From Rugalucina vietnamica (Eukaryota > Mollusca > Bivalvia > Lucinida > Lucinidae), in NCBI GenBank assembly GCA_964017185.1, contig OZ024870.1:58940812-59004811 (forward strand): a stretch of DNA of 64,000 bases. Direction: 5' to 3'. Of the stretch, positions 1 through 64,000 are shown piece after piece. Numbering within the stretch: position 1 is the stretch's first letter; each line of letters begins with the position of its first letter. The notes beneath the pieces were generated by a model. The model was not told the origin of the DNA, ran no database searches, and saw only the letters and a list, made by a program, of their open reading frames with translations. The position numbers and the translations under genes are program-made.

Positions 1-283
1 AAGGTCGTGGCAGAAAAAGTTATTACGACCAGGATGATGAAGATATGCAAATGAGGAACGAGTTTCGCAAGCCGAGGGACAGTTTGTTGAACGTTGTGGC
101 AGAATTTTACGCATCATGTCAACCAAGATTGCGGGAGTTGAGAAAGATGTTGTGCGATCACTCCTTCAGGCCTCCAGAGTTGCTAGATCACAAATCTCAT
201 AATAGATTGGCTGAGATAGCTCATACACTGCTGAAGCTGGCTCCGTATGATCCTGAGACAATGGCGTGTGCTGGCCTACAGAG
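1..283 (+). CDS. unc80: unc80 exon 1 of window (5' end cut)
   Basis: The frame is open from base 3. It starts with an acidic stretch (YYDQDDED), then PRDSLLNVVAEFYASCQ and the block LLDHKSHNRLAEIAHTLLK...APYDPETMACAGLQR that I recall as strongly conserved in UNC80. The exon ends AG|GTAACT with two bases of a split Arg codon. Its last 66 bp and the donor are the founder of the 74-bp minisatellite that follows. Reading past the donor meets TAA at once. Confidence 0.9.
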
Positions 284-3200
284 GTAACTATAGCTCATAC
301 ATTGCTGAAGCTGGCTCCGTATGATCTGGAGACAATGGCGTGTGCTGGACTACAGAGCTAACTATAGCTCATACATTGCTGAAGCTGGCTCCCTATGATC
401 TGGAGACAATGGCGTGTGCTGGCCTAGAGAGGTAACTATAGCTCATACATTGCTGAAGCTGGCTCCCTATGATCTGGAGACAATGGCGTGTGCTGGCCTA
501 CAGAGGTAACTATAGCTCATACATTGCTGAAGCTGGCTCCCTATGATCTGGAGACAATGGCGTGTGCTGGCCTACAGAGGTAACTATAGCTCATAGATTG
601 CTGAAGCTGGCTCCCTATGATCTGGAGACAATGGCGTGTGCTGGCCTACAGAGGTAACTATAGCTCATACATTGCTGAAGCTGGCTCCCTATGATCTGGA
701 GACAATGGTGTGTGCTGGCCTACAGAGGTAACTATAGCTCATACATTGCTGAAGCTGGCTCCCTATGATCTGGAGACAATGGCGTGTGCTGGCCTACAGA
801 GGTAACTATAGCTCATACATTGCTGAAGCTGGCTTCCTATGATCTGGAGACAATGGCGTGTGCTGGCCTACAGAGGTAACTATAGCTCATACATTGCTGA
901 AGCTGGCTCCGTATGATCCTGAGACAATGGCGTGTGCTGGCCTACAGAGGTAACTATAGCTCATACATTGCTGAAGCTGGCTCCGTATGATCTTGAGACA
1001 ATGGCGTGTGCTGGACTACAGAGGTAACTATAGCTCATACATTGCTGAAGCTGGCTCCCTATGATCCTGAGACAATGGCGTGTGCTGGACTACAGAGCTA
1101 ACTATAGCTCATACATTGCTGAAGCTGGCTCCCTATGATCTGGAGACAATGGCGTGTGCTGGCCTACAGAGGTAACTATAGCTCATACATTGCTGAAGCT
1201 GGCTCCCTATGATCTGGAGACAATGGCGTATGCTGGCCTACAGAGGTAACTATAGCTCATACATTGCTGAAGCTGGCTCCCTATGATCTGGAGACAATGG
1301 CGTGTGCTGGCCTACAGAGGTAACTATAGCTCATACATTGCTGAAGCTGGCTCCCTATGATCTGGAGACAATGGCGTGTGCTGGCTGACAGAGGTAACTA
1401 TAGCTCATACATTGCTGAAGCTGGCTCCCTATGATCTGGAGACAATGGCGTGTGCTGGACTACAGAGCTAACTATAGCTCATACATTGCTGAAGCTGGCT
1501 CCCTATGATCTGGAGACAAAGGCGTGTGCTGGCTGACAGAGGTAACTATAGCTCATACATTGCTGAAGCTGGCTCCCTATGATCCTGAGACAATGGCGTG
1601 TGCTGGCCTACAGAGGTAACTATAGCTCATACATTGCTGAAGCTGGCTCCGTATGATCCTGAGACAATGACGTGTGCTGGACTACAGAGGTAACTATAGC
1701 TCATACATTGCTGAAGCTGGCTCTGTATGATCCTGAGAAATGGCGTGTGCTGGACTACAGAGGTAACTATAGCTCATACATGGCTGAAGCTGGCTCCATA
1801 TGATCTGGAGACAATGGCATGTGCTGGCCTACAGAGGTAACTATAGCTCATACATTGCTGAAGCTGGCTCCCTATGATCCTGAGACAATGTTGTGTGCTG
1901 GACTACAGAGGTAACTATAGCTCATACATTGCTGAAGCTGGCTCCCTATGATCTGGAGACAATGGCATGTGCTGGCCTACAGAGGTAACTATAGCTCATA
2001 CATTGCTGAAGCTGGCTCCGTATGATCCTGAAACTATGGCGTGTGCTGGACTACAGAGGTATGTCGGCTGTTTCATCAGGAAATCTGGTGGGGTTTGACA
2101 GGTTACGGTTTGAATGAAGTTTTCAATTTAAACAATTTTCTTCTGGACGAAAGGCAACAAAAAGATGGCTTTTTAAAGAGAAATCTGAAAAAAGGCATGA
2201 AGAAAGAACAACAACAATGAACCAAACTTTTCTGTGCGCCTAAAATTGAAAAAAAAAAAAAAGTTTCTTGCGTGCCTAAGGAAGTTTTAGTGTTTGCCTC
2301 CAATGCAATTCTTTTTGCGTTACCTCGTGTTTGCTTGATGCAAATACACATATTTAATTAGTTTATGGTTATAAATTAAAGCAGTTCTGAGCAGATCATT
2401 CACTAGATTGATTAACTGCATTAGTATTCATGTCGTGGTATAGTGGTTAAGCTCACTTGTAAATCAGGGGTGGTGGGTTTGATCCTGTGCTTCTCCAGTC
2501 TTTTGTATGAGACTTTAATTCAAGATCCTATCTCCATATAGCCTTACTTGTTGTGTGGGACATCAAGCACGATATTAGCCAGTTTTTCAATGAGCTTTTC
2601 TGTTTCTGAAATTTCTAAATTACAAGTCTATATTCTATTGGCATTATTTTGTTTCTCATCAGGCTTCTTGTAATTCTAGAACAGAGGTGCAAAATTTAAT
2701 AAAGGACATTTTCTTTATACAGGTATATGACAGATATCCTGCCGATCACTGATTGGTCCCAGGAGGCAGTGCGGCCAGCTCTGAACCTGATCCTCAGACG
2801 TCTGGACAGACTGTTCAGTAAAATATCCAAGAGTTCGTCCCTAAAGGTAGGTTAATTATTTTGCTCATAATCTTCTCAAGCCAAAGTACTTACTCAAGTT
2901 TTATTTGAGCCATGATGTGAGAAAACTGGTCTTCGGGATATCAAACGAGGTCAAGCACAAACCGGTCTGTGCAGTCACTGAAAATAGTAAGAAGCTTGAA
3001 ATGTTGGATATAGGAAGGAGGAATTGTACCTCCTCCCACTAGTGAAAGCAGCTGAAAGACTCGAGCATTTTTAATTTGTTGGAAAAGTGGTATATTTAAG
3101 AAGATTTTTTTATCATTTTTTGGCTCATTTCCTGATGATCAGGGACATATCACATGAATGAAAAATCTTAAAAAGGCTACTTATTTATGCTTTGTATAAC

Positions 3201-6200
3201 TCAGATACCAACTTTATTTTATTTTCAGAGAAAATGTAACTGGGATGCTGCAGCTAATTTGTTGAAAGGAGTTTTCCTGACCCTGAGAAAGTTCCAGTAT
3301 ATTGCACATCTACCACATCTTAAGGTTAGCTATTACAATTTTCAGTTCAATCTAACTGGGACCAGTTGTTCAAAACTTTGTTAGCTTAGCGTCATCGTTA
3401 AGACCTCAACTCATTAAGGTAATGCCGAGACTACATAAGCAAATACACTGTTATTTTTTGTTGATAACAAAAGAATAAAGTGTATTTGTAATATTCATGT
3501 TTGAAATTTCAACTAATCATTAACTAAGGATGTTGTTAATTTTGAACAACTGGGCCTAATCTGCAACTTAGTCATTAATTTAGTTTTTTCCCACCTCGGT
3601 TTTTGGAGTGGGAATTTCTGGTTGCCCCATTTCCTGATCATTGCCTACTTTTACCTGTTATGATTCTTGTCCCTCAAAGGGAGTCTTTAGGAAATAAAAA
3701 TGAAACTATACAGACCCTATGTTCCATCATTCACATCTGATAGCCTAAGGATTACAGTTTTGGGATGTTAATTTTGTGTTTTAATAGCTGATGGTTTTAA
3801 GATTAAACTGTGTAATGAATGTATTTTCTGCTTTCATTGTAGACTCTAATCAATGTGCTGATCAGCATAGTCCTGGCTACCAGCCCCAGTGGGCCTACAA
3901 ACATTATGGAGTCCCTGCCCGGGGTCCACTCGGCGTTCAGCCACTGCCTCTCGGTGGTGCCGCAGACTTTCTCCTCGGCCCTGGTGAAACTGGTTGCCAT
4001 GCAGATGCAGGCTTTGGGGGTGAGTGGAAAAGATAAATAAAATATGATCACACTTGTTATCCAGAGACAACTAATGTGACTGAGAACAACTTAAGCAGAT
4101 GAAATCAATATTAAGCTATAGGATGCAAATACCTGTCTGAGAACAACTTCCAATGGATCATACTTAAAATACCTGGCAAGTTATTCCTAGACAGGTATTT
4201 TCTCCCTGCTGCCGCTAATTGTTTTCATTTGCATTAGTTGATTTCAGTCACATTGGACGTTATAAACGTTGTGCTGATTTTAAATCATCTGTTGTTGTCA
4301 AGTTAAATGTTGTTTCACATAAAAAGTTGCTTTATCAAAATTGTTGTTTTTATATTCAGCTTTTAAGTTTGTATACATTTTTACTTTCACACCCATTTGA
4401 CAGAAAATTGAAATGAGTTCAGTCTATTTGGAATAAAAATATATTATGATTATGTTCTTGGCACTTTCATCTTAAATAATTCTTTTCAAAATACAATGTT
4501 TTCGTTTTGATGATTATACATGTATTTGAATTAAAATAGCTAGTTCCTATTGGTTTGTTTTTCTACCAACTTCTTATTAGAAAATATATTTTTTTAATTC
4601 TTATTTTAATGCCCCCGCCAAACCAAATTGGTTCAATGTTGTTTTCATTGTATTTGTAGTAACATTGTGTTTATCTAGTGAATTTTATTGTACCGTTACC
4701 CATATAATATGAATTGTTCTGATCTTAGACCTATAGCCTCCAAATGAAGTTCAAAATTCAGAAAGGAATATGAATATTCTGTTTTGAGCATTTTTACATC
4801 CTTGCAACCCTGTTATTTTGCAAGGCAGGCTTACATTGTAGTGTGCAACACTCTTACATGGCTGCGTAGAAGCCAGTCATTTTGTGATCATAGTTTGATG
4901 TATGACTGATGTTTGGCTGAAATTATGACCTGGCCCATAATCAGAACGACTCATATTCCGTTATAACCCTGTTGTTATTTTCATTTTACCCAGTACACCC
5001 GTTACTTTGCCTGGGTTCAGGTGGAATTGAGACCCACACAGAATACAGTAAGATCAGAAACTAAAATATGTAAAGGAATGCTAGTTGCTGTGCTGCTTCT
5101 TTGAAAAAAAAAAAAATAATAATAATAAAATGTGAAAATGAGAATCTTACATTTCGTTTTCTTGCATTTTGAAATAATATAATTCAAGGCTTTTCACAGC
5201 TTAAAGATGGCTATTTTTTTTTTCTAAAAATATAGCGAATGCATTAAAACTATCTTTTTCAAACACTCTACTGTTTAATATTTACATAAATTAACAAACA
5301 ATATATAAACAGATAAGAAGAAAAGCTTTGACTAAAAGCCATATTTGTGTGGGTTGGAATAAAAACTACAAAACTGGTATATCCCAAGAGATCAAGAATC
5401 AAGCACCTCAGTTCAGTTCCTTTTTTCTTCATTTTCCCCTGAAGCAGCATAGAGCAACAAATAAATTCAAAGATGTATTGTAATAATTCAAGTATCACGG
5501 GTGGGAAATCTAGGAACTACCACAAAAAGGTGTTAATTTCGTTCCCAGGACACATCCTGGACCTGTCGCGGTAGTTGCTATGCCAAGAAACTACAAAAAC
5601 AAAGAGGGAGCGTGGTGGCGTAGTGGTAGAGCGTCGGACTCCGAATCGAGAGGTCCTGGGTTCGATCCCCACAGGCATCACCATGTTGTGTCCTTGAGCA
5701 AGACTCATTAACTCCCTACAGTACTGGTTAAACCCAGGAAGCGTTGGCTCCGTCCCGACATGACTGAAAAATTGTTGACTGGGACGTTAAGCCTCAACAC
5801 AAACAAACAAACAAACAAAAACAAAGAATGGTGACATTGTTATTTTTGAATTTTTTTACAACCACAAATGAATTTTCGACAGATCAGATAATTGCGTTCC
5901 CTGTAAATATGTCTAAGCTTTCACTAGAGCCCCATATTCATATGAAAATGCAGAACATCGGGCCATTCTCCACCCATTTCTTTGTAGGGGCAACAGATTC
6001 TCATTTCTCCGCTGAATTTGAAAGTAGTTGCCGGTGAAAGTTGTAAAACTGCCCAATATAAACGTTTCTGCTTATCAACCAAAATCAAAGACTTTGTGGT
6101 GGAAAAGCCAGGCCCCATTTTACCGGCGTGGTAGTTCCAAGAACAATATTGTAGTAGTTGCAATCTAGCGGGCTGGTTCCTACGATTTGGTAGTAGTTCC

Positions 6201-9200
6201 CAAGACATATATTTTCAGAATCAATGCCTTACTGATTTACGTTAAAAATAAACATCGTTTGTGGTTGTAAAAAAATCCAAATAACAATATCACCAACCTT
6301 TGTTTTTGTCGTTTCTTGGCGTAGCAACTACTGCGACAGGTCCCACATGACATTGTGTCATGAGAACGAAAATATGTTAACACATGTTCGTGGTAGTTCC
6401 TAGGTTTCCCACTCGTGAGTACAATCATGTGTAATCCTACTACAATGTACAGTGTATTTCCAAATATAGGTACTCACCGCTATTAAAACCATTGGAAGGA
6501 AAATTTTATTATTAGATTCTTTTGTTTTTATTTTGGAGAGTTGAAGATGTATATTTTATATAGCTTTCTTTTGGCCTGTTCTTTACTTTGTGTACATTAG
6601 ATTTAGTTGCATAATTTTTTATATGCTTTGCATTGTTTTCTTTAGCTATTTGTAGATAAATAGATATTGTCAATTTACAACCAGTTGCTTGCCAATTATG
6701 TTAACAACTATTTTGTAAAGTTTACTCAAATTGAAATAAAAGTAATTGCATTAACATGCTATGATAATCGCATTTGAGATTTGTATTATTTACTGTGTAG
6801 AGAGAATGTTTTTATAGAGGGGTCTAAATCAATTAAGTCACTTGAATTATTTTATGACCAAATTTTATATTTTTATGCCCCCAACTTTGAAAAAGTTGGA
6901 AGGGCATATTGGTTTGGGCTTGTCTGTCTGTCTGTCTGTGTGTGCGTGTGTAACACCTTGTTTTTGAATGGTGAATGTTAGGGATTTGAAATTTCATGTG
7001 CGTATTCCTCATGAAAAAATAGTTGACCCGTATTTTTTTTCTTGTCCGAGTTATGCCCCTTTTCTGAGTTATTTCCCTTTGAAAACAAAATTTGAAAATC
7101 TTGTGTGCAAGATATCTCCAAAAGTATTTGAGCTAGAGCCTTCATATTTGGTATACTGGTTGGGGATGATGAGTAGATTACCTGATCAACTTTTGAGAAC
7201 TTTCCGTCAAATTTTGACAAAAATACGGAATTTTGAAATTTTGATTGATTTTTCCACTTTTCGGTGAAATTTGAAACTTTTGAAAGGTGAATGCTAGGGT
7301 TTTGAAATTTCATATACACATTCCTCATGATAAAATAGTTGACCCGTATTTTTTTGTATGGCCAAGTTATGCCCCTTTTCTGAGTTATGTCCCTTTGAAA
7401 ACAAAATTTGAAAATATTGTGTGCAAGATATCTCAAAAAGTATTTGAGCTAGAGCCTTCATATTTAGTACACTTGTTGGGGCTGAGAAGTAGATGACCTG
7501 ATCAACTTTTGTGAACTTTCCGTCAAATTTTGACAAAAATACGGAATTTTGAAATTTTGATTGATTTTTCCACTTTTCGGTGAAATTTGAAACTTTTTAA
7601 AGGTGAATGCTAGGGTTTTGAAATTTCATATACACATTCCTCATGATAAAATAGTTGACCCGTATTTTTTTGTATGGCCAAGTTATGCCCCTTTTCTGAG
7701 TAATGTCCCTTTGAAAACAAAATTTGAAAATATTGTGTGCAAGATATCTCAAAAAGTATTTGAGCTAGAGCCTTCATATTTGGCACACTTGTTGGGGCTG
7801 AGAAGTAGATGACCTGATTATTTTTTGAGAACTTTTTGTCAAATTTTTACAAAAATACGGAATTTTGAAATTTTGATTGATTTTTCCACTTTTTGGTAAA
7901 ATTTGAAACGTTTGAATGGTGAATGCTAGGGTTTTGAAATTTCATATACACATTCCTCATGATAAAATAGTTGACCCGTATTTTTTGTATGGCCAAGTTA
8001 TGCCCCTTTTTTGAGTTATGTCCCTTTGAAAACAAAATTTGGAAATCTTGTGTGCAAGATATCTCAAAAAGTATTTAAGCTAGAGCCTTCATATTTAATA
8101 CACTTGTTGGGGCTGAGGAGTAGATGACCTGATTAACTTTTGAGAATTTTCCGTCAAATTTTTACAAAAATACAGAATTTTGAAATTTTGATTGATTTTT
8201 CCACTTATCAGTGAAATTTGAAACTTTTGAACAGTGAATGTTAGGGTTTTGAAATTTCATATACAAATTCCTCATGAAAAAATAGTTGACAGGCATTTTT
8301 TTTCATGTTCAAGGTATGCATTTTTTGGAGTTATGGCCCTTTTAAAATAAAATTTGAAAATCTTGTGTGCAAGATATCTGAAAAAAGTATTTAAGTTAGA
8401 GCCTTCATATTTGGTATACTGGTTGGGGCTGAGAAGAAGATCACCTGATTACTTTTTGAGGACTTTCCATCAAATTTTGACAAAATAACTCAATTTTGAA
8501 TTTTTTACTCCATTTCTAACTTGTTTGCAAAGGCTTACATTCTGTTTCTGGATGGAGGCAAAAAAGGCAACCGAACAGCTTTTTTAGGAAATTAAATTTC
8601 ACTTAATTCGAATGAAATAATGAATCATACAAGCTGCCAGTTTAGGGACAAGCATACAGTTGGGGGCATAGTGTTTTACAAACACGCATTTCTAGTTTAA
8701 TCCTTGACAAGGCACCAGATAAAAAATGTACCACAGACTAATTGATAAAATAATATCAAGTTTCTAAGAACAGCTTTTAGTCTACTCTGAGTATACGGTC
8801 AAACCTCTATAAAAGCGCCACCTTTGGGAGTGAGCTAAGCTGGCTGTTATACACAGGTGGCTGTCTTATCAAGGTTCAGTCAGAGCAGTTATCATATAGA
8901 AAATATTCTTACTGTCACAAGAAAAATCCTTTCTAAGGAAGGACTACCTGTATGTGCTTCATAAGTTGACATCATTTCATGCTTCGTTACACAAAAATAT
9001 ATACAAAGCCTCATGGGTATTAACTTAATTTATTTTTTCTGCTAATTAACTGTTTTAAATACAATAATGGATAATAATTGTCCAATTAACAGCTTGTAAA
9101 TGGAAAATTTGACTTTAGGCAAGTATGATGTGGCTGTCTTATAGAGAGTTATAAGCATTTTGGGATTAATTTTACTGGCTGCTGGTTGTCTTGTGGAGGT

Positions 9201-12200
9201 GGCTGTATTATTATACCCCGCCACTTAAAAAAAGTGCGGGGTATTATGTTATACCCTCCAAAAAAAATTTGCGGCGTTCGAGTGTCCGTCCGTCCATCTG
9301 TCCGTCCGTCCGTCTGTCTGTCCGTCTATCCGTCTGTCTGTCCGTCCGTCAGCGTTTCGTTTCCGGGCTCTATCTTGAGCATTTATTGACCGATTTTCTT
9401 CAAACTTTGTATAGGAGTTCATATAAGGAAGGAGTGGTTTGGGATTGAAGATGGGTAAATTTCGTCAAATATGTACAGAGTTATGGCCCTTGATTTACGT
9501 TAAAATTTCGTTTCCGGGCTCTATCTTGAGCATTTATTGACCGATTTTCTTCAAACTTTGTATAGGAGTTCATACCAAGAAGGAGTGGTCTGGGATTGAA
9601 GATGGGTAAATTTCGTCAAATAAGTACAGAGTTATGGCCCTTGATTTACGTTAAAATTTTGTTTCCGGGCTCTATCTTGAGCATTTATTGACCGATTTTC
9701 TTCAAACTTTGTATAGGAGTTTATACCATGAAGGAGTGGTTTGGGATTGAAGATGGGTAAATTTCGTCAAATATGTACAGAGTTATGGCCCTTGATTTAC
9801 GTTAAAATTTTGTTTCTGAGCTCTATCTTGAGCATTTATTGACCGATTTTCATCAAACTTTGTATAGGTGTTCATACCAAGAAGGAGTGGTCTGGGATTG
9901 AAGATGGGTAAATTTCGTCAAATAAGTACAGAGTTATGGCCCTTGATTTACGTTAAAATTTCATTTCCGGGCTCTATCTTGAGCATTTATTGACCGATTT
10001 TCTTCAAACTTTGTATAGGAGTTCATACTATAAAGGAGTGGTTTGGGATTGAAGATGGGTAAATTTCGTCAAATATGTACAGAGTTATGGCCCTTGATTT
10101 ACGTTAAAATTTTGTAAAATCTTGGCTCTATCTTGAGCATTTATTGACCGATTTTCATCAAACTTTGTATAGGAGTTCATACCAAGAAGGAGTGGTCTGG
10201 GATTGAAGATGGGTAAATTTCGTCAAATAAGTACAGAGTTATGGCCCTTGATTTTCGTTAAAATTTCGTTTCCGGGCTCTATCTTGAGCATTTATTGATA
10301 GATTTTCTTCAAACTTTGTATAGGAGTTCAGACCAGGAAGGAGTGGTCTTGGATTGAAGATGGGTAAATTTCGTCAAATATGTACAGAGTTATGGCCCTT
10401 ATCTAGGAGTTAATATCAGGAAGGAGTGATTTGGGATTGAAGATGGGTAAATTTTGTCAAATAAGTACAGAGTTATGGCCCTTGATTTACGTTAAAATCT
10501 TGTTTCCGGACTCTATGTTGAGCATTTATTGACCGATTTTCTTCAAACTTTGTATAGGAGTTCATATAAGGAAGGAGTGGTTTGGGATTGAAAATGAATA
10601 AATTTCGTTAAATAAGTACAGAGTTATGGCCCATGATTTACATTAAAATTTCGTTTTCTGCCTCTGTTTTGTGCATTTATCAACCAATTTTCTTTAAATT
10701 TTGTATAAAAGTTCAAATCAGGAAGTAGTGGTTTGGGATTGAAGATGGGTAAATTTTATCAATGTATACAGAGTTATGGTCCTTCATTTATGACAAAATT
10801 TTGTTCTGCTCTTTATCTTGAGAATTTATTGACAAACCTTTTTGCTAAATTAAATTTGCGTGGCGGGGTATCATGCATGCCTGCAGCGCTTTTATGCAGA
10901 GATAAAATATAGTGAAAATGATTGGGAATGTTTCAGACTGGCTCTCTTATGCAGGTGGAGCTCTTATAAAGGTGGCTGATTCAGCAGGTTCAACTGTAGT
11001 ATCATGTAAATGTGTATACCAGTAGTATACTTTTCAGATTGTTAGAGATTTAAGATGTATAGACTTTACAAATTTATCAACAATGTTATGGAACCTTCTT
11101 TAGTTCTGCTCTTAGCTTTTTTTAAAGTGATGAACAGTAATGTATTAAATTTCCAGACTTACAAAAACTTAGGCCAGCAAGTGAAATATGCAAATATTCA
11201 ATGATTAAACTGGTATTAGACGGATTTTATATGCAGCTGTCATAGACATTCGTTTGAATGAAGTCAAAGGCATTTTTGGTACAATTTTAAGGGTGATAAC
11301 AGCAGCATTTTAGGAGTCAGCTTGAAAATAGCTTGTGTGTGCAGGGCAAGAGATTTATCTTCATCTCAAGAAGTTTTGGTTTTGTTTTGGTTTTAAAAGT
11401 TTTAAATAATTTACCATATTTCTTAAGTTCAAGAAACATGTCTTTAATATACAATCGTGGTACATCTCGTTAGTTAAATGGAGAAACCGTTTATTCCAGA
11501 TAATGAGGTTTATGCCATTGAAAGAGGGAATTCTTGAATTGAATGCCATAGATAGATCAGGGCCCAGTTGTTCAAAACTAACGACGTCGTTAGTTAACGT
11601 TTCATTAAAATTTCAAACATGAATATTACAAATACACTGTTATTTTTTGTTGAAAAAATGTGAGAATCCTTTGCACTGCAAAGGATTCTCACATTTTTTC
11701 AACAAAAAATAACAGTGTATTTGTTACTTTAGCTGATATTTGCTTAACAAATTTATGTCTTAACGATATCGTTAAGCTAACGATGCTTTGAACAACTGGG
11801 TCCAGATGTTTAGTCACATATGAGTAAGAATTTTCTGATAATTGTTCATTGGAATATTGTCAAACTATAGGGAGCTACCTCCAAATTAAAGAGACACTAC
11901 ATCTATGCCCAGACCAGAAACTTCGTCATTCTAATAAATATTCATTTCCTACGTGTTTGTTGTTGTATAGGAGCAGTTTTCCCTAGAACAGATTTGTGGA
12001 GGTGTAGCTGTATTTCCTACCAGTGATAGGTCAATCAATGTCCTCGTAAACTTCATTCTACCACTGTGTATCAGAGTAGGCTGTGGGCGGAGGGGTAAGT
12101 GTATATTTTGTGATAAAGAACATAACCACTGAAAAACATTTTGTGATAAAGAAAAACATTTTGTGATAAAGAAAAACATTTTGTGATAAAGAACATAACC

Positions 12201-15200
12201 ACTGAAAAACATTTTGTGATAAAGAAAAACATTTTGTGATAAAGAAAAACATTTTGTGATAAAGAACATAACCACTGAAAAACATATAAGCCAATGCTTG
12301 AGAAAATCAATGATCTGCATATGCGAAACCAAAGACGCAGATCACAACCGCGAAGCTGATCAACGCCTTTGTTTACACTACACGGATAGTACAATTCCTG
12401 TATTTTAAAAATTCGAAATTTCAAGCTTCTAGCCTTCTGTCACTGTACAGCCTGGTTTGTGTCGGACCTGGTCGAAACCCAAATTGTTGGTTTTCTCACG
12501 CACAGTTTTATTTGGTGTAATAGTTTATAATTAAAATGTCATATGTACCCTCATGACAAATAATACTGAAAATGGCTATATAAGATGTTTCGCACAAGCT
12601 TCAGTTTTGTTTATTGGACCTGCCGAATCAATAACATGCAGATGTAAACAGAGCAAATTATTCTGGTGAGTTCCTGCAAGTACCCTCAATATAAAATCTT
12701 GTGTTTATCATGAACAAAAAAAGAGTCAATAACCACAAATTGCTATATTTCTTAGAATAGAATAAGGTACATTATTTATGATAGTCTTTAGAGAAAAGTC
12801 TGTAGAGACACTACTGTAAATTCGGAAATTTTCGCGTGACTTTTATTTCGCGATTTTTCTATTTCCGAATTATTAGCGAATTCTTGAATTCGCGAGTGAG
12901 TGTCCATGTATTCTATAAAGTTTATAGTGACTCTTTATTAGCGAAAACCTTGAATTCGCGAGGCAAGCAATTCGCGAATATTAGCGAAAATTAAGTTCTC
13001 GCGAATACTTCCGGATCTACAGTATTCGGAAATATAGAATAAATGTTTTTAAACAAGACTTAGATGATCTTTTGGTAAAATAATTCCAGATACACCAAAG
13101 TTACGGCAGATGGATATCAACTATGCCCTGACAGTGATCCTGAATGTCTTGAGTCCTCCGGCCAAACTGTCATCATCTCACCAGAACAGTAGTACCAAGT
13201 CGGCGATGCATCATCTGTCCATCTCGGAACACGGGCGGTGCAGTAGTTTCAGTCACACGACCAAGAATCCTGTGAAGTACCAGGGGAATGAGCTGCTTAT
13301 ACAGACTGCTTATCTAGGTATGGAGATTGGATGTTAGTTGAACTTAGATCCGAAATTCAAGTGGAGTGAAATAATTTAGACAGAGAGTTTCCACATTGTT
13401 GTTTGCAACTGGAAAGTCGAACTGTACTATAACAAACTTTAGCAGAATGTTTCTTCCTTGGCTTCTCTCTAGGCCTAAGACTCTGTCTACACTTGACTTG
13501 AAAAATGGAGCGCGATGCGCGAGAACTTTTGGAGGTTCCAACCAGGTCTGACACAAACTGAGCTGTACAGTCACAGAAGCAGGCTAGAAGGTTGAACTTT
13601 CGGATTTAAGAAGAAGAGAGATTTACTATCCGTGTAGCAAAAACAAAGGCGCAGATCGAAAACAATGGAGCTGATCTGCGCCTTTGTTTTCACATAGGCA
13701 AAAATCCGGTTTTCTCACGATGTGGCTGGTTGTTTACTGAGATGTGAAGCCTCAATTAAAAAAAAACAAACAAGCAGGATGCAGAGTATCTTTAAAGATT
13801 GATTATAGTTTCTTGTGCATTAGAATTAAAATGATTCGAAAGAAATAGTTTTGAAGTTGGACGGCCAAGGTAAAAGTATTCTCATTCTAGAATGGTCAAA
13901 AAAATTCTTCAAATATTTCCTTACTCTATCATAATTTTATGATGTTAATATAACAGGGCTGGAGATACTGATGGCTTGTTTTGATAAAGCTTTGGCTCCT
14001 GAATGGCACCGAGTCACCAAGTGTATCATAGACACTGCAATGAAAGGTATGGCTATATTGCTACCCAAACAGGTCCAGAGGTTATTAATCTTTTTTCATG
14101 TCATGCTCAGCTCAGCTGAGACAAAAATTTATCCTGCTCATAAATGTTAAAATGACAACAATAAATTACAGGCTTTGGCAATCTGAACCTGAAATTTCAA
14201 CCGATTTTCAACCAATTTTTGTTATTTCAGTAATTATGAGCAGTTTAAATTTCATGCTCAGCTGAGTTGAGCATGAAAAAAGTTTTATAACCTCGGGCCC
14301 AGGTTATGGGATTGTCAGGCAGGACTGACAGCAAACATGGCTATAGTCAGCTGCAGAAAATGGCAAGGGGCTTGTTATTTCAGACCTTTCAAAGTAGGAA
14401 TTACAGGTTGACAAGAAGTGACTATTTCTGCATGTCTAAAAAGTCAAATATTTCTTAAAATACATCTTAAATTATAATCATGTCAATCAGCATCACAATC
14501 AAGAAGCACTAAAAAGATAAAATTTAGAAAATATATGATTTAGCTTCATGTTTTTCTCTTAATCATTGTGTATAAGCAAATGACTTACATGTTCTATATA
14601 TTTTTAGTGTGTTTGCCCATGTGGAGGTTCCTGGACTTTGTTGTGACTCACAGACCATCAATATTTCTCCTGCTTCAGCCATTCATACAGTTCAAGGTGA
14701 GCGTGTCGTACTCATCAAATCTCCAGAAATGAGTGTACCCCTTAGAAGATTTGACAAATTAAATTTCAGGGACTCAGACAGAGTTTACCCTGGGAGTTTA
14801 ACTTAGGGGACCAATGTCCCACTGCTGGCAGCTTCTGGCAACTCCCTGGACAGTTTTGGGGGTCATTGGAGGCCAGCAGGGGTCAAATTGCACATTTTTG
14901 TGTGCTTAAGGAGAACCTTGCTCGAGTTTAATCTTATCAAACATGTTTTGACAATAATTTTGAAACTTCTATAGTCCATTAAAAAGTTTAAAGGAAGCAA
15001 TGGTTTCACATGGCATGACTTTGTCTGTGTGAACTTGATCTGTTTGCTAAATGCTGGCTTTAAAACATGATTATGGTCAAATGTCTTTCGATTTAGTAGT
15101 AGCCCAAGCATTAGCATGTGGAACAATGCTTATAGATAGGCACAAAGGAGATCTTAGTGTTTGCTATGCTTTAAAGCTAAGTTGGTAGATCAAGTTTTGG

Positions 15201-18200
15201 TCCTTCTGGGAAGTAACAACAAGGGCAGGTTGTTTCAGGAAAACATGTCCGTGAAATGTATACCCCCTCATACCCAACTTGTATACAGTAAAACTGGGGT
15301 GTATAGTGGTAAACCTATTTTTCTCATTTTTGCTCTTAAACATAGATTGTGGTTACTCGTTAGAACTGCCTCGGCGAGGCGATTCTAATGTGTACCCACA
15401 ATCAATGTTTTGAGCAAAAAATGGGAAAATATTGAAAATTTTCATCCCAATTTTTGCAACTTAGGAAAAATCTTTACATAACATGGATATGTTTTCGTAA
15501 TGTCTTGCTTTGATTATAAGTTGATTAACCCATTCCTGATATCTGTTCTCAGATGATGCGAGTAAACTGTGACACCGCCCAGGAGTACTACATACAGCAG
15601 ACTATCAAGGATAAACTGCAGGGCTACAGTTTTACCCACCCTAAGTGTATTGGATCAGTCCTGGTGGAATTGGCACTGGAACTAAAACAGATTAAGGAAG
15701 AGTTCATTTCTGCTGGAGGTAAAGTTAGAAAAAGTATGCCGTTGATGGTCAAATGCACCTGTTGCCTATTTATCAGGAAAGTTGGAAAAAATAATAGCTA
15801 GTCAAAAGAACTGTCATAGATGCTAATTTATCTAGAACCATGATGTACTGGATTGTTTGTGAAATCATCAGGATAACATATCCATGCAATGTATATCCCC
15901 TTGAACCCCACTTCTATAAAGCAGAACTGGGCTATGCAGGGATATATATATTTTTAGCTCACCTGAGCCGAAGGCTCACAAGGTGAGCTTATAGTACAGT
16001 AGTCGAGCCAGCGTCCATCCGTCCGTTCACATTTTCAAACTCAAATATCTCGAAGACAACAAGGCTGATCGTGATCAAATTTTATCTAAAGCATCATTGA
16101 GGAGGGTGAAAGGTTGCATTAGGTTTTGGGCCAGGTCGGATTGGAACTCTGGTTTCCATGGCAACAGATAGCTCCCGTAGACTTACAATGGGAAAAACAT
16201 AAAAAAATCTTCTCCGAAACCACAAGTCCCAGACCTTTCATATTTTGTGTGTAGCAATGTATAGTGGTCCTCTTTATAAATCCTGCCAACCGTGCCCCTG
16301 GGGTCCATACAGGCCCCGCCCCGGGGGCGTGATGGGGCAAAACATAAAAAAAATCTTCTTCTCCGAAACCACATGGCCCAGAGCTTTCATATTTTGTATG
16401 TAGCAATGTGTAGTGGTCCTGTTTATAAATCCTGTCAATCATGCCCCTGGGGTCAAAAATGGCCCCGCCCCGTGGGTCATTAGCTCCCATAGACTTACAA
16501 TGGGAAAAACATAAAAACATCTTCTTCTCCGAAACCACAAGGCCCAGAGCTTTCATTATACCCCCCGCCAAAACGAAGTTTTAAGGGGGGTATACTGTTT
16601 TCACGTTGTCCGTCCGTCCGTGCGTCCGTGTGTGCATCCGTCCGTCCGTCCGTCCGTCCGTAACGTTTTGTTTCTTTAATATCTTGAAGACCCATTGATG
16701 GAATTTCATGAAACTTTGCAGGCATCTGTATATCTATGGGGCAGATATGTACATGCAAAAATTAAGGGCTAGGGGCCAGTCCCTTTTGAATTACTTCCCT
16801 TTATAGTTCTTGATGGCTTTTGTATACAGTGATGATAGTGCATTTACGGGCCGATCAACTCCTACAACAGTTTTTGTTGGAACTTTTTGATATTATGCCT
16901 AAATGATGTAGGCCCATTGGACATTTGCATGAAGAAATGTTATCGCGAAAAAATAATTTTTGACAAAATGACAGCAATGAGAACTTAGGCAATTTTCTTA
17001 CTTTTTTATACAGGTAAGGGCTTTCACGGGCCGATCAACTCCTACCACAGTTTTTGATGGAACAATTTGATATCATGCCTACATGATGTACACCCATTGG
17101 ACATTTGCATGAAGAAATGTTATTGCAAAAAAATAATTTTTGACAAAATGACAGCTATGAGAACTTAGGCAATTTTCTTACTTTTTTTTTACAGGTAAGG
17201 GCTTTCACGGGCCAATCAACTCCTACCACAGTTTTTGATGGAACAATTTGATATCATGCCTACATGATGTACACCCACTGGACATTTGCATGAAGAAATT
17301 TTATTGTGAAAAAATAATTTTTGCTAAAATTACAGCTATGAGAACTTAGGCAATTTTCTTACTTTTTTTTTTACAGGTAAGGGCTTTCATGGGCCGATCA
17401 ACTCCTACCACAGTTTTTGATGGAACACTTTGATATCATGCCTACATGATGTACTTCCATTGGACATTTGCATGAAGAATTGTTATTGTGAAAAAATAAT
17501 TTTTGATAAAATGACAGCTATGAGAACTTATATATTTTTTTTTTTTACTGTTAAAGGCTTTCTTTGATGGAACAAATTGATATCATGCTTTCATGATGTA
17601 CACCCATCCATTGGACATTTGCATGAAGAAATTTTATTGCCAAAATGATTTTTGTGGTAAACAGTTATCCTGCGGGGGGTATTTAATAAGCATTGCTTAT
17701 TGTCTCTTTTTTCATTCATATTCTGTGAGTAGCAATGTATGGGGGGGTGGGTGGTCATGGGTAAAACAAAAAAATCTTCTTCTCCGAAACCACAAGGCTC
17801 AGAGCTTTCATATTTTGTTTGTAGCAATATATAGTGGTCCTCTTTATAAATCCGGCCAACTGTGCCCCTGGGGTCCATACGGGCCCCGCCCTGGGGGCGT
17901 CATGGGAAAAACTTTAAAAAATCTTCTTCTCTGAAACCATAAGGCCCAGAGCTTTCATATTTTGTGTGTAGCAATGTATAATGGTCCTCTTTATAAATCC
18001 TGCCTACTGTGCCCCTGGGGTCCATACGGGCCCCGCCCTAGGGGTCATTAGGAAAAACATAAAAAAATCTTCTTCTCCAAAACCACAAGGCCCAAAGCTT
18101 TCATATTTGTATGTAGCAATGTGTAGTGGTCCTCTATATAAATCCTGCCAATCATGCCCCTGGGGTCAAAAATGGCCCCGCTCCCGTAGACTTACAATGG

Positions 18201-21200
18201 GAAAAACATAAAAAAGTCTTCTTCTCCGAAACCACAAGGCCCAGAGCTTTCATATTTTGTCAGTAGCAATGTGTAGTGGTCCTCTTTATAAATCCTGCCA
18301 ACCGTGCCCCTGGGGTCCATACAGGCCCCGCCCCGGGGGCGTGATGGGGCAAAACATAAAAAAAAAATCTTCTTCTCCGAAACCACATGGCCCAGAGCAT
18401 TCATATTTTGTATGTAGCAATGTGTAGTGTTCCTCTTTATAAATCCTGCCAACCGTGCCCCTGGGGTCCATACAGGCCCCGCCCCGGGGGCGTCATGGGA
18501 AAAACTTTAAAAAATCTTCTTCTCCGAAACCACAAGGCCCAAAGCTTTCATATTTTGTTTTTAGCAATGTATAGTGGTCCTCTTTATAAATCCTGCCAAC
18601 CGTGCCCCTGGGGTACATACGGGCCCCGCCCCGGGGGCGTCATAAAAAACAAAAAACCGAAACCATATGGCCCAGAGGTTTCATATGTTGTGTTGATCAA
18701 TGTATAATCCTCTCCTTTATAAATGCTGCCAACGGTGCCCCTGGGGTCCATACAGGCCACGCCCCAGGCATGTCATTATCTACCATAGACTTATAATGGA
18801 AATATATGAAAAAATCTTTTCTGCAACAGCATGACACAAAGCTTGTATATTTGATATACAACATTGTCATTTGGAGCTCTACATAAATCCTGCCAATTTT
18901 GCCCCTGGGGTCAAATATGGCCCCACCCCGGGGGTCATTATAGGACCCTGACCTTGTTAGACGATTTTTTCATGTGAACCAAAATGGCAGAAAAGAGGAT
19001 ACACAATCCAGACAAGAGCTCTTCTGCTGATGTAAGTAGGGTTTCAAGGTCACATGACCAAGATGGCCACCATACCCATATATGGTAAAAACCCCAATTA
19101 CTTTGTCCAATGACTGTACTTGTTGACTCTCAGGTGAGCGATCGTTGCCCCTGGGCTACTTGTTCTTATTTTTGCTCCAAACCCACAATCTATGTTTTGA
19201 GCCCACAATCTATGTTTTGAGCAAAAATAAGAAAAATATCAAAGATTTTCTACTGAAATTTTTCATTTTTTACATACAAAAATAATCTCTGTATATTGCA
19301 TGGACAAGTTTGCATATTGTATAGAAATGTTTCACAGCGCAAGATAAAGAAAATACTTTCGCGATCCTTGTTTGTTTGTCCTAGATGATTCGTATAGATA
19401 CTTAGACAAGTTGGCTTCTTTAAAAAGAAACCAATGAAAAGGTCAGCAGCCGCTTGTTATAAGAGATTCCTTTTGCTCTAGATTTCAGTATTGTTGATTC
19501 TCTGGTTTGCAATTAATTTCGATTCTCATACGTTTCAGTTTCTTTTCCTATACATGAATGTCGTTTCTTGTTATGAACGCTTGACCAGTGTGTGTATCTG
19601 TCACTCAAGGCATTGACCAAAATTTCTGATGTTATGGAACCAAAGCCAATACTAAAGGGAACACGATTACAATCAATATGTCGATGTGTAGAAAACCATT
19701 TTGCAGTGCAGTCAATTTGTGGCAGAGTTCTGAATTTTGACCTGCAGCCACACTACCAGAAACAGACCCATGGGACCGATGTGATGGACTAAAAGTCAGT
19801 CATATAGAGTTCCTATAGTTTCTGTACCCCTCGTCAGGGTATCTACGATCTAAACCTAGATGCGCTATGATAAGCAGTCACCACGACCGAGACTGCTTGC
19901 TAGATTTTACCGCTATTTGACGGGGAGTGTCAAAAATGGATAAATTTAATTGATTGCGGTTAATTGTCTAGTCAGTATAGACGGGTTCACTAGTTTTTAT
20001 TAAGCACTTTATGTGACAAAACGCGTAACTGAGAGAGAGCAGTCGATCATGGGTAGAATTTTCTTCATATTCAAAGTAAACACTGTGGAAAAGGTCCTGA
20101 GGGACCTTTTCCAATAACCTGCAGACAGTATTGCACTATATTGTGGTGAACTGGGTAAATTTGGTTGATGCCATATTTTCTCCTTGTTTATTTGCAGGAG
20201 AATATAGATCAAGGTCAGCTACTATGGCAACCGAGAGGTCAGACTACTCACAGACACACTTCACTGAAGTAAGAAACAAGGCCAGTGTAACAGACATCAC
20301 GGCAGAGATTATAGGTCAGCCAAAACCAACACTGGCAACCATTGGGAAAAGAGCTAGCAGAGGTGAGAATCATTATCTTGATTTTCCAATGTCTGTGACT
20401 TTCCAAATATTTCCTTCTAGTAATTGAACGTGACCTAGACGGAATATTTCCATTGGTGTTCCGTTAGACCTCTCCACACAGATGGAAATGGGATATATTC
20501 CTTGGTTGAAAATTAAAAAGTAGCAAAACTGCAAAGAAACGAAAAACTGTGTTATGTTAGATCATTTCCAGCACATGTGACGTAAATTATATATATATTC
20601 TAGCTGTAAAAGTATGCATAATCATAAAATACTTATTTATTTCATAGAATGTATCAACAATATCTATAAATAGATCAGGGGAGACTACTGTAGAAAATTG
20701 TTTGTTGTTTACAAATTCAATTAAAATCTGCGAGAAATGCATGTGATTATCAGAAGATTTATGCTACTGCTGCAAATACATAACAAAAATTCTAGTAAAT
20801 ATCATCAAATAAAGAAGCTAAAGGCTACTTATGAAATCCATAATCAGTTAGATCATAGTTTGAATGCAACTAATGCTAAGCTGCCACGGAAGTGGAACGA
20901 GGTCACGAAGTGTATCGGAGTGCAGGTTAGCCAGCTGATCTAAACATGACCATACCTGTTGACTGGGACATTAAACAGCAGATCAAGCAAACTTATTATG
21001 GGACTTCTACTCAACACTGGGATGTGATGACATGTGAAATGTGCTGGAAGTATATAATCACTCAGTTAAACAAACTCTTTTCCTGGGTGGGCCCAGACCT
21101 TAGTGGTTAATCTGTACTCAGGTGGTTGGTCGGACTGTAAGCTGTTTGCCTAGAGATACAAGCAGTGTATCTATTTTTCACAGCCCCAATTGGCTCTAAA

Positions 21201-24200
21201 ATTTGAACAAAAGGATCCTGAATAGAGTAAAGGGCAAAAAAAATAAACACACGAAAAAAAAAAAACAAAAAAAACAATTTACACAAATGAAAATCGGAAA
21301 AATGACCACCACAATGATTATTTTGCACCCCTATTCATTTACAATTTATTGCTTAACATATAATTTACTTTTCAGCCACCATATTTTCTCAGTCTAGTTC
21401 CAACACTAGCCAGCCCTTCAAGACCACGGTGGTGACAACCACGGTACCCAACATTGAAAATGAGAGTCCCTCGGGCCAGAGAAAGATCAGTCGTAGGATC
21501 TCAGCCAAAGATGGTGTTAGTATACTGGAGAAGTTTAGAAAGCCTACGCTAGAGGATATCTCACCATCAGGTACAGTAGTGGCAGATTTTTTACAGTAAT
21601 TCTCTTTGGCGCCATGTTGCCAAATCTAAAGGGTCACTGAAGAGGCTTGAATAGCCGAAACCGCGGTATGGCCCATCACCTTTCCCATACATATGCTCAC
21701 TGTTCTTAAAGGATCTCAGTTTTAGTTTTATTTTAATGCTATCGATATGTTACCATTTGTCAAGGTTTGATGTTCACTGCATTAGACTTGATAATCTCTT
21801 TAAGGATGATCAAGCAGAACTCTGTAAGACATTTTTTGTCAGAGATACATCCACATTACACCCATGTTAGACAAAGAATAATTAAAATACTCCAAAGTTT
21901 TTAGCTCACCTGAGCCAAAGGCTCACAAGGTGAGCTTATAGTATAGTGGTCGAGCCGGTGTCTGTCCGTCCGTGCGTGCGTCCACATTTTCAAACTTGAA
22001 TATCTCTAAGACAACAAGGCCAAACATGACCAAATTTTATCTAAAGCATCATTGAGGAGGGGGAAAGGTTGTATTAGGTTTTGGGCCAGGTTGGATCAGA
22101 ACTCTGGTTTCCATGGCAACAGATAGCTCCCATAGACTACAATGGGAAAAACATATAAAAATCTTCTTCTCCAAAACCACAAGACCCAAAGCTTTCATAT
22201 TTTGTGTGTAGCAATGTATAGTGGTTCTCTTTATAAATCCTGCCAACTGTGCCCCTGGGGTCCATACGGGCCCCGCCCCGGGGGGTCATGGGTAAAACAT
22301 AAAAAAATCTTCTTCTCTGAAACCACAAGGCCCAGAGCTTTCATATTTTGTCTGTAGCAATATATAGTGTTCCTCCTTATAAATCCTGCCAACGGTGCCC
22401 CTGGGGTCTATATGGGCCCTGCCCCGGGGGCGTCATGGGAAAAACTTTGAAAAATCTTCTTTCCAAACCACAAGGCCCAGAGCTTTCATATTTTGTGTGT
22501 AGCAGTGTATAATGGTCAAGGCCAAACATGACCAAATTTTATCTAAAGCATCATTGAGGATGGGGAAAGGTTGTATTAGGTTTTGGGCCAGGTTGGATCA
22601 GAACTCTGGTTTCCATGGCAACAGATAGCTCCCATAGACTACAATGGGAAAAACATATAAAAATCTTCTTCTCCAAAACCACAAGACCCAAAGCTTTCAT
22701 ATTTTGTGTGTAGCAATGTATAATGGTCCTCTTTATAAATCCTGCCTACCGTGCCCCCTGGGGTCCATACGGGCCCTGCCCTGGGGGTGTCATGGGAAAA
22801 ACATAAAAAAATCTTCTTCTCCAAAACCAAAAGGCCCAAAGCTTTCATATTTTGTATGTAGCAATGTTTAGTGGTCTTCTATATAAATCCTGTCAATCAT
22901 GCCCCTGGGGTCAAAAATGGCCCCGCCCCGGGGGTCATTAGCTCCCATAGACTTACAATGGGCATACATGTGATGAGCTCCTGGTGTGGAAGTGGGAGAT
23001 TTGGATTTCATTTCAGGGAGATTGGGGTCTACTTCAGGGAGATTATGTGTCGGCATCTAAAATGCACGATTTTGCATGTTTTCATGCAACACCATCATTT
23101 TTTCTGTCAAATTTGAAGCAATTTGCTTTCCCCTATCTCCACCCCCCCCCCCCCCCCCCCCCCGCCCTAGTTTCAAAATGCATAATGGTACAGTAATCAG
23201 CTTATCCTTGTGTCTCATGTAATCATGAAAGCTAAAGGGGTAACCTGAACAATAAGAAGAGGCAGGTTATACTGTTGAAGCAGCAATGCTTGATCATGCA
23301 GAAATCTGTCAACTGAATGTCCATTTTCAGCTGATTTTTCTGTCTGATTCCAAATAAAAGTTTGCAAATGCAATTTTATACAAGTATATATTTATCTCAC
23401 TTTAATAAGTTAAAAGAAATTAAACTGTATTGCCTGTACTAAGAAAATGAAAAATCGATCCCAGACACAAAAATTTCTACTTTCATTTTTGAAATGCTTT
23501 ACACTGGCCAATGCCAAGGTCAACGGTGTACAGGTAAAATTTTTCCACTATCAATTTGACATATTCACGGGAGTAATACAATAGGTACTACCTGTGTTGT
23601 CGACCGAGACGATACTGCATATATGGTTGTCGACCGAGAATTCCGGCTTCCGACCGAGAAGTACGGTTGTCGATACACGACACAAACTCAGTGTGTAGTG
23701 AACAGGACATCAAAAACCAGAGAAAATAGATTTTTAATCATCGCCGATCGTCAAAGAGGTATTAAACTTTACGTCTAATACTCTTCTGTACTTTGTTATA
23801 CAGTGATAACGACAAATATATGAAAGATACTAAAAACATACCTTTCCAAGGTATTTGTGAAACTTGCAGCTATCAAAAACCTCCTAGACCAATGAGACTG
23901 CTTCGGATATTTCCTCTATAGCCGAGTTCTTGAAAACTAGTATAATGCACTCATTTCTTTACGCCATGTGCATTTTATGAACGTTTTTAAAAAGTCATGA
24001 TACAGCTGTCGATAACCACCGATACGGTTGTCGATAGTTAAATCATGTCTACGGTACGACTGTCGATAGTAATTGCTAAGGACATATGAGTGAATTAACT
24101 GCAAGATCACTCGTTTTGAGAATTTGGCGAGAGTCTGAATGTCTGCATTTGTCTGTACACACTGGCATTTGACATTATGAGCAGCTTCACGAGGGCGAGA

Positions 24201-27200
24201 AAATCATTAAAATCCGATATAAACATAGATATAAAGATTTTAGCCGGGCTTTGCAAAATGAAAAGTTAAAAGCCCGGCTATTCCCCGGCCCCGTAGGAGC
24301 CGAAGATACAAATGACTGGTGCATAATGCATCCAGCCTGTCTATTATAATATTTCTGACTTCTTTTGAGCGTGTCACAGGCTGACTTGTTTTATGCATTC
24401 ATGTGCAGAACAGCTTACATTATCATACAATGCAGTCTTATTGCTTATTATTGCATAAATACCCGTGTCATACGATATCAACAGCCATTTATTAATGAAG
24501 AGAAAGTTATTTATTAATATGGCAATTCTTGCGCGCACGTGCTGTTAATGATAGGCTTTTACTTATGCTCGTTACCGGGCGCCACGCAAAGCACGTGCTA
24601 GTAATAAGAAACTGAAGTCCACCCGGAACGAGCATAAAAACGAAAGCTTTTACGCGTATGAAAATGCGATGAGGCTGTAAAATATAGTGCACCACATTTC
24701 TTTCATTTCTGCATCTTTTTCTTTCGTTTCTGCAGAATTTATGCAATAATAGCGATCAAAAATGATTTTGTCATACGCCCTCGGTTTTCAACACTCCCCT
24801 GGGGACCTAGCACCGGAATGTTAATGAATGGAAAATCATGTTTGATCCCTATATTATTGCATAAATACCCGTGCCACACGGTATAAACGGCCGTGTTTTA
24901 ACGAAGCAAAATCCATTTACCAACGAAAGCGCACGTGCTGTTGGTAAACGGCTTTTATTTATTCTGATTGCCAGGCGCCACGCTTCGCCCTCGGTTTTAA
25001 ACACTTCCCTCGGGACCTTGCGAATGTTAATGAATGGAAAATCATGTTTGATCCCTCTGTTGTCAAGTATCATGAGGTAATTTATTTCCGCAGCAAAAAC
25101 TGAATTTATAAAACGTCAAAGAGCAAGTCCCCACTACGCCCATGACCAGCGTTTTAACATTAGCCTTGAGCCATTCGAAACCCGGTTATATGGGCATGTG
25201 CGAAAACAAATACATTGATCTTCTGCGCATGAACTGCGCAGCTGATCACATTATTGGTTTTAGCTACATACTTCCCCAACACGAAATTATCGGCTTATAT
25301 GGTTGTACAGTCCGGTTTGTGCCTATCCTGGTCGAATACGCCGAACATGGGTTTAGTCGCGCTTGATTAATCAAGCTTGAATTGGTGCTTGACCAAGATA
25401 AGGGTCTAGGATGCTTTCAGACCCAATGTCTGACAATTCATGGAAGCTCTCTTCAGTTGGAATTTGGATAAACTTTTCCATTTCGGTCTGCAAAAATAAA
25501 AGTACGTTCTACTTAAAAACAAAATAAAACATCTGGTTTAGTTTTAGTTCAAATGGCTATGCACAGCGTTACTAATCGGCCCGCAGCTAAGATCCATGAG
25601 GCAAAATACGAGACTGGTTACATGTCCATTCTGGTCAGAGTATTTGTTGCATTATTTACGTTTAACTAATCGTATTTACTTCCTTGCTTGCAACACATAG
25701 TTGTTGTTAAATGATAAAATTGGTGATTAAATAGGAATGTTTTTGTTGTCGCTGACCGCATTGCATCATAATTGTGTTGTAGACGGTCTGGATTATTCAA
25801 TTTCGACACCCTGGCCCGAAATGTCTGGAATAAAGCTTTGAAAACTGATTTGATCGTGCTGTAAATACATGTCCTAATCTTCGTAAATCGTCGACATCCG
25901 TATCAGGCTACATCGACAACAGTATCGCATACATTTACATGTCATCGACAGCAGTATCAATAAAAATAAAACACCCTTATAACATAAACAAGCAATGCAT
26001 TTTCTGACGAATTCTGATGTCTTTGTCTTTGCAATGATGCATACCACATCTTTCATTACTTCATAAGATATCGGATAGGCTAAAAAACAAAGAATCTGCA
26101 TTTTTTTCTGCATTCTGCTATTTTACGATGAAATATCTTTTCATGAGAAATCTAGCGACGCAACAATTCGCTGGAACACTTTGTAGGCCAGGAAAATATC
26201 TAACAACAGATTCGGGCAGAAAAATAATAAAAATTACCTTAAGATTTTATCACCGTCTACTACACACTACATTTATGTCGTGTATCGACAACCGTACTAC
26301 TCGGTCGGAAGCCGGAATTCTCGGTCGACAACCATATATGCAGTATCGTCTCGGTCGACAACACAGGTAGTACCTATTGTATTACCCCCGTGATATTGGC
26401 GGGAAATTTTACCCTGCGTTCACACTTTGAACAGGTACCTTTGTGGATGCTTGGGCCAATTTAACGCCTCGCTGCACCCAATACCCCTAAAGTGACACCA
26501 CTAATTGTTGTTTCCCTCCTTTGTAATTACGTAACAGACACTACTTAATCCCTTTGTGACTTTCGTCTGTAAAGTGATTACCGTATTTTTCTGCCCTAAA
26601 TGGACAGTTTGGAAAAAAATATGATAGGAAAATTCAGCATCCGGGAGATTCTAGAGGCTTTCCTGGAGGCCGGGATATGGTCCTCATTTCCTGGATCCTC
26701 CCGGACGATCCGGGAGGAATCACATGTATGACAATGGGAAAAACATAAAAAATCTTCTCCGAAACCACAAGGCCCAGAGCTTTTATATTTTGTCAGTAGC
26801 AATGTATAGTGGTCCTCTTCATAAATCCTGCCAATCGTGCCCCTGGGGTTCATACGGGCCCCTCCCCGGGGGTGTCATAGGAAAAACATAAAAAAATCTT
26901 CTTCTCCGAAACCACAAGGCCCAGAGCTTTCATATTTTGTTTGTAGCAATGTATAGTGTTCCTCTTTATAAATCCTGCCAACCGTGCCCCTGGGGTCCAT
27001 ACGGGCCCCGCCCTGGGGGCTTAGTGGGAAAAACTTTAGAAAATCTTCTTCTCCAAAACCACAAGGCCCAAAGCTTTCATATTTTGTTTTTAGCAATGTA
27101 TAGTTGTCCTCTTTATAAATCCTGCCAACTGTGCCCCCAGGGCGGGGCCGTCATGGGAAAAACATAAAAAAATCTTCTTCTCCGAAACCATATGGCCCAG

Positions 27201-30200
27201 AGCTTTCATATGTTGTGTGGACCAATGTATAATACTCTCCTTTATAAATGCTGCCAACGGTGCCCCTGGGGTCCATACAGGCCACGCCCCAGGCATGTCA
27301 TTATCTACCATAGACTTATAATGGAAATATATGAAAAAATCTTCTCTGCAACACTGAACAGCATGACACAAAGCTTGTATGTTTGATATACAACATTGTC
27401 ATGTGGAGCTCTACATAAATCCTGCCAATCTTGCCCCTGGGGTAAAAATATGGCCCCACCCTGGGGGTCATTATAGGACCCTGACCTTGTTAGATGATTT
27501 TTTCAAGTGAACCAAAATGGCAGAAAAGAGGATACACAATCCAGACAAGAGCTCTTCTGCTGATGTAAGTAGGGTTTCAAGGCCACATGACCAAGATGGC
27601 CACCATACCCATATATGGTAAAACCCCCAATTACTTTGTTCAGTGACTGTACTTGTTGACTCTCAGGTGAGCGATCGTTGCCCCTGGGCTACTTGTTTAA
27701 TCTTTTATTTGAGCCGCCAGATAAGAAAACCATTTGCCTGCATATGCGAAAACAAAGGCGCAGATCAGCTTCGCAGTAACTGCGAAGCTGATCAGTGCCT
27801 TTGTTTTCGCTACACTGATAGTACAGTTCCTCTTCTTTATAAATCCAAAATTTCAAGCTTCAAGCCATCTCTTCTGTGACTGCACAGACTGGTCTGTGTC
27901 AGACCTGTTCAGAAACCACATTATTGGTTTTCCCACAAGGCGGTTCAAGTTTTTTCCTTTTCTCTCATCAGTAGCTAGTTTCTGTCACTGAGCATGTCTG
28001 TTAGAGGTTTGTTATGTAAAAAAGACCACACAGACATTCCTCATTATCATTAGAAAACCCATGTCATTAAAACATTTCTTTGTTACATGTAGTTTTAAAC
28101 CCTATTCATTGTCTCCACTTTATTACAGAACAACAAACCTTGGAAGCATCACCTAAAATAATAAGGAAGCCAACTATCAGTTTCCGGGCAGCTTCAGCCG
28201 CTCAGAGCAGTTTTGAGGAACAGCCCCAGCCTGCTGAAATCCTGTATGAAAATGAGGCTGAAGGGGAATTCCCTAATGGAGGAGGTAATATTGACTGGAA
28301 AAAAAATTGATATAACAAAAAAGTAAATAAGTTCTCATTACCGGAGGGTGGGAGGGTGACTGAAACAAACAAACAGGTTGTGGGCAGTTTCAGTGGCCCA
28401 GAGTGCAGTTCAACTTCATTATAATGCCCCTCACTGTTTTCATTATAACACAGGCGTTTCATGGCTCCCAAAGTGATTAATTTGCTAATATTGTAAATAA
28501 TCTCATTATAACACGGTTCACTTATAACAAGGTCTGTTTCCATGGACCCCAAACATTGCATTATAATGAGGTTGGCCTGTATTTTTGAGGAGCAATCCCC
28601 AAATGCTTAGAACCTGTATGAAAATGAGGCTGAAGGGGAATTCTCTAATGGAAGAGGTAATTTTGACTGAAAAAAAAAAGGTAGAACTAAAAACTAAAAA
28701 AGTTATTACCCGAGTGGGGAAGGGTTACTAAAGCCAACAATCAGGTTCTAGGCAGCTTCAGTGGCCTAAGAGTAGTCGAGGGGCAACCCCCACCTGCTTA
28801 AATCCTGTATGAAAATGAGGCTGAAGGGGAATTCTCTAGTGGAGGAGGTAATTTTTACTGTATTAAAAAAAGATACAACAAAAGAACTAAAAAAGTTCTT
28901 ATTATATCTGGGTAACTGTGACCTAATTTCATAGTTTACTGAAGTAAATTTGTCCTATTTCTTCTATACCAAGAGATGTCACTTTGTGTGAACAAGATAC
29001 TTGAAGATTATGATTTAAATGGTGTTGATTATGTGGTCTGATGATAAATGTAGGTCACTTTGACCTAGTATTAATGGTTCAGTGATTTTACTTATGAATT
29101 AATAATTGCTTTTAGATTATTAGTCAGTAGGAATCAATGTATGACCTCAAAACAAATATATGTCACTTTCATAATACAGTTATTTTGTATTTTAGCATCA
29201 AGGCAATGTGGAATATGAGCATGATTTAGGGTAGTGAGTCAGTGTTGGTCCTATTGGCAATGCCAGATGCAGTCTAATTACGCTGTCACTCAACAGCTCT
29301 TATCTACATTTGAGCCGTTTCATGAGAAAACCAACAATGTGGTTTCCGAACGCATCCAACACAAATCAGGCTGTACAGTCACAGAATCAGGCTGTATAGT
29401 CAAAGAAGCTTGAAATTTTGGATTTGAGAAGAAGTATACTATCCATGTAGCGAAAACATCTGTGTCTTTGTTTTCGCATATGCAGATTGTTGGTTTTCTC
29501 ATGAGCCGGCTCATTTCATGTTACTCTGACTGGCTAAGTCATCATTAGTAATAAAAACTGTATCTTAAAATAAATACTAAAATATGCAGTTATATTTTAG
29601 ACAAGCGGTTCAACCATTTTGACAAGTAGGATAATGAGTTTCAACCTTGCTTGTGACAAAGATGAAAAATATATGAGCCTTGTCACGAGAAAACCAGATT
29701 TTTGCCTATGGGAAAACAAAGGCGCAGATCAGCTTCGCAGTTGCATCGCTGTAACTGCGAAGCTGATCAGCGCCTTTGTTTTCGCTACACAGATAGTACA
29801 ATTCCTCTTCTACTCTTATCCAAAATTTCAAGCTTCTAGCCTGCTTCTGTGACTGTACAGGCCAGTTTGTGTTGGATCTTGTGGGGAACTCAAATTGTTT
29901 GTTTTCTCATGCAAAGGCTAATATCATTCGCTATTTGGAATTTACATCTAGACGCAGGAAGTGAATGGATGTAACAATTATTCTTGTACAGATGGGCCTT
30001 TGTATGGCAAAGCAAAGTACATATTCGAACACTTTTCTGTCAACTGGTGTAATTGTGGATAAATTGATCTAAAGTTCAAAAACTTGCCTCTGATAATGGT
30101 TTTTTGCAGAAAATTTTTGTGTAGAGGAGGATAGATAGGAAAGTTATTTTCATGTCAAAATCTTGGTCTTAGTTTGTCCTAATAGGACCTGCAAAAATTT

Positions 30201-33200
30201 TGAAAATCAGTCAGCAGATAAAGTTAAAATGGCCAAAATGAATTTTGAATAGGGATTTCGCAGTCATGTAGACATAATAAGGAATACATGTAAAATTAAA
30301 TACCAGTCTTGGAACAACTCAACTAAAAATATTTGAGCTGCGACGTGAGAAAAACGGTCTTCGAGAGTTCTGACCCAATCTGATGCAAACCGGTCTGTGC
30401 AGCTATAGAAGATGGCTATAAGCTTGAAAGGGGTGGTCTCACGGTATATGAAATTTACATTGGGTTCTGCCCACGCACCGATTTTTTTGATATTATGCAT
30501 ATTGCTTGCTTGGTGAATGACCACTTCATCAGTAATATAGATATCCTCTTAACTACTTAAAATTTTTAAATACAACATTTTGTATTAGAGGGGGTCTGAA
30601 TATAGGGGTATGTGTAATTAAAGTCGCCAATAACCGTCATTATAGCATCTTCCTGATTCTATTTGTTTGTAAAATAATCTAGAATGATCACTGATCATAT
30701 CTGTATTGCATTATTGTTGATAGCTATAATGTTGAATTCGGCTGATAATCATTTATTTCGCAGATGACCCCAAATTTTAGCTCCATAATGGTGTAATCAC
30801 AAGTTTGATTTTCAATTTTAACATGTTCCTGGTTTTGTCAACCAATAATTTTAACCTTAAATTAGGCTACACATATATAGATTATTTGCTGAAAATTTCG
30901 TAAAATTTGAAGACCGGTAACATCTGTTTCTAGAACATCGAATGATACAAGTCCGAATTCTGAAGAACGTAAAATTAATAATGATTTGATCCAATTATAA
31001 ATAATTCATGTTATCAACATGTTACAAAGCAAACTTTTTGTGAAACAATTTCCAGGTAAGCAATTTTGTGTCTTGCATGACCATCAACGCTATTTTACAT
31101 ATTTTGAATATTGATTTAAGTAAGAAAATTGCACCCTGTCTTGGACCTTAAAATGCATATCTGTCCATCATTGTTAGTTTTCATAATTAGTTTTAGAACA
31201 TGATTCTATCTATTAGTTAGCCATTCTCTATAATGTATTCGTGTTTATGTTGCAATTACCTAGTTTTTACTGTTTTGTTTATTTTATTTATTTTGTTTTC
31301 AAGAAACAAGTTGTTTAGGTATTATATATTTTATTGCCTTTAACTTATGCCATATGGAAAACCTAAAGGATTTAGCAGTTTGCATAAAATAACCAGATGA
31401 GGCTAAGGACATTTTCCCCCTGCTGCTTATATCATGATCTCAGAAAAAACACCCCACCCACCCAAGGATATACTTTAGGAAAACCAATAGGATGAAGAGA
31501 GAAAACGAAATCTCAATAGATAAAATTATATGACAAGTTACTAACAACAGGAACCGGTTAACTACTTTTGTGTGTTTTTCTTTTCTCCTCCATTTGATGC
31601 ATAATATACACATACTTGACAGCATTTTAACAATACATAATAGCATGTTTGAAACAGGTTATATCATATATCAAATCTGAGATGAAAATTATTACTCATG
31701 CATGCATTTAATCATCTGCTACAGCAGGCAGACCTTTTGCTGGAAGTTTAAAACATACTTCAGGTTCATTACCCGAAATTGTACAATATGGCCCACCTTC
31801 TCTCTTTGAATGTTTTACTGCTTCCAAAGGATCTAACAATTATATTTTATTTCCAACACTTCACAATTGGAAACCCTAACCCACAATGGAGCTTTTGAAC
31901 TTATAAACTTACATGTAGCTGAGAGGGGTTTTTTTACCTAGCTGACAGATAATTGACAAAACAGCCATAATTTCTAACCAAAGGATAGGATTAAAGAAGA
32001 GTATCTAGACAACTATCAGCATGAAATTACAAACATGAACATGAGTCATAAATGTGGAGATTTGTAAACATCAAGTTTGGATATTTGTCTGAGTGTTCAG
32101 TAACTTCGGTTACATTATTCATTACCCTAATATTCATTTCAAAAATAGAAAAAAGAACCACATTTAAATGGTAGACAATAATATCAATAATGGATGTTTT
32201 TAATGAAGAATTAAAACAATCTGATATTTAAAGTGAAAGCTATATCTGAGCATCATATCTGAACACTTACAAAGAGAAAAGCCTGTCACATAGTTGAATT
32301 ATGTACTGTACTTACTGGATAAGTATAAGGATGATGGTGATATAGAAACCTTTGAAAGTGCCACTGTATTTGGTATTCTTGTCAGTCTTTTAACTTAAGT
32401 TGGCATCAACAACAGTTAAATAAGTAAAGTTATGTACAATCTTATAAACAACATTACAAGATGAGAAAGCAAATCGAGGAATCAATCAAATGTCTATTAC
32501 CATTACGGTGGTCGATCACAAATTAAATAAATGTTACTCCAATAAAATTATCCAAATGCATCTAAACCTAAAGAAATATTTAGTGATGAAATTATAGAAC
32601 CTTTCATTGATATATTTGAAATTTTGGTTGAGACCTAAAAATGTTTGCTGATCATTTGTATAATAAATTAATAATAACTTTGAGGTAGGTCAGTATTATA
32701 TATGTGAAATTTCCAAATCAGATAAGCATTATTATACTACATTGTAAGTATTCATATTTCTCATGTGTTTTATCATTTCTATTGATAAAATTGTGGAAAA
32801 ATATGATTTTAGACGAAAAAACAGCTAAAAACATTAAAATCAATTTTCGTCAAAAATTGACCAACATGTATATCATGTACATTTCAACAGTGTTACCGGT
32901 TTTGAAAATTTATAAAACTTTACCAGCATGAAGAGGGTACCGCTGGCCAATTTTATAGACAGTATCATAGGTTGACAAGCACTAGAACATATAAAAATAT
33001 GAGACACAATTTGTCATTCTCGAAAATAATTTTGAAGAAATTTTGACAATTTCAAGTTTAAGTTTCCATGGATAATCTATCTGTCTATCTATTTAAGCCA
33101 AAATGGTATCAAAGTAAGCCATATGGAGTCCTTTTTTAATTCCAGTTTGAATTGGGTCAATAAAAGTTATTTAAGTGAATTATCAGGCAGGTATGGTCAC

Positions 33201-34369
33201 AAAGATGGAGTACGTCAGGGTGCTATCCTGAGACCTAAAAATGTTTTTCAAAATAAATAAGTGCATTTTTATAGGTGTTAGAATGAAGGCATTCACCATA
33301 CAAAGCAAGAAAAAAATTGGTGCGTGGGCGCATATGAGACCCCCCCTTTCAGATTTAGAAAGTAGAGGAATGGTACTATCCGTATAGCTAAAACAAAGGC
33401 GCTGATCAGCTTCTGCGCTTTTGTTTTCGCATAGGCAAAAATCTGGTTTCCTCATGGCGCGGCTCATTTTGTTCCATGATAAGTTGTTGAAGTTACAAAG
33501 TCAGTATTGATTTCATCTGCTTTGGTTGTTCTCAGTCGTATTGGCTGTTTCTGGATAAGGGAGCGTCCATTTGATTTTTATGAGGGGGGGGCGAGGGGCG
33601 TGGGCTGGGAGATTCAAATTCAAGGGCAGGGTAAATTCTGTTGTACGTATTGTTTACAAATAAAAAGACAGGGCCACGTCGAGAACGAAAAAATATCCAG
33701 GCCCGAAAACATCTTCCTGCCCCCCCATACCCATAAAAATCAAGTGGTCGCTCCCTAAGCAGAGTGATCAGGTTTTGTATAATCAAGACCTCATTTATTA
33801 CAGAGGTTATCAGCACTGGTACCACTGGAACTGACCTCAACCCCAGGGAACACAGGCTACAGAGACAAGATGCCAAGAGTCGTAAAACATTCAAGATGAA
33901 ACGACAGAAGACAAAAACAACAAGCGTCAGGAGGTTCATGTCACATCGGGGAAGACCCGACACCAGTGATACAGAGAGCAACAGCACCGAGGGGTCGCCA
34001 ACGCGTGGTGGGAGGCGCGTACGATTGCCGCTAGAGCAGGAGGCCTTGACCTTGCACAGGACTGGAACAGGTACAAGGTCGCCGAGGTCGGGGTCGCCGA
34101 GGACTGATCATCAGTTGGCGAAGTCGGTAGAGACAATACAGGAATCGTCCGAAGATCCTAAGGTATTTTATCCTGTGGGCCTTGAACTGCATATTTGAGG
34201 TGTGGTTATTCTGTTGTTTTTGGTTGTGGTCAACAAGTGTTTGGTTTACTTTAAATTGTGGTGGTAACATACTAGTAAAATCCAAAATGTTATGACATCA
34301 TGAAAAGTTGAAAATGTTTCTTAAAATATAATATTTGAAACTCCTGTTTGTTTATATAATTCTATAGTT

Positions 34370-34400
<31 letters not shown>

Positions 34401-37400
34401 CAAGGTGAGCTTATAGTATAGTAGTCGAGCCAGCGTCCGTGCATTCGTCCGTCCGTCCGTGCGTCCGTCCACATTTTCAAACTTGAATATCTCTAAGACA
34501 ACAAGGCCAAACGTGACCAAATTTTATCTAAAGCATCATTGAGGAGGGGGAAAGGTTGTATTAGGTTTTGGGTCAGGTCGGATCAGAACTCTGGTTTCCA
34601 TGGCAACAGATAGCTCCCATAGACTTACAATGGAAAAACATATAAAAATCTTCTTCTCTGAAACCACAAGGCCAAGACCTCTCATATTTTGTGTGTAGCA
34701 ATGTCTAGAGGTCCTCTTCATAAATCCTGCCAACTGTGCCCCTGGGGTCCATACGGGCCCTGCCCTGGGGGAGTCTTTGGGAAAATATAAAAAAATCTTC
34801 TTCTCTGAAACCACAAGGCCCAGAGCTTTCATATTTTGTGTGTAGCAGTGTTTAGTGGTCCTCTTTATAAATCCTGCCAACCATGGCCCTGGGGTCAAAA
34901 ATGACCCCGCCATGGGGGTCATTAGCTCCCATAGACTTACAATGGGAAAAACATAAAAATTCTTCTTCTCCGAAACCAAAAAGCCCAGAGCTTTCATATT
35001 TTGTGTGTAGCAATGTCTAGTGGTCCTCTTCATAAATCCTCCCAACCGTGCCCCTGGGGTCCATACAGGCGCCGCCCCGGGGGCGTCATGGGGAAAATAT
35101 AAAAAAATCTTCTTCTCCGAAAGCACAAGGCCCAGAGCTTTCATATTTTGTTTGTAGCAGAATATAGTGGTCTTCTTTATAAATCCTGCCAGCCGTGCCC
35201 CTGGGGTCCATTCGGACCCCTCCCCGGGGGAGTCATGGGTAAAACATAAAAAAATCTTCTCCGAAACCACAAGGCCCAGAGCTTTCATATTTTGTTTGTA
35301 GCAATATATAGTGTTCCTCTTTATAAATCCTGCCAACCGTGCCCCTGGGGTCCATACGGGTCCCGCCTGGGGGGGGGGGGGGGGGGTGAGGGTCATGGGA
35401 AAATCTTCTTCTCCGAAACCACAAGGCCTAGAGCTTTCATATTTTGTGTGTAGCAATGTATAATGGTCCTCTTTATAAATCCTGCCTACCGTGCCCCTGG
35501 GGTCCATACGGGCCCCGCCCCGGGGGTGTCATGGGAAAAACATAAAAAAATCTTCTTCTCCAAAACCACAAGTCCCAAAGCTTTCATATTTTGTATGTAG
35601 CAATGTTTAGTGGTCCTCTATATAAATCCTGCCAATCATGCCCCTGGGGTCAAAAATGGCCGCGCCCCGGGGGTCAACAGCTCCCATAGACAATGGGAAA
35701 AACATAAAAAAATCTTCTTCTCCAAAACCACAAGGCGCAGAGCTTTCATATTTTGTCAGTAGCAATGTATAGTGGCCCTCTTTATAAATCCTGCCAACCG
35801 TGCCCCTGGGGTCCATACAGGCCCCGCCCCGGGGGCGTCATGGGAAAAACTTTAAAAAATCTTCTTCTCCGAAACCACAAGGCCCAAAGCTTTCATATTT
35901 TGTTTTTAGCAATGTATAGTGGTCCTCTTTATAAATCCTGCCAACTGTGCTCCTGGGGTCCATACGTGCCCCGCCCCGGGGGCGTCATGGGAAAAACGAA
36001 AAAAAAATCTTCGTCTCCGAAACCATATGGCCCAGAGCTTTCATATGTTGTGTGGACCAATGTATGATACTCTCCTTTATAAATGCTGCCAACGGTGCCC
36101 CTGGGGTCCATACAGGCCACACCCTAGGCATGTCATTATCTACCATAGACTTATAATGGAAATACATGAAAAAATCTTCTCTGCAACAGCATGACACAAA
36201 GCTTGTATATTTGATATACAACATTGTCATGTGGAGCTCTACATAAATCCTGCCAATCTTGCCCCTGGGGTCAAATATGGCCCCACCACGGGGGTCATTA
36301 TAGGACCCTGACCTTGTTAGATGATTTTTTCAAGTGAACCAAATTGGCAGAAAAGAGGATACACAATCCAGACAAGAGCTCTTCTGCTGATTAAGTAGGG
36401 TTTCAAGGTCACATGACCAAGATGGCCACCATACCCATATATGGTAAAAACCCCAATTACTTTGTCCAGTGACTGTACTTGTTGACTCTCAGGTGAGCGA
36501 TCGTTGCCCCTGGGCTACTTGTTTAAAGACTGCAAATTGTCACCAGAATCAAAATAATGTTAACTAATCGTTACAACACTTGTTGTCAGAACATTTTGGA
36601 GCCTAGTGGTTTTGTAACTTTTGTGTATGATTTAACTTAATTACACAAAGTTTGCATTTGTGCTTTCATATTAAATTTGCATGAAATTGTAGTTTTGTTT
36701 TTGTTGATAGTGTTAGACAAGTTTTTGAAATTTAAGATACAGATCTTGCTGTGCAGTATTCTGTCAATTGCTGCTTTTATTCATAGACGTTTATTTTTGT
36801 ATACTTTTAAAAACTTAGTCTACTCAGTGAACAAGTAGACTGCACAAATGGAAGTCTTTTAAGTTTATATTCTACTCTTAACAGAATTTATAATCAACAT
36901 TTATAGCTGGTCATTTCTGGGTTCAAACTAGAAATGGGTCACAATGAAGGCAATCCAATTGGCATCTACAACAGAATTTAATGGAAAACTTGCAATCATT
37001 TAGTTATCATCAAATACATGTTCATGTTTTATTTGCTTTACAGATTCTTGATCTCAAATATGTGCCATTTTCTGATGTTTTACAAATATTTTATGTCTAT
37101 TTTACACCAAATCCATTTTTTTTGTTTTATATATTTGTTTTAATGTTTCCAATAAAAGTTTTGAATGTTAGCATGCACATATACAGTTTGTAGTTTAGCA
37201 TATATATTACATATATTTACAATATGGCTCTTAATAAGTTTTTGCTTGGTTTTTAGCTCACCTGAGCCAAAGTCTCACAAGGTGAACTTATAGGATGATA
37301 CTGGAGCCGGCGTCAGTTAGTGCGTCAGTCCGTCCGTCTGTTAACACTTCTCTTTATAAATTCTGTCAATCAAGATCCATACAATCAGGGACCTGGGGTA

Positions 37401-39216
37401 TCATGATCTGACCTTTAAGCTTACAGTGAGTAAATCTCTCAGGTGAGCTATAGGACCATTTGTCCTCTTGTTGCATTGTTTTAATAGTGTACATACAATA
37501 TAACTGTTTGATTCATTTTGTTTGCAGTGTTTTTGTCTGAACATGGTTCTGGTATGTAGACTAGATTGATTTCTGTTTTGCTGTGTTTTTGTTCTAATAT
37601 TTTGTCTTAATTTGTGGAGTGGTGATATGGCTTTTTGTGTTCTTAATAATTGAGCCGCCGCATCAGAGAACCAACAGTTTGCATATGCGAAAACAAAGGC
37701 GCAGATCAGCTGTGCATAACTGCACAGCTGATCAGCACCTTTGTTTTCGGGTAGAACCATTCCTCTTATATCCAAAGTTTCAAGTTTCTAGCATTCTTCT
37801 GTGCTTGTACAGCCTGGTTTGTGTCAGACCTGTTCGGAAACCGCATTGTTGGTTTTCGTATGACACGGCTCAATTTATGTTGTTTTGTTTTGTTGAGAAA
37901 TAAACTGTTCACTTTAAATGTGCTGAAAGTTTTACAGATGCTTTTATGAAAGAAACGGACATAGCAAATATATTTCAAAAATATTTTAATATGTTTCTGA
38001 TGCAGCAAGGATTGTAAATAATGGTGTGTTTTGCTCTAAGAAATTTATTCTATATCATAATAGATGTGTTTTTGTCCTGTTTTTACAAGATTTAAGTGTT
38101 GTTCTTTATTCTCTATAAATGTTAATGTTTGATTATAAATCAACTCAATACTTCACTGCTCATGTTGACATGACTGTTTCTATGTGTTGGTTGTCTTCCC
38201 ATTTCTAGCCAAGCAGATCACGGTACATACAGCGATCCAAGTCACACGACGACCCCCATGCCGACATTCACGCCCCTGCAGGTACAGTCAGGGGTAGGAT
38301 AGCCCGCCAGGGTGCCAGGATGGTCCGATCAAGGTCGCCATCATCAAGCCCGGTAAGGTCCGCAAAGTCACCGGACGGCGTACCTGGAAGCCATTCTGCC
38401 GGTGCCCTGGACCACGAGCCAGCTGAAGTTCCAATAACAGTCAATTATTGTGGGATGCCGGGTGCCGGAAGTCCACCCCAAAGCGCAAAGTCAGTCAAAG
38501 AAAATGCCAGCCCATTCAAGTTCAGTTACAGGGACAGTATAAGGAAATATGACAGAAAGGCTCCTCCTCCCATCACTCATGAGAAGCATGGGTCACATAC
38601 TAGTGTCACAGCTGCTGAGCCTCAGTCTGGTCATCATGAACCACGACCAGTAAGTCCCCCCGACACCGTACAGGCCAAGATCAGACAGTTCAATGCTAGG
38701 GATAGACAACGTCCCATCAGTCCGCCGATGAGAGACAGGCACAGACCAGTCAGTCCACCAAGCAGGGACCGGCACAGACCGGTTAGTCCGCCAACCAGGG
38801 ACCGTTACAGACCGGTCAGTCCACCACGAAGACCAGCCTACCAAGATTTCCCTCCTATTCCAGCCCCTATCCCAAAACCTCCAACCAATGCTACCGACAA
38901 GTTCAAACCAAAACCTGAAACAACTGACGAGACAGCGGCGGGAAAATCACTGGCGTCAAATGGAGAATCTGGCAGATTTTCACCCTCATCATCCACAACA
39001 TCTGCCGATTCTACCTTAAGTTCTGGAAGTTCAGTAACCACAATCAAAGCCCCTGCTTCTGGTGCGTTTGGGCAGGCGTATGTGTCGTCAATATGTTCGT
39101 CTGATGAATCACTGACAGAGAGCTCTTCACTGTTGAAGGAGGAAGAGAAGATAACTTCTCCATCGCAGCTGTGTATATATTTTGACAAGAAAGGTTTTCC
39201 TGATACTCTTGTTTGA
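1..39216 (+). CDS. unc80: unc80, C-terminal third (14 exons, 5' end outside window)
   Basis: UNC80 is a very large, mainly helical cytoplasmic protein that, with UNC79 and FAM155, assembles with the sodium-leak channel NALCN and sets neuronal resting excitability. Fourteen exons join in one frame to encode about 1085 residues and a TGA stop. Human UNC80 is about 3250 residues as I recall, so the N-terminal two thirds lie upstream. Recognition rests on blocks I recall as conserved in the family: PRDSLLNVVAEFY, LLDHKSHNRLAEIAHTLLK, APYDPETMACAGLQRYM, RPALNLILRRLD, WDAAANLLKGV, QICGG, FILPLCIRVGCGRRD and FIQFK. The tail after residue ~520 of this fragment is basic, Ser/Thr/Pro-rich and poorly conserved. 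Exons 6, 7, 10, 11 and 12 are multiples of three with phase-1 ends, so each could be skipped in frame. The family call is firm. Exact junctions come from GT/AG and frame, not from transcripts. Confidence 0.93.
284..2058 (+). repeat. 74-bp minisatellite made of exon 3' end plus splice donor, 24 intronic copies
   Basis: From the exon-1 donor at 284 the sequence repeats with a 74-bp period to 2058. One copy is a base shorter, and copies differ by only a few substitutions. Each copy carries the last ~66 bp of the upstream coding exon (APYDPETMACAGLQR) followed by GAG|GTAACTAT, so nearly every copy restates a usable-looking 5' splice site. Three copies read CTAACT instead (about 358, 1096 and 1463). 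The last copy ends GAG|GTATGT at 2059, which is closer to the donor consensus. The unit is not a multiple of three and read-through hits TAA immediately, so the copies are intronic. Confidence 0.95.
2432..2510 (+). repeat. tRNA-derived SINE relic
   Basis: An A-box-like TGGTATAGTGGTTAAGC at about 2436 and a B-box-like GGTTTGATCC at about 2476 have tRNA spacing. The acceptor stem cannot pair, so this is a decayed SINE head and not a tRNA gene. I see nothing else between 2060 and 2722. Confidence 0.5.
2723..2846 (+). CDS. unc80: unc80 exon 2
   Basis: The acceptor TTCTTTATACAG precedes G|TAT ATG, completing the split Arg codon. It encodes YMTDILPITDWSQEAVRPAL followed by NLILRRLDRLFSKISKSSSLK. 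The motif RPALNxILRRLDxxFxKI is shared with vertebrate UNC80 as I recall it. The donor is AAG|GTAGGT, phase 0. Confidence 0.93.
2906..3045. repeat. degenerate copy of the GAGCCG palindromic MITE
   Basis: GAGCC...GTGAGAAAACTGGTCTTCGG, then CAAACCGGTCTGTGCAGTCAC and AAGCTTGAAAT, match the better copies (e.g. 29312-29512) in minus orientation. The far end is degraded. It lies 60 bp after the exon 2 donor. Confidence 0.6.
3229..3324 (+). CDS. unc80: unc80 exon 3
   Basis: The acceptor TTTTATTTTCAG precedes 32 codons, RKCNWDAAANLLKGVFLTLR then KFQYIAHLPHLK, and the donor AAG|GTTAGC follows. It is phase 0 at both ends. WDAAxxLLKGV is a family block. Confidence 0.93.
3357..3556. repeat. older copy of the CAGTTGTTCAAAAC foldback element
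   Basis: Its ends GGACCAGTTGTTCAAAAC and TTTTGAACAACTGGGCC are inverted repeats. The middle carries TACACTGTTATTTTTTGTTG and a degraded complement. It is the same family as 11560-11803 and 39358-39588 but more diverged. Confidence 0.7.
3843..4019 (+). CDS. unc80: unc80 exon 4
   Basis: The acceptor CTTTCATTGTAG precedes 59 codons from TLINVLISIVLA to SSALVKLVAMQMQALG, and the donor GGG|GTGAGT follows. It is phase 0 at both ends. The exon is GC-richer than the surrounding intron. SALVKLVAMQ corresponds to the family's AVVRLVALQ as I recall it. Confidence 0.92.
4075..4252. repeat. small foldback repeat
   Basis: GTGACTGAGAAC at the left pairs roughly with TTTCAGTCAC at the right. Inside, AAATACCTGTCT (about 4128) is complementary to AGACAGGTATTT (about 4190). 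It is probably a decayed MITE. Confidence 0.45.
4253..5494. other. AT-rich intron 4 sequence, no gene seen
   Basis: AT-rich sequence with short A and T runs (5105-5128, 5214-5224). A stray ATGCCCCCGCCAAACC at about 4610 resembles only the head of the tandem-core elements described below. I see no exon-like segment. Confidence 0.5.
5495..6418. mobile_element. DNA transposon-like element with ~200-bp inverted arms
   Basis: The left end TCACGGGTGGGAAA matches the right end TTTCCCACTCGTGA. Complementarity continues inward for about 200 bp (AGGAACTACCAC, GACCTGTCGC.GTAGTTGCTA, TTTTTTTACAACCACAAA) once the SINE in the left arm is removed. The inner part repeats GTAGTTCC/GTAGTTGC motifs. No transposase reading frame is visible, so it is non-autonomous. 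Confidence 0.8.
5605..5814 (+). mobile_element. tRNA-derived SINE with 12-bp target duplication
   Basis: The head has A box TGGCGTAGTGGTAGAGCG and B box GGTTCGATCCC around a CTCCGAA loop (CCG anticodon position, so tRNA-Arg-like). The body contains TTGTGTCCTTGAGCAAGAC, a segment I recall from V-domain SINEs. It ends in GGGACGTTAAGCCTC and an (AAAC)n tail. The 12-bp ACAAAAACAAAG occurs at 5593-5604 and again at 5815-5826, which defines the insertion inside the left arm of the 5495-6418 element. Confidence 0.88.
6875..8695 (+). mobile_element. rolling-circle-like element with five ~316-bp core repeats
   Basis: The head hairpin ATGCCC...GGGCAT spans about 6875-6911 and is followed by (TGTC)n. 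Five core units start near 6968, 7286, 7602, 7918 and 8234 (GTGAATG.TAGGGTTTTGAAA). The terminal complement GTTGGGGGCAT (8659-8669) answers the head. Just after it, the hairpin GTGTTTTACAAACAC (8671-8685) stands a few bases before CTAG (8692-8695) with T next. That is the arrangement known for Helitron 3' ends. It encodes no protein. Confidence 0.8.
8793..10998. mobile_element. element with imperfect TIRs, interrupted by a nested tandem-core element
   Basis: The left end TACGGTCAAACCTCTATAA and the right end GGTTCAACTGTA are imperfect inverted repeats. Both arms repeat AGGTGGCTG and CTTATA-type motifs, inverted with respect to each other. The element at 9213-10891 sits inside. No coding capacity is visible. 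Confidence 0.65.
9213..10891 (+). mobile_element. nested tandem-core element, ~151-bp unit
   Basis: The head hairpin ATACCCCGCCACT...AGTGCGGGGTAT is at 9213-9247. (GTCC)n/(GTCTGTCC)n follows at 9287-9350. About ten ~151-bp units then begin TTCCGGGCTCTATCTTGAGC, at 9361, 9512, 9663 and onward. TGGCGGGGTAT at 10861-10871 is the complement of the head. The 3' boundary is uncertain. It has the same build as 6875-8695 and 16558-17705 but an unrelated core sequence. Confidence 0.78.
11560..11803. repeat. foldback element with a 97-nt perfect palindrome
   Basis: The outer ends GGGCCCAGTTGTTCAAAAC and GAACAACTGGGTCC are inverted. The core at 11628-11724 is a perfect palindrome with 48-bp arms around one central base at 11676. 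ACGACGTCGT and ACGATATCGT add small palindromes. It lies 167 bp upstream of exon 5. Confidence 0.93.
11971..12094 (+). CDS. unc80: unc80 exon 5
   Basis: The acceptor TGTTGTTGTATAG precedes EQFSLEQICGGVAVFPTSDR and SINVLVNFILPLCIRVGCGRR, and the donor G|GTAAGT follows in phase 1. QICGG and FLIPLCLRV-like runs are family blocks. It is the first exon after the 8-kb intron 4. Confidence 0.93.
12101..12285 (+). repeat. minisatellite, ~20-bp unit in a 73-bp higher-order repeat
   Basis: The unit GAAAAACATTTTGTGATAAA is repeated, and every third unit carries GAACATAACCACT (12118, 12191, 12264), giving a 73-bp period. It begins a few bases after the exon 5 donor. Confidence 0.92.
12286..12505 (+). 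repeat. GAGCCG-family palindromic MITE
   Basis: Contains GAGAAAATCAATGATCTGCA, CATATGCGAAAC, a degraded central palindrome (GCAGATCAC...AGCTGATCAACGCC), AAATTTCAAGCTTCTAGCC and the end TGTTGGTTTTCTCACGCAC. It abuts the 12101-12285 minisatellite. Confidence 0.8.
12812..13024. repeat. MITE with TACTGTA ends, rich in TTCGCGAA
   Basis: The ends TACTGTAAATTCGG and CCGGATCTACAGTA are inverted. Between them TTCGCG, TTAGCGAA and AATTCGCGAG recur in both orientations. It ends 65 bp upstream of exon 6. Confidence 0.75.
13090..13317 (+). CDS. unc80: unc80 exon 6
   Basis: The acceptor ATAATTCCAG completes Asp (G|AT), then TPKLRQMDINYALTVILNVL and SPPAKLSSSHQNSSTKSAMH, ending GNELLIQTAYLG. The donor G|GTATGG is phase 1, and the length of 228 bp is a multiple of three. 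The family block is PxLxQxxIxxxLxxVxNVLxPP. The Ser/His-rich middle looks like a variable loop. Confidence 0.92.
13508..13727 (-). repeat. GAGCCG-family palindromic MITE
   Basis: Begins with GAGCGCGATGCGCGAGAAC and carries GGTCTGACACAAACTGAGC and CGGATTTAAGAAGAAGAG. The internal palindrome CAAAGGCGCAGATC...GATCTGCGCCTTTG leads to GGTTTTCTCACGATGTGGC. Copy in minus orientation. Confidence 0.82.
13957..14046 (+). CDS. unc80: unc80 exon 7
   Basis: The acceptor GTTAATATAACAG completes Gly, then LEILMACFDKALAPEWHRVT and KCIIDTAMK. The donor G|GTATGG is phase 1 and the length is 90 bp. ACFDxxL..W matches the family's CFExxL..W. Confidence 0.9.
14076..14295. repeat. MITE with GAGGTTATTAAT ends
   Basis: CCAGAGGTTATTAATC...TTTTTTCATG at the left is complementary to CATGAAAAAAGTTTTATAAC at the right. 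The subterminal ATGCTCAGCT and AGCTGAG..GAGCAT are also inverted. A related fragment is at 39890-39920. Confidence 0.75.
14608..14696 (+). CDS. unc80: unc80 exon 8
   Basis: The acceptor CTATATATTTTTAG completes Val, then CLPMWRFLDFVVTHRPSIFL and LLQPFIQFK. The donor AAG|GTGAGC is phase 0. WxFLxFxVxxRxPxxxLLxPFIxxK is one of the clearest family matches. Confidence 0.95.
15237..15500. repeat. foldback element (GCCTCGGCGAGGC family), uninterrupted copy
   Basis: The ends AACATGTCCGTGAAATGTAT and ACATAACATGGATATGTTTT are inverted. The middle holds TTTTTGCTC...AAACATAGATTGTGG, then CGTTAGAACTGCCTCGG and its complement. This copy has the uninterrupted CTATTTTTCTCATTTTTGCTC site that is occupied in two other copies. 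Confidence 0.8.
15553..15718 (+). CDS. unc80: unc80 exon 9
   Basis: The acceptor TATCTGTTCTCAG precedes MMRVNCDTAQEYYIQQTIKD, then KLQGYSFTHPKCIGSVLVEL and ALELKQIKEEFISAG. The donor G|GTAAAG is phase 1. This ends the conserved helical part. ELxxELxxLKEE-like helices close it in vertebrates too. Confidence 0.92.
15956..19164 (+). mobile_element. AGCTCACCTGAGC tandem-core element, ~148-bp unit
   Basis: The head is AGCTCACCTGAGCCGAAGGC, followed by CACAAGGTGAGCTTATAG and then (GTCC)n. The core unit contains GGGAAAAACATAAAAAAATC, TTCTCCGAAACCACAAGGCC, ATAAATCCTGCCAA and GCCCCTGGGGTCCATAC. The 3' end has CTCAGGTGAGC (complement of the head), the small hairpin GCCCCTGGGC and TACTTGTT. It holds a nested element at 16558-17705. 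Minus-strand reading frames here are by-products of the repeat. Confidence 0.85.
16558..17705 (+). mobile_element. nested tandem-core element, ~181-bp unit
   Basis: The head hairpin is ATACCCCCCGCC...GGGGGGTAT at 16558-16592. (GTCC)n follows, then four to five ~181-bp units starting ACGGGCCGATCAACTCC (16846, 17026, 17207, 17389). GCGGGGGGTAT at 17672-17682 answers the head. The hairpin AATAAGCATTGCTTATT (17685-17701) closes it. It interrupts a core unit of the 15956-19164 element between CTTTCAT and the resumed ATTCTGTGAGTAGCAATG. Confidence 0.82.
19331..20197. other. intron 9 tail, no gene seen
   Basis: Moderately AT-rich with no recognised repeat. A short hairpin GGAAAAGGTCC...GGACCTTTTCC is at 20089-20111. 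No exon-like segment was recognised before the acceptor at 20197. Confidence 0.45.
20198..20362 (+). CDS. unc80: unc80 exon 10
   Basis: The acceptor TTTATTTGCAG completes Gly, then EYRSRSATMATERSDYSQTH and FTEVRNKASVTDITAEIIGQ. It ends in GKRASR. The donor G|GTGAGA is phase 1, and 165 bp is a multiple of three. Ser/Thr-rich; vertebrate UNC80 also has a Ser/Thr-rich stretch here. Assignment rests on frame, phase and position more than on sequence match. Confidence 0.8.
20411..20945. repeat. dispersed repeat, copy 1 (second at 58590-59060)
   Basis: GATGGAAATGGGATA, TATTCTAGCTGTAAAAGTA, TCTATAAATAGATCAGGG, GGAAGTGGAACGAGGT and AGTTAGCCAGCTGATCTAA (small variants) recur in the same order at 58590-59060. 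A 68-codon frame at 20737-20943 is not kept in the other copy, so no protein is claimed. Confidence 0.75.
21376..21570 (+). CDS. unc80: unc80 exon 11
   Basis: The acceptor TTTACTTTTCAG completes Ala, then TIFSQSSSNTSQPFKTTVVT and ISRRISAKDGVSILEKFRKP. It ends LEDISPS. The donor G|GTACAG is phase 1 and the length of 195 bp is in frame. It is part of the Ser/Thr-rich basic tail. Confidence 0.82.
21903..22960 (+). mobile_element. AGCTCACCTGAGC element, 3'-truncated copy
   Basis: It has a full head (AGCTCACCTGAGCCAAAGGC), (GTCC)n/(GTGC)n and about six ~148-bp core units. It is lost into unrelated sequence after TAGACTTACAATGGGCATAC. Part of the array (TCTAAAGCATCATTGAGGA to ATATAAAAATCTTC) occurs twice, near 22037 and 22540, so there was an internal duplication of about 500 bp. 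Confidence 0.82.
23142..23163 (+). repeat. poly-C tract
   Basis: About 22 consecutive C residues, which could form a G-quadruplex on the other strand. Length may be an assembly estimate. Confidence 0.9.
24445..25060 (+). repeat. diverged direct duplication inside the 2.9-kb element
   Basis: ATTGCATAAATACCCGTG occurs at about 24451 and 24856. GCGCACGTGCTGTT occurs twice, and CGCCCTCGGTTTT with AATGAATGGAAAATCATG occurs at about 24777 and 24984. The two blocks are about 405 and 207 bp apart, so the arrangement is compound. Confidence 0.7.
25168..25365 (+). repeat. diverged GAGCCG-family MITE inside the 2.9-kb element
   Basis: Contains GAGCC, ATGTGCGAAAACAAA, AACTGCGCAGCTGATC, GTTGTACAGTCCGGTTTGTG and CCTGGTCGAA in family order. 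It is weaker than the copies outside, so this insertion is probably older. Confidence 0.6.
26726..27697 (+). mobile_element. AGCTCACCTGAGC element, 5'-truncated copy
   Basis: It begins inside a core unit (ACAATGGGAAAAACATAA), runs through about four ~148-bp units and ends with CTCAGGTGAGCGATCGTTGC, CCCTGGGC and TACTTGTT. Its missing head and the missing tail of 21903-22960 do not simply complement each other, because the 2.9-kb element between them is outside both arrays. Confidence 0.82.
27711..27946 (+). repeat. GAGCCG-family MITE with a long central hairpin
   Basis: A good copy. GAGCCGCC...GAAAACCA leads to a hairpin at 27745-27810 in which GCGAAAACAAAGGCGCAGAT and CAGCTTCGCAGTTA pair with their complement with almost no mismatch. 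TTTCAAGCTTCAAGCC and the end GGTTTTCCCACAAGGCGG follow. The AGCTCACCTGAGC element ends 13 bp upstream. Confidence 0.88.
28129..28284 (+). CDS. unc80: unc80 exon 12
   Basis: The acceptor CTTTATTACAG completes Glu, then QQTLEASPKIIRKPTISFRA and ASAAQSSFEEQPQPAEILYE. It ends NEAEGEFPNGG. The donor G|GTAATA is phase 1 and the length of 156 bp is in frame. Two broken tandem copies of its 3' part follow in the intron. Confidence 0.85.
28365..28664 (+). pseudogene. broken copy 1 of unc80 exon 12, split by a MITE
   Basis: 28365-28410 resembles the exon's middle. After a 162-bp inserted MITE, 28582-28664 repeats its end (GAAAATGAGGCTGAAGGGG) and its donor region (GAG|GTAATT). The codon corresponding to Glu before Ile-Leu-Tyr is TAG, so use of this copy would truncate the protein. 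Confidence 0.8.
28412..28573. repeat. 162-bp MITE with AACTTCATTATAATGC ends
   Basis: AACTTCATTATAATGC at 28412-28427 is the inverted complement of GCATTATAATGAGGTT at 28558-28573 with one mismatch. CATTATAACAC and TTATAACA motifs recur inside. It splits the first duplicate of exon 12. Confidence 0.85.
28735..28848 (+). pseudogene. broken copy 2 of unc80 exon 12
   Basis: Repeats the exon's middle and end (GGCAGCTTCAGTGG, CCTGTATGAAAATGAGGCTG, GGAGGAG|GTAATT). The same Glu codon is a stop here too (TAA). The shared broken codon suggests one duplicate was copied from the other after the nonsense change. Confidence 0.8.
29312..29512 (-). repeat. GAGCCG-family MITE, minus orientation
   Basis: TGAGCCGTTTCATGAGAAAA...ACCAACAATGTGGTTTCC at the left and GGTTTTCTCATGAGCCGGCT at the right are inverted. 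The central palindrome is partly deleted. Confidence 0.82.
29674..29920 (+). repeat. GAGCCG-family MITE with a long central hairpin
   Basis: ACAAAGGCGCAGATCAGCTT and CGCAGTTGCATCGCTGTAAC then the complement through GCGCCTTTGTTTTCGC form a strong stem (about 29714-29785). ATTTCAAGCTTCTAGCC and GTACAGGCCAGTTTGTG follow. Confidence 0.82.
30334..33465 (-). mobile_element. GAGCCG-family MITE split by a 2.9-kb insertion
   Basis: 30334-30429 (GAGCTGCGACGTGAGAAAAA...ATAAGCTTGAAA) and 33348-33465 (AGATTTAGAAAGTAGAGG...CTCATGGCGCGGCTC) are the two halves of one minus-orientation MITE, as comparison with 29312-29512 and 13508-13727 shows. Everything between is inserted. Confidence 0.8.
30430..33347. 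mobile_element. 2.9-kb insertion with GGTCTCA inverted ends
   Basis: The left end GGGGTGGTCTCACGGTATAT is complementary to the right end ATATGAGACCCCCCC. Pairing resumes further in: GGTTCTGCCCACGCACCGAT with TTGGTGCGTGGGCGCAT, and GCTTGCTTGGTGAATG with CATTCACC...GCAAG. The interior is about 70% AT with no frame longer than 75 codons and no recognisable protein, so it is non-autonomous or decayed. Confidence 0.75.
33558..33760. repeat. MITE with GGGAGCG(T/A)CCA ends next to exon 13
   Basis: GGGAGCGTCCATTTGATTTT and TATGAGGGGGGG at the left are complementary to CCCCCCATACCCATAAAAAT and CAAGTGGTCGCTCCC at the right. It ends 43 bp before the exon 13 acceptor, so only a short stretch remains for the branch point and pyrimidine tract. 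Confidence 0.85.
33804..34162 (+). CDS. unc80: unc80 exon 13
   Basis: The acceptor CATTTATTACAG completes Glu, then VISTGTTGTDLNPREHRLQR, a basic run around FKMKRQKTKTTSVRRFMSHR, and a Ser/Arg/Pro-rich end (RTGTGTRSPRSGSPRTDHQL) closing with SSEDPK. The donor AAG|GTATTT is phase 0. I recall a comparable basic LSRQKTQT-type run in vertebrate UNC80, followed by disordered sequence. GC content is clearly above the intron. Confidence 0.88.
34378..36523 (+). mobile_element. AGCTCACCTGAGC tandem-core element, full-length copy
   Basis: It has the head AGCTCACCTGAGCCGAAGGC, (GTCC)n at 34445-34470, about ten ~148-bp core units, a poly-G run at 35369-35386, and the end CTCAGGTGAGCGATCGTTGC, CCCTGGGC, TACTTGTT. 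A 323-codon minus frame at 34536-35507 exists only because the unit is close to a multiple of three. Its peptide repeats itself with the unit. Confidence 0.87.
36524..37254. other. AT-rich intron 13 sequence, no gene seen
   Basis: Low-complexity AT-rich DNA. No repeat end, exon-like segment or hairpin stands out. Confidence 0.45.
37255..37472 (+). mobile_element. AGCTCACCTGAGC element, minimal 218-bp copy
   Basis: It has the head AGCTCACCTGAGCCAAAGTC, one short (GTCC) stretch and almost no core. The end is CTCAGGTGAGC, then the near-palindrome GGACCATTTGTCC and TCTTGTT. It shows which parts are the family's minimal ends. Confidence 0.85.
37652..37872 (+). repeat. GAGCCG-family MITE with a long central hairpin
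   Basis: TGAGCCGCCGCATCAGAGAA at the left and GGTTTTCGTATGACACGGCT at the right are inverted. The central stem around AGCTGTGCATAACTGCACAGCT carries a loop sequence different from the other copies (TGTGCA for TTCGCA) on both arms. Confidence 0.87.
38209..39216 (+). CDS. unc80: unc80 last coding exon (14)
   Basis: The acceptor TCCCATTTCTAG precedes PSRSRYIQRSKSHDDPHADI and a 335-codon frame to TGA at 39214-39216. The product is basic and Ser/Pro-rich. Four 11-residue tandem units RDR(Q/H/Y)RP(I/V)SPP lie at 38698-38826, each a PxxP and SP site. An acidic/Ser stretch (SSICSSDESLTESSSLLKEE) comes near the end. The last residues are FDKKGFPDTLV, and T-L-V fits a class I PDZ ligand. A GGTACAG at 38280 could act as an alternative internal donor. 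Confidence 0.9.
   Translation, partial: PSRSRYIQRSKSHDDPHADIHAPAGTVRGRIARQGARMVRSRSPSSSPVRSAKSPDGVPGSHSAGALDHEPAEVPITVNYCGMPGAGSPPQSAKSVKENASPFKFSYRDSIRKYDRKAPPPITHEKHGSHTSVTAAEPQSGHHEPRPVSPPDTVQAKIRQFNARDRQRPISPPMRDRHRPVSPPSRDRHRPVSPPTRDRYRPVSPPRRPAYQDFPPIPAPIPKPPTNATDKFKPKPETTDETAAGKSLASNGESGRFSPSSSTTSADSTLSSGSSVTTIKAPASGAFGQAYVSSICSSDESLTESSSLLKEEEKITSPSQLCIYFDKKGFPDTLV
38698..38826 (+). repeat. in-frame 33-bp coding repeat (RDRxRPVSPP)
   Basis: Four consecutive 11-codon units (the last lacks its final codon) encode RDRQRPISPPM, RDRHRPVSPPS, RDRHRPVSPPT and RDRYRPVSPP. A fifth PRPVSPP lies just upstream at 38642-38662. The units differ mostly at synonymous or conservative sites, so the peptide pattern seems kept. 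Confidence 0.93.
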
Positions 39217-39357
39217 AACTGTGTTTTGTGATTGTAAGACAAAGTGCAATATTTTATGTTAACCCAATGTTAAAAAAAAAACAAAAAAACTGTCTTTGGG
39301 GGTTCCAATCAGTCACAAAAAAAATCTTATTGCTAGACATTAGCCAGAGACCTGGGG

Positions 39358-39588
39358 CCAGTTGTTCAAAACTAACGACGTCGTTAGTTAACGTTTCGTT
39401 AAAATTTCAAACATTAATATTACAAATACACTGTTATTTTTTGTTGAAAAAATGTGAGAATCCTTTGCACTGCAAAGGATTCTCACATTTTTTCAACAAA
39501 AAATAACAGCCTATTTGCTACTTTAGCTGATACAAATTTATGTCTTAACGATATCGTTAAGCTAATGATGCTTTGAACAACTGGGTCC
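39358..39588. repeat. foldback element in the unc80 3' flank/UTR
   Basis: Same family as 11560-11803: CAGTTGTTCAAAACTAACGA at the left and TTTGAACAACTGGGTCC at the right. A near-perfect inverted core of about 41-bp arms is centred on 39470. It starts 142 bp after the stop codon, so it probably lies in the transcribed 3' UTR. I could not place the poly(A) signal; AATAAA at 40790 is one candidate. Confidence 0.88.
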
Positions 39589-40521
39589 TTATTGCTAGAC
39601 ATTAGCCAGAGACGTGGTATTTAGCATTGGTTAACAAAGAGATTTTACCCAGTAGGCTCTGATCAACATGTGTAGATGTTCAGCCGATGTGGACTTTTGT
39701 ATTTTTGCATATGCAAAATACATGGTTTTATCACAACATGCCCCTTAGATGAGATTACTTTGAATTGATACAAATTTTGTAAATTAATATGGATGGGTCT
39801 TTCTAAGTTTCTATGAAGCATTGTTCATGACCCAGGTCAATGTGCATGAAATGTAATATGCTCAAAATAATCAGATTTGAAGAAATTTCATGCTTAAGCT
39901 TAACTCAGCTGAGCATGAAAATTGATCAAAACATTAGCATAAGGATAGAAGTTGCTCAGTTAGGAATCATCTTTATTTTCATATAAACCTCGAGTTTCAA
40001 GTCTGGAAACTAGATTTTTATTGACATGACGTGTATATTTGTTTGTATATGCTATTTAGGAGAAAAGCTAAAATCAGTCTAGTTCTCATCAGCTGGGTCT
40101 TTTGAAACATCATTAGATACCGCCATTTCTGACCATCTTCATGCCAAAGAACTGAACAGAAAGGATAAAAAACGTCATTTAGTTCTTCCAATGACAAAAA
40201 TCAGTATTAATTTTGAAATCAAAGCTGGTATTGTTTATTTTTAAAAAATACTGAAAATCATAAAGTTCTTACCTAATATACTTTAGCTGAATTGATATTG
40301 TATGATAATACATGTATTTATGATTTTTTATGATCGCTGATACTGTAGTTTGGTTTAATGTAAACAGTATGGTAATATAAAGAGTTAATTTTTGCTTAAA
40401 ATATGTGATTGTCCTCTGACAACCATGATAAGTAAGTGATAAATGTGGTACACTAGAATAATGAGTTGTTATGATACAAGTCAAAGTATATAAGAGCGGA
40501 AGCTGTGCATTAAGAAATTTA
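39589..40521. other. 3' flank of unc80, no gene seen
   Basis: AT-rich. A piece of the CATGCTCAGCTGAGCATG repeat lies at 39888-39920 (compare 14076-14295). I see no coding segment. Confidence 0.45.
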
Positions 40522-40745
40522 TTAACTCATATAAGCCTGGCGTCCCTTTTGTGGGACATAGGCAAACAGTATAGCCCCAGATGTGACGCCGCAGAATGTG
40601 GCATCCCATCTGGGTCTATTCTGTTTGCCTAGAGAAATTGAAAAATGAGATAAAAATTAAAAATCACTCCTTACACCCCTAAAAATGGAAGTGGACTCAA
40701 CCAATTGATAACGATGGGAAAATCCATTCGTCAAATATGGGTTAA
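40522..40745. repeat. TTAACTCAT MITE, uninterrupted copy
   Basis: TTAACTCATATAAGCCTGGC at the left answers AAATATGGGTTAA at the right. A hairpin AGCCCCAGATGTGACGCC...GGCATCCCATCTGGG.CT lies inside. Matches 42692-43181 and the fragment at 50140-50240. Confidence 0.82.
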
Positions 40746-41174
40746 TTGATGCTGACAAAAGTTAATGATGCTTCCATACTTTTAAAGATAATAAATTATC
40801 GTTTACTAAAGACATAATACATAAATTAATGAGAGAAGACTGAAGTCAATGCAGAGGTTTCAGTATACACAGTGTGTCTTATAATTTGGTCATTTTATTA
40901 GCTGAAATGTGATGAAAATTACAGTACTATTTTATTCGTTTAATGTTTTATTTGTGTTTTTGCAAATATATACTCGTAACTTGTTAGTTAGAAGTGCAAT
41001 AATATCAAAGTCAGTTCTATAATTTTATGTTGTTTAAGCAGTTTGCAGATGTTGATAATTATACATATTTGTTGAATTAAATGTGATAGTTGAAACATAG
41101 TTTAATGTCTTGTTTCAGTACCATACTTGATATTTCTTAACTATTTACAAACAAACTGGGTTATAATGTTATGC

Positions 41175-41478
41175 ACGAGTCATTTGTAACCACTGCCCCC
41201 CCCCCCCCCCCCCCAACCCACACCTATGGGGAAGGGTGGGGAATAGCCGGGCTAAAGTGCGGGGCAATTACTTTTCAAGTGTCCCCGTAGTGCAGGGGAA
41301 ATGACGTGGTTTTGACATTAGGATCCTTACCCCAGGGAGATTTTCTATTGCGAAGGGTGGGGCAAAGAGCCTAGCTTTTACCTCCAGTTTGACCCCTGGG
41401 GGTGGGGCTCATAGCAGGGCACTGAACATAATCCCTGCCCTTCCCCGTAGGTGGGGGAGCAGTGGTTAAAATGACTGG
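41175..41478. repeat. MITE with GTCATTT.TAACCACTGC ends
   Basis: GTCATTTGTAACCACTGCCC and CACCTATGGGGAAGGG at the left are complementary to CCCTTCCCCGTAGGTGGGGG and AGCAGTGGTTAAAATGAC at the right. It holds a C19 run (41196-41214). Confidence 0.8.
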
Positions 41479-42691
41479 TGCATTACATGTATTTTAGACA
41501 GTCATTACTAAACTAAAAATAACCTTGTTTGCAGTCCTTACTCAAACACCAAGGGGAAAGAAACTGAAAAAAAAAAAAAAAAAAAAAACCCCGAAGAGGA
41601 AGATGACCAGCTCTTTCCCACTTAGGTTGTCATCAAGGTAGCTTCAACCAAAGAACTACACACATCCCAGAACATGTACATTTTTTTTTTCTTTGATTCA
41701 AGAACATAAAAAATGACAGAAACAGCCAAAGCTTGTGAACTGTGTACGGACAATCTATCAGGGGGGGGGGGGGGGGGGGCTTCTAGTTACGAAAATATGA
41801 AATGTATGTAGCTGATACTTGGTTGGAAATGGTCAGGTAGTCATTTTCACATTTTGGAGACAAAGATTACGATTCACAAATGCTACTACAATACCAGGGA
41901 TACTGCTGGCTTAAATAAGAAGGGGCCATTTCCAGAAAAGTTCTCGAGATATCTCCTTACAGTATAAAAGTGGCCCATACTTGCAAAATGAAGGGGACAT
42001 TTTGAAAATTAAAGGGCAAATTTGCCCCTTGCCCCTTCCAAAATTATCCCTGCATTACATCCATTTCAACAGCTATGGTCATGTCGGGATGTTGCTTTCA
42101 ATTTATGCAACATTAACGAAATTCTAACTAAAATTTGGATGCCATGGTATCCCAATGTGCTGCAAGATACACCAACCAAGTAAACAGCATCTATGGTTCA
42201 AAGGTATCATAGTAGATTGTCTATACCATCTTTCTTGGGCAAGCGTTAACGGTTAACCCAGATCTTAGAAGGTCAGCTTTACACAGAGGTAACAAGCAGC
42301 CCGCATCATAAAATGCTATATTTATTACATAATTATATCAGTCTAGCACTACGTTTTGCCCGATCTTTGGTGCGTCAGGCTTTATTCATACCAGTGATAA
42401 ATCTTAATTTCGTGCCATACACCCAAGGTTTGGGTACTTGCATTTTATAGACCGTGGATAATGAGAACAGATACATTTTATTTGCTGAACGACCACGAAA
42501 TAAATGTGTTGTCAGTTGTTGACAGAGGTCGCCCCCGCAACTTCTATGTCAATAAAGCTTTATCAGCTGATTGAAGTTTTTCAACAAACATTTCGAGTTT
42601 CTTATCTGGGGCTTGTTTGATTTCACATTCCAGCGATTCGAATTTTATCACAGTGCGTGACAGACGTCACTGTTATACTACGCGCGGGAAA
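41479..42691. other. intergenic, homopolymers only
   Basis: A22 at 41567-41588 and G19 at 41761-41779. Otherwise there is no repeat end, exon-like segment or RNA gene that I can support. Confidence 0.5.
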
Positions 42692-43181
42692 TTAACTCAT
42701 TTAAGCCTGACGTCCCTTTTGTAGGACAGGCATTCCCCCAAACAGAAGAGCCCCAGATGTGACGCCGCAGAACGCGGCGTCCCATCTGGGGCTATTCTGT
42801 TTGCGGCGGCCCCCGTGGCCGAGCGGTTAAGAGCGCTGTTTCTTAATCAGTCGATCATCTCACCGCTGTGTCTGGTGTGGGTTCGAGCCCCGCTCTGGCC
42901 ACATGTGAGACAAGCCAAGTTCTGCTTGCGGGTGTGTCAGGTGGTTTTTCTCGGGGTTCTCCCGCTTTCGTCCCACCTACGGATTGGCCCGTCTCATATG
43001 AGCTGAAATAGTCTTGAAAGGGACGTAAAACTGAATTAAAAATATTCTGTTTACTAAAGGGAATTTTCATTGAAAAATTGATATAAAATTAAAAATCACT
43101 CCTATCTGATGCCTCTAAAAATGAAAGTGGACTCGCCCAAATGATAGTGATGGGAAAATGCATTCGTCAAATATGGGTTAA
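42692..43181. repeat. TTAACTCAT MITE interrupted by a SINE
   Basis: Left part 42692-42802 and right part 43043-43181 match the intact 40522-40745 copy (AGCCCCAGATGTGACGCCGC, ATTAAAAATCACTCCT, ATGAAAGTGGACTCGCCCAA). The hairpin with GACGCCGCAGAACGCGGCGT is well kept here. Confidence 0.87.
42803..43042 (+). mobile_element. tRNA-Leu/Ser-type SINE with 10-bp target duplication
   Basis: A box GTGGCCGAGCGGTTAAGAGCG and B box GGGTTCGAGCCCC with a long variable region lead the element. The body contains GGTGGTTTTTCTCGGGG and CTCATATGAGC. The end is GGGACGTAAAACTGAATTAA. TATTCTGTTT at 42793-42802 is repeated at 43043-43052, which fixes both boundaries. Confidence 0.92.
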
Positions 43182-43278
43182 AATAAACCAAAGGTTTCTC
43201 ACTTCCTCCCCACAACCACACACAAACGCGCACGTTCACACATACGCACTCATCACTGAAGTACATGACAATGCAGAT

Positions 43279-46200
43279 GTGTGGGCATTTTCTCATCAAA
43301 CCCCGCCTTTATAGCTTTTATATAGCAAAACTGGGGTATGCAGGGGTATACCTATTTTTAGCTCACCTGAGCCGAAGGCTCACAGGTGAGCTTATAGTAT
43401 ACCCATGCTCCGGCGTCCGTCCGTCGTCCGTCGTCCACCATTTTCAAAGATCTTCTCCTCTGAAACCACTTGGCCAATCAAAGCCAAACTTCATGTGGAG
43501 CATCCTTAGGAAGGGGGAACGAAAGTTTATATAAATGGTCCAGGTCACATGACCAAGATGGCCGCCATGGCTATAAATAGCAAAAACCTTTAAAAATCTT
43601 CTTCTCCAGAACCAGTGGGCCGATTTCCACGAAACTTGGTATGTAGCATCGGGGACGCGGGCCCATCATAGTTTATATAAATCATGACCCTAGGATGACC
43701 TTGACCTATTTTATGGCAAGGTCAACTTAGGTCGCCAATGCATTTGAATGGGAAAAAATGGTAAAATGCTATTTAATGGGTAAAACTTACTGGGAATAGG
43801 CAAATGGACAGAAGATTAATGTTAATAGAAAATTTTAGCCCCTGGGGGGTTGTCTGCCCCTGCCCTGGGGCTATATATACATGTATATGACCATAATATT
43901 CAAACATCTTCTCCCGTGAAACCGCTAGGCCAATCAAAGCCAAACTTCATGTGGAGCATCCTTGGGAAGGGGGAAAGAAAGTTTATATAAATGGTCAAGG
44001 TCACATGATCAAGATGGTTGCCATGGCTATAAATAGAAAAAACCTTTAAAAATCTTCTTCTCCAGAACCAGAAGGCCAGTGATTTTGAAACTTGGTGTGA
44101 AGCATCAGTGACTGGAGCTCTACAAAGTTTATATAAATCATGACCCTGGGATGACCTTGACCTATTTTACGGCAAGGTCAACATAGGTCGCTCATGCATT
44201 TGAATGGGGAAAAGTGTTAAAATGTCATTTATAGGGAAAAACTTGCAGGAAATTGGCAAATGGACTTATGATTGATGATTCTGAAAAAATTTGGACCCCA
44301 GGGGTCTGTCTGCCCCCATCCCGGGGCAATATACATGTGTATGACCAAATTATTCAAACATCTTTTTCTCTGAAACCGCTTGGCCAATCAAAGCGAAACT
44401 TTATGTGGAGCATTCTTAGGAAGAGTGAATGAAAGTCTATATAAATGGTCAAGGTCACACGATCAAGATGGCCGCCATGGCTATAAATAGCAAAAACATT
44501 TAAAAATCTTCTCCAGAACCAGAAGGCCTATGATTTTGAAACTTGGCATGAAGCATCAGGCAATGGAGCTCTACAAAGTTTATATAAATCATGACCCTGG
44601 GATGACCTTGACCTTTTTTACAGCAAGGTCAACTTAGGCCGCCCATGCAATTGAATGGGAAAAAATAAGAAAATGTCAATTAATGGCAAAAACTTGCTAG
44701 GAATGAGAAAATGGACAGAATATTCATGTTTATGAAAATGTTTTTGGCCCAGAGGGTTGTCCTCTGCCCCTGCCCAGGGGCTTTATACATGTGTATGACC
44801 ATAATGTTCAAACATCTTCTTCTCTGAAACCGCTTGGCCAATCAAAGCCAAACTTTATGAGGAGAATTCTTAGGAAGAGTAAATGAAAGTTTGTCAAGTT
44901 GGTCAAGGTCACGTGACCAAGATGGCCGCCATGGCTATAAATAGCAAAAACCTTTAAAAATCTTCTTCTCCAGAACCAGAAGGCCTATGAGTTTGAAACT
45001 TGGCATGAAGCATCAAGCAATGGAGCTCTACAAAGTTTGTTTAAATCATGACCCTGAGATGACCTTGACCTTTTTTACGGCAAGGTCAACTTAGGTCGCT
45101 CATGCATTTGAATGGGGAAAAGTGTTAAAATGTCATTTATAGGGAAAAACTTGCAGGAAATGGGCAAATGGACTTATGATTGATGATTCTGAAAAAAATT
45201 GGACCCCAGGGGTCTGTCTGCCCCCATCCCGGGGCAATATACATGTGTATGACCAAATTATTCAAACATCTTTTTCTCTGAAACCGCTTGGCCAATCAAA
45301 GCGAAACTTTATGTGGAGCATTCTTAGGAAGAGTGAATGAAAGTCTATATAAATGGTCAAGGTCACATGATCAAGATGGCCGCCATGGCTATAAATAGCA
45401 AAAACCTTTAAAAATCTTCTTCTCCAGAACCAGAAGGCCTATGATTTTGAAACTTGGCATGAAGCATCAGGCAATGGAGCTCTACAAAGTTTATATAAAT
45501 CATGACCCTGGGATGACCTTGACCTTTTTTACAGCAAGGTCAACTTAGGCCGCCCATGCAATTGAATGGGAAAAAATAAGAAAATGTCAATTAATGGCAA
45601 AAACTTGCTAGGAATGAGAAAATGGACAGAATATTCATGTTTATGAAAATGTTTTTGGCCCAGAGGGTTGTCCTCTGCCCCTGCCCAGGGGCTTTATACA
45701 TGTGTATGACCATAATGTTCAAACATCTTCTTCTCTGAAACCGCTTGGCCAATCAAAGCCAAACTTTATGAGGAGAATTCTTAGGAAGAGTAAATGAAAG
45801 TTTGTCAAGTTGGTCAAGGTCACGTGACCAAGATGGCCGCCATGGCTATAAATAGCAAAAACCTTTAAAAATCTTCTTCTCCAGAACCAGAAGGCCTATG
45901 ATTTTGAAACTTGGCATGAAGCATCAAGCAATGGAGCTCTACAAAGTTTGTTTAAATCATGACCCTGAGATGACCTTGACCTTTTTTACGGCAAGGTCAA
46001 CATAGGTTGCCCATGCATTTGAATGGGGAAAATTGTTACAATGTCATTTGAAGGGCAAAACTTGCAATAAATTGGCAAATGGACTGATCATGAATCTTTA
46101 TGATTTAAAAAAGAAATTGACTCCAGACGTTGCTCTGACCCTGCCCTGGGGTTATATACATGTATATTACCATTCTAGTCAAACAAGTTTATTGGTATAT

Positions 46201-46882
46201 ATCTCAGGTCTCAGGTGAGCGTTTACAGGACCATTGGTCCTCTGGTTCTTATTTTTCCTCCAAAACATAGCTTGTGGGTACTCGTTAGAACCGCCTCGGC
46301 GAGGCGGTTCTAACGTGTACCCACAATCAATGTTTTGAGCAAACATATTAAAAATATCGAAATTTTTCCATTGGAAATTTTAATTTAAAAATTAGAAAAA
46401 TATCATTTTTTTTTTCTACTGAAATTTTCTATTTTTACAACTGATAAAAATATTTGTATTTTACATGGGCATGTTTTCGTAATGTTTCCTTTAGAGATGT
46501 CTGCTAGGATTTTGTACTAGAATAAGAACATCAGAGACTCCTGCCACAAAAATCGTGACGTTAGCGCGCTTGATTTGCATGCACCACCATGAAGTTTCAT
46601 TACGAAAACTTGCCCATGCAATATACAGAGAATTTTTTCAGGTTAAAAAAGTGAAAATTTCATTGGAAAATATTTGATATTTTTCTTATTTTTGCTCAAA
46701 ACATAGATTGTGGGTACACGTTAGAACCGCCTCGCCGAGGCGGTTCTAACGAGTACCCACAATCTATGTTTTGGAGCAAAAATAAGAAAATTAGGTATAC
46801 CCCTTCGTACCCCAGTTTTGCTATATAAAAGTGGGGTTTGAGGGGGTACACATTACACGGACATGTTTTCCTGATGTGGCAA
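43279..46882. mobile_element. foldback element (GCCTCGGCGAGGC family) split by a tandem-core element
   Basis: Left part 43279-43359 (AAACCCCGCCTTTATAGC...GGTATACCTATTTTT). The right part starts at 46248 (CTTATTTTTCCTCC) and holds two inverted hairpins centred near 46294 and 46736 (CGTTAGAACCGCCTC and its complement). It ends in AGTTTTGCTATATAAAAGTG and GGACATGTTTTCCTG. Confidence 0.8.
43360..46247 (+). mobile_element. AGCTCACCTGAGC-ended element with a different, ~453-bp core
   Basis: The head AGCTCACCTGAGCCGAAGGC and (GTCC)n are those of the family, and the end has CTCAGGTGAGC, the hairpin GGACCATTGGTCC and TCTGGTT. The core is six ~453-bp units marked by CTATAAATAGCAAAAACCTT near 43573, 44024, 44477, 44934, 45385 and 45845. 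Units 3-4 and 5-6 are almost identical over about 909 bp, so they duplicated recently as a pair. Confidence 0.87.
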
Positions 46883-47832
46883 CAAAATTTTAAAAGGCGC
46901 CGCAATGTATGACCACAGTCTAATGCTCCAGATAAATTCTCTGTGGTCTATAGGGACATGAAGATGATTTTATTAGGTCATCCTTTATCTCATTTACTGT
47001 TTAGGTCACAATAATTTTTGCTGTCAATAAGTTTATCATAGCAATAAATCCTCTTGTTATTCAATAAAGCTAGTTTTAAAGTCCATTAAAACGGCGGGAC
47101 TTTGTAGTTGGTTGAAATCTTTTAAGGGTGTCCAATTCTTTCTACCCGTTTCCATTTTTCCAAGGCTTGGATACAAACAACCAGGTAATAATTTTGTTCT
47201 TGCGTTTGGTTTAATTCAATGTACTTTAAAAAAAAAATAAAATAAATATGGACATGTATAATACTATTATTATAATTTAAGATGCCTGTTTTATTTATTA
47301 CTAATTGATTTACAACTGAGTACTGTATTCCATTCAATCGGTCCCCTCACTTCCACGTTCCCACTACGTTTGATGATGCTTATAGTTTTTTCAGCATCTT
47401 TGAAAAAAAAGCAGTTTAGCCAGTAACTGACTTCTGTACACATTTTAGCTAGACGGGATGTTCAATACTTTATTTCCATTTATAATATAAGGAACTTACA
47501 GGTTACTTTTCTGAGAAAACCGCACCGGCGCAGGTTGTAGCCTGGCTCCATGCTTTGAGTTTTAGCAAAGGTGAATTATTCGTACTTGACCCTTTTTCTG
47601 ATAATATAATCTCCCCTACCATTCAGAAACTACTGTTGGGCCAGTTAGAAAATTTTTGCCACTGAGTATTTTTTTTTTCTTTTCATGTAGGTATAATAGT
47701 AATATTATTAAAAACAGTAACGACTGGAGCCAGTCTACGCATGTTGATAATGAATTTATATTCAAACCATCAATGCAATGGTTTAAATGGCCTCAATATG
47801 GGTTTGCATGCATTTTTACTGACTAAATATTT
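46883..47832. other. intergenic, no gene seen
   Basis: AT-rich, without a recognised repeat end or exon-like segment. Confidence 0.45.
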
Positions 47833-48050
47833 GTGCCGCAGCATGAGAAAACCAGCAATCTGCATATGCGAAACCAAAGGCGCAGATCAGCTTCGCAGTT
47901 ACTGCGCCATTGTTTTCGCTACACGGATAGTACAAACTTGTACGTTTCTTTCTAAAGCCAAAATTTCAAGCTTCTAGCCAACATCTGTGACTGCACAGTT
48001 CGGTTTGTGTCAGACCTGTACGGAAGCCTCATTATTGGTTATGAGGCGGT
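47833..48050 (+). repeat. GAGCCG-family MITE
   Basis: TGCCGCAGCATGAGAAAACC, ATATGCGAAACCAAAGGCGC, AATTTCAAGCTTCTAGCC, CAGTTCGGTTTGTGTCAGAC and TTGGTTATGAGGCGGT. The second half of the central hairpin is partly deleted. Confidence 0.8.
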
Positions 48051-48176
48051 GTTTTAAAGCCAAGTCATTGTTGGATATTCAAAATTTGGCGCCTTTGAAA
48101 TCTGCTGACCTTGCATTATTTTATAGTCGGCCTACATGGCCATGGGCTTTTACTTTACCTATATTTAACACACGTA

Positions 48177-48411
48177 TGAGCCGCCGCATGAGATAATCAA
48201 CAATCTGCATATGCGAAAACAAAGACGCAGATCAGCTTCGCAGTAACTGCGAAGCTGATCAGCGCCTTTGTTTTCGCTACACAGATAGTATAATCCCTGT
48301 ACTTTCTAATTCCAAAATTTCCAGCCTCTAACCATGTTCTGTGACTGTACAGTCCGGTTTGTGTCGGACCTTGTCGGAAACCACATTGTTGGTTTTCCCA
48401 CGAGGCGGCTC
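48177..48411 (+). repeat. GAGCCG-family MITE, best-preserved copy
   Basis: TGAGCCGCCGCATGAGATAA at the left and TTGGTTTTCCCACGAGGCGG and CTC at the right are inverted. The central stem GCGAAAACAAAGACGCAGAT to ATCAGCGCCTTTGTTTTCGC (about 48213-48280) is nearly perfect. Confidence 0.88.
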
Positions 48412-49198
48412 GTATATCATAGTCGCCCGTCGCCTATTTCTTACTATGCTTGTACACTGTCATCCTTCATTTCACCTTAATGTATACATAAACTTGATTT
48501 ACATACCTTTTATACATTTACTTGCCTACTGTACTTGATGGGATTTTCGTTCATTCTTTTCTATATAAAATGTGTCTTATTGAGTGCAAATGGATTAAAA
48601 GGAAAAATATAAACCCAAATTTTAAAGTCCGTATAAACTGCGGGTCTTTGTAGGTTCATAATTTTGTTAACGTGAACCGTTTGTGCAAAATAATGGAGCT
48701 TAATCATAAAATGTGACCATGGAAATAATAATTATTCAAGTTTCATTTTATACTTAAACATGCTGAAATATGTTTGATCAAAGCCTAATATCATATAAAG
48801 GATAATTGCTTTAATGGTTGCCGTCTACAAATGAATTGATGTTACAAATAATTGATTGACCACACGAAAAAAGTATCTTTCTAAAGCTAAAACTTATTTT
48901 CTTATTAAGTATATCAAAGTCATTCAGAAATAATTAGGCCGCACGATAAAATGGGTCATTATTTTTGATAGATGAAAATATTTTATTTAAAAGAATTAAG
49001 GTGAAAAAAATACACAAAAGCGACTCCGAATGTTTAATAAATACGTATATATATAGTAATAGTAAAATTCGACAACTTCTTTAATAGTATGCATAAGATT
49101 TTTGGTTCGGAGTTTTGTCCACCGAACAAGAAACTTAACCCATAACCCAAGAAACAGTGATCTCTGACTTATTTAATTAAACGAGAAAAACAAAAACA
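48412..49198. other. intergenic, no feature seen
   Basis: AT-rich with no recognised repeat. If 49199-49366 is a first coding exon, its 5' UTR and promoter would lie here, but I see no TATA or initiator I would defend. Confidence 0.35.
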
Positions 49199-49366
49199 AT
49201 GACAATCTCAGACAAAATCTCGGTTCAGTGTGAGAAATGTGCCCACATTTCGGCTATAATGGAGACGCCTCCTTGGTTATGGGACCCCACGGCGGGGTTC
49301 GAATCCGGACCCAAGAATCACGTCACATGGTGTAAAAGGAGAAAATTGTACGAGTTATATAAGAAG
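49199..49366 (+). CDS. possible first coding exon of an unrecognised gene
   Basis: An ATG in fair context (A at -3) opens 56 codons ending exactly at AAG|GTAAGT, a consensus donor in phase 0. The peptide has CEKC near residue 11, then METPPWLWDPTAGFESGPKN and HVTWCKRRKLYELYKK. It is locally GC-richer than its AT-rich surroundings. I do not recognise the protein and found no convincing next exon in the 15 kb that follow, most of which is a repeat array. A chance frame is possible. GGTTCGAATCC inside it also matches a Pol III B box, so a SINE remnant is the alternative. Confidence 0.3.
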
Positions 49367-50139
49367 GTAAGTTCATCCATATTAAAGTATGTGATCACAA
49401 AAAGTCAACGACTCAGTAAGTGTATATTCTGCATACATGTAAATGGTTCAACAAAATGGTAAATTTTGAAGTAACTTTGCACATTTATCATGATGGATCA
49501 TTAGTACATTTGATTGATCTGTTACTTTACGTCCCAGACAACAGCCATGGCCACGTCGAGATGTTGCCTCCATTCTTTAGGACTTTGTCCCAAATAATCA
49601 TAGATCATGGTTTCTCGCTCGATTAATATAACGCATTTAAGACGGGCCGATGACATGAAAATAACTCGGACATATATAAAGTTAAGAAGGTTGCTTTGGC
49701 CGACCTTAATTGATTCATATTGGAAATAAACCTTACTAATATACGAGGAACAGAAACACTCGTTTCTATATAAACACGACATCGTCTACACAGCTATAGA
49801 TGTATTTAGGATTTTGCTATTAAGCAGAAAGCTTTCATTGCCTTTTATGTCGACCGTTATTTAAATTATTAATTAGCGAACACTTTGTAGCCGGGTCCAA
49901 TAGTCCGTTTGTTTGATGTTCGATTGTTAATATAAGTTGGCCAGCGTTTGATAAATAACTGCTTTGACTTGAAATGATATTAAAGCTTAAAAACAACTGT
50001 TGTCCTGTGCCTGTGTACAACCAGACAGATGCCTAACAGGACTGGGTTCTGCCTCATTCTGATTTTGGTCGAATGCACAAGAAAGATGGTATATTAAAGA
50101 AAAGCCAAAGCTGGTGCATTTCTTTTGCTTAAAGAAATT

Positions 50140-50240
50140 TATCGAAAAAAAAAAACTCACTCCTGTTGCCCCTAAAAATGAAAGTGGACTCACCCAAGTG
50201 ATAATGATGGGCGAATCCATTCGTCATATATGGGTTAACA
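50140..50240. repeat. fragment of the TTAACTCAT MITE in array unit 1
   Basis: CTCACTCCTGTTGCCCC, AATGAAAGTGGACTCACCCA and CATTCGTCATATATGGGTTA match the right third of 40522-40745. It is absent from the corresponding place in units 2 and 3. Confidence 0.75.
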
Positions 50241-51337
50241 TTACATGGTAACATGTGGTCTTAAGGCAATGTTGAGCAACAGCAGGCGTTAAATGCTTGT
50301 TGGATGTAACTATAATTTTCAGAATTATTTCATCAGTGCATATTGTGGGTACCGAACAAAATTGCCTTGCTTCAGCAATTCCGTTTGGGTACACCAAGCA
50401 CATATTTTGTGGAGAAAAAGACAAGAATATATCTGAATTAAAATGTTTTCCATATCAAAATACCTAGTTGTTGATAAGAACATATAGATTGGGATTTTAT
50501 TGTTTGAATAGACAATACCATATATCGACACGTGAAAGGGTAACATCGTTGAAAATCAAAGTTGAGGTGGAACAAAATTTATTGGATCTTATATCTTTTA
50601 AGTAGGTAAAATTTCCTTTAAGATTATGTTAGCCATTCATTTGTATACTACTCAAAATTTGATTAGCATCAAGGTGTTATTATTCATACAACACAGTGTA
50701 AAACACTCACTTTGATTCCCAACTAATGGCAATGCCCTAAGGGCAACAACGTTGGTCTCATTTGCTTTTTCTTTGATAATGCATTCAGCCTACAAGAAAT
50801 TTGAAACAGCAAATGTCATATCGTAGGCCATTGAGCATTCTTTGCATTTTCCTTAAATTCCTGAAATGATGACATTTTTCTAAAAGTCCACAGGAGCACG
50901 AAAATCCGACTTGAAATTGATTTTTTCTGTGAAAGTCAGTCAGAAATTCATTCCGACAGATGTGTGCAGTGCGGGATAAAAGCTTGCTTACAACGATCAC
51001 GTAAAGGCTATTTTTTAAAAGAACCACTGTTTTTGTCAAAATAAAACTTTATAAGAAATATTCTATAGACTTGGATACGACTTTTCTTGTTTCAAATTTC
51101 TTTTAGTCCGTAGCTTCGAGACATTTTTGCCAAAAAGCAAATGCGATTGCCATTCTTGCCCATTGGGGATTGTCCTTAAATTTGGGTTAAACTCGTTTTT
51201 TTACACGGTGCTGTATGGAAAACAATAAATTTTGAGTGGTATACAATAGTAAAAGACTTGTATATGCTTTATAGAATGGGAACTTTGAAGACACGCTTAT
51301 TTCATCGCATTCAGCACGGTTTGTCCATCCTATTGTA

Positions 51338-52548
51338 TTATGCGGCTTTCACACTAGAGCACGATCTGTTACGATCACCACGATTGACAAATCGCAACTA
51401 ATCGGGACATTTTGCCAAAATTCGACGTTCTGATACGTTCTCTTGCGAGTTGTTGCGTTTTGATACGATCTGTTCCGATCTGATACGATAGGGTGGTGAT
51501 CGGTCAAAATTTGGAGACACGATATTGGTCCCGGATAGATACGATTAGTTACGTTCCGATAAGATTATTACGATTAAGCGCCCGATTCCAATGCGATCTG
51601 ATACGATTACCACGATACTTGACCGCGATTTGATACGAAATGATACGCGTAGATGCGTTCCGGTACGAGTCGCAAGAACTGATACGATGTGTTGTGATAG
51701 ATTACGACTGTTGGTTTGACTTTTTGCTGATTGTGGTCACGATTGTGTCACGATGAGACCACGATTGGTATATATACTTCGAAAACAAACATAACTCATT
51801 ACGTTTTTAAGCACTGAAGACGAAATAACATTGATGATGGAAGGAGTTGAGAATGAAGAGAATGCGACATTTGCATTATTAATGCATGCTTATGATAAAG
51901 CCTTATCATTCCCCTTTCTACCCCTGCCACTGTTGCCATCCTTCAGATTTCTAATTAATACTGAAAAGGACCGTATTAAAATTCAGTTTTCTATTGTTGA
52001 TCAAAGAATATAATTCATTTATCGTGCCCGATGTGCTTATTGTATTTATAATTCGTAACAGATCGTAAGCATCCGTGGAAAAAGCGTGGGGTATCGTGTC
52101 TCATCGCATTTACTCGTATCAGATCGCATCCTATCGCGAGTAATTCGCATCGTCTCGTAGTTAATCGTAGTTAATCGGGCCAGACAATTTTTCTCGAATC
52201 GTAACAGACCGTAACAATTCGTAGGAGATCGCAACTCATCTCAACAGATCGCAGTGTTTTGGTCGACCCCGATCACCGCGATTCAGGAACAAGATGAGAT
52301 ACGATTTACTGCGATTTGTTACGATGACATACGATCTGATGCGATGGCCACGATGGTCCCGCCAATCGTGGTAATCGTGGAAAAATTTTTGGCAGCCAAA
52401 AAATTCTCCACGATTATCCCGATTATCACGATTGACATCAAGATATGATACGATCTGATAAGATTGGATACGATAGTCCCGATTGGTCCACGATTAACAC
52501 CACGATACCAATCGTGGTCGAATCGTGGTAAGTGTGAAAGCTGCATAA
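51338..52548. mobile_element. 1.2-kb element built largely of ACGAT motifs, with 16-bp TIRs
   Basis: ATGCGGCTTTCACACT at the left and AGTGTGAAAGCTGCAT at the right are inverted with one mismatch. Dozens of GATACGATCTG, TTACGAT and CCACGATT motifs fill it. They lie mainly in one orientation in 51360-51760, in the complement (CGTAACAGATCG) in 52040-52250, and in the first orientation again to 52540. The empty site is visible in units 2 and 3 of the array (TTTAAGCAAGTAAC, TTTTAACAAGTAAC). The central 300 bp has a 60-codon frame of unknown worth. Confidence 0.85.
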
Positions 52549-52618
52549 ACAAGTAACAAATTGTAAAATGAAAACGTTAAATAGACACATGCATTACAAG
52601 TGTTACCAAAAATAAGAA

Positions 52619-52785
52619 AGGGAGCGCGGTGGCGTAGTGGTAGAGCGTAGGACTCCGAATCGAGAGGTCCTGGGATCGATATCCACAGGCGTCACTGTGT
52701 TGTGTCCTTGAGCAAGACACATTAACTCCCTACAGTACTGGTTAAACCCAGAAAGCGTTGGCTCCTTCCCGACATGACTATAATG
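52619..52785 (+). mobile_element. tRNA-derived SINE, second copy
   Basis: Same family as 5605-5814: GGTGGCGTAGTGGTAGAGCG, CTCCGAATCGAGAGGTCC, TGTGTCCTTGAGCAAGACAC and AGCGTTGGCTCC. The B box is damaged (GGGATCGATATCC) and the 3' tail is missing. It is absent from array unit 2 at the same place. Confidence 0.85.
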
Positions 52786-53656
52786 AGTACAGACATTTTA
52801 CACACAAAACAATTTGATTGGCAATTATGTTTCTCATAAATGGTTTAATTAGACCTTCACTAGAACCACAAACTTGTAGATAATTAAGTTTATAAGGGTG
52901 GAGTAACATTGGCTTTATGAATCAATACACGAAAAATCTATCAAAGTCCTAAACAGATAGTAAAATTAACCCTCTTCTGCTGTTTAAATGTTTACAAACT
53001 GGGCATTATGAGCCGTTATCAAACTTTTGACTTGCAAAATTGTGTCGCACGAAGAAATGTACCTTACATTGGACAAAAATGGGTGATAAAACCTGTTCGG
53101 TCAGGTCCCTTTGTTTGTTCTCTTTTCACACACCTCTTGTACTGGTTGCCTTGTCAAGAATCAAATACTGTCATTGGGCTTTCATTGTCGGCCTAATAGA
53201 ATTGGGGACGCAACTGTTTTCGCGGAGGAGCCCACATTTTTGACCAAGTCAATATTTGCCTAGCTTTCATCGTAATGAAATCAATAACCTTACATGAAGT
53301 GGGTGTCTGTATCAATCTAGACAAACATTCAACAGACTTTTGTGGTCAGCTCAGTCTTGATGTAATTTAGATTCATTTTGTGTTAAGAACATCTAAGGAC
53401 ATCTAACAACATTTCTTTAAGGATACTATTATAGCAGATTGAAAAAAAAAAAAGTCGCAAAAGTATTCATAAGTGAGTTTCTTCTGATTTTGGCTTCATT
53501 TAGTTATGTTGAACGCGCTTTATGTATGTAATTATCTTTTCATTCTGGATGGCTTCAAAATTGTCTGATTGGTTTTCGAAGATTCTGGGCAATAGTGTCG
53601 GCACATTTATTTATTCTCTGCAGATCTATCGTTACTGCAAATTGATGCAGACAGAC

Positions 53657-53852
53657 CATTACGAAAACACGTCCATGTGATATACAGATTTTTCTTAAGA
53701 AAATTCACTTATTTTTGCTCAAAACATAGATTTTTGCTTGCAAATTTCGAGCAAAAATAAGTAAAATAGGTATACCCCTTTATACCCCAGTTTTGTTATT
53801 TTAAAGTGGGATATAGGGTATACATTATACATGGACATGTTATCATGATGCT
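53657..53852. repeat. foldback element (GCCTCGGCGAGGC family), deleted copy
   Basis: AACACGTCCATGTGATATAC at the left and ATTATACATGGACATGTTAT at the right are inverted. CTTATTTTTGCTC and GAGCAAAAATAAG flank a short residual loop; the GC-rich hairpin is gone. Confidence 0.75.
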
Positions 53853-54156
53853 GCATTTTAGTCAGTTTGAATATGGAGATGCCTTTTAAAGAAAGCATCG
53901 ATTAGGCAACAGCTTGCAAATGATTCATAATAAATTATAGTGAATCACTTTTAAGGGACGTATGCAGGTATAATTCTTATATAAAGTTTCAGTCAGAGAG
54001 ACTGTTTTGTTGTTGAGACTACTGTCCAAACACCATCTTACAGAAACTGCTTTTTTCAAAATCTAAGTTCAAGAAGAATGTGACTATGCCACCATTTTGC
54101 ATTTCAAAAGTCTTATAAACTGCCACAAAAAGGTTCGGCTATCTGTTAATAAATAA

Positions 54157-54157
<1 letters not shown>

Positions 54158-54195
<38 letters not shown>
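54158..54195 (+). repeat. poly-A tract
   Basis: About 38 A residues inside array unit 1. The other units have short or no A runs at this place, so it is a local expansion or an assembly estimate. Confidence 0.85.
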
Positions 54196-54197
<2 letters not shown>

Positions 54198-57100
54198 CCA
54201 GACAATAGTTTTGAATAGGATTTTTTTTCCATGTGAACATCACAGAATCAGCAAGAGGAATGAATATCTAAATTGATAATTTCTCATTTAAAATGCACCA
54301 TACCAAAACAAAATTGTTTTTTTTTTATACACAGCTGAGTGCCAAACTCTTAAAACTATTCCACGGATTTGCAGCACTTTCAGTTTTAACTTGTTTCGAT
54401 TACCTCCCTTGCATATGCAAAAAATGCTTATTCAAAATAAATATTTATTTTTTACAAGTGAACCGATATTCTTTTCGGCAGTTCTTAAGGATTGCATGGT
54501 AATATTTTTCTTCAGGTGTTTCAGGAATGTGAGATTTTGTAAAAAAAAAAAAATCACTTTCTGAAAGATTGTGTATGGACAATAGCATTCTAATCAAACT
54601 AGACGTGATCAACACCTTTCTGCTATAATACGATTACGTGTGCAATATTATGATTCTAACCTGTGACAAAGAAAATGGGACAAAAGAGAATTGGTTTTAT
54701 ATGCAGTGATTCGAAAAATTGATCGAATTAAAATTGATTTCTGTATTTGTTTGAAAAAAAGATGTCCAAACATGGAATCAAAATAATTTGTCTGAAAACG
54801 TATCATTCTTTTGTTAACCGAGCACAATATTAAAACTTTATACCGTTTACGAGCATCTGTGTTTGATTCTTGCCTGTTTATGAACATTTTTTTTCTGTGC
54901 TTTATTTCAACTTTATTCGGAAATTTAATTATACGGAATTTAGCCGAGGTAAAATTTCATATCCTAATATTAACTCTTTAGATAACTAATTGATATAGAA
55001 TATTACAAGTCAAGCAAAATGGCATTCGGAGAATGAAATTGATCTAAAGTTCTATATCCGAACGTACAAGCAAAGCCATGGAACATTTTACTAAAACATT
55101 TTTCGATTGTATCAAAATCTAGGCGGCAGATTATAATTTAAAATGCTATTTTGCGTAATGGATTTATTTCTCTAAACATGCCTTCCAATTTAAGTTTCAT
55201 TGTCATATTTCCGATACGAGTGTCTTCACGGTCATAATGATCATATTTGTAATGCCATTTGGCATATGATATGTTCCGAGTACTTTCTGGAGTCTAGTAA
55301 ATCAATGACTAGGCAAAATGCATACTCATGTCAGGTCTTTTATCGGTGTCTTAAGCAAAATATTGACAGTTTTTGAAATTGCATTGTATGATTTCATGCT
55401 TGTTTAATGCATCTAAATGAGAATGACCTGAAGATACTCAAATACATACTGTCGTGTAACTAATCGTAAATGAATAATATTGGAAATAAACCTTACTTTT
55501 TACGAGAGTTATTCAAATATATATGTTTTGAAAGAACTGGTTCTGTATAAACACGATCTCACAAATCTTTGCAGTTCCTCGTATTTCATCGTGTAAAACT
55601 TTGTGTATGTGTTGTCATTTAGTAGAAAGCTTTCATTGCCTTTAATGTCGACCGTTATTTAAATTATTAATTAGCAAAGACTTTGTAGGTCCAACAGACT
55701 ATTAGTCCTGCTGAGTATTGGTTTGGTGTTTGTTGATAAATGTTGGCCAACGTTTGATAGATATAACTGCATTGACTTGAAATCATATTTAAGCTTAAAA
55801 ACAGCTGTCAGGACTATGTCTGTGTACAGTTGCCTAAAAGACTGGGTTCTGACTCAGTCTGATTTTGGTCGAATGCACGAAAGAGATGGTATATTAAACA
55901 AAAGTCAAAGCTGGTGCATTTTAGCATTACATGGTAACATTCACGGATTTGCCTATTCTGTCTTTAAGCAAGTAACAAATAAGTAAAATGAAAACGTTAA
56001 AGATAGACACGTGAATTACAAGTGTAACCAAAAATCAGAATAATTGAACATGTATAGTCGAAAATGAGAACAAACTTTATACACACAAAACAATTTGAAT
56101 AGCAATATGTTTAATGGTTTCACTAGAACCACAAACTTGCCGATAATTAAGTTTATAAGGGTGGAGTAACATTGGTCTTCATAAATTAATACAAGAGAAA
56201 TCTATCAAAGTCAATACAGATAATAAAATTAACCCTCTTCTGCTGTTTAAATGTTTACAAACTGGGCATTATGAGCCGTTATCAAACTTTTGACTTCCAA
56301 ATTGTGTCGCACGAAGAAATGTACCTTAAAGTGGACCGAAGTGGGTGATAAAACACTAAGACAACCCTTTTCGGTCAGGCCCCTTTGTTTTTTCTCTTTC
56401 CACACTTCTTTTGCATTGGTTGCATTGTCCAGAATCAAATACTGCCATTGGGCTTTCATTGTCGGTCTTCTAGAACTTGGGGCACGACTGTTTTTGTGAC
56501 GGAGCCCACATTTTTGACCAAGTTAATATTTGCCTAGCTTTGATCGTAATGAAATCAATAACCTTACATGAAGTGGGTGTCTGTATCAATCTAGACAAAC
56601 ATTTGATGTAATTTAGGTTCGTTTGTTTTAAGAACATTTAAGGACAACATTTCTTTAAGGATAATCTCATAGCAGATTACAAAACAGCTGCAAAAGTATT
56701 CAAAAGTGAGTTTCTTTTTATTTTTTTGTCCTCTTTTTGGCTTCATTCAGTCATATTTTAACGCGCTTTATCTAGAGCTATCCCTTTTCATTCTGGATTG
56801 AATCATTATGAAATGGCTTCAAAACTGTCTGATTGGTTTTCGAAGATTCTGGACAATAGCGTCGGTACATAATCTCTGTAGATTAATCTACCGTTACTGA
56901 AATGCAATATGAGAAGATGCAGGCAGACAGTGCATTTTGTCTGCATGTGGTGGATACGCACACTGATCAGATGCCATGTAAAGAACAGCATCGATTAGGC
57001 AACAACTTGCAAATGATTCAAAATAAATTATAGGGACAAGGTTTATAAAGTTTCAGTCAAAGAGTCTTTGTTGTTGAGGCCACTATCCATACACCATCTT

Positions 57101-58035
57101 CCAGAAACTGCCTTTTACAACATCTCACTTCAAGAAAAATGTGACCATGTCACCATTTTGCATTTCAAAAATTTTGGCTATCTGCTACTAAATAAATGAT
57201 ATGCCAGAAAATAATTTTGAAAATCACAGAATCAGCAAGAGTAACAATTTTCCCGAAAAAAAAAAAAAATCTAAATTGATAATTTCTCATTTAAAATGCA
57301 CCAAACCAAAACAAAATTGTATATTATACACAGCCGATTTGCTATCTTTGAATTAGCTTACTTGTACACGCAAAAGGCTTATACAAAACAAATTTTGAGC
57401 ATATTTTATTTTTATTAGTGAACCGTTTTTTTTTCTTTCTTTCTTTTCAAAATGTTTGCGGTACTTTTTCAGACTTTTTGGTTGCAAAAGGATGGCATGG
57501 TAATATTTTTCTTGGGGTGTTTCAGAAAATTGATATTTTAATAAAGGCACTCTCTGCAAGATGGTGTATGGACAGTAGCATTCTAATCAAACTAGACGTA
57601 AACGTGATCAACACCTTTCTGCTATAATACGATTACGTGTGCAATATTATTATTCTAACCGGTGCCAAAGAAAATGGAACAAAGGAGAATTGGTCTTATA
57701 TGCAGTGATTCGAAAAATTGAACGAATTAAAATTGTCCACATGGAATCAAAATAATTCGTCAGAAAACGTTTCATTCTTTTGTTAACCGAGCACTATATT
57801 AAGACTTTATGCCATTTACGAGTCTTGCCTATGTATGAACAATATTTCTGTGCTTATTTCAAATTCAGAAATAATCATACGGAATTAAGCCGTGGTAAAA
57901 TTTCTTATCCTGATATTTCGCATGCCTGCCATTTTTGACAAATTCCCACTATAAACCAATTTAATTTTAAACAGCCACAATTGGAAAAGTGTCCAGTGGC
58001 TGTAGTGGTGCGAGCCACACAACATGGAGAGTGGC

Positions 58036-58110
58036 GTTTTTTTTTTTTTTTTTGTTTTTTTTTTTGTTTTTTTTTTTTTGTTTTTTTTTTTTTGTTTGTT
58101 TTTTTTTTAA
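58036..58110 (+). repeat. T-rich tract, (T)n interrupted by G
   Basis: Runs of 9-18 T separated by single G residues over about 75 bp in array unit 2. Confidence 0.9.
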
Positions 58111-58428
58111 TTATTGTTATGTTAGATTTTGTAACAACGGTGTTTAAACTACAACTTTAAACGTAAAAAACAGCCAATTTAATTTAGTAAATAAATAAAT
58201 AGAAAATGACCTAACGAAATTTCAGATCAATAATTATGCTGAAGGTTTGCAACATTCGAAAACGTTATGTTAACTGTGTTTAAAAATATAACAAAACGGA
58301 CAGAACCGTGCTCTTGGTGAAAGCAGCTAGAGCACGCCCTACAGTCTATAGAGAAATTTCAAGTTAGGCTCCGCCTTTTTACAAAGAAACTAGGACTCTT
58401 TCATAGCTGTGGTTAGACGGAATACAGG

Positions 58429-58592
58429 GGCGGATCCAGGATTTCTGGAAGGGGGGTTCAAACCCACAAAGGGAGGTTCGTTTACTACATTTTACCTGGA
58501 TTTTCTTCAATTTTCCCATGAATTTCAAATAATTTGGTCCTAAAGGGGGGTTCGAGCGAACCCCCCGAACCCCCTCTAAATCCGCCACTGGT
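58429..58592. repeat. MITE with CAGGGGCGGATCCAGG ends
   Basis: CAGGGGCGGATCCAGGATTT and AGGGGGGTTC at the left are complementary to GAACCCCCTCTAAATCCGCC and ACTG at the right. Flanks CGGAATA and TCCGAATA are similar, which would fit an 8-bp target duplication with changes, as in hAT-type MITEs. Confidence 0.8.
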
Positions 58593-59060
58593 CCGAATAT
58601 TTCCATGCTTCCATCGTAATTCCATACCGACGGAAATGGGATAAATTCAGCCCTTGGTCGAAAATGAAAATTCAGCAAAACTGTGTTACTCTAAGCTATG
58701 TTAGATCTTTTCTTGCATATATGACATAAATCATAAATATTCTAGTTGTTAAAGTACGCAGAATCATTTTCTAGATGTCTATAAATAGATCAGGGATACT
58801 ACTGTTGAATTAGCGACTCAAAGTCGAATTTTTTTTTTACATTAATTTAAACGTTTTAGGCAATTTTATGTGTTCACTGGAAGATCTTCGGCACTGGAAC
58901 AAATACATAACAAAAATAATACAATTAATAGCAAAATAACATAGCCGCAAGTCGCTTACGAAATCCGCAATCAGTTCGACCTAATTGGTTTAAATGCAAC
59001 CAGGGAAGTGGAACGAGGTACGGAAGTGGAGCGGAGTGACAGTTAGCCAGCTGATCTAAG
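58590..59060. repeat. dispersed repeat, copy 2 (first at 20411-20945)
   Basis: GACGGAAATGGGATAAATTC, ATATTCTAGTTGTTAAAGTA, TCTATAAATAGATCAGGG, GGAAGTGGAACGAGGT and AGTTAGCCAGCTGATCTAAG follow the order of the intron 10 copy. It lies in array unit 2 only, as far as I can see. Confidence 0.75.
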
Positions 59061-62000
59061 TACAAGTAGGCAAAGATCAGGAAAAGGCGCAATCAGAAAA
59101 AGACTCCCACTCCAAAAACCAAGGTGGGAAAAAACCAAACTAACAATCAGGTACTTATACCATGAAAACATTTCGTAAGCCGAATGAGCAGCTATTTTCC
59201 CAATAGGTGGCCACTCAGTTACCTTAACTTAACTAAAAATATGCAAACATACATAAGGCGCCAACAGCACAAAAATATTTTAAACACCAAGACATAAAAC
59301 AAAAAGAACCACCACAGAAGTATCGACTTGGAACGATCAGTAACACAAAGTTACTGGCGGGTTTAAATCGATTTTACACGGCCGTAACCTCACCCTCAGC
59401 TTCTGCAGTGGTTCATAACATTTAGTTAGTTCTTCGGTCCTCGTGGTGAATCTCTAACTAGTAAATGAATCATCAAGAACAAACAAATAAAGCTGTGATT
59501 AATTCAAATATTCATATGCAACAACAAAGAAACAATTCTGGACCATGGTACGATATTTGCATATTTGTTTCGGACCGGTAACAACTTCTTAACAGTTCCT
59601 TTTACAGGAATATCAATATTATGATCTATAAGTGTAGTCTCTTTAATTCAAAGGCAACAGGCATGAAGGCTTAGTACAAGATGGCCTAATATTCCAAGTA
59701 ATTTTAAAATGAACTGTGGCTCGCATTGTTCACCTTTTGCCTTCGTGTTTGTCGAGTACTTCGTTTTCATTTTTCCATTGTTACAATCAAGAAATGCAAC
59801 GTTGCACCATTAAAGGCCAATTGTCATGGCATAGAGTAAGCATTTTGTTGCGATTTTAATGAAATGAGACCAGTCTAGTTAAACGTAAGCTAAAGCTATT
59901 CAATCAGATCAGCACAAGGTGTCACATACCCGACAGAGGATAGTCTTTTGATTCAATCAATTCGTTTTTGTCTTGAGAGACAGTCACCAATTTTTTCTCA
60001 TGCGCGTACTTTGAAATCAAACAAGGATTATCCTTTACGATAACTTAATTGATATAGTATATTGCAAATCAAAGAAAATGGTAAGGGGCATCGGAGAAAG
60101 ATCCATATCCGACTTGGCTGATAGTAGGCAGCATTTTCGAAAACTACAAGCAACGCCATGGGGTATTTTACTAAAATACTATTTTTCTTTCAGTTGTATT
60201 GAAATCTAGGCGACAGCTTATAATTTTAAATGCTGTTTCGAGTGTGTGTGAGAATCACCATTTTTCAAATGTAAAAAAAATTGAATCACATTTATAATAA
60301 CCGGTAGTAGTGTGATTTTTACAAGTACATGGCATTTTTTCAGGATTATAACCTTGCTTTTTCTCTAAACATGCCTTCCAATTAAAGTTCCATTGTCATA
60401 TTTCCGATATGAGTGTCTTCTCATGATCATAAAGACGTTTATAGAATCATAATTTAAATTTGACCAGGATAGTATTCAAATTAAATGTCAATAACATATT
60501 CTTACATTAAAAGCAATTGTAGAATCGTATTTGTTATGGCATTTGGCATATGATATGTTCCGAGTACTTTCTGGAGTCTAGTAAATTAATGACAACGCAA
60601 AATGCATACTCATGTCAGGGGTTTCATCGGTGTCTACAAATTTTGAAACTGCATTGCATGATTTCATGCTTGTTAAATGCATCCAAATGAGAATTTCATG
60701 AAGACACTCATATACATATTGCAACTCGTTCGGTAAATGATTCATATTGGAAATAAACCGTACTTTTTACGAGTGTTATTCAAATACATAGCCTTTGCAG
60801 TTCCTCGTGTTTCGTCGTGTAAAACTTTGTATATGGTTTTGTCATTAAGCTGAAAGCGTCCATTGCCTTTAATGTCGACCGTTATTTAAATTGTTAATCA
60901 GCGAAAACTTTATAGGTCCAACAGACTATAAGTCTTTCTGTTTGTTTGGTGTAAGTTGGCCAGCGTTTGATAAATAAAGGCTTTGACTTGAAATGATATT
61001 TTAAAGCTTAAAAACAGCTGTCAGGACTATGCCTGTGTACAGTTGCCTAAAAAGACTGGGTTCTGACTCGGTCTGATTTTGGTCGAATGTACGAAAAAGA
61101 TGGTATATTAAACAAAATCAAAGCTGTTGCATTTTAGCATTACATGGTAACATTTGGTCTTGAGGTAATGTTGAGCAACAGCATGCGTTAAATATACGTT
61201 GATGAGGATCTTGTATCATCAGACTTGTCCTTTAAGTATGTAAGATTATTTTCAAGGCCATTTACTTTTAGATTATGTTGGCAACATGAGCCCAATTTCA
61301 AAGAAAATAATTTTATATTTTAAAAACCAGTTTATTCATTTGTACAATAGTCGTTAAAATGCTAAATATTGTATGCTTAATAGAATGGGGGCTTTTTTCG
61401 TCACATTTTGCACGGATTTGCATATTTTGTCTTTTAACAAGTAACAAAGAAGTAAACTAAAAACGTTAAAGTTAGACACATGAAATACAAGTGTTACAAA
61501 AAAAAACATGTATAGTCGTAAATGAGTATGGACTTTATGCACACAAAACAATTTGACTGGCAGACTGGAAATGTGTCTTTTATGAATAGTTTAATGGTTT
61601 CACTAGAACCGCAAACTTGTAGATAATTATGTTTATAAGGGTGGAGTAACTTTGGCCTTCATTAATCAATACTAGAAAAATCTATCAAAGTCCTAAACAG
61701 ATAATAAAATTAACCCTCTTCTGCTGTTTAAATGTTTACAAACTGGGCATTATGCGCCGTTATCAAACTTTTGACTTGCAAAATTGTGTCGCACGAAGAA
61801 ATGTACCTTATAGTGGACAAATAGGTGATGTAGATCACCTCTAGACAGCCCTTTTGGGTCAAGTCCCTTTGTTTGTCTCTAAATAGACACCTCTTCTGTA
61901 AGTTGGTTGGATTGTCCAGAATCAAATACTGTCACTGAGCTTTCATTGTCGGTATTCTAGACTTGGGGATACGACTGTTTTCGCGGAGGGGGCCACACTT

Positions 62001-62821
62001 TTGACCAAGTCAATATTTGCCTAGCTTTCAACGTGAAGTGGGTGTCTGTATCAATCAAGAAAAGACATTGGGCAGACTTTTGTGGTCAGCTCAGTCTTGG
62101 TGTAATTTAGGTTCATTTGTTTTAAGAACATCTAAAGGACAACATTTCTTTAAGGATACTGTTATATCAGACAGTCGCAAAAATATTCATAAGTGAGTTT
62201 CTTTTTGATTTTTGTCCCATTTTTGACTTCATTCAGTCGTGTTTAATGCGCTTTATCTATGTAATTATCGTTTCATTCTGGGTGGCTTCAAAATTGTCTG
62301 ATTGGTTTTCGAAGATTCTGGCCAATAGAGCCGGTACATTCATCTATTCTCTGTTAGAGTAAATCTTCCGTTACTGAAATGCAATTAGAGTAGATGCAGA
62401 CAGACTGCATGAATTTAGTCAGTTTGAATATGGTGATGCCTTGTAAAGAACAGCATCGATTAGGCAAAAGCTTGCAATGAATCACGATGAATTATAATTA
62501 ATCACTTTTTAAGGACGTATGCAGGTACAAGTCTTATAAAGCTTCAGTCAGAGAGTCTTTTGTTGTTGAGACTCCATCTTCTAGAAACTGTCTTTTTTTC
62601 AAAATCTCACTTTCTGAACACTTAAGAAAAATGTGACCCTGTCACCATTTTGCACTTCAAGTTCAAAGGGCCGCAAAAAGTTTTGCTATCTGATGATAAA
62701 TTAAAGTATTATAGAAAATGATTTTGAATAGGGTTCTCTAATGTGAAAATCACAGAACCAGCAAAAGTAACAGTTTTCCCGAAAAAAAAAAAAAATCTAA
62801 ATTGATAATTTCAATAAATGA

Positions 62822-63065
62822 TGAACAGCTTTACTGTGTCTTCATCGACTTCAGAACTTCAGTTGTCAGAGATATACTTTGGTTTAAATTGTTAAAAATA
62901 GGTGTTGTCGGGGTAAAATGTTTGATATTGTAAAATCCATGTATGGTAATGTACGAACTAGAGTATAACATAATGGCTGTTAAGGCGAGTCGTTTTCTTT
63001 AAATATTGGTGTCAGACATGGTGAGTGTCTCTCGCCGTTTCTATTATGTATAGTATTTTCTTTAT
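62822..63065 (+). pseudogene. fragment of non-LTR retrotransposon reverse transcriptase
   Basis: With frame changes the sequence reads EQLYCVFIDF, then ILWFKLLKIGV, MFDIVKSMYGNVRTRV and IGVRHGECLSPFLL. These match the order of LINE reverse-transcriptase blocks I know: the FxDFxxAFD region without its AFD, WxKLLKxGI, IxxMYxxxxxxV and GVRQGxxLSPxLF. The catalytic YADD region is absent, so it is a short dead remnant. It replaces the segment that follows TCTAAATTGATAATTTC in the other array units. Confidence 0.75.
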
Positions 63066-64000
63066 GTGCTCATGGGCCAAATGGCTTATTGTATGAACGA
63101 ATAAACTTGTAAAACTTGTTTGAAAACAAAGGTCCAAACAAGGAACACAATAATTCGTCTGAAAACGTATCACTCTTTTGTTAACCGAGCACTATATTAA
63201 TATTGACTAGCAAATATTCGTTTCTGAATGCTCATGATTCCAAGAAATTAAAAAATAAACTGTGGCTCGCATTCTTAAGTATTTGTCTGCACTTTTGTCG
63301 AATAATTAATTCACATTTTCCTTTATGTTACAAAAAAGTAATACAACTTTGCACAATTAAAGGCCACACGACAAGCATTTTCGTAGAAATATTTGGGAGT
63401 GGTGCCTATTAGAAAACTTTAATCTTCTGATTACAGTTATTCAACCAGAATAACGTAGAGTATTCGAGTTGACAGTTTGGTGTCTTAAGAATAAACGGAC
63501 TATAGACTTCTTATTCATTTAAAACCAAGTTTTGATTTTAGAGACAGTCACTAAGTTGCTCTTAAGTGTGTACTTTAAGATCAAACCAGGAAAACTCTTA
63601 AGATAACTAATTCATATAATACATTGCAAATCAAACAAAATGGCAAGTGATATTCTGAGAATTAAATTGATCTTAAATTCCATATCCGGTCTGGATGATG
63701 TTTGGCAGTATTCGAAACGTACAAGCAAAGCCATGGAGCATTTTACGAAAATAAAACTTTTTTCTTGTTTTATTTTAGAGCGATACTTAGGCGAACGTTT
63801 ACAATCGTAAATGCCATTTTGAGTAAGCATTTGCTTTGTTGAGTTTTGGAATTGTCACCTTTTATATGTAAAATATTATTTGAATTTCATCGTATAGTAG
63901 GAGTATGATTATCTTACGTATATGGCATTTTACCGGATTATGAACTCGCCTTTTCTCTTAACAGGCCACCAATTAAGTTTCATTGTCATATTTCCGATAT

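Follow-up and report, generated by a model that had tools for sequence, protein, structure and literature searches.

Tandem repeats that carry splice sites have been described in several settings. The minisatellite of the human gene IFI6 (6-16, G1P3) is built of 12-bp units. It gives multiple splice donors, as Turri, Cuin and Porter reportedly found in 1995. According to the introduction of PMC4526556, two downstream repeat units of IFI6 act as donors. A second setting is that of human segmental-duplication genes, in which internal tandem repeats at exon-intron boundaries were reported together with 27 intron modifications in the part of PMC2812944 considered here. A third is the gain of introns when an exon segment containing AGGT is tandemly duplicated, as outlined in parts of PMC4974935 and PMC2891723; the former also cites genes of fission yeast whose introns span several 24-bp repeats.

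We analysed a stretch of 64,000 nucleotides (hereafter the window) of the bivalve Rugalucina vietnamica, which is part of contig 2 (C2) of a 1.09-Gb assembly of 47 contigs, and identified in it an unc80 exon whose end is repeated 25 times. As in IFI6, this is an exon-end minisatellite whose repeats carry splice donors: each unit has a 5' splice site position that continues the exon end, with GT in 22 of the 25 copies. Its unit is longer (74 bp against 12 bp), and arrays are carried by several genes of the one genome, the acceptor side of exons included. The downstream donors of IFI6, as far as the cited introduction describes them, make isoforms, whereas each downstream donor of the unc80 array brings in a stop. 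With the segmental-duplication genes the locus shares tandem repeats that straddle splice sites and alter gene structure; however, the cases in the cited part of PMC2812944 are recent paralogs with a changed coding structure, while in the present genome the genes are conserved, their mRNA appears to be unchanged and the repeat would be intronic. The likeness to intron gain, as the cited parts of PMC4974935 and PMC2891723 present it, is a new working splice site that arises from tandem duplication. In intron gain both splice sites come from the duplicated segment, whereas the existing unc80 intron keeps its acceptor (at 2722, outside the array, where TRF found no repeat) and its donor, on our present reading, would have been replaced by one born at a duplication junction. 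A single array resembles the human cases; what is new is that such arrays recur in one genome, in several genes and on either side of exons. No description of splice-site turnover by duplication junctions at such a scale was found in the literature searched, and among the bivalve titles listed none dealt with splice-site arrays.

The unc80 exon and its 25-copy array

The features of the locus are listed below in window positions; all lie on the + strand.

1..283, + strand: unc80 exon, which starts 11 bases before the window (C2:58940801) and whose last 68 bases are copy 1; its upstream acceptor was read
216..2058, + strand: array of 25 copies of 68 bp of exon end plus GTAACT (TRF, decomposition and assembly search)
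284..289, + strand: first donor, GAG/GTAACT, the sole in-frame donor of the array, presumably born at a duplication junction
290..2058, + strand: 24 intronic copies, 21 with GT, the use of which would bring in TAA directly past the exon
2059..2064, + strand: GTATGT, the donor of copy 25, which runs on into the unique intron; probably the native donor (we infer the polarity)
2723..2846, + strand: next unc80 exon, with acceptor TTTATACAG/G, which continues the reading frame

The gene was identified with the joined translations of the array-bearing exon and the next two exons, which matched chain A of PDB entry 7wji (residues 2482-2635, E 1.8e-50) and the Pfam family UNC80_C (E 9e-84). The exon begins after TTAGCAG, 11 bases ahead of the window, and is 294 nt long, with an intron of 298 nt upstream and one of 2,439 nt downstream.

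TRF reported a period of 74, 25.0 copies and 95% matches at 216-2061. Decomposition from position 216 gave 25 units, of which 24 are 74 bp long and the 21st is 73 bp; the original prediction of a 25-copy array of a 74-bp exon-end unit stands except for the length of this one unit. The division of the unit into 66 bp of exon and GTAACTAT had to be corrected: decomposition gives 68 bp of exon end (ATAGCTCATAC...CTACAGAG; ATAG...CAGAG) followed by GTAACT, since ATAG is also exon sequence and shifts the exon/intron split by two from 66 + 8. At the exon-end position, 21 copies have GTAACT, three (copies 2, 12 and 17) have CTAACT, and copy 25, which runs on into the unique intron, has GTATGT. GT is present in 21 of the 24 intronic copies, in agreement with the earlier view that nearly all of them have an intact donor.

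A 20-base core of the unit had 24 matches in the window at up to three mismatches, compared with a mean of 0.01 in 100 shuffles. When the unit was searched against the 1.09-Gb assembly (E up to 0.001, very common words skipped), 25 matches were obtained, every one at the window locus, which argues against a mobile element or dispersed satellite, as these would have copies elsewhere in the genome. The structure also differs from that of tandem mutually exclusive exons: the units begin inside the exon, the six non-exon bases per unit leave, by inspection, too little space for an acceptor and its tract, and inclusion of a unit shuts the reading frame immediately, whereas an open frame is expected of mutually exclusive exons. 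A 24-base pattern of the array had no matches in viral contigs. Separately, tandem arrays outside exons were observed in the window at 6962-8505, 9355-10851, 17754-18765, 34632-36118 and 43443-46084, with periods of 316, 151, 147 and 454 bp; units similar to these recur over a 160-kb region.

Arrays in other exons and genes

A view of the array as peculiar to its exon was not supported, as further arrays were found in unc80, dynein and kinesin genes:

C2:58931163-58932306 (L010:6352-7495), upstream of the window: another donor array of unc80, with a 103-bp unit and 11 copies (TRF 11.1)
C17 (L045): dynein donor array with a 112-bp unit and 14 copies, 13 with GTAAGT and the last, at the unique intron, with GTAAGG
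C17 (L045 2384-2696), reverse strand: 84-bp acceptor repeat (units of 82-84 bp), about 4 copies, beyond the 14-copy donor array (TRF)
C4: dynein array with a 156-bp unit, five donors and a degenerate end
C17:29979300-29982200 (L047): dynein acceptor-side array with a 158-bp unit and 16 acceptors (tract, AG and exon start), from the DHC_N2 search (95 matches)
C10:15532900-15535200 (L048): kinesin donor array with a 107-bp unit (exon end plus donor), about 17 copies with 88% matches, from the kinesin search (133 matches)

A genome-wide Pfam search (39 matches) revealed repeated unc80 exon matches 9 kb upstream of the window. In this 103-bp array, which follows another unc80 exon, all 11 donors are CAG/GTAAGT; the first is in frame, and splicing from any of the 10 later ones would meet a stop 40 to 967 nt ahead of the junction. 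The same 11 bp (AAGTTTACAGT) are present inside the exon and at intron positions +3 to +13, a sign that two short direct repeats delimited the 103-bp duplication. In the intron after a third unc80 exon lies a single decayed copy of that exon's end and donor (81% over 127 bp). Among 32 unc80 exons (31 Pfam matches and one added by hand), strong nearby copies (E 1e-30 or less) were found for three, all of them downstream, and weak or flank matches alone for four more; with another cut and range, and with flanks counted, 5 of the 32 had a nearby copy.

The two dynein donor arrays were detected with the AAA_6 domain (109 matches), and their reading frames meet a stop 50 nt (112-bp array) and 15 nt (156-bp array) beyond the first donor. 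On the acceptor side, the frame of the 158-bp array closes after 168 nt from each of the first 15 acceptors, and only the last acceptor reaches the full exon. The kinesin array has 17 donor places by pattern search, 16 of them with GT, and a stop 26 nt past the first; it extends past the fetched stretch and is more diverged than the 74-bp unc80 array. The copies of the 84-bp acceptor repeat look like the start of the next dynein exon, and the domain continues in a Pfam match some 10 kb further on.

Close-spaced series were absent from the lists of myosin (91 matches) and the UNC80 middle (10 matches). An observation of a different kind was made at C3:16465077-16467095, where three myosin-head matches covering approximately the same profile range (~119-153) lie ~1 kb apart on one strand; these are possibly alternative exons. 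Overall, arrays of at least four copies numbered 6 in ~418 exon matches (21 + 10 + 91 + 91 + 80 + ~125), a rough figure tallied by eye with array copies and a few doublets left out, in which the search scores best candidates only, single matches need not be single exons, and unc80, the gene that prompted the search, accounts for two of the six arrays.

Tandem arrays are error-prone in assembly, and the array or its copy number could in principle be false. We consider this very improbable, because the copies differ by scattered variants and one deletion, the 1.85-kb array in a 47-contig assembly is short for long reads, if such were used, and similar arrays are carried by several loci.

Origin of the arrays

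In arrays with a readable end, the edge copy, next to the unique intron, carries its own distinct splice site. This site is GTATGT in the 74-bp unc80 array and GTAAGG in the dynein 112-bp array. In the 158-bp array, the first acceptor has its own tract and AG, as opposed to the 15 others (13 end in cccccatag and 2 are variants), and the first of the four 84-bp acceptor copies has a different tract. The dynein 156-bp array fits less cleanly, with GTATGT in copy 1, GTAGGT in copies 2-5 and GTGGGCAAT after the degenerate last copy. The rule covers neither the 103-bp array, in which the duplication point lies in a direct repeat, nor the far end of the kinesin array. The proposal that the last unc80 copy represents the ancestral boundary thus gains support from the distinct edge-copy sites of other readable arrays, and parsimony makes GTATGT the probable ancestral donor. 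Most simply, the native site would have remained with its own intron, and the exon-adjacent site would have been born at the junction.

We put at about three in four the probability that the array is a minisatellite that started from a tandem duplication across the splice site, with the exon-proximal donor in use and the rest mostly silent decoys. Its history, as we infer it, would have begun with a tandem duplication across the 5' splice site of the unc80 exon, joining, by way of three filler bases, a point just inside the intron (shared up to the GTA of GTATGT) to an exon position 68 bp further upstream. The junction would have created the new donor GTAACT beside a complete exon and stranded the native GTATGT at the far end as a decoy, and unequal exchange may have amplified the intronic copies. 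Arrays built on the same plan are carried by other exons of the genome. Every intronic copy carries a base that is absent from the exon copy (24 of 24 in the 74-bp array and 10 of 10 in the 103-bp unc80 array), and such a base, common to all of them, suggests that the intronic copies expanded among themselves. Higher-order repeats within the array were considered and discarded, as copy differences had merely weak dips at lags 9 to 11.

Copies 1 and 25 encode the same peptide: their 68 sites include four differences, every one of them synonymous, and only two of these are found in copy 25 alone. Under free drift of copy 25, the chance of all changes being synonymous would be ~0.005-0.009 (a product of computed fractions). 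Among the 23 copies between them, 16 have a P to L replacement at one codon, with both CCT bases changed, and further replacements occur in other intermediate copies; copies 10, 12 and 19 have synonymous changes only. These few sites hint at a longer period of constraint on copy 25 than the simple model would predict, or at the joining of two diverged alleles.

Local duplication is common around these genes. For 53 of the 91 myosin-head matches, a nearby copy of an exon part or of the 40-bp flanks was detected in 12 cases at E < 1e-3, and in 10 at E < 1e-8 within 1.5 kb; nine aligned myosin cases include both donor-side and acceptor-side copies. Random intronic windows, in which satellites, mobile elements and unrecognised exons may be present and were all kept, had a nearby copy in 35 of 150 cases at the myosin loci and 78 of 150 at the unc80 locus. 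Exon copies are therefore no commoner than general local duplication, and we counted this background in favor of a duplication origin. Around 85 donors, nearby copies were on the exon side only in 7 cases, on the intron side only in 8 and on both in 6; around 84 acceptors the corresponding numbers were 8, 3 and 2, three of the eight being donor arrays seen through short exons. These sites were picked automatically, some surely wrongly, and include the four donor arrays then known. The symmetric donor test and the intronic background gave no support to exon ends as hot spots of duplication, and a donor-only bias (4 of 4 arrays on the donor side) was dropped after the 16-copy acceptor array appeared. 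As a separate example, in C1:9300500-9310000 (L038), two acceptor-side copies of a 129-bp unit lie ahead of a myosin exon (9302379-9302579; 91% over 262 bp); this unit is a multiple of three and could splice in without a shift.

Breaks or template switches at the edge of the splice signal, as opposed to random local duplication, might instead seed exon-end arrays. In all five donor arrays, what is shared with the native intron stops no more than ~13 nt from the donor. For the 103-bp array the breakpoint can be placed anywhere from +2 to +13, the native flank of the 156-bp array matches imperfectly over ~10 nt, and the kinesin breakpoint was taken from ATGTCT at +8 to +13 matching the exon. We retain this regularity as a lead. 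However, it was noted post hoc, and Pfam-based discovery favors mostly coding units. The junctions are also of different types (microhomology, 1-3 nt of filler or ~31 nt of filler), and both the symmetry around the 85 donors and the presence of a 16-copy array on the acceptor side speak against a mechanism tied to the splice signal, which we regard as quite improbable.

Donor choice and its consequences

Joining the first donor (283/284) to 2723 keeps the reading frame. For all 24 later exon ends, including the three without GT, translation meets a TAA directly past the exon, 70 to 1771 nt upstream of the junction, which bears out the expectation that any donor except the first brings in a TAA. 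RNAs with such premature stops are, by the usual rule, substrates of nonsense-mediated decay.

Scored with a human matrix, the first donor (GAG/GTAACT) has 4.1 bits and the last (GAG/GTATGT) 4.9 bits. Pairing with the 5' end of U1 gives -6.6 kcal/mol for the first and -6.9 kcal/mol for the last. The last donor, which had been called the better one, is so by a slight difference in both measures. On the same matrix, 20 other unc80 donors picked by eye range from 0.3 to 8.8 bits, with G at position +5 in 18 of the 20 and C in none. Donors with C at +5 occur among the automatic picks (GAGGTAACT and AAGGTAACA in myosins, AAGGTAACC in unc80), suggesting that such donors are probably used elsewhere in the genome.

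Competition between donors has been analysed in human genes and minigenes in PMC9225289. In the parts of that study considered here, exon-defined minigenes with identical CAG/guaagu donors chose the upstream donor exclusively, intron-defined competition favored the downstream donor, and the switch to exon definition was placed at flanking introns of >200-250 nt; the stronger donor was dominant in 86% of human events, and larger exons were skipped when both donors were weakened. With a 294-nt exon between introns of 298 and 2,439 nt, exon definition, and with it the first donor, is indicated for unc80. Exon definition would thus probably select the exon-proximal donor and leave the array mostly silent. 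A slightly stronger last donor or a weak first donor could alter the outcome here, and the shorter intron (664 nt) that splicing from the last donor would leave also counts against the reading of silent decoys.

If the decoys are mostly silent, splicing from the first donor would keep the mRNA correct, the site nearest the exon's own acceptor being favored under exon definition, and occasional use of a decoy would yield a premature stop and decay of the mis-spliced RNA. An acceptor-side array would require the mirror choice, which likewise makes the shortest exon.

The array could instead be regulatory, with 21 decoys competing with the productive donor, nonsense-mediated decay tuning UNC80 dosage and copy number serving as the dial. 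The retention of GT in 21 of 24 intronic copies, the early stop that every decoy would give, the modest strength of the productive donor (4.1 bits by the human matrix) and the presence of two arrays in unc80 are consistent with such a role. Yet the variability of donor columns is not significantly below that of the others (1 of 18 versus 27 of 159 variable; Fisher p 0.31), and selection on decoy donors was dropped on this result; we found no clear signs of selection in the sequences of the array. Moreover, similar arrays are present in dynein and kinesin genes, and the exclusive use of the upstream donor among identical donors, as given for exon-defined minigenes in the cited part of PMC9225289, also argues against competition. 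A regulatory array is thus unlikely.

More generally, and tentatively, as we think it possible but doubtful, duplication junctions at splice edges may repeatedly make minisatellites in this genome, with native sites replaced and ~1% of conserved exons facing 5 to 25 near-identical competitors. The arrays offer natural tests of spliceosomal choice between identical sites: the frame is kept only by the first site on the donor side and only by the last on the acceptor side. The unc80 case asks whether exon definition alone can resolve some 22 near-equal donors in a native gene. Splice sites would be replaceable by tandem duplication with the protein unchanged, and exon ends may be misplaced by gene annotation in repeat-rich invertebrate genomes.
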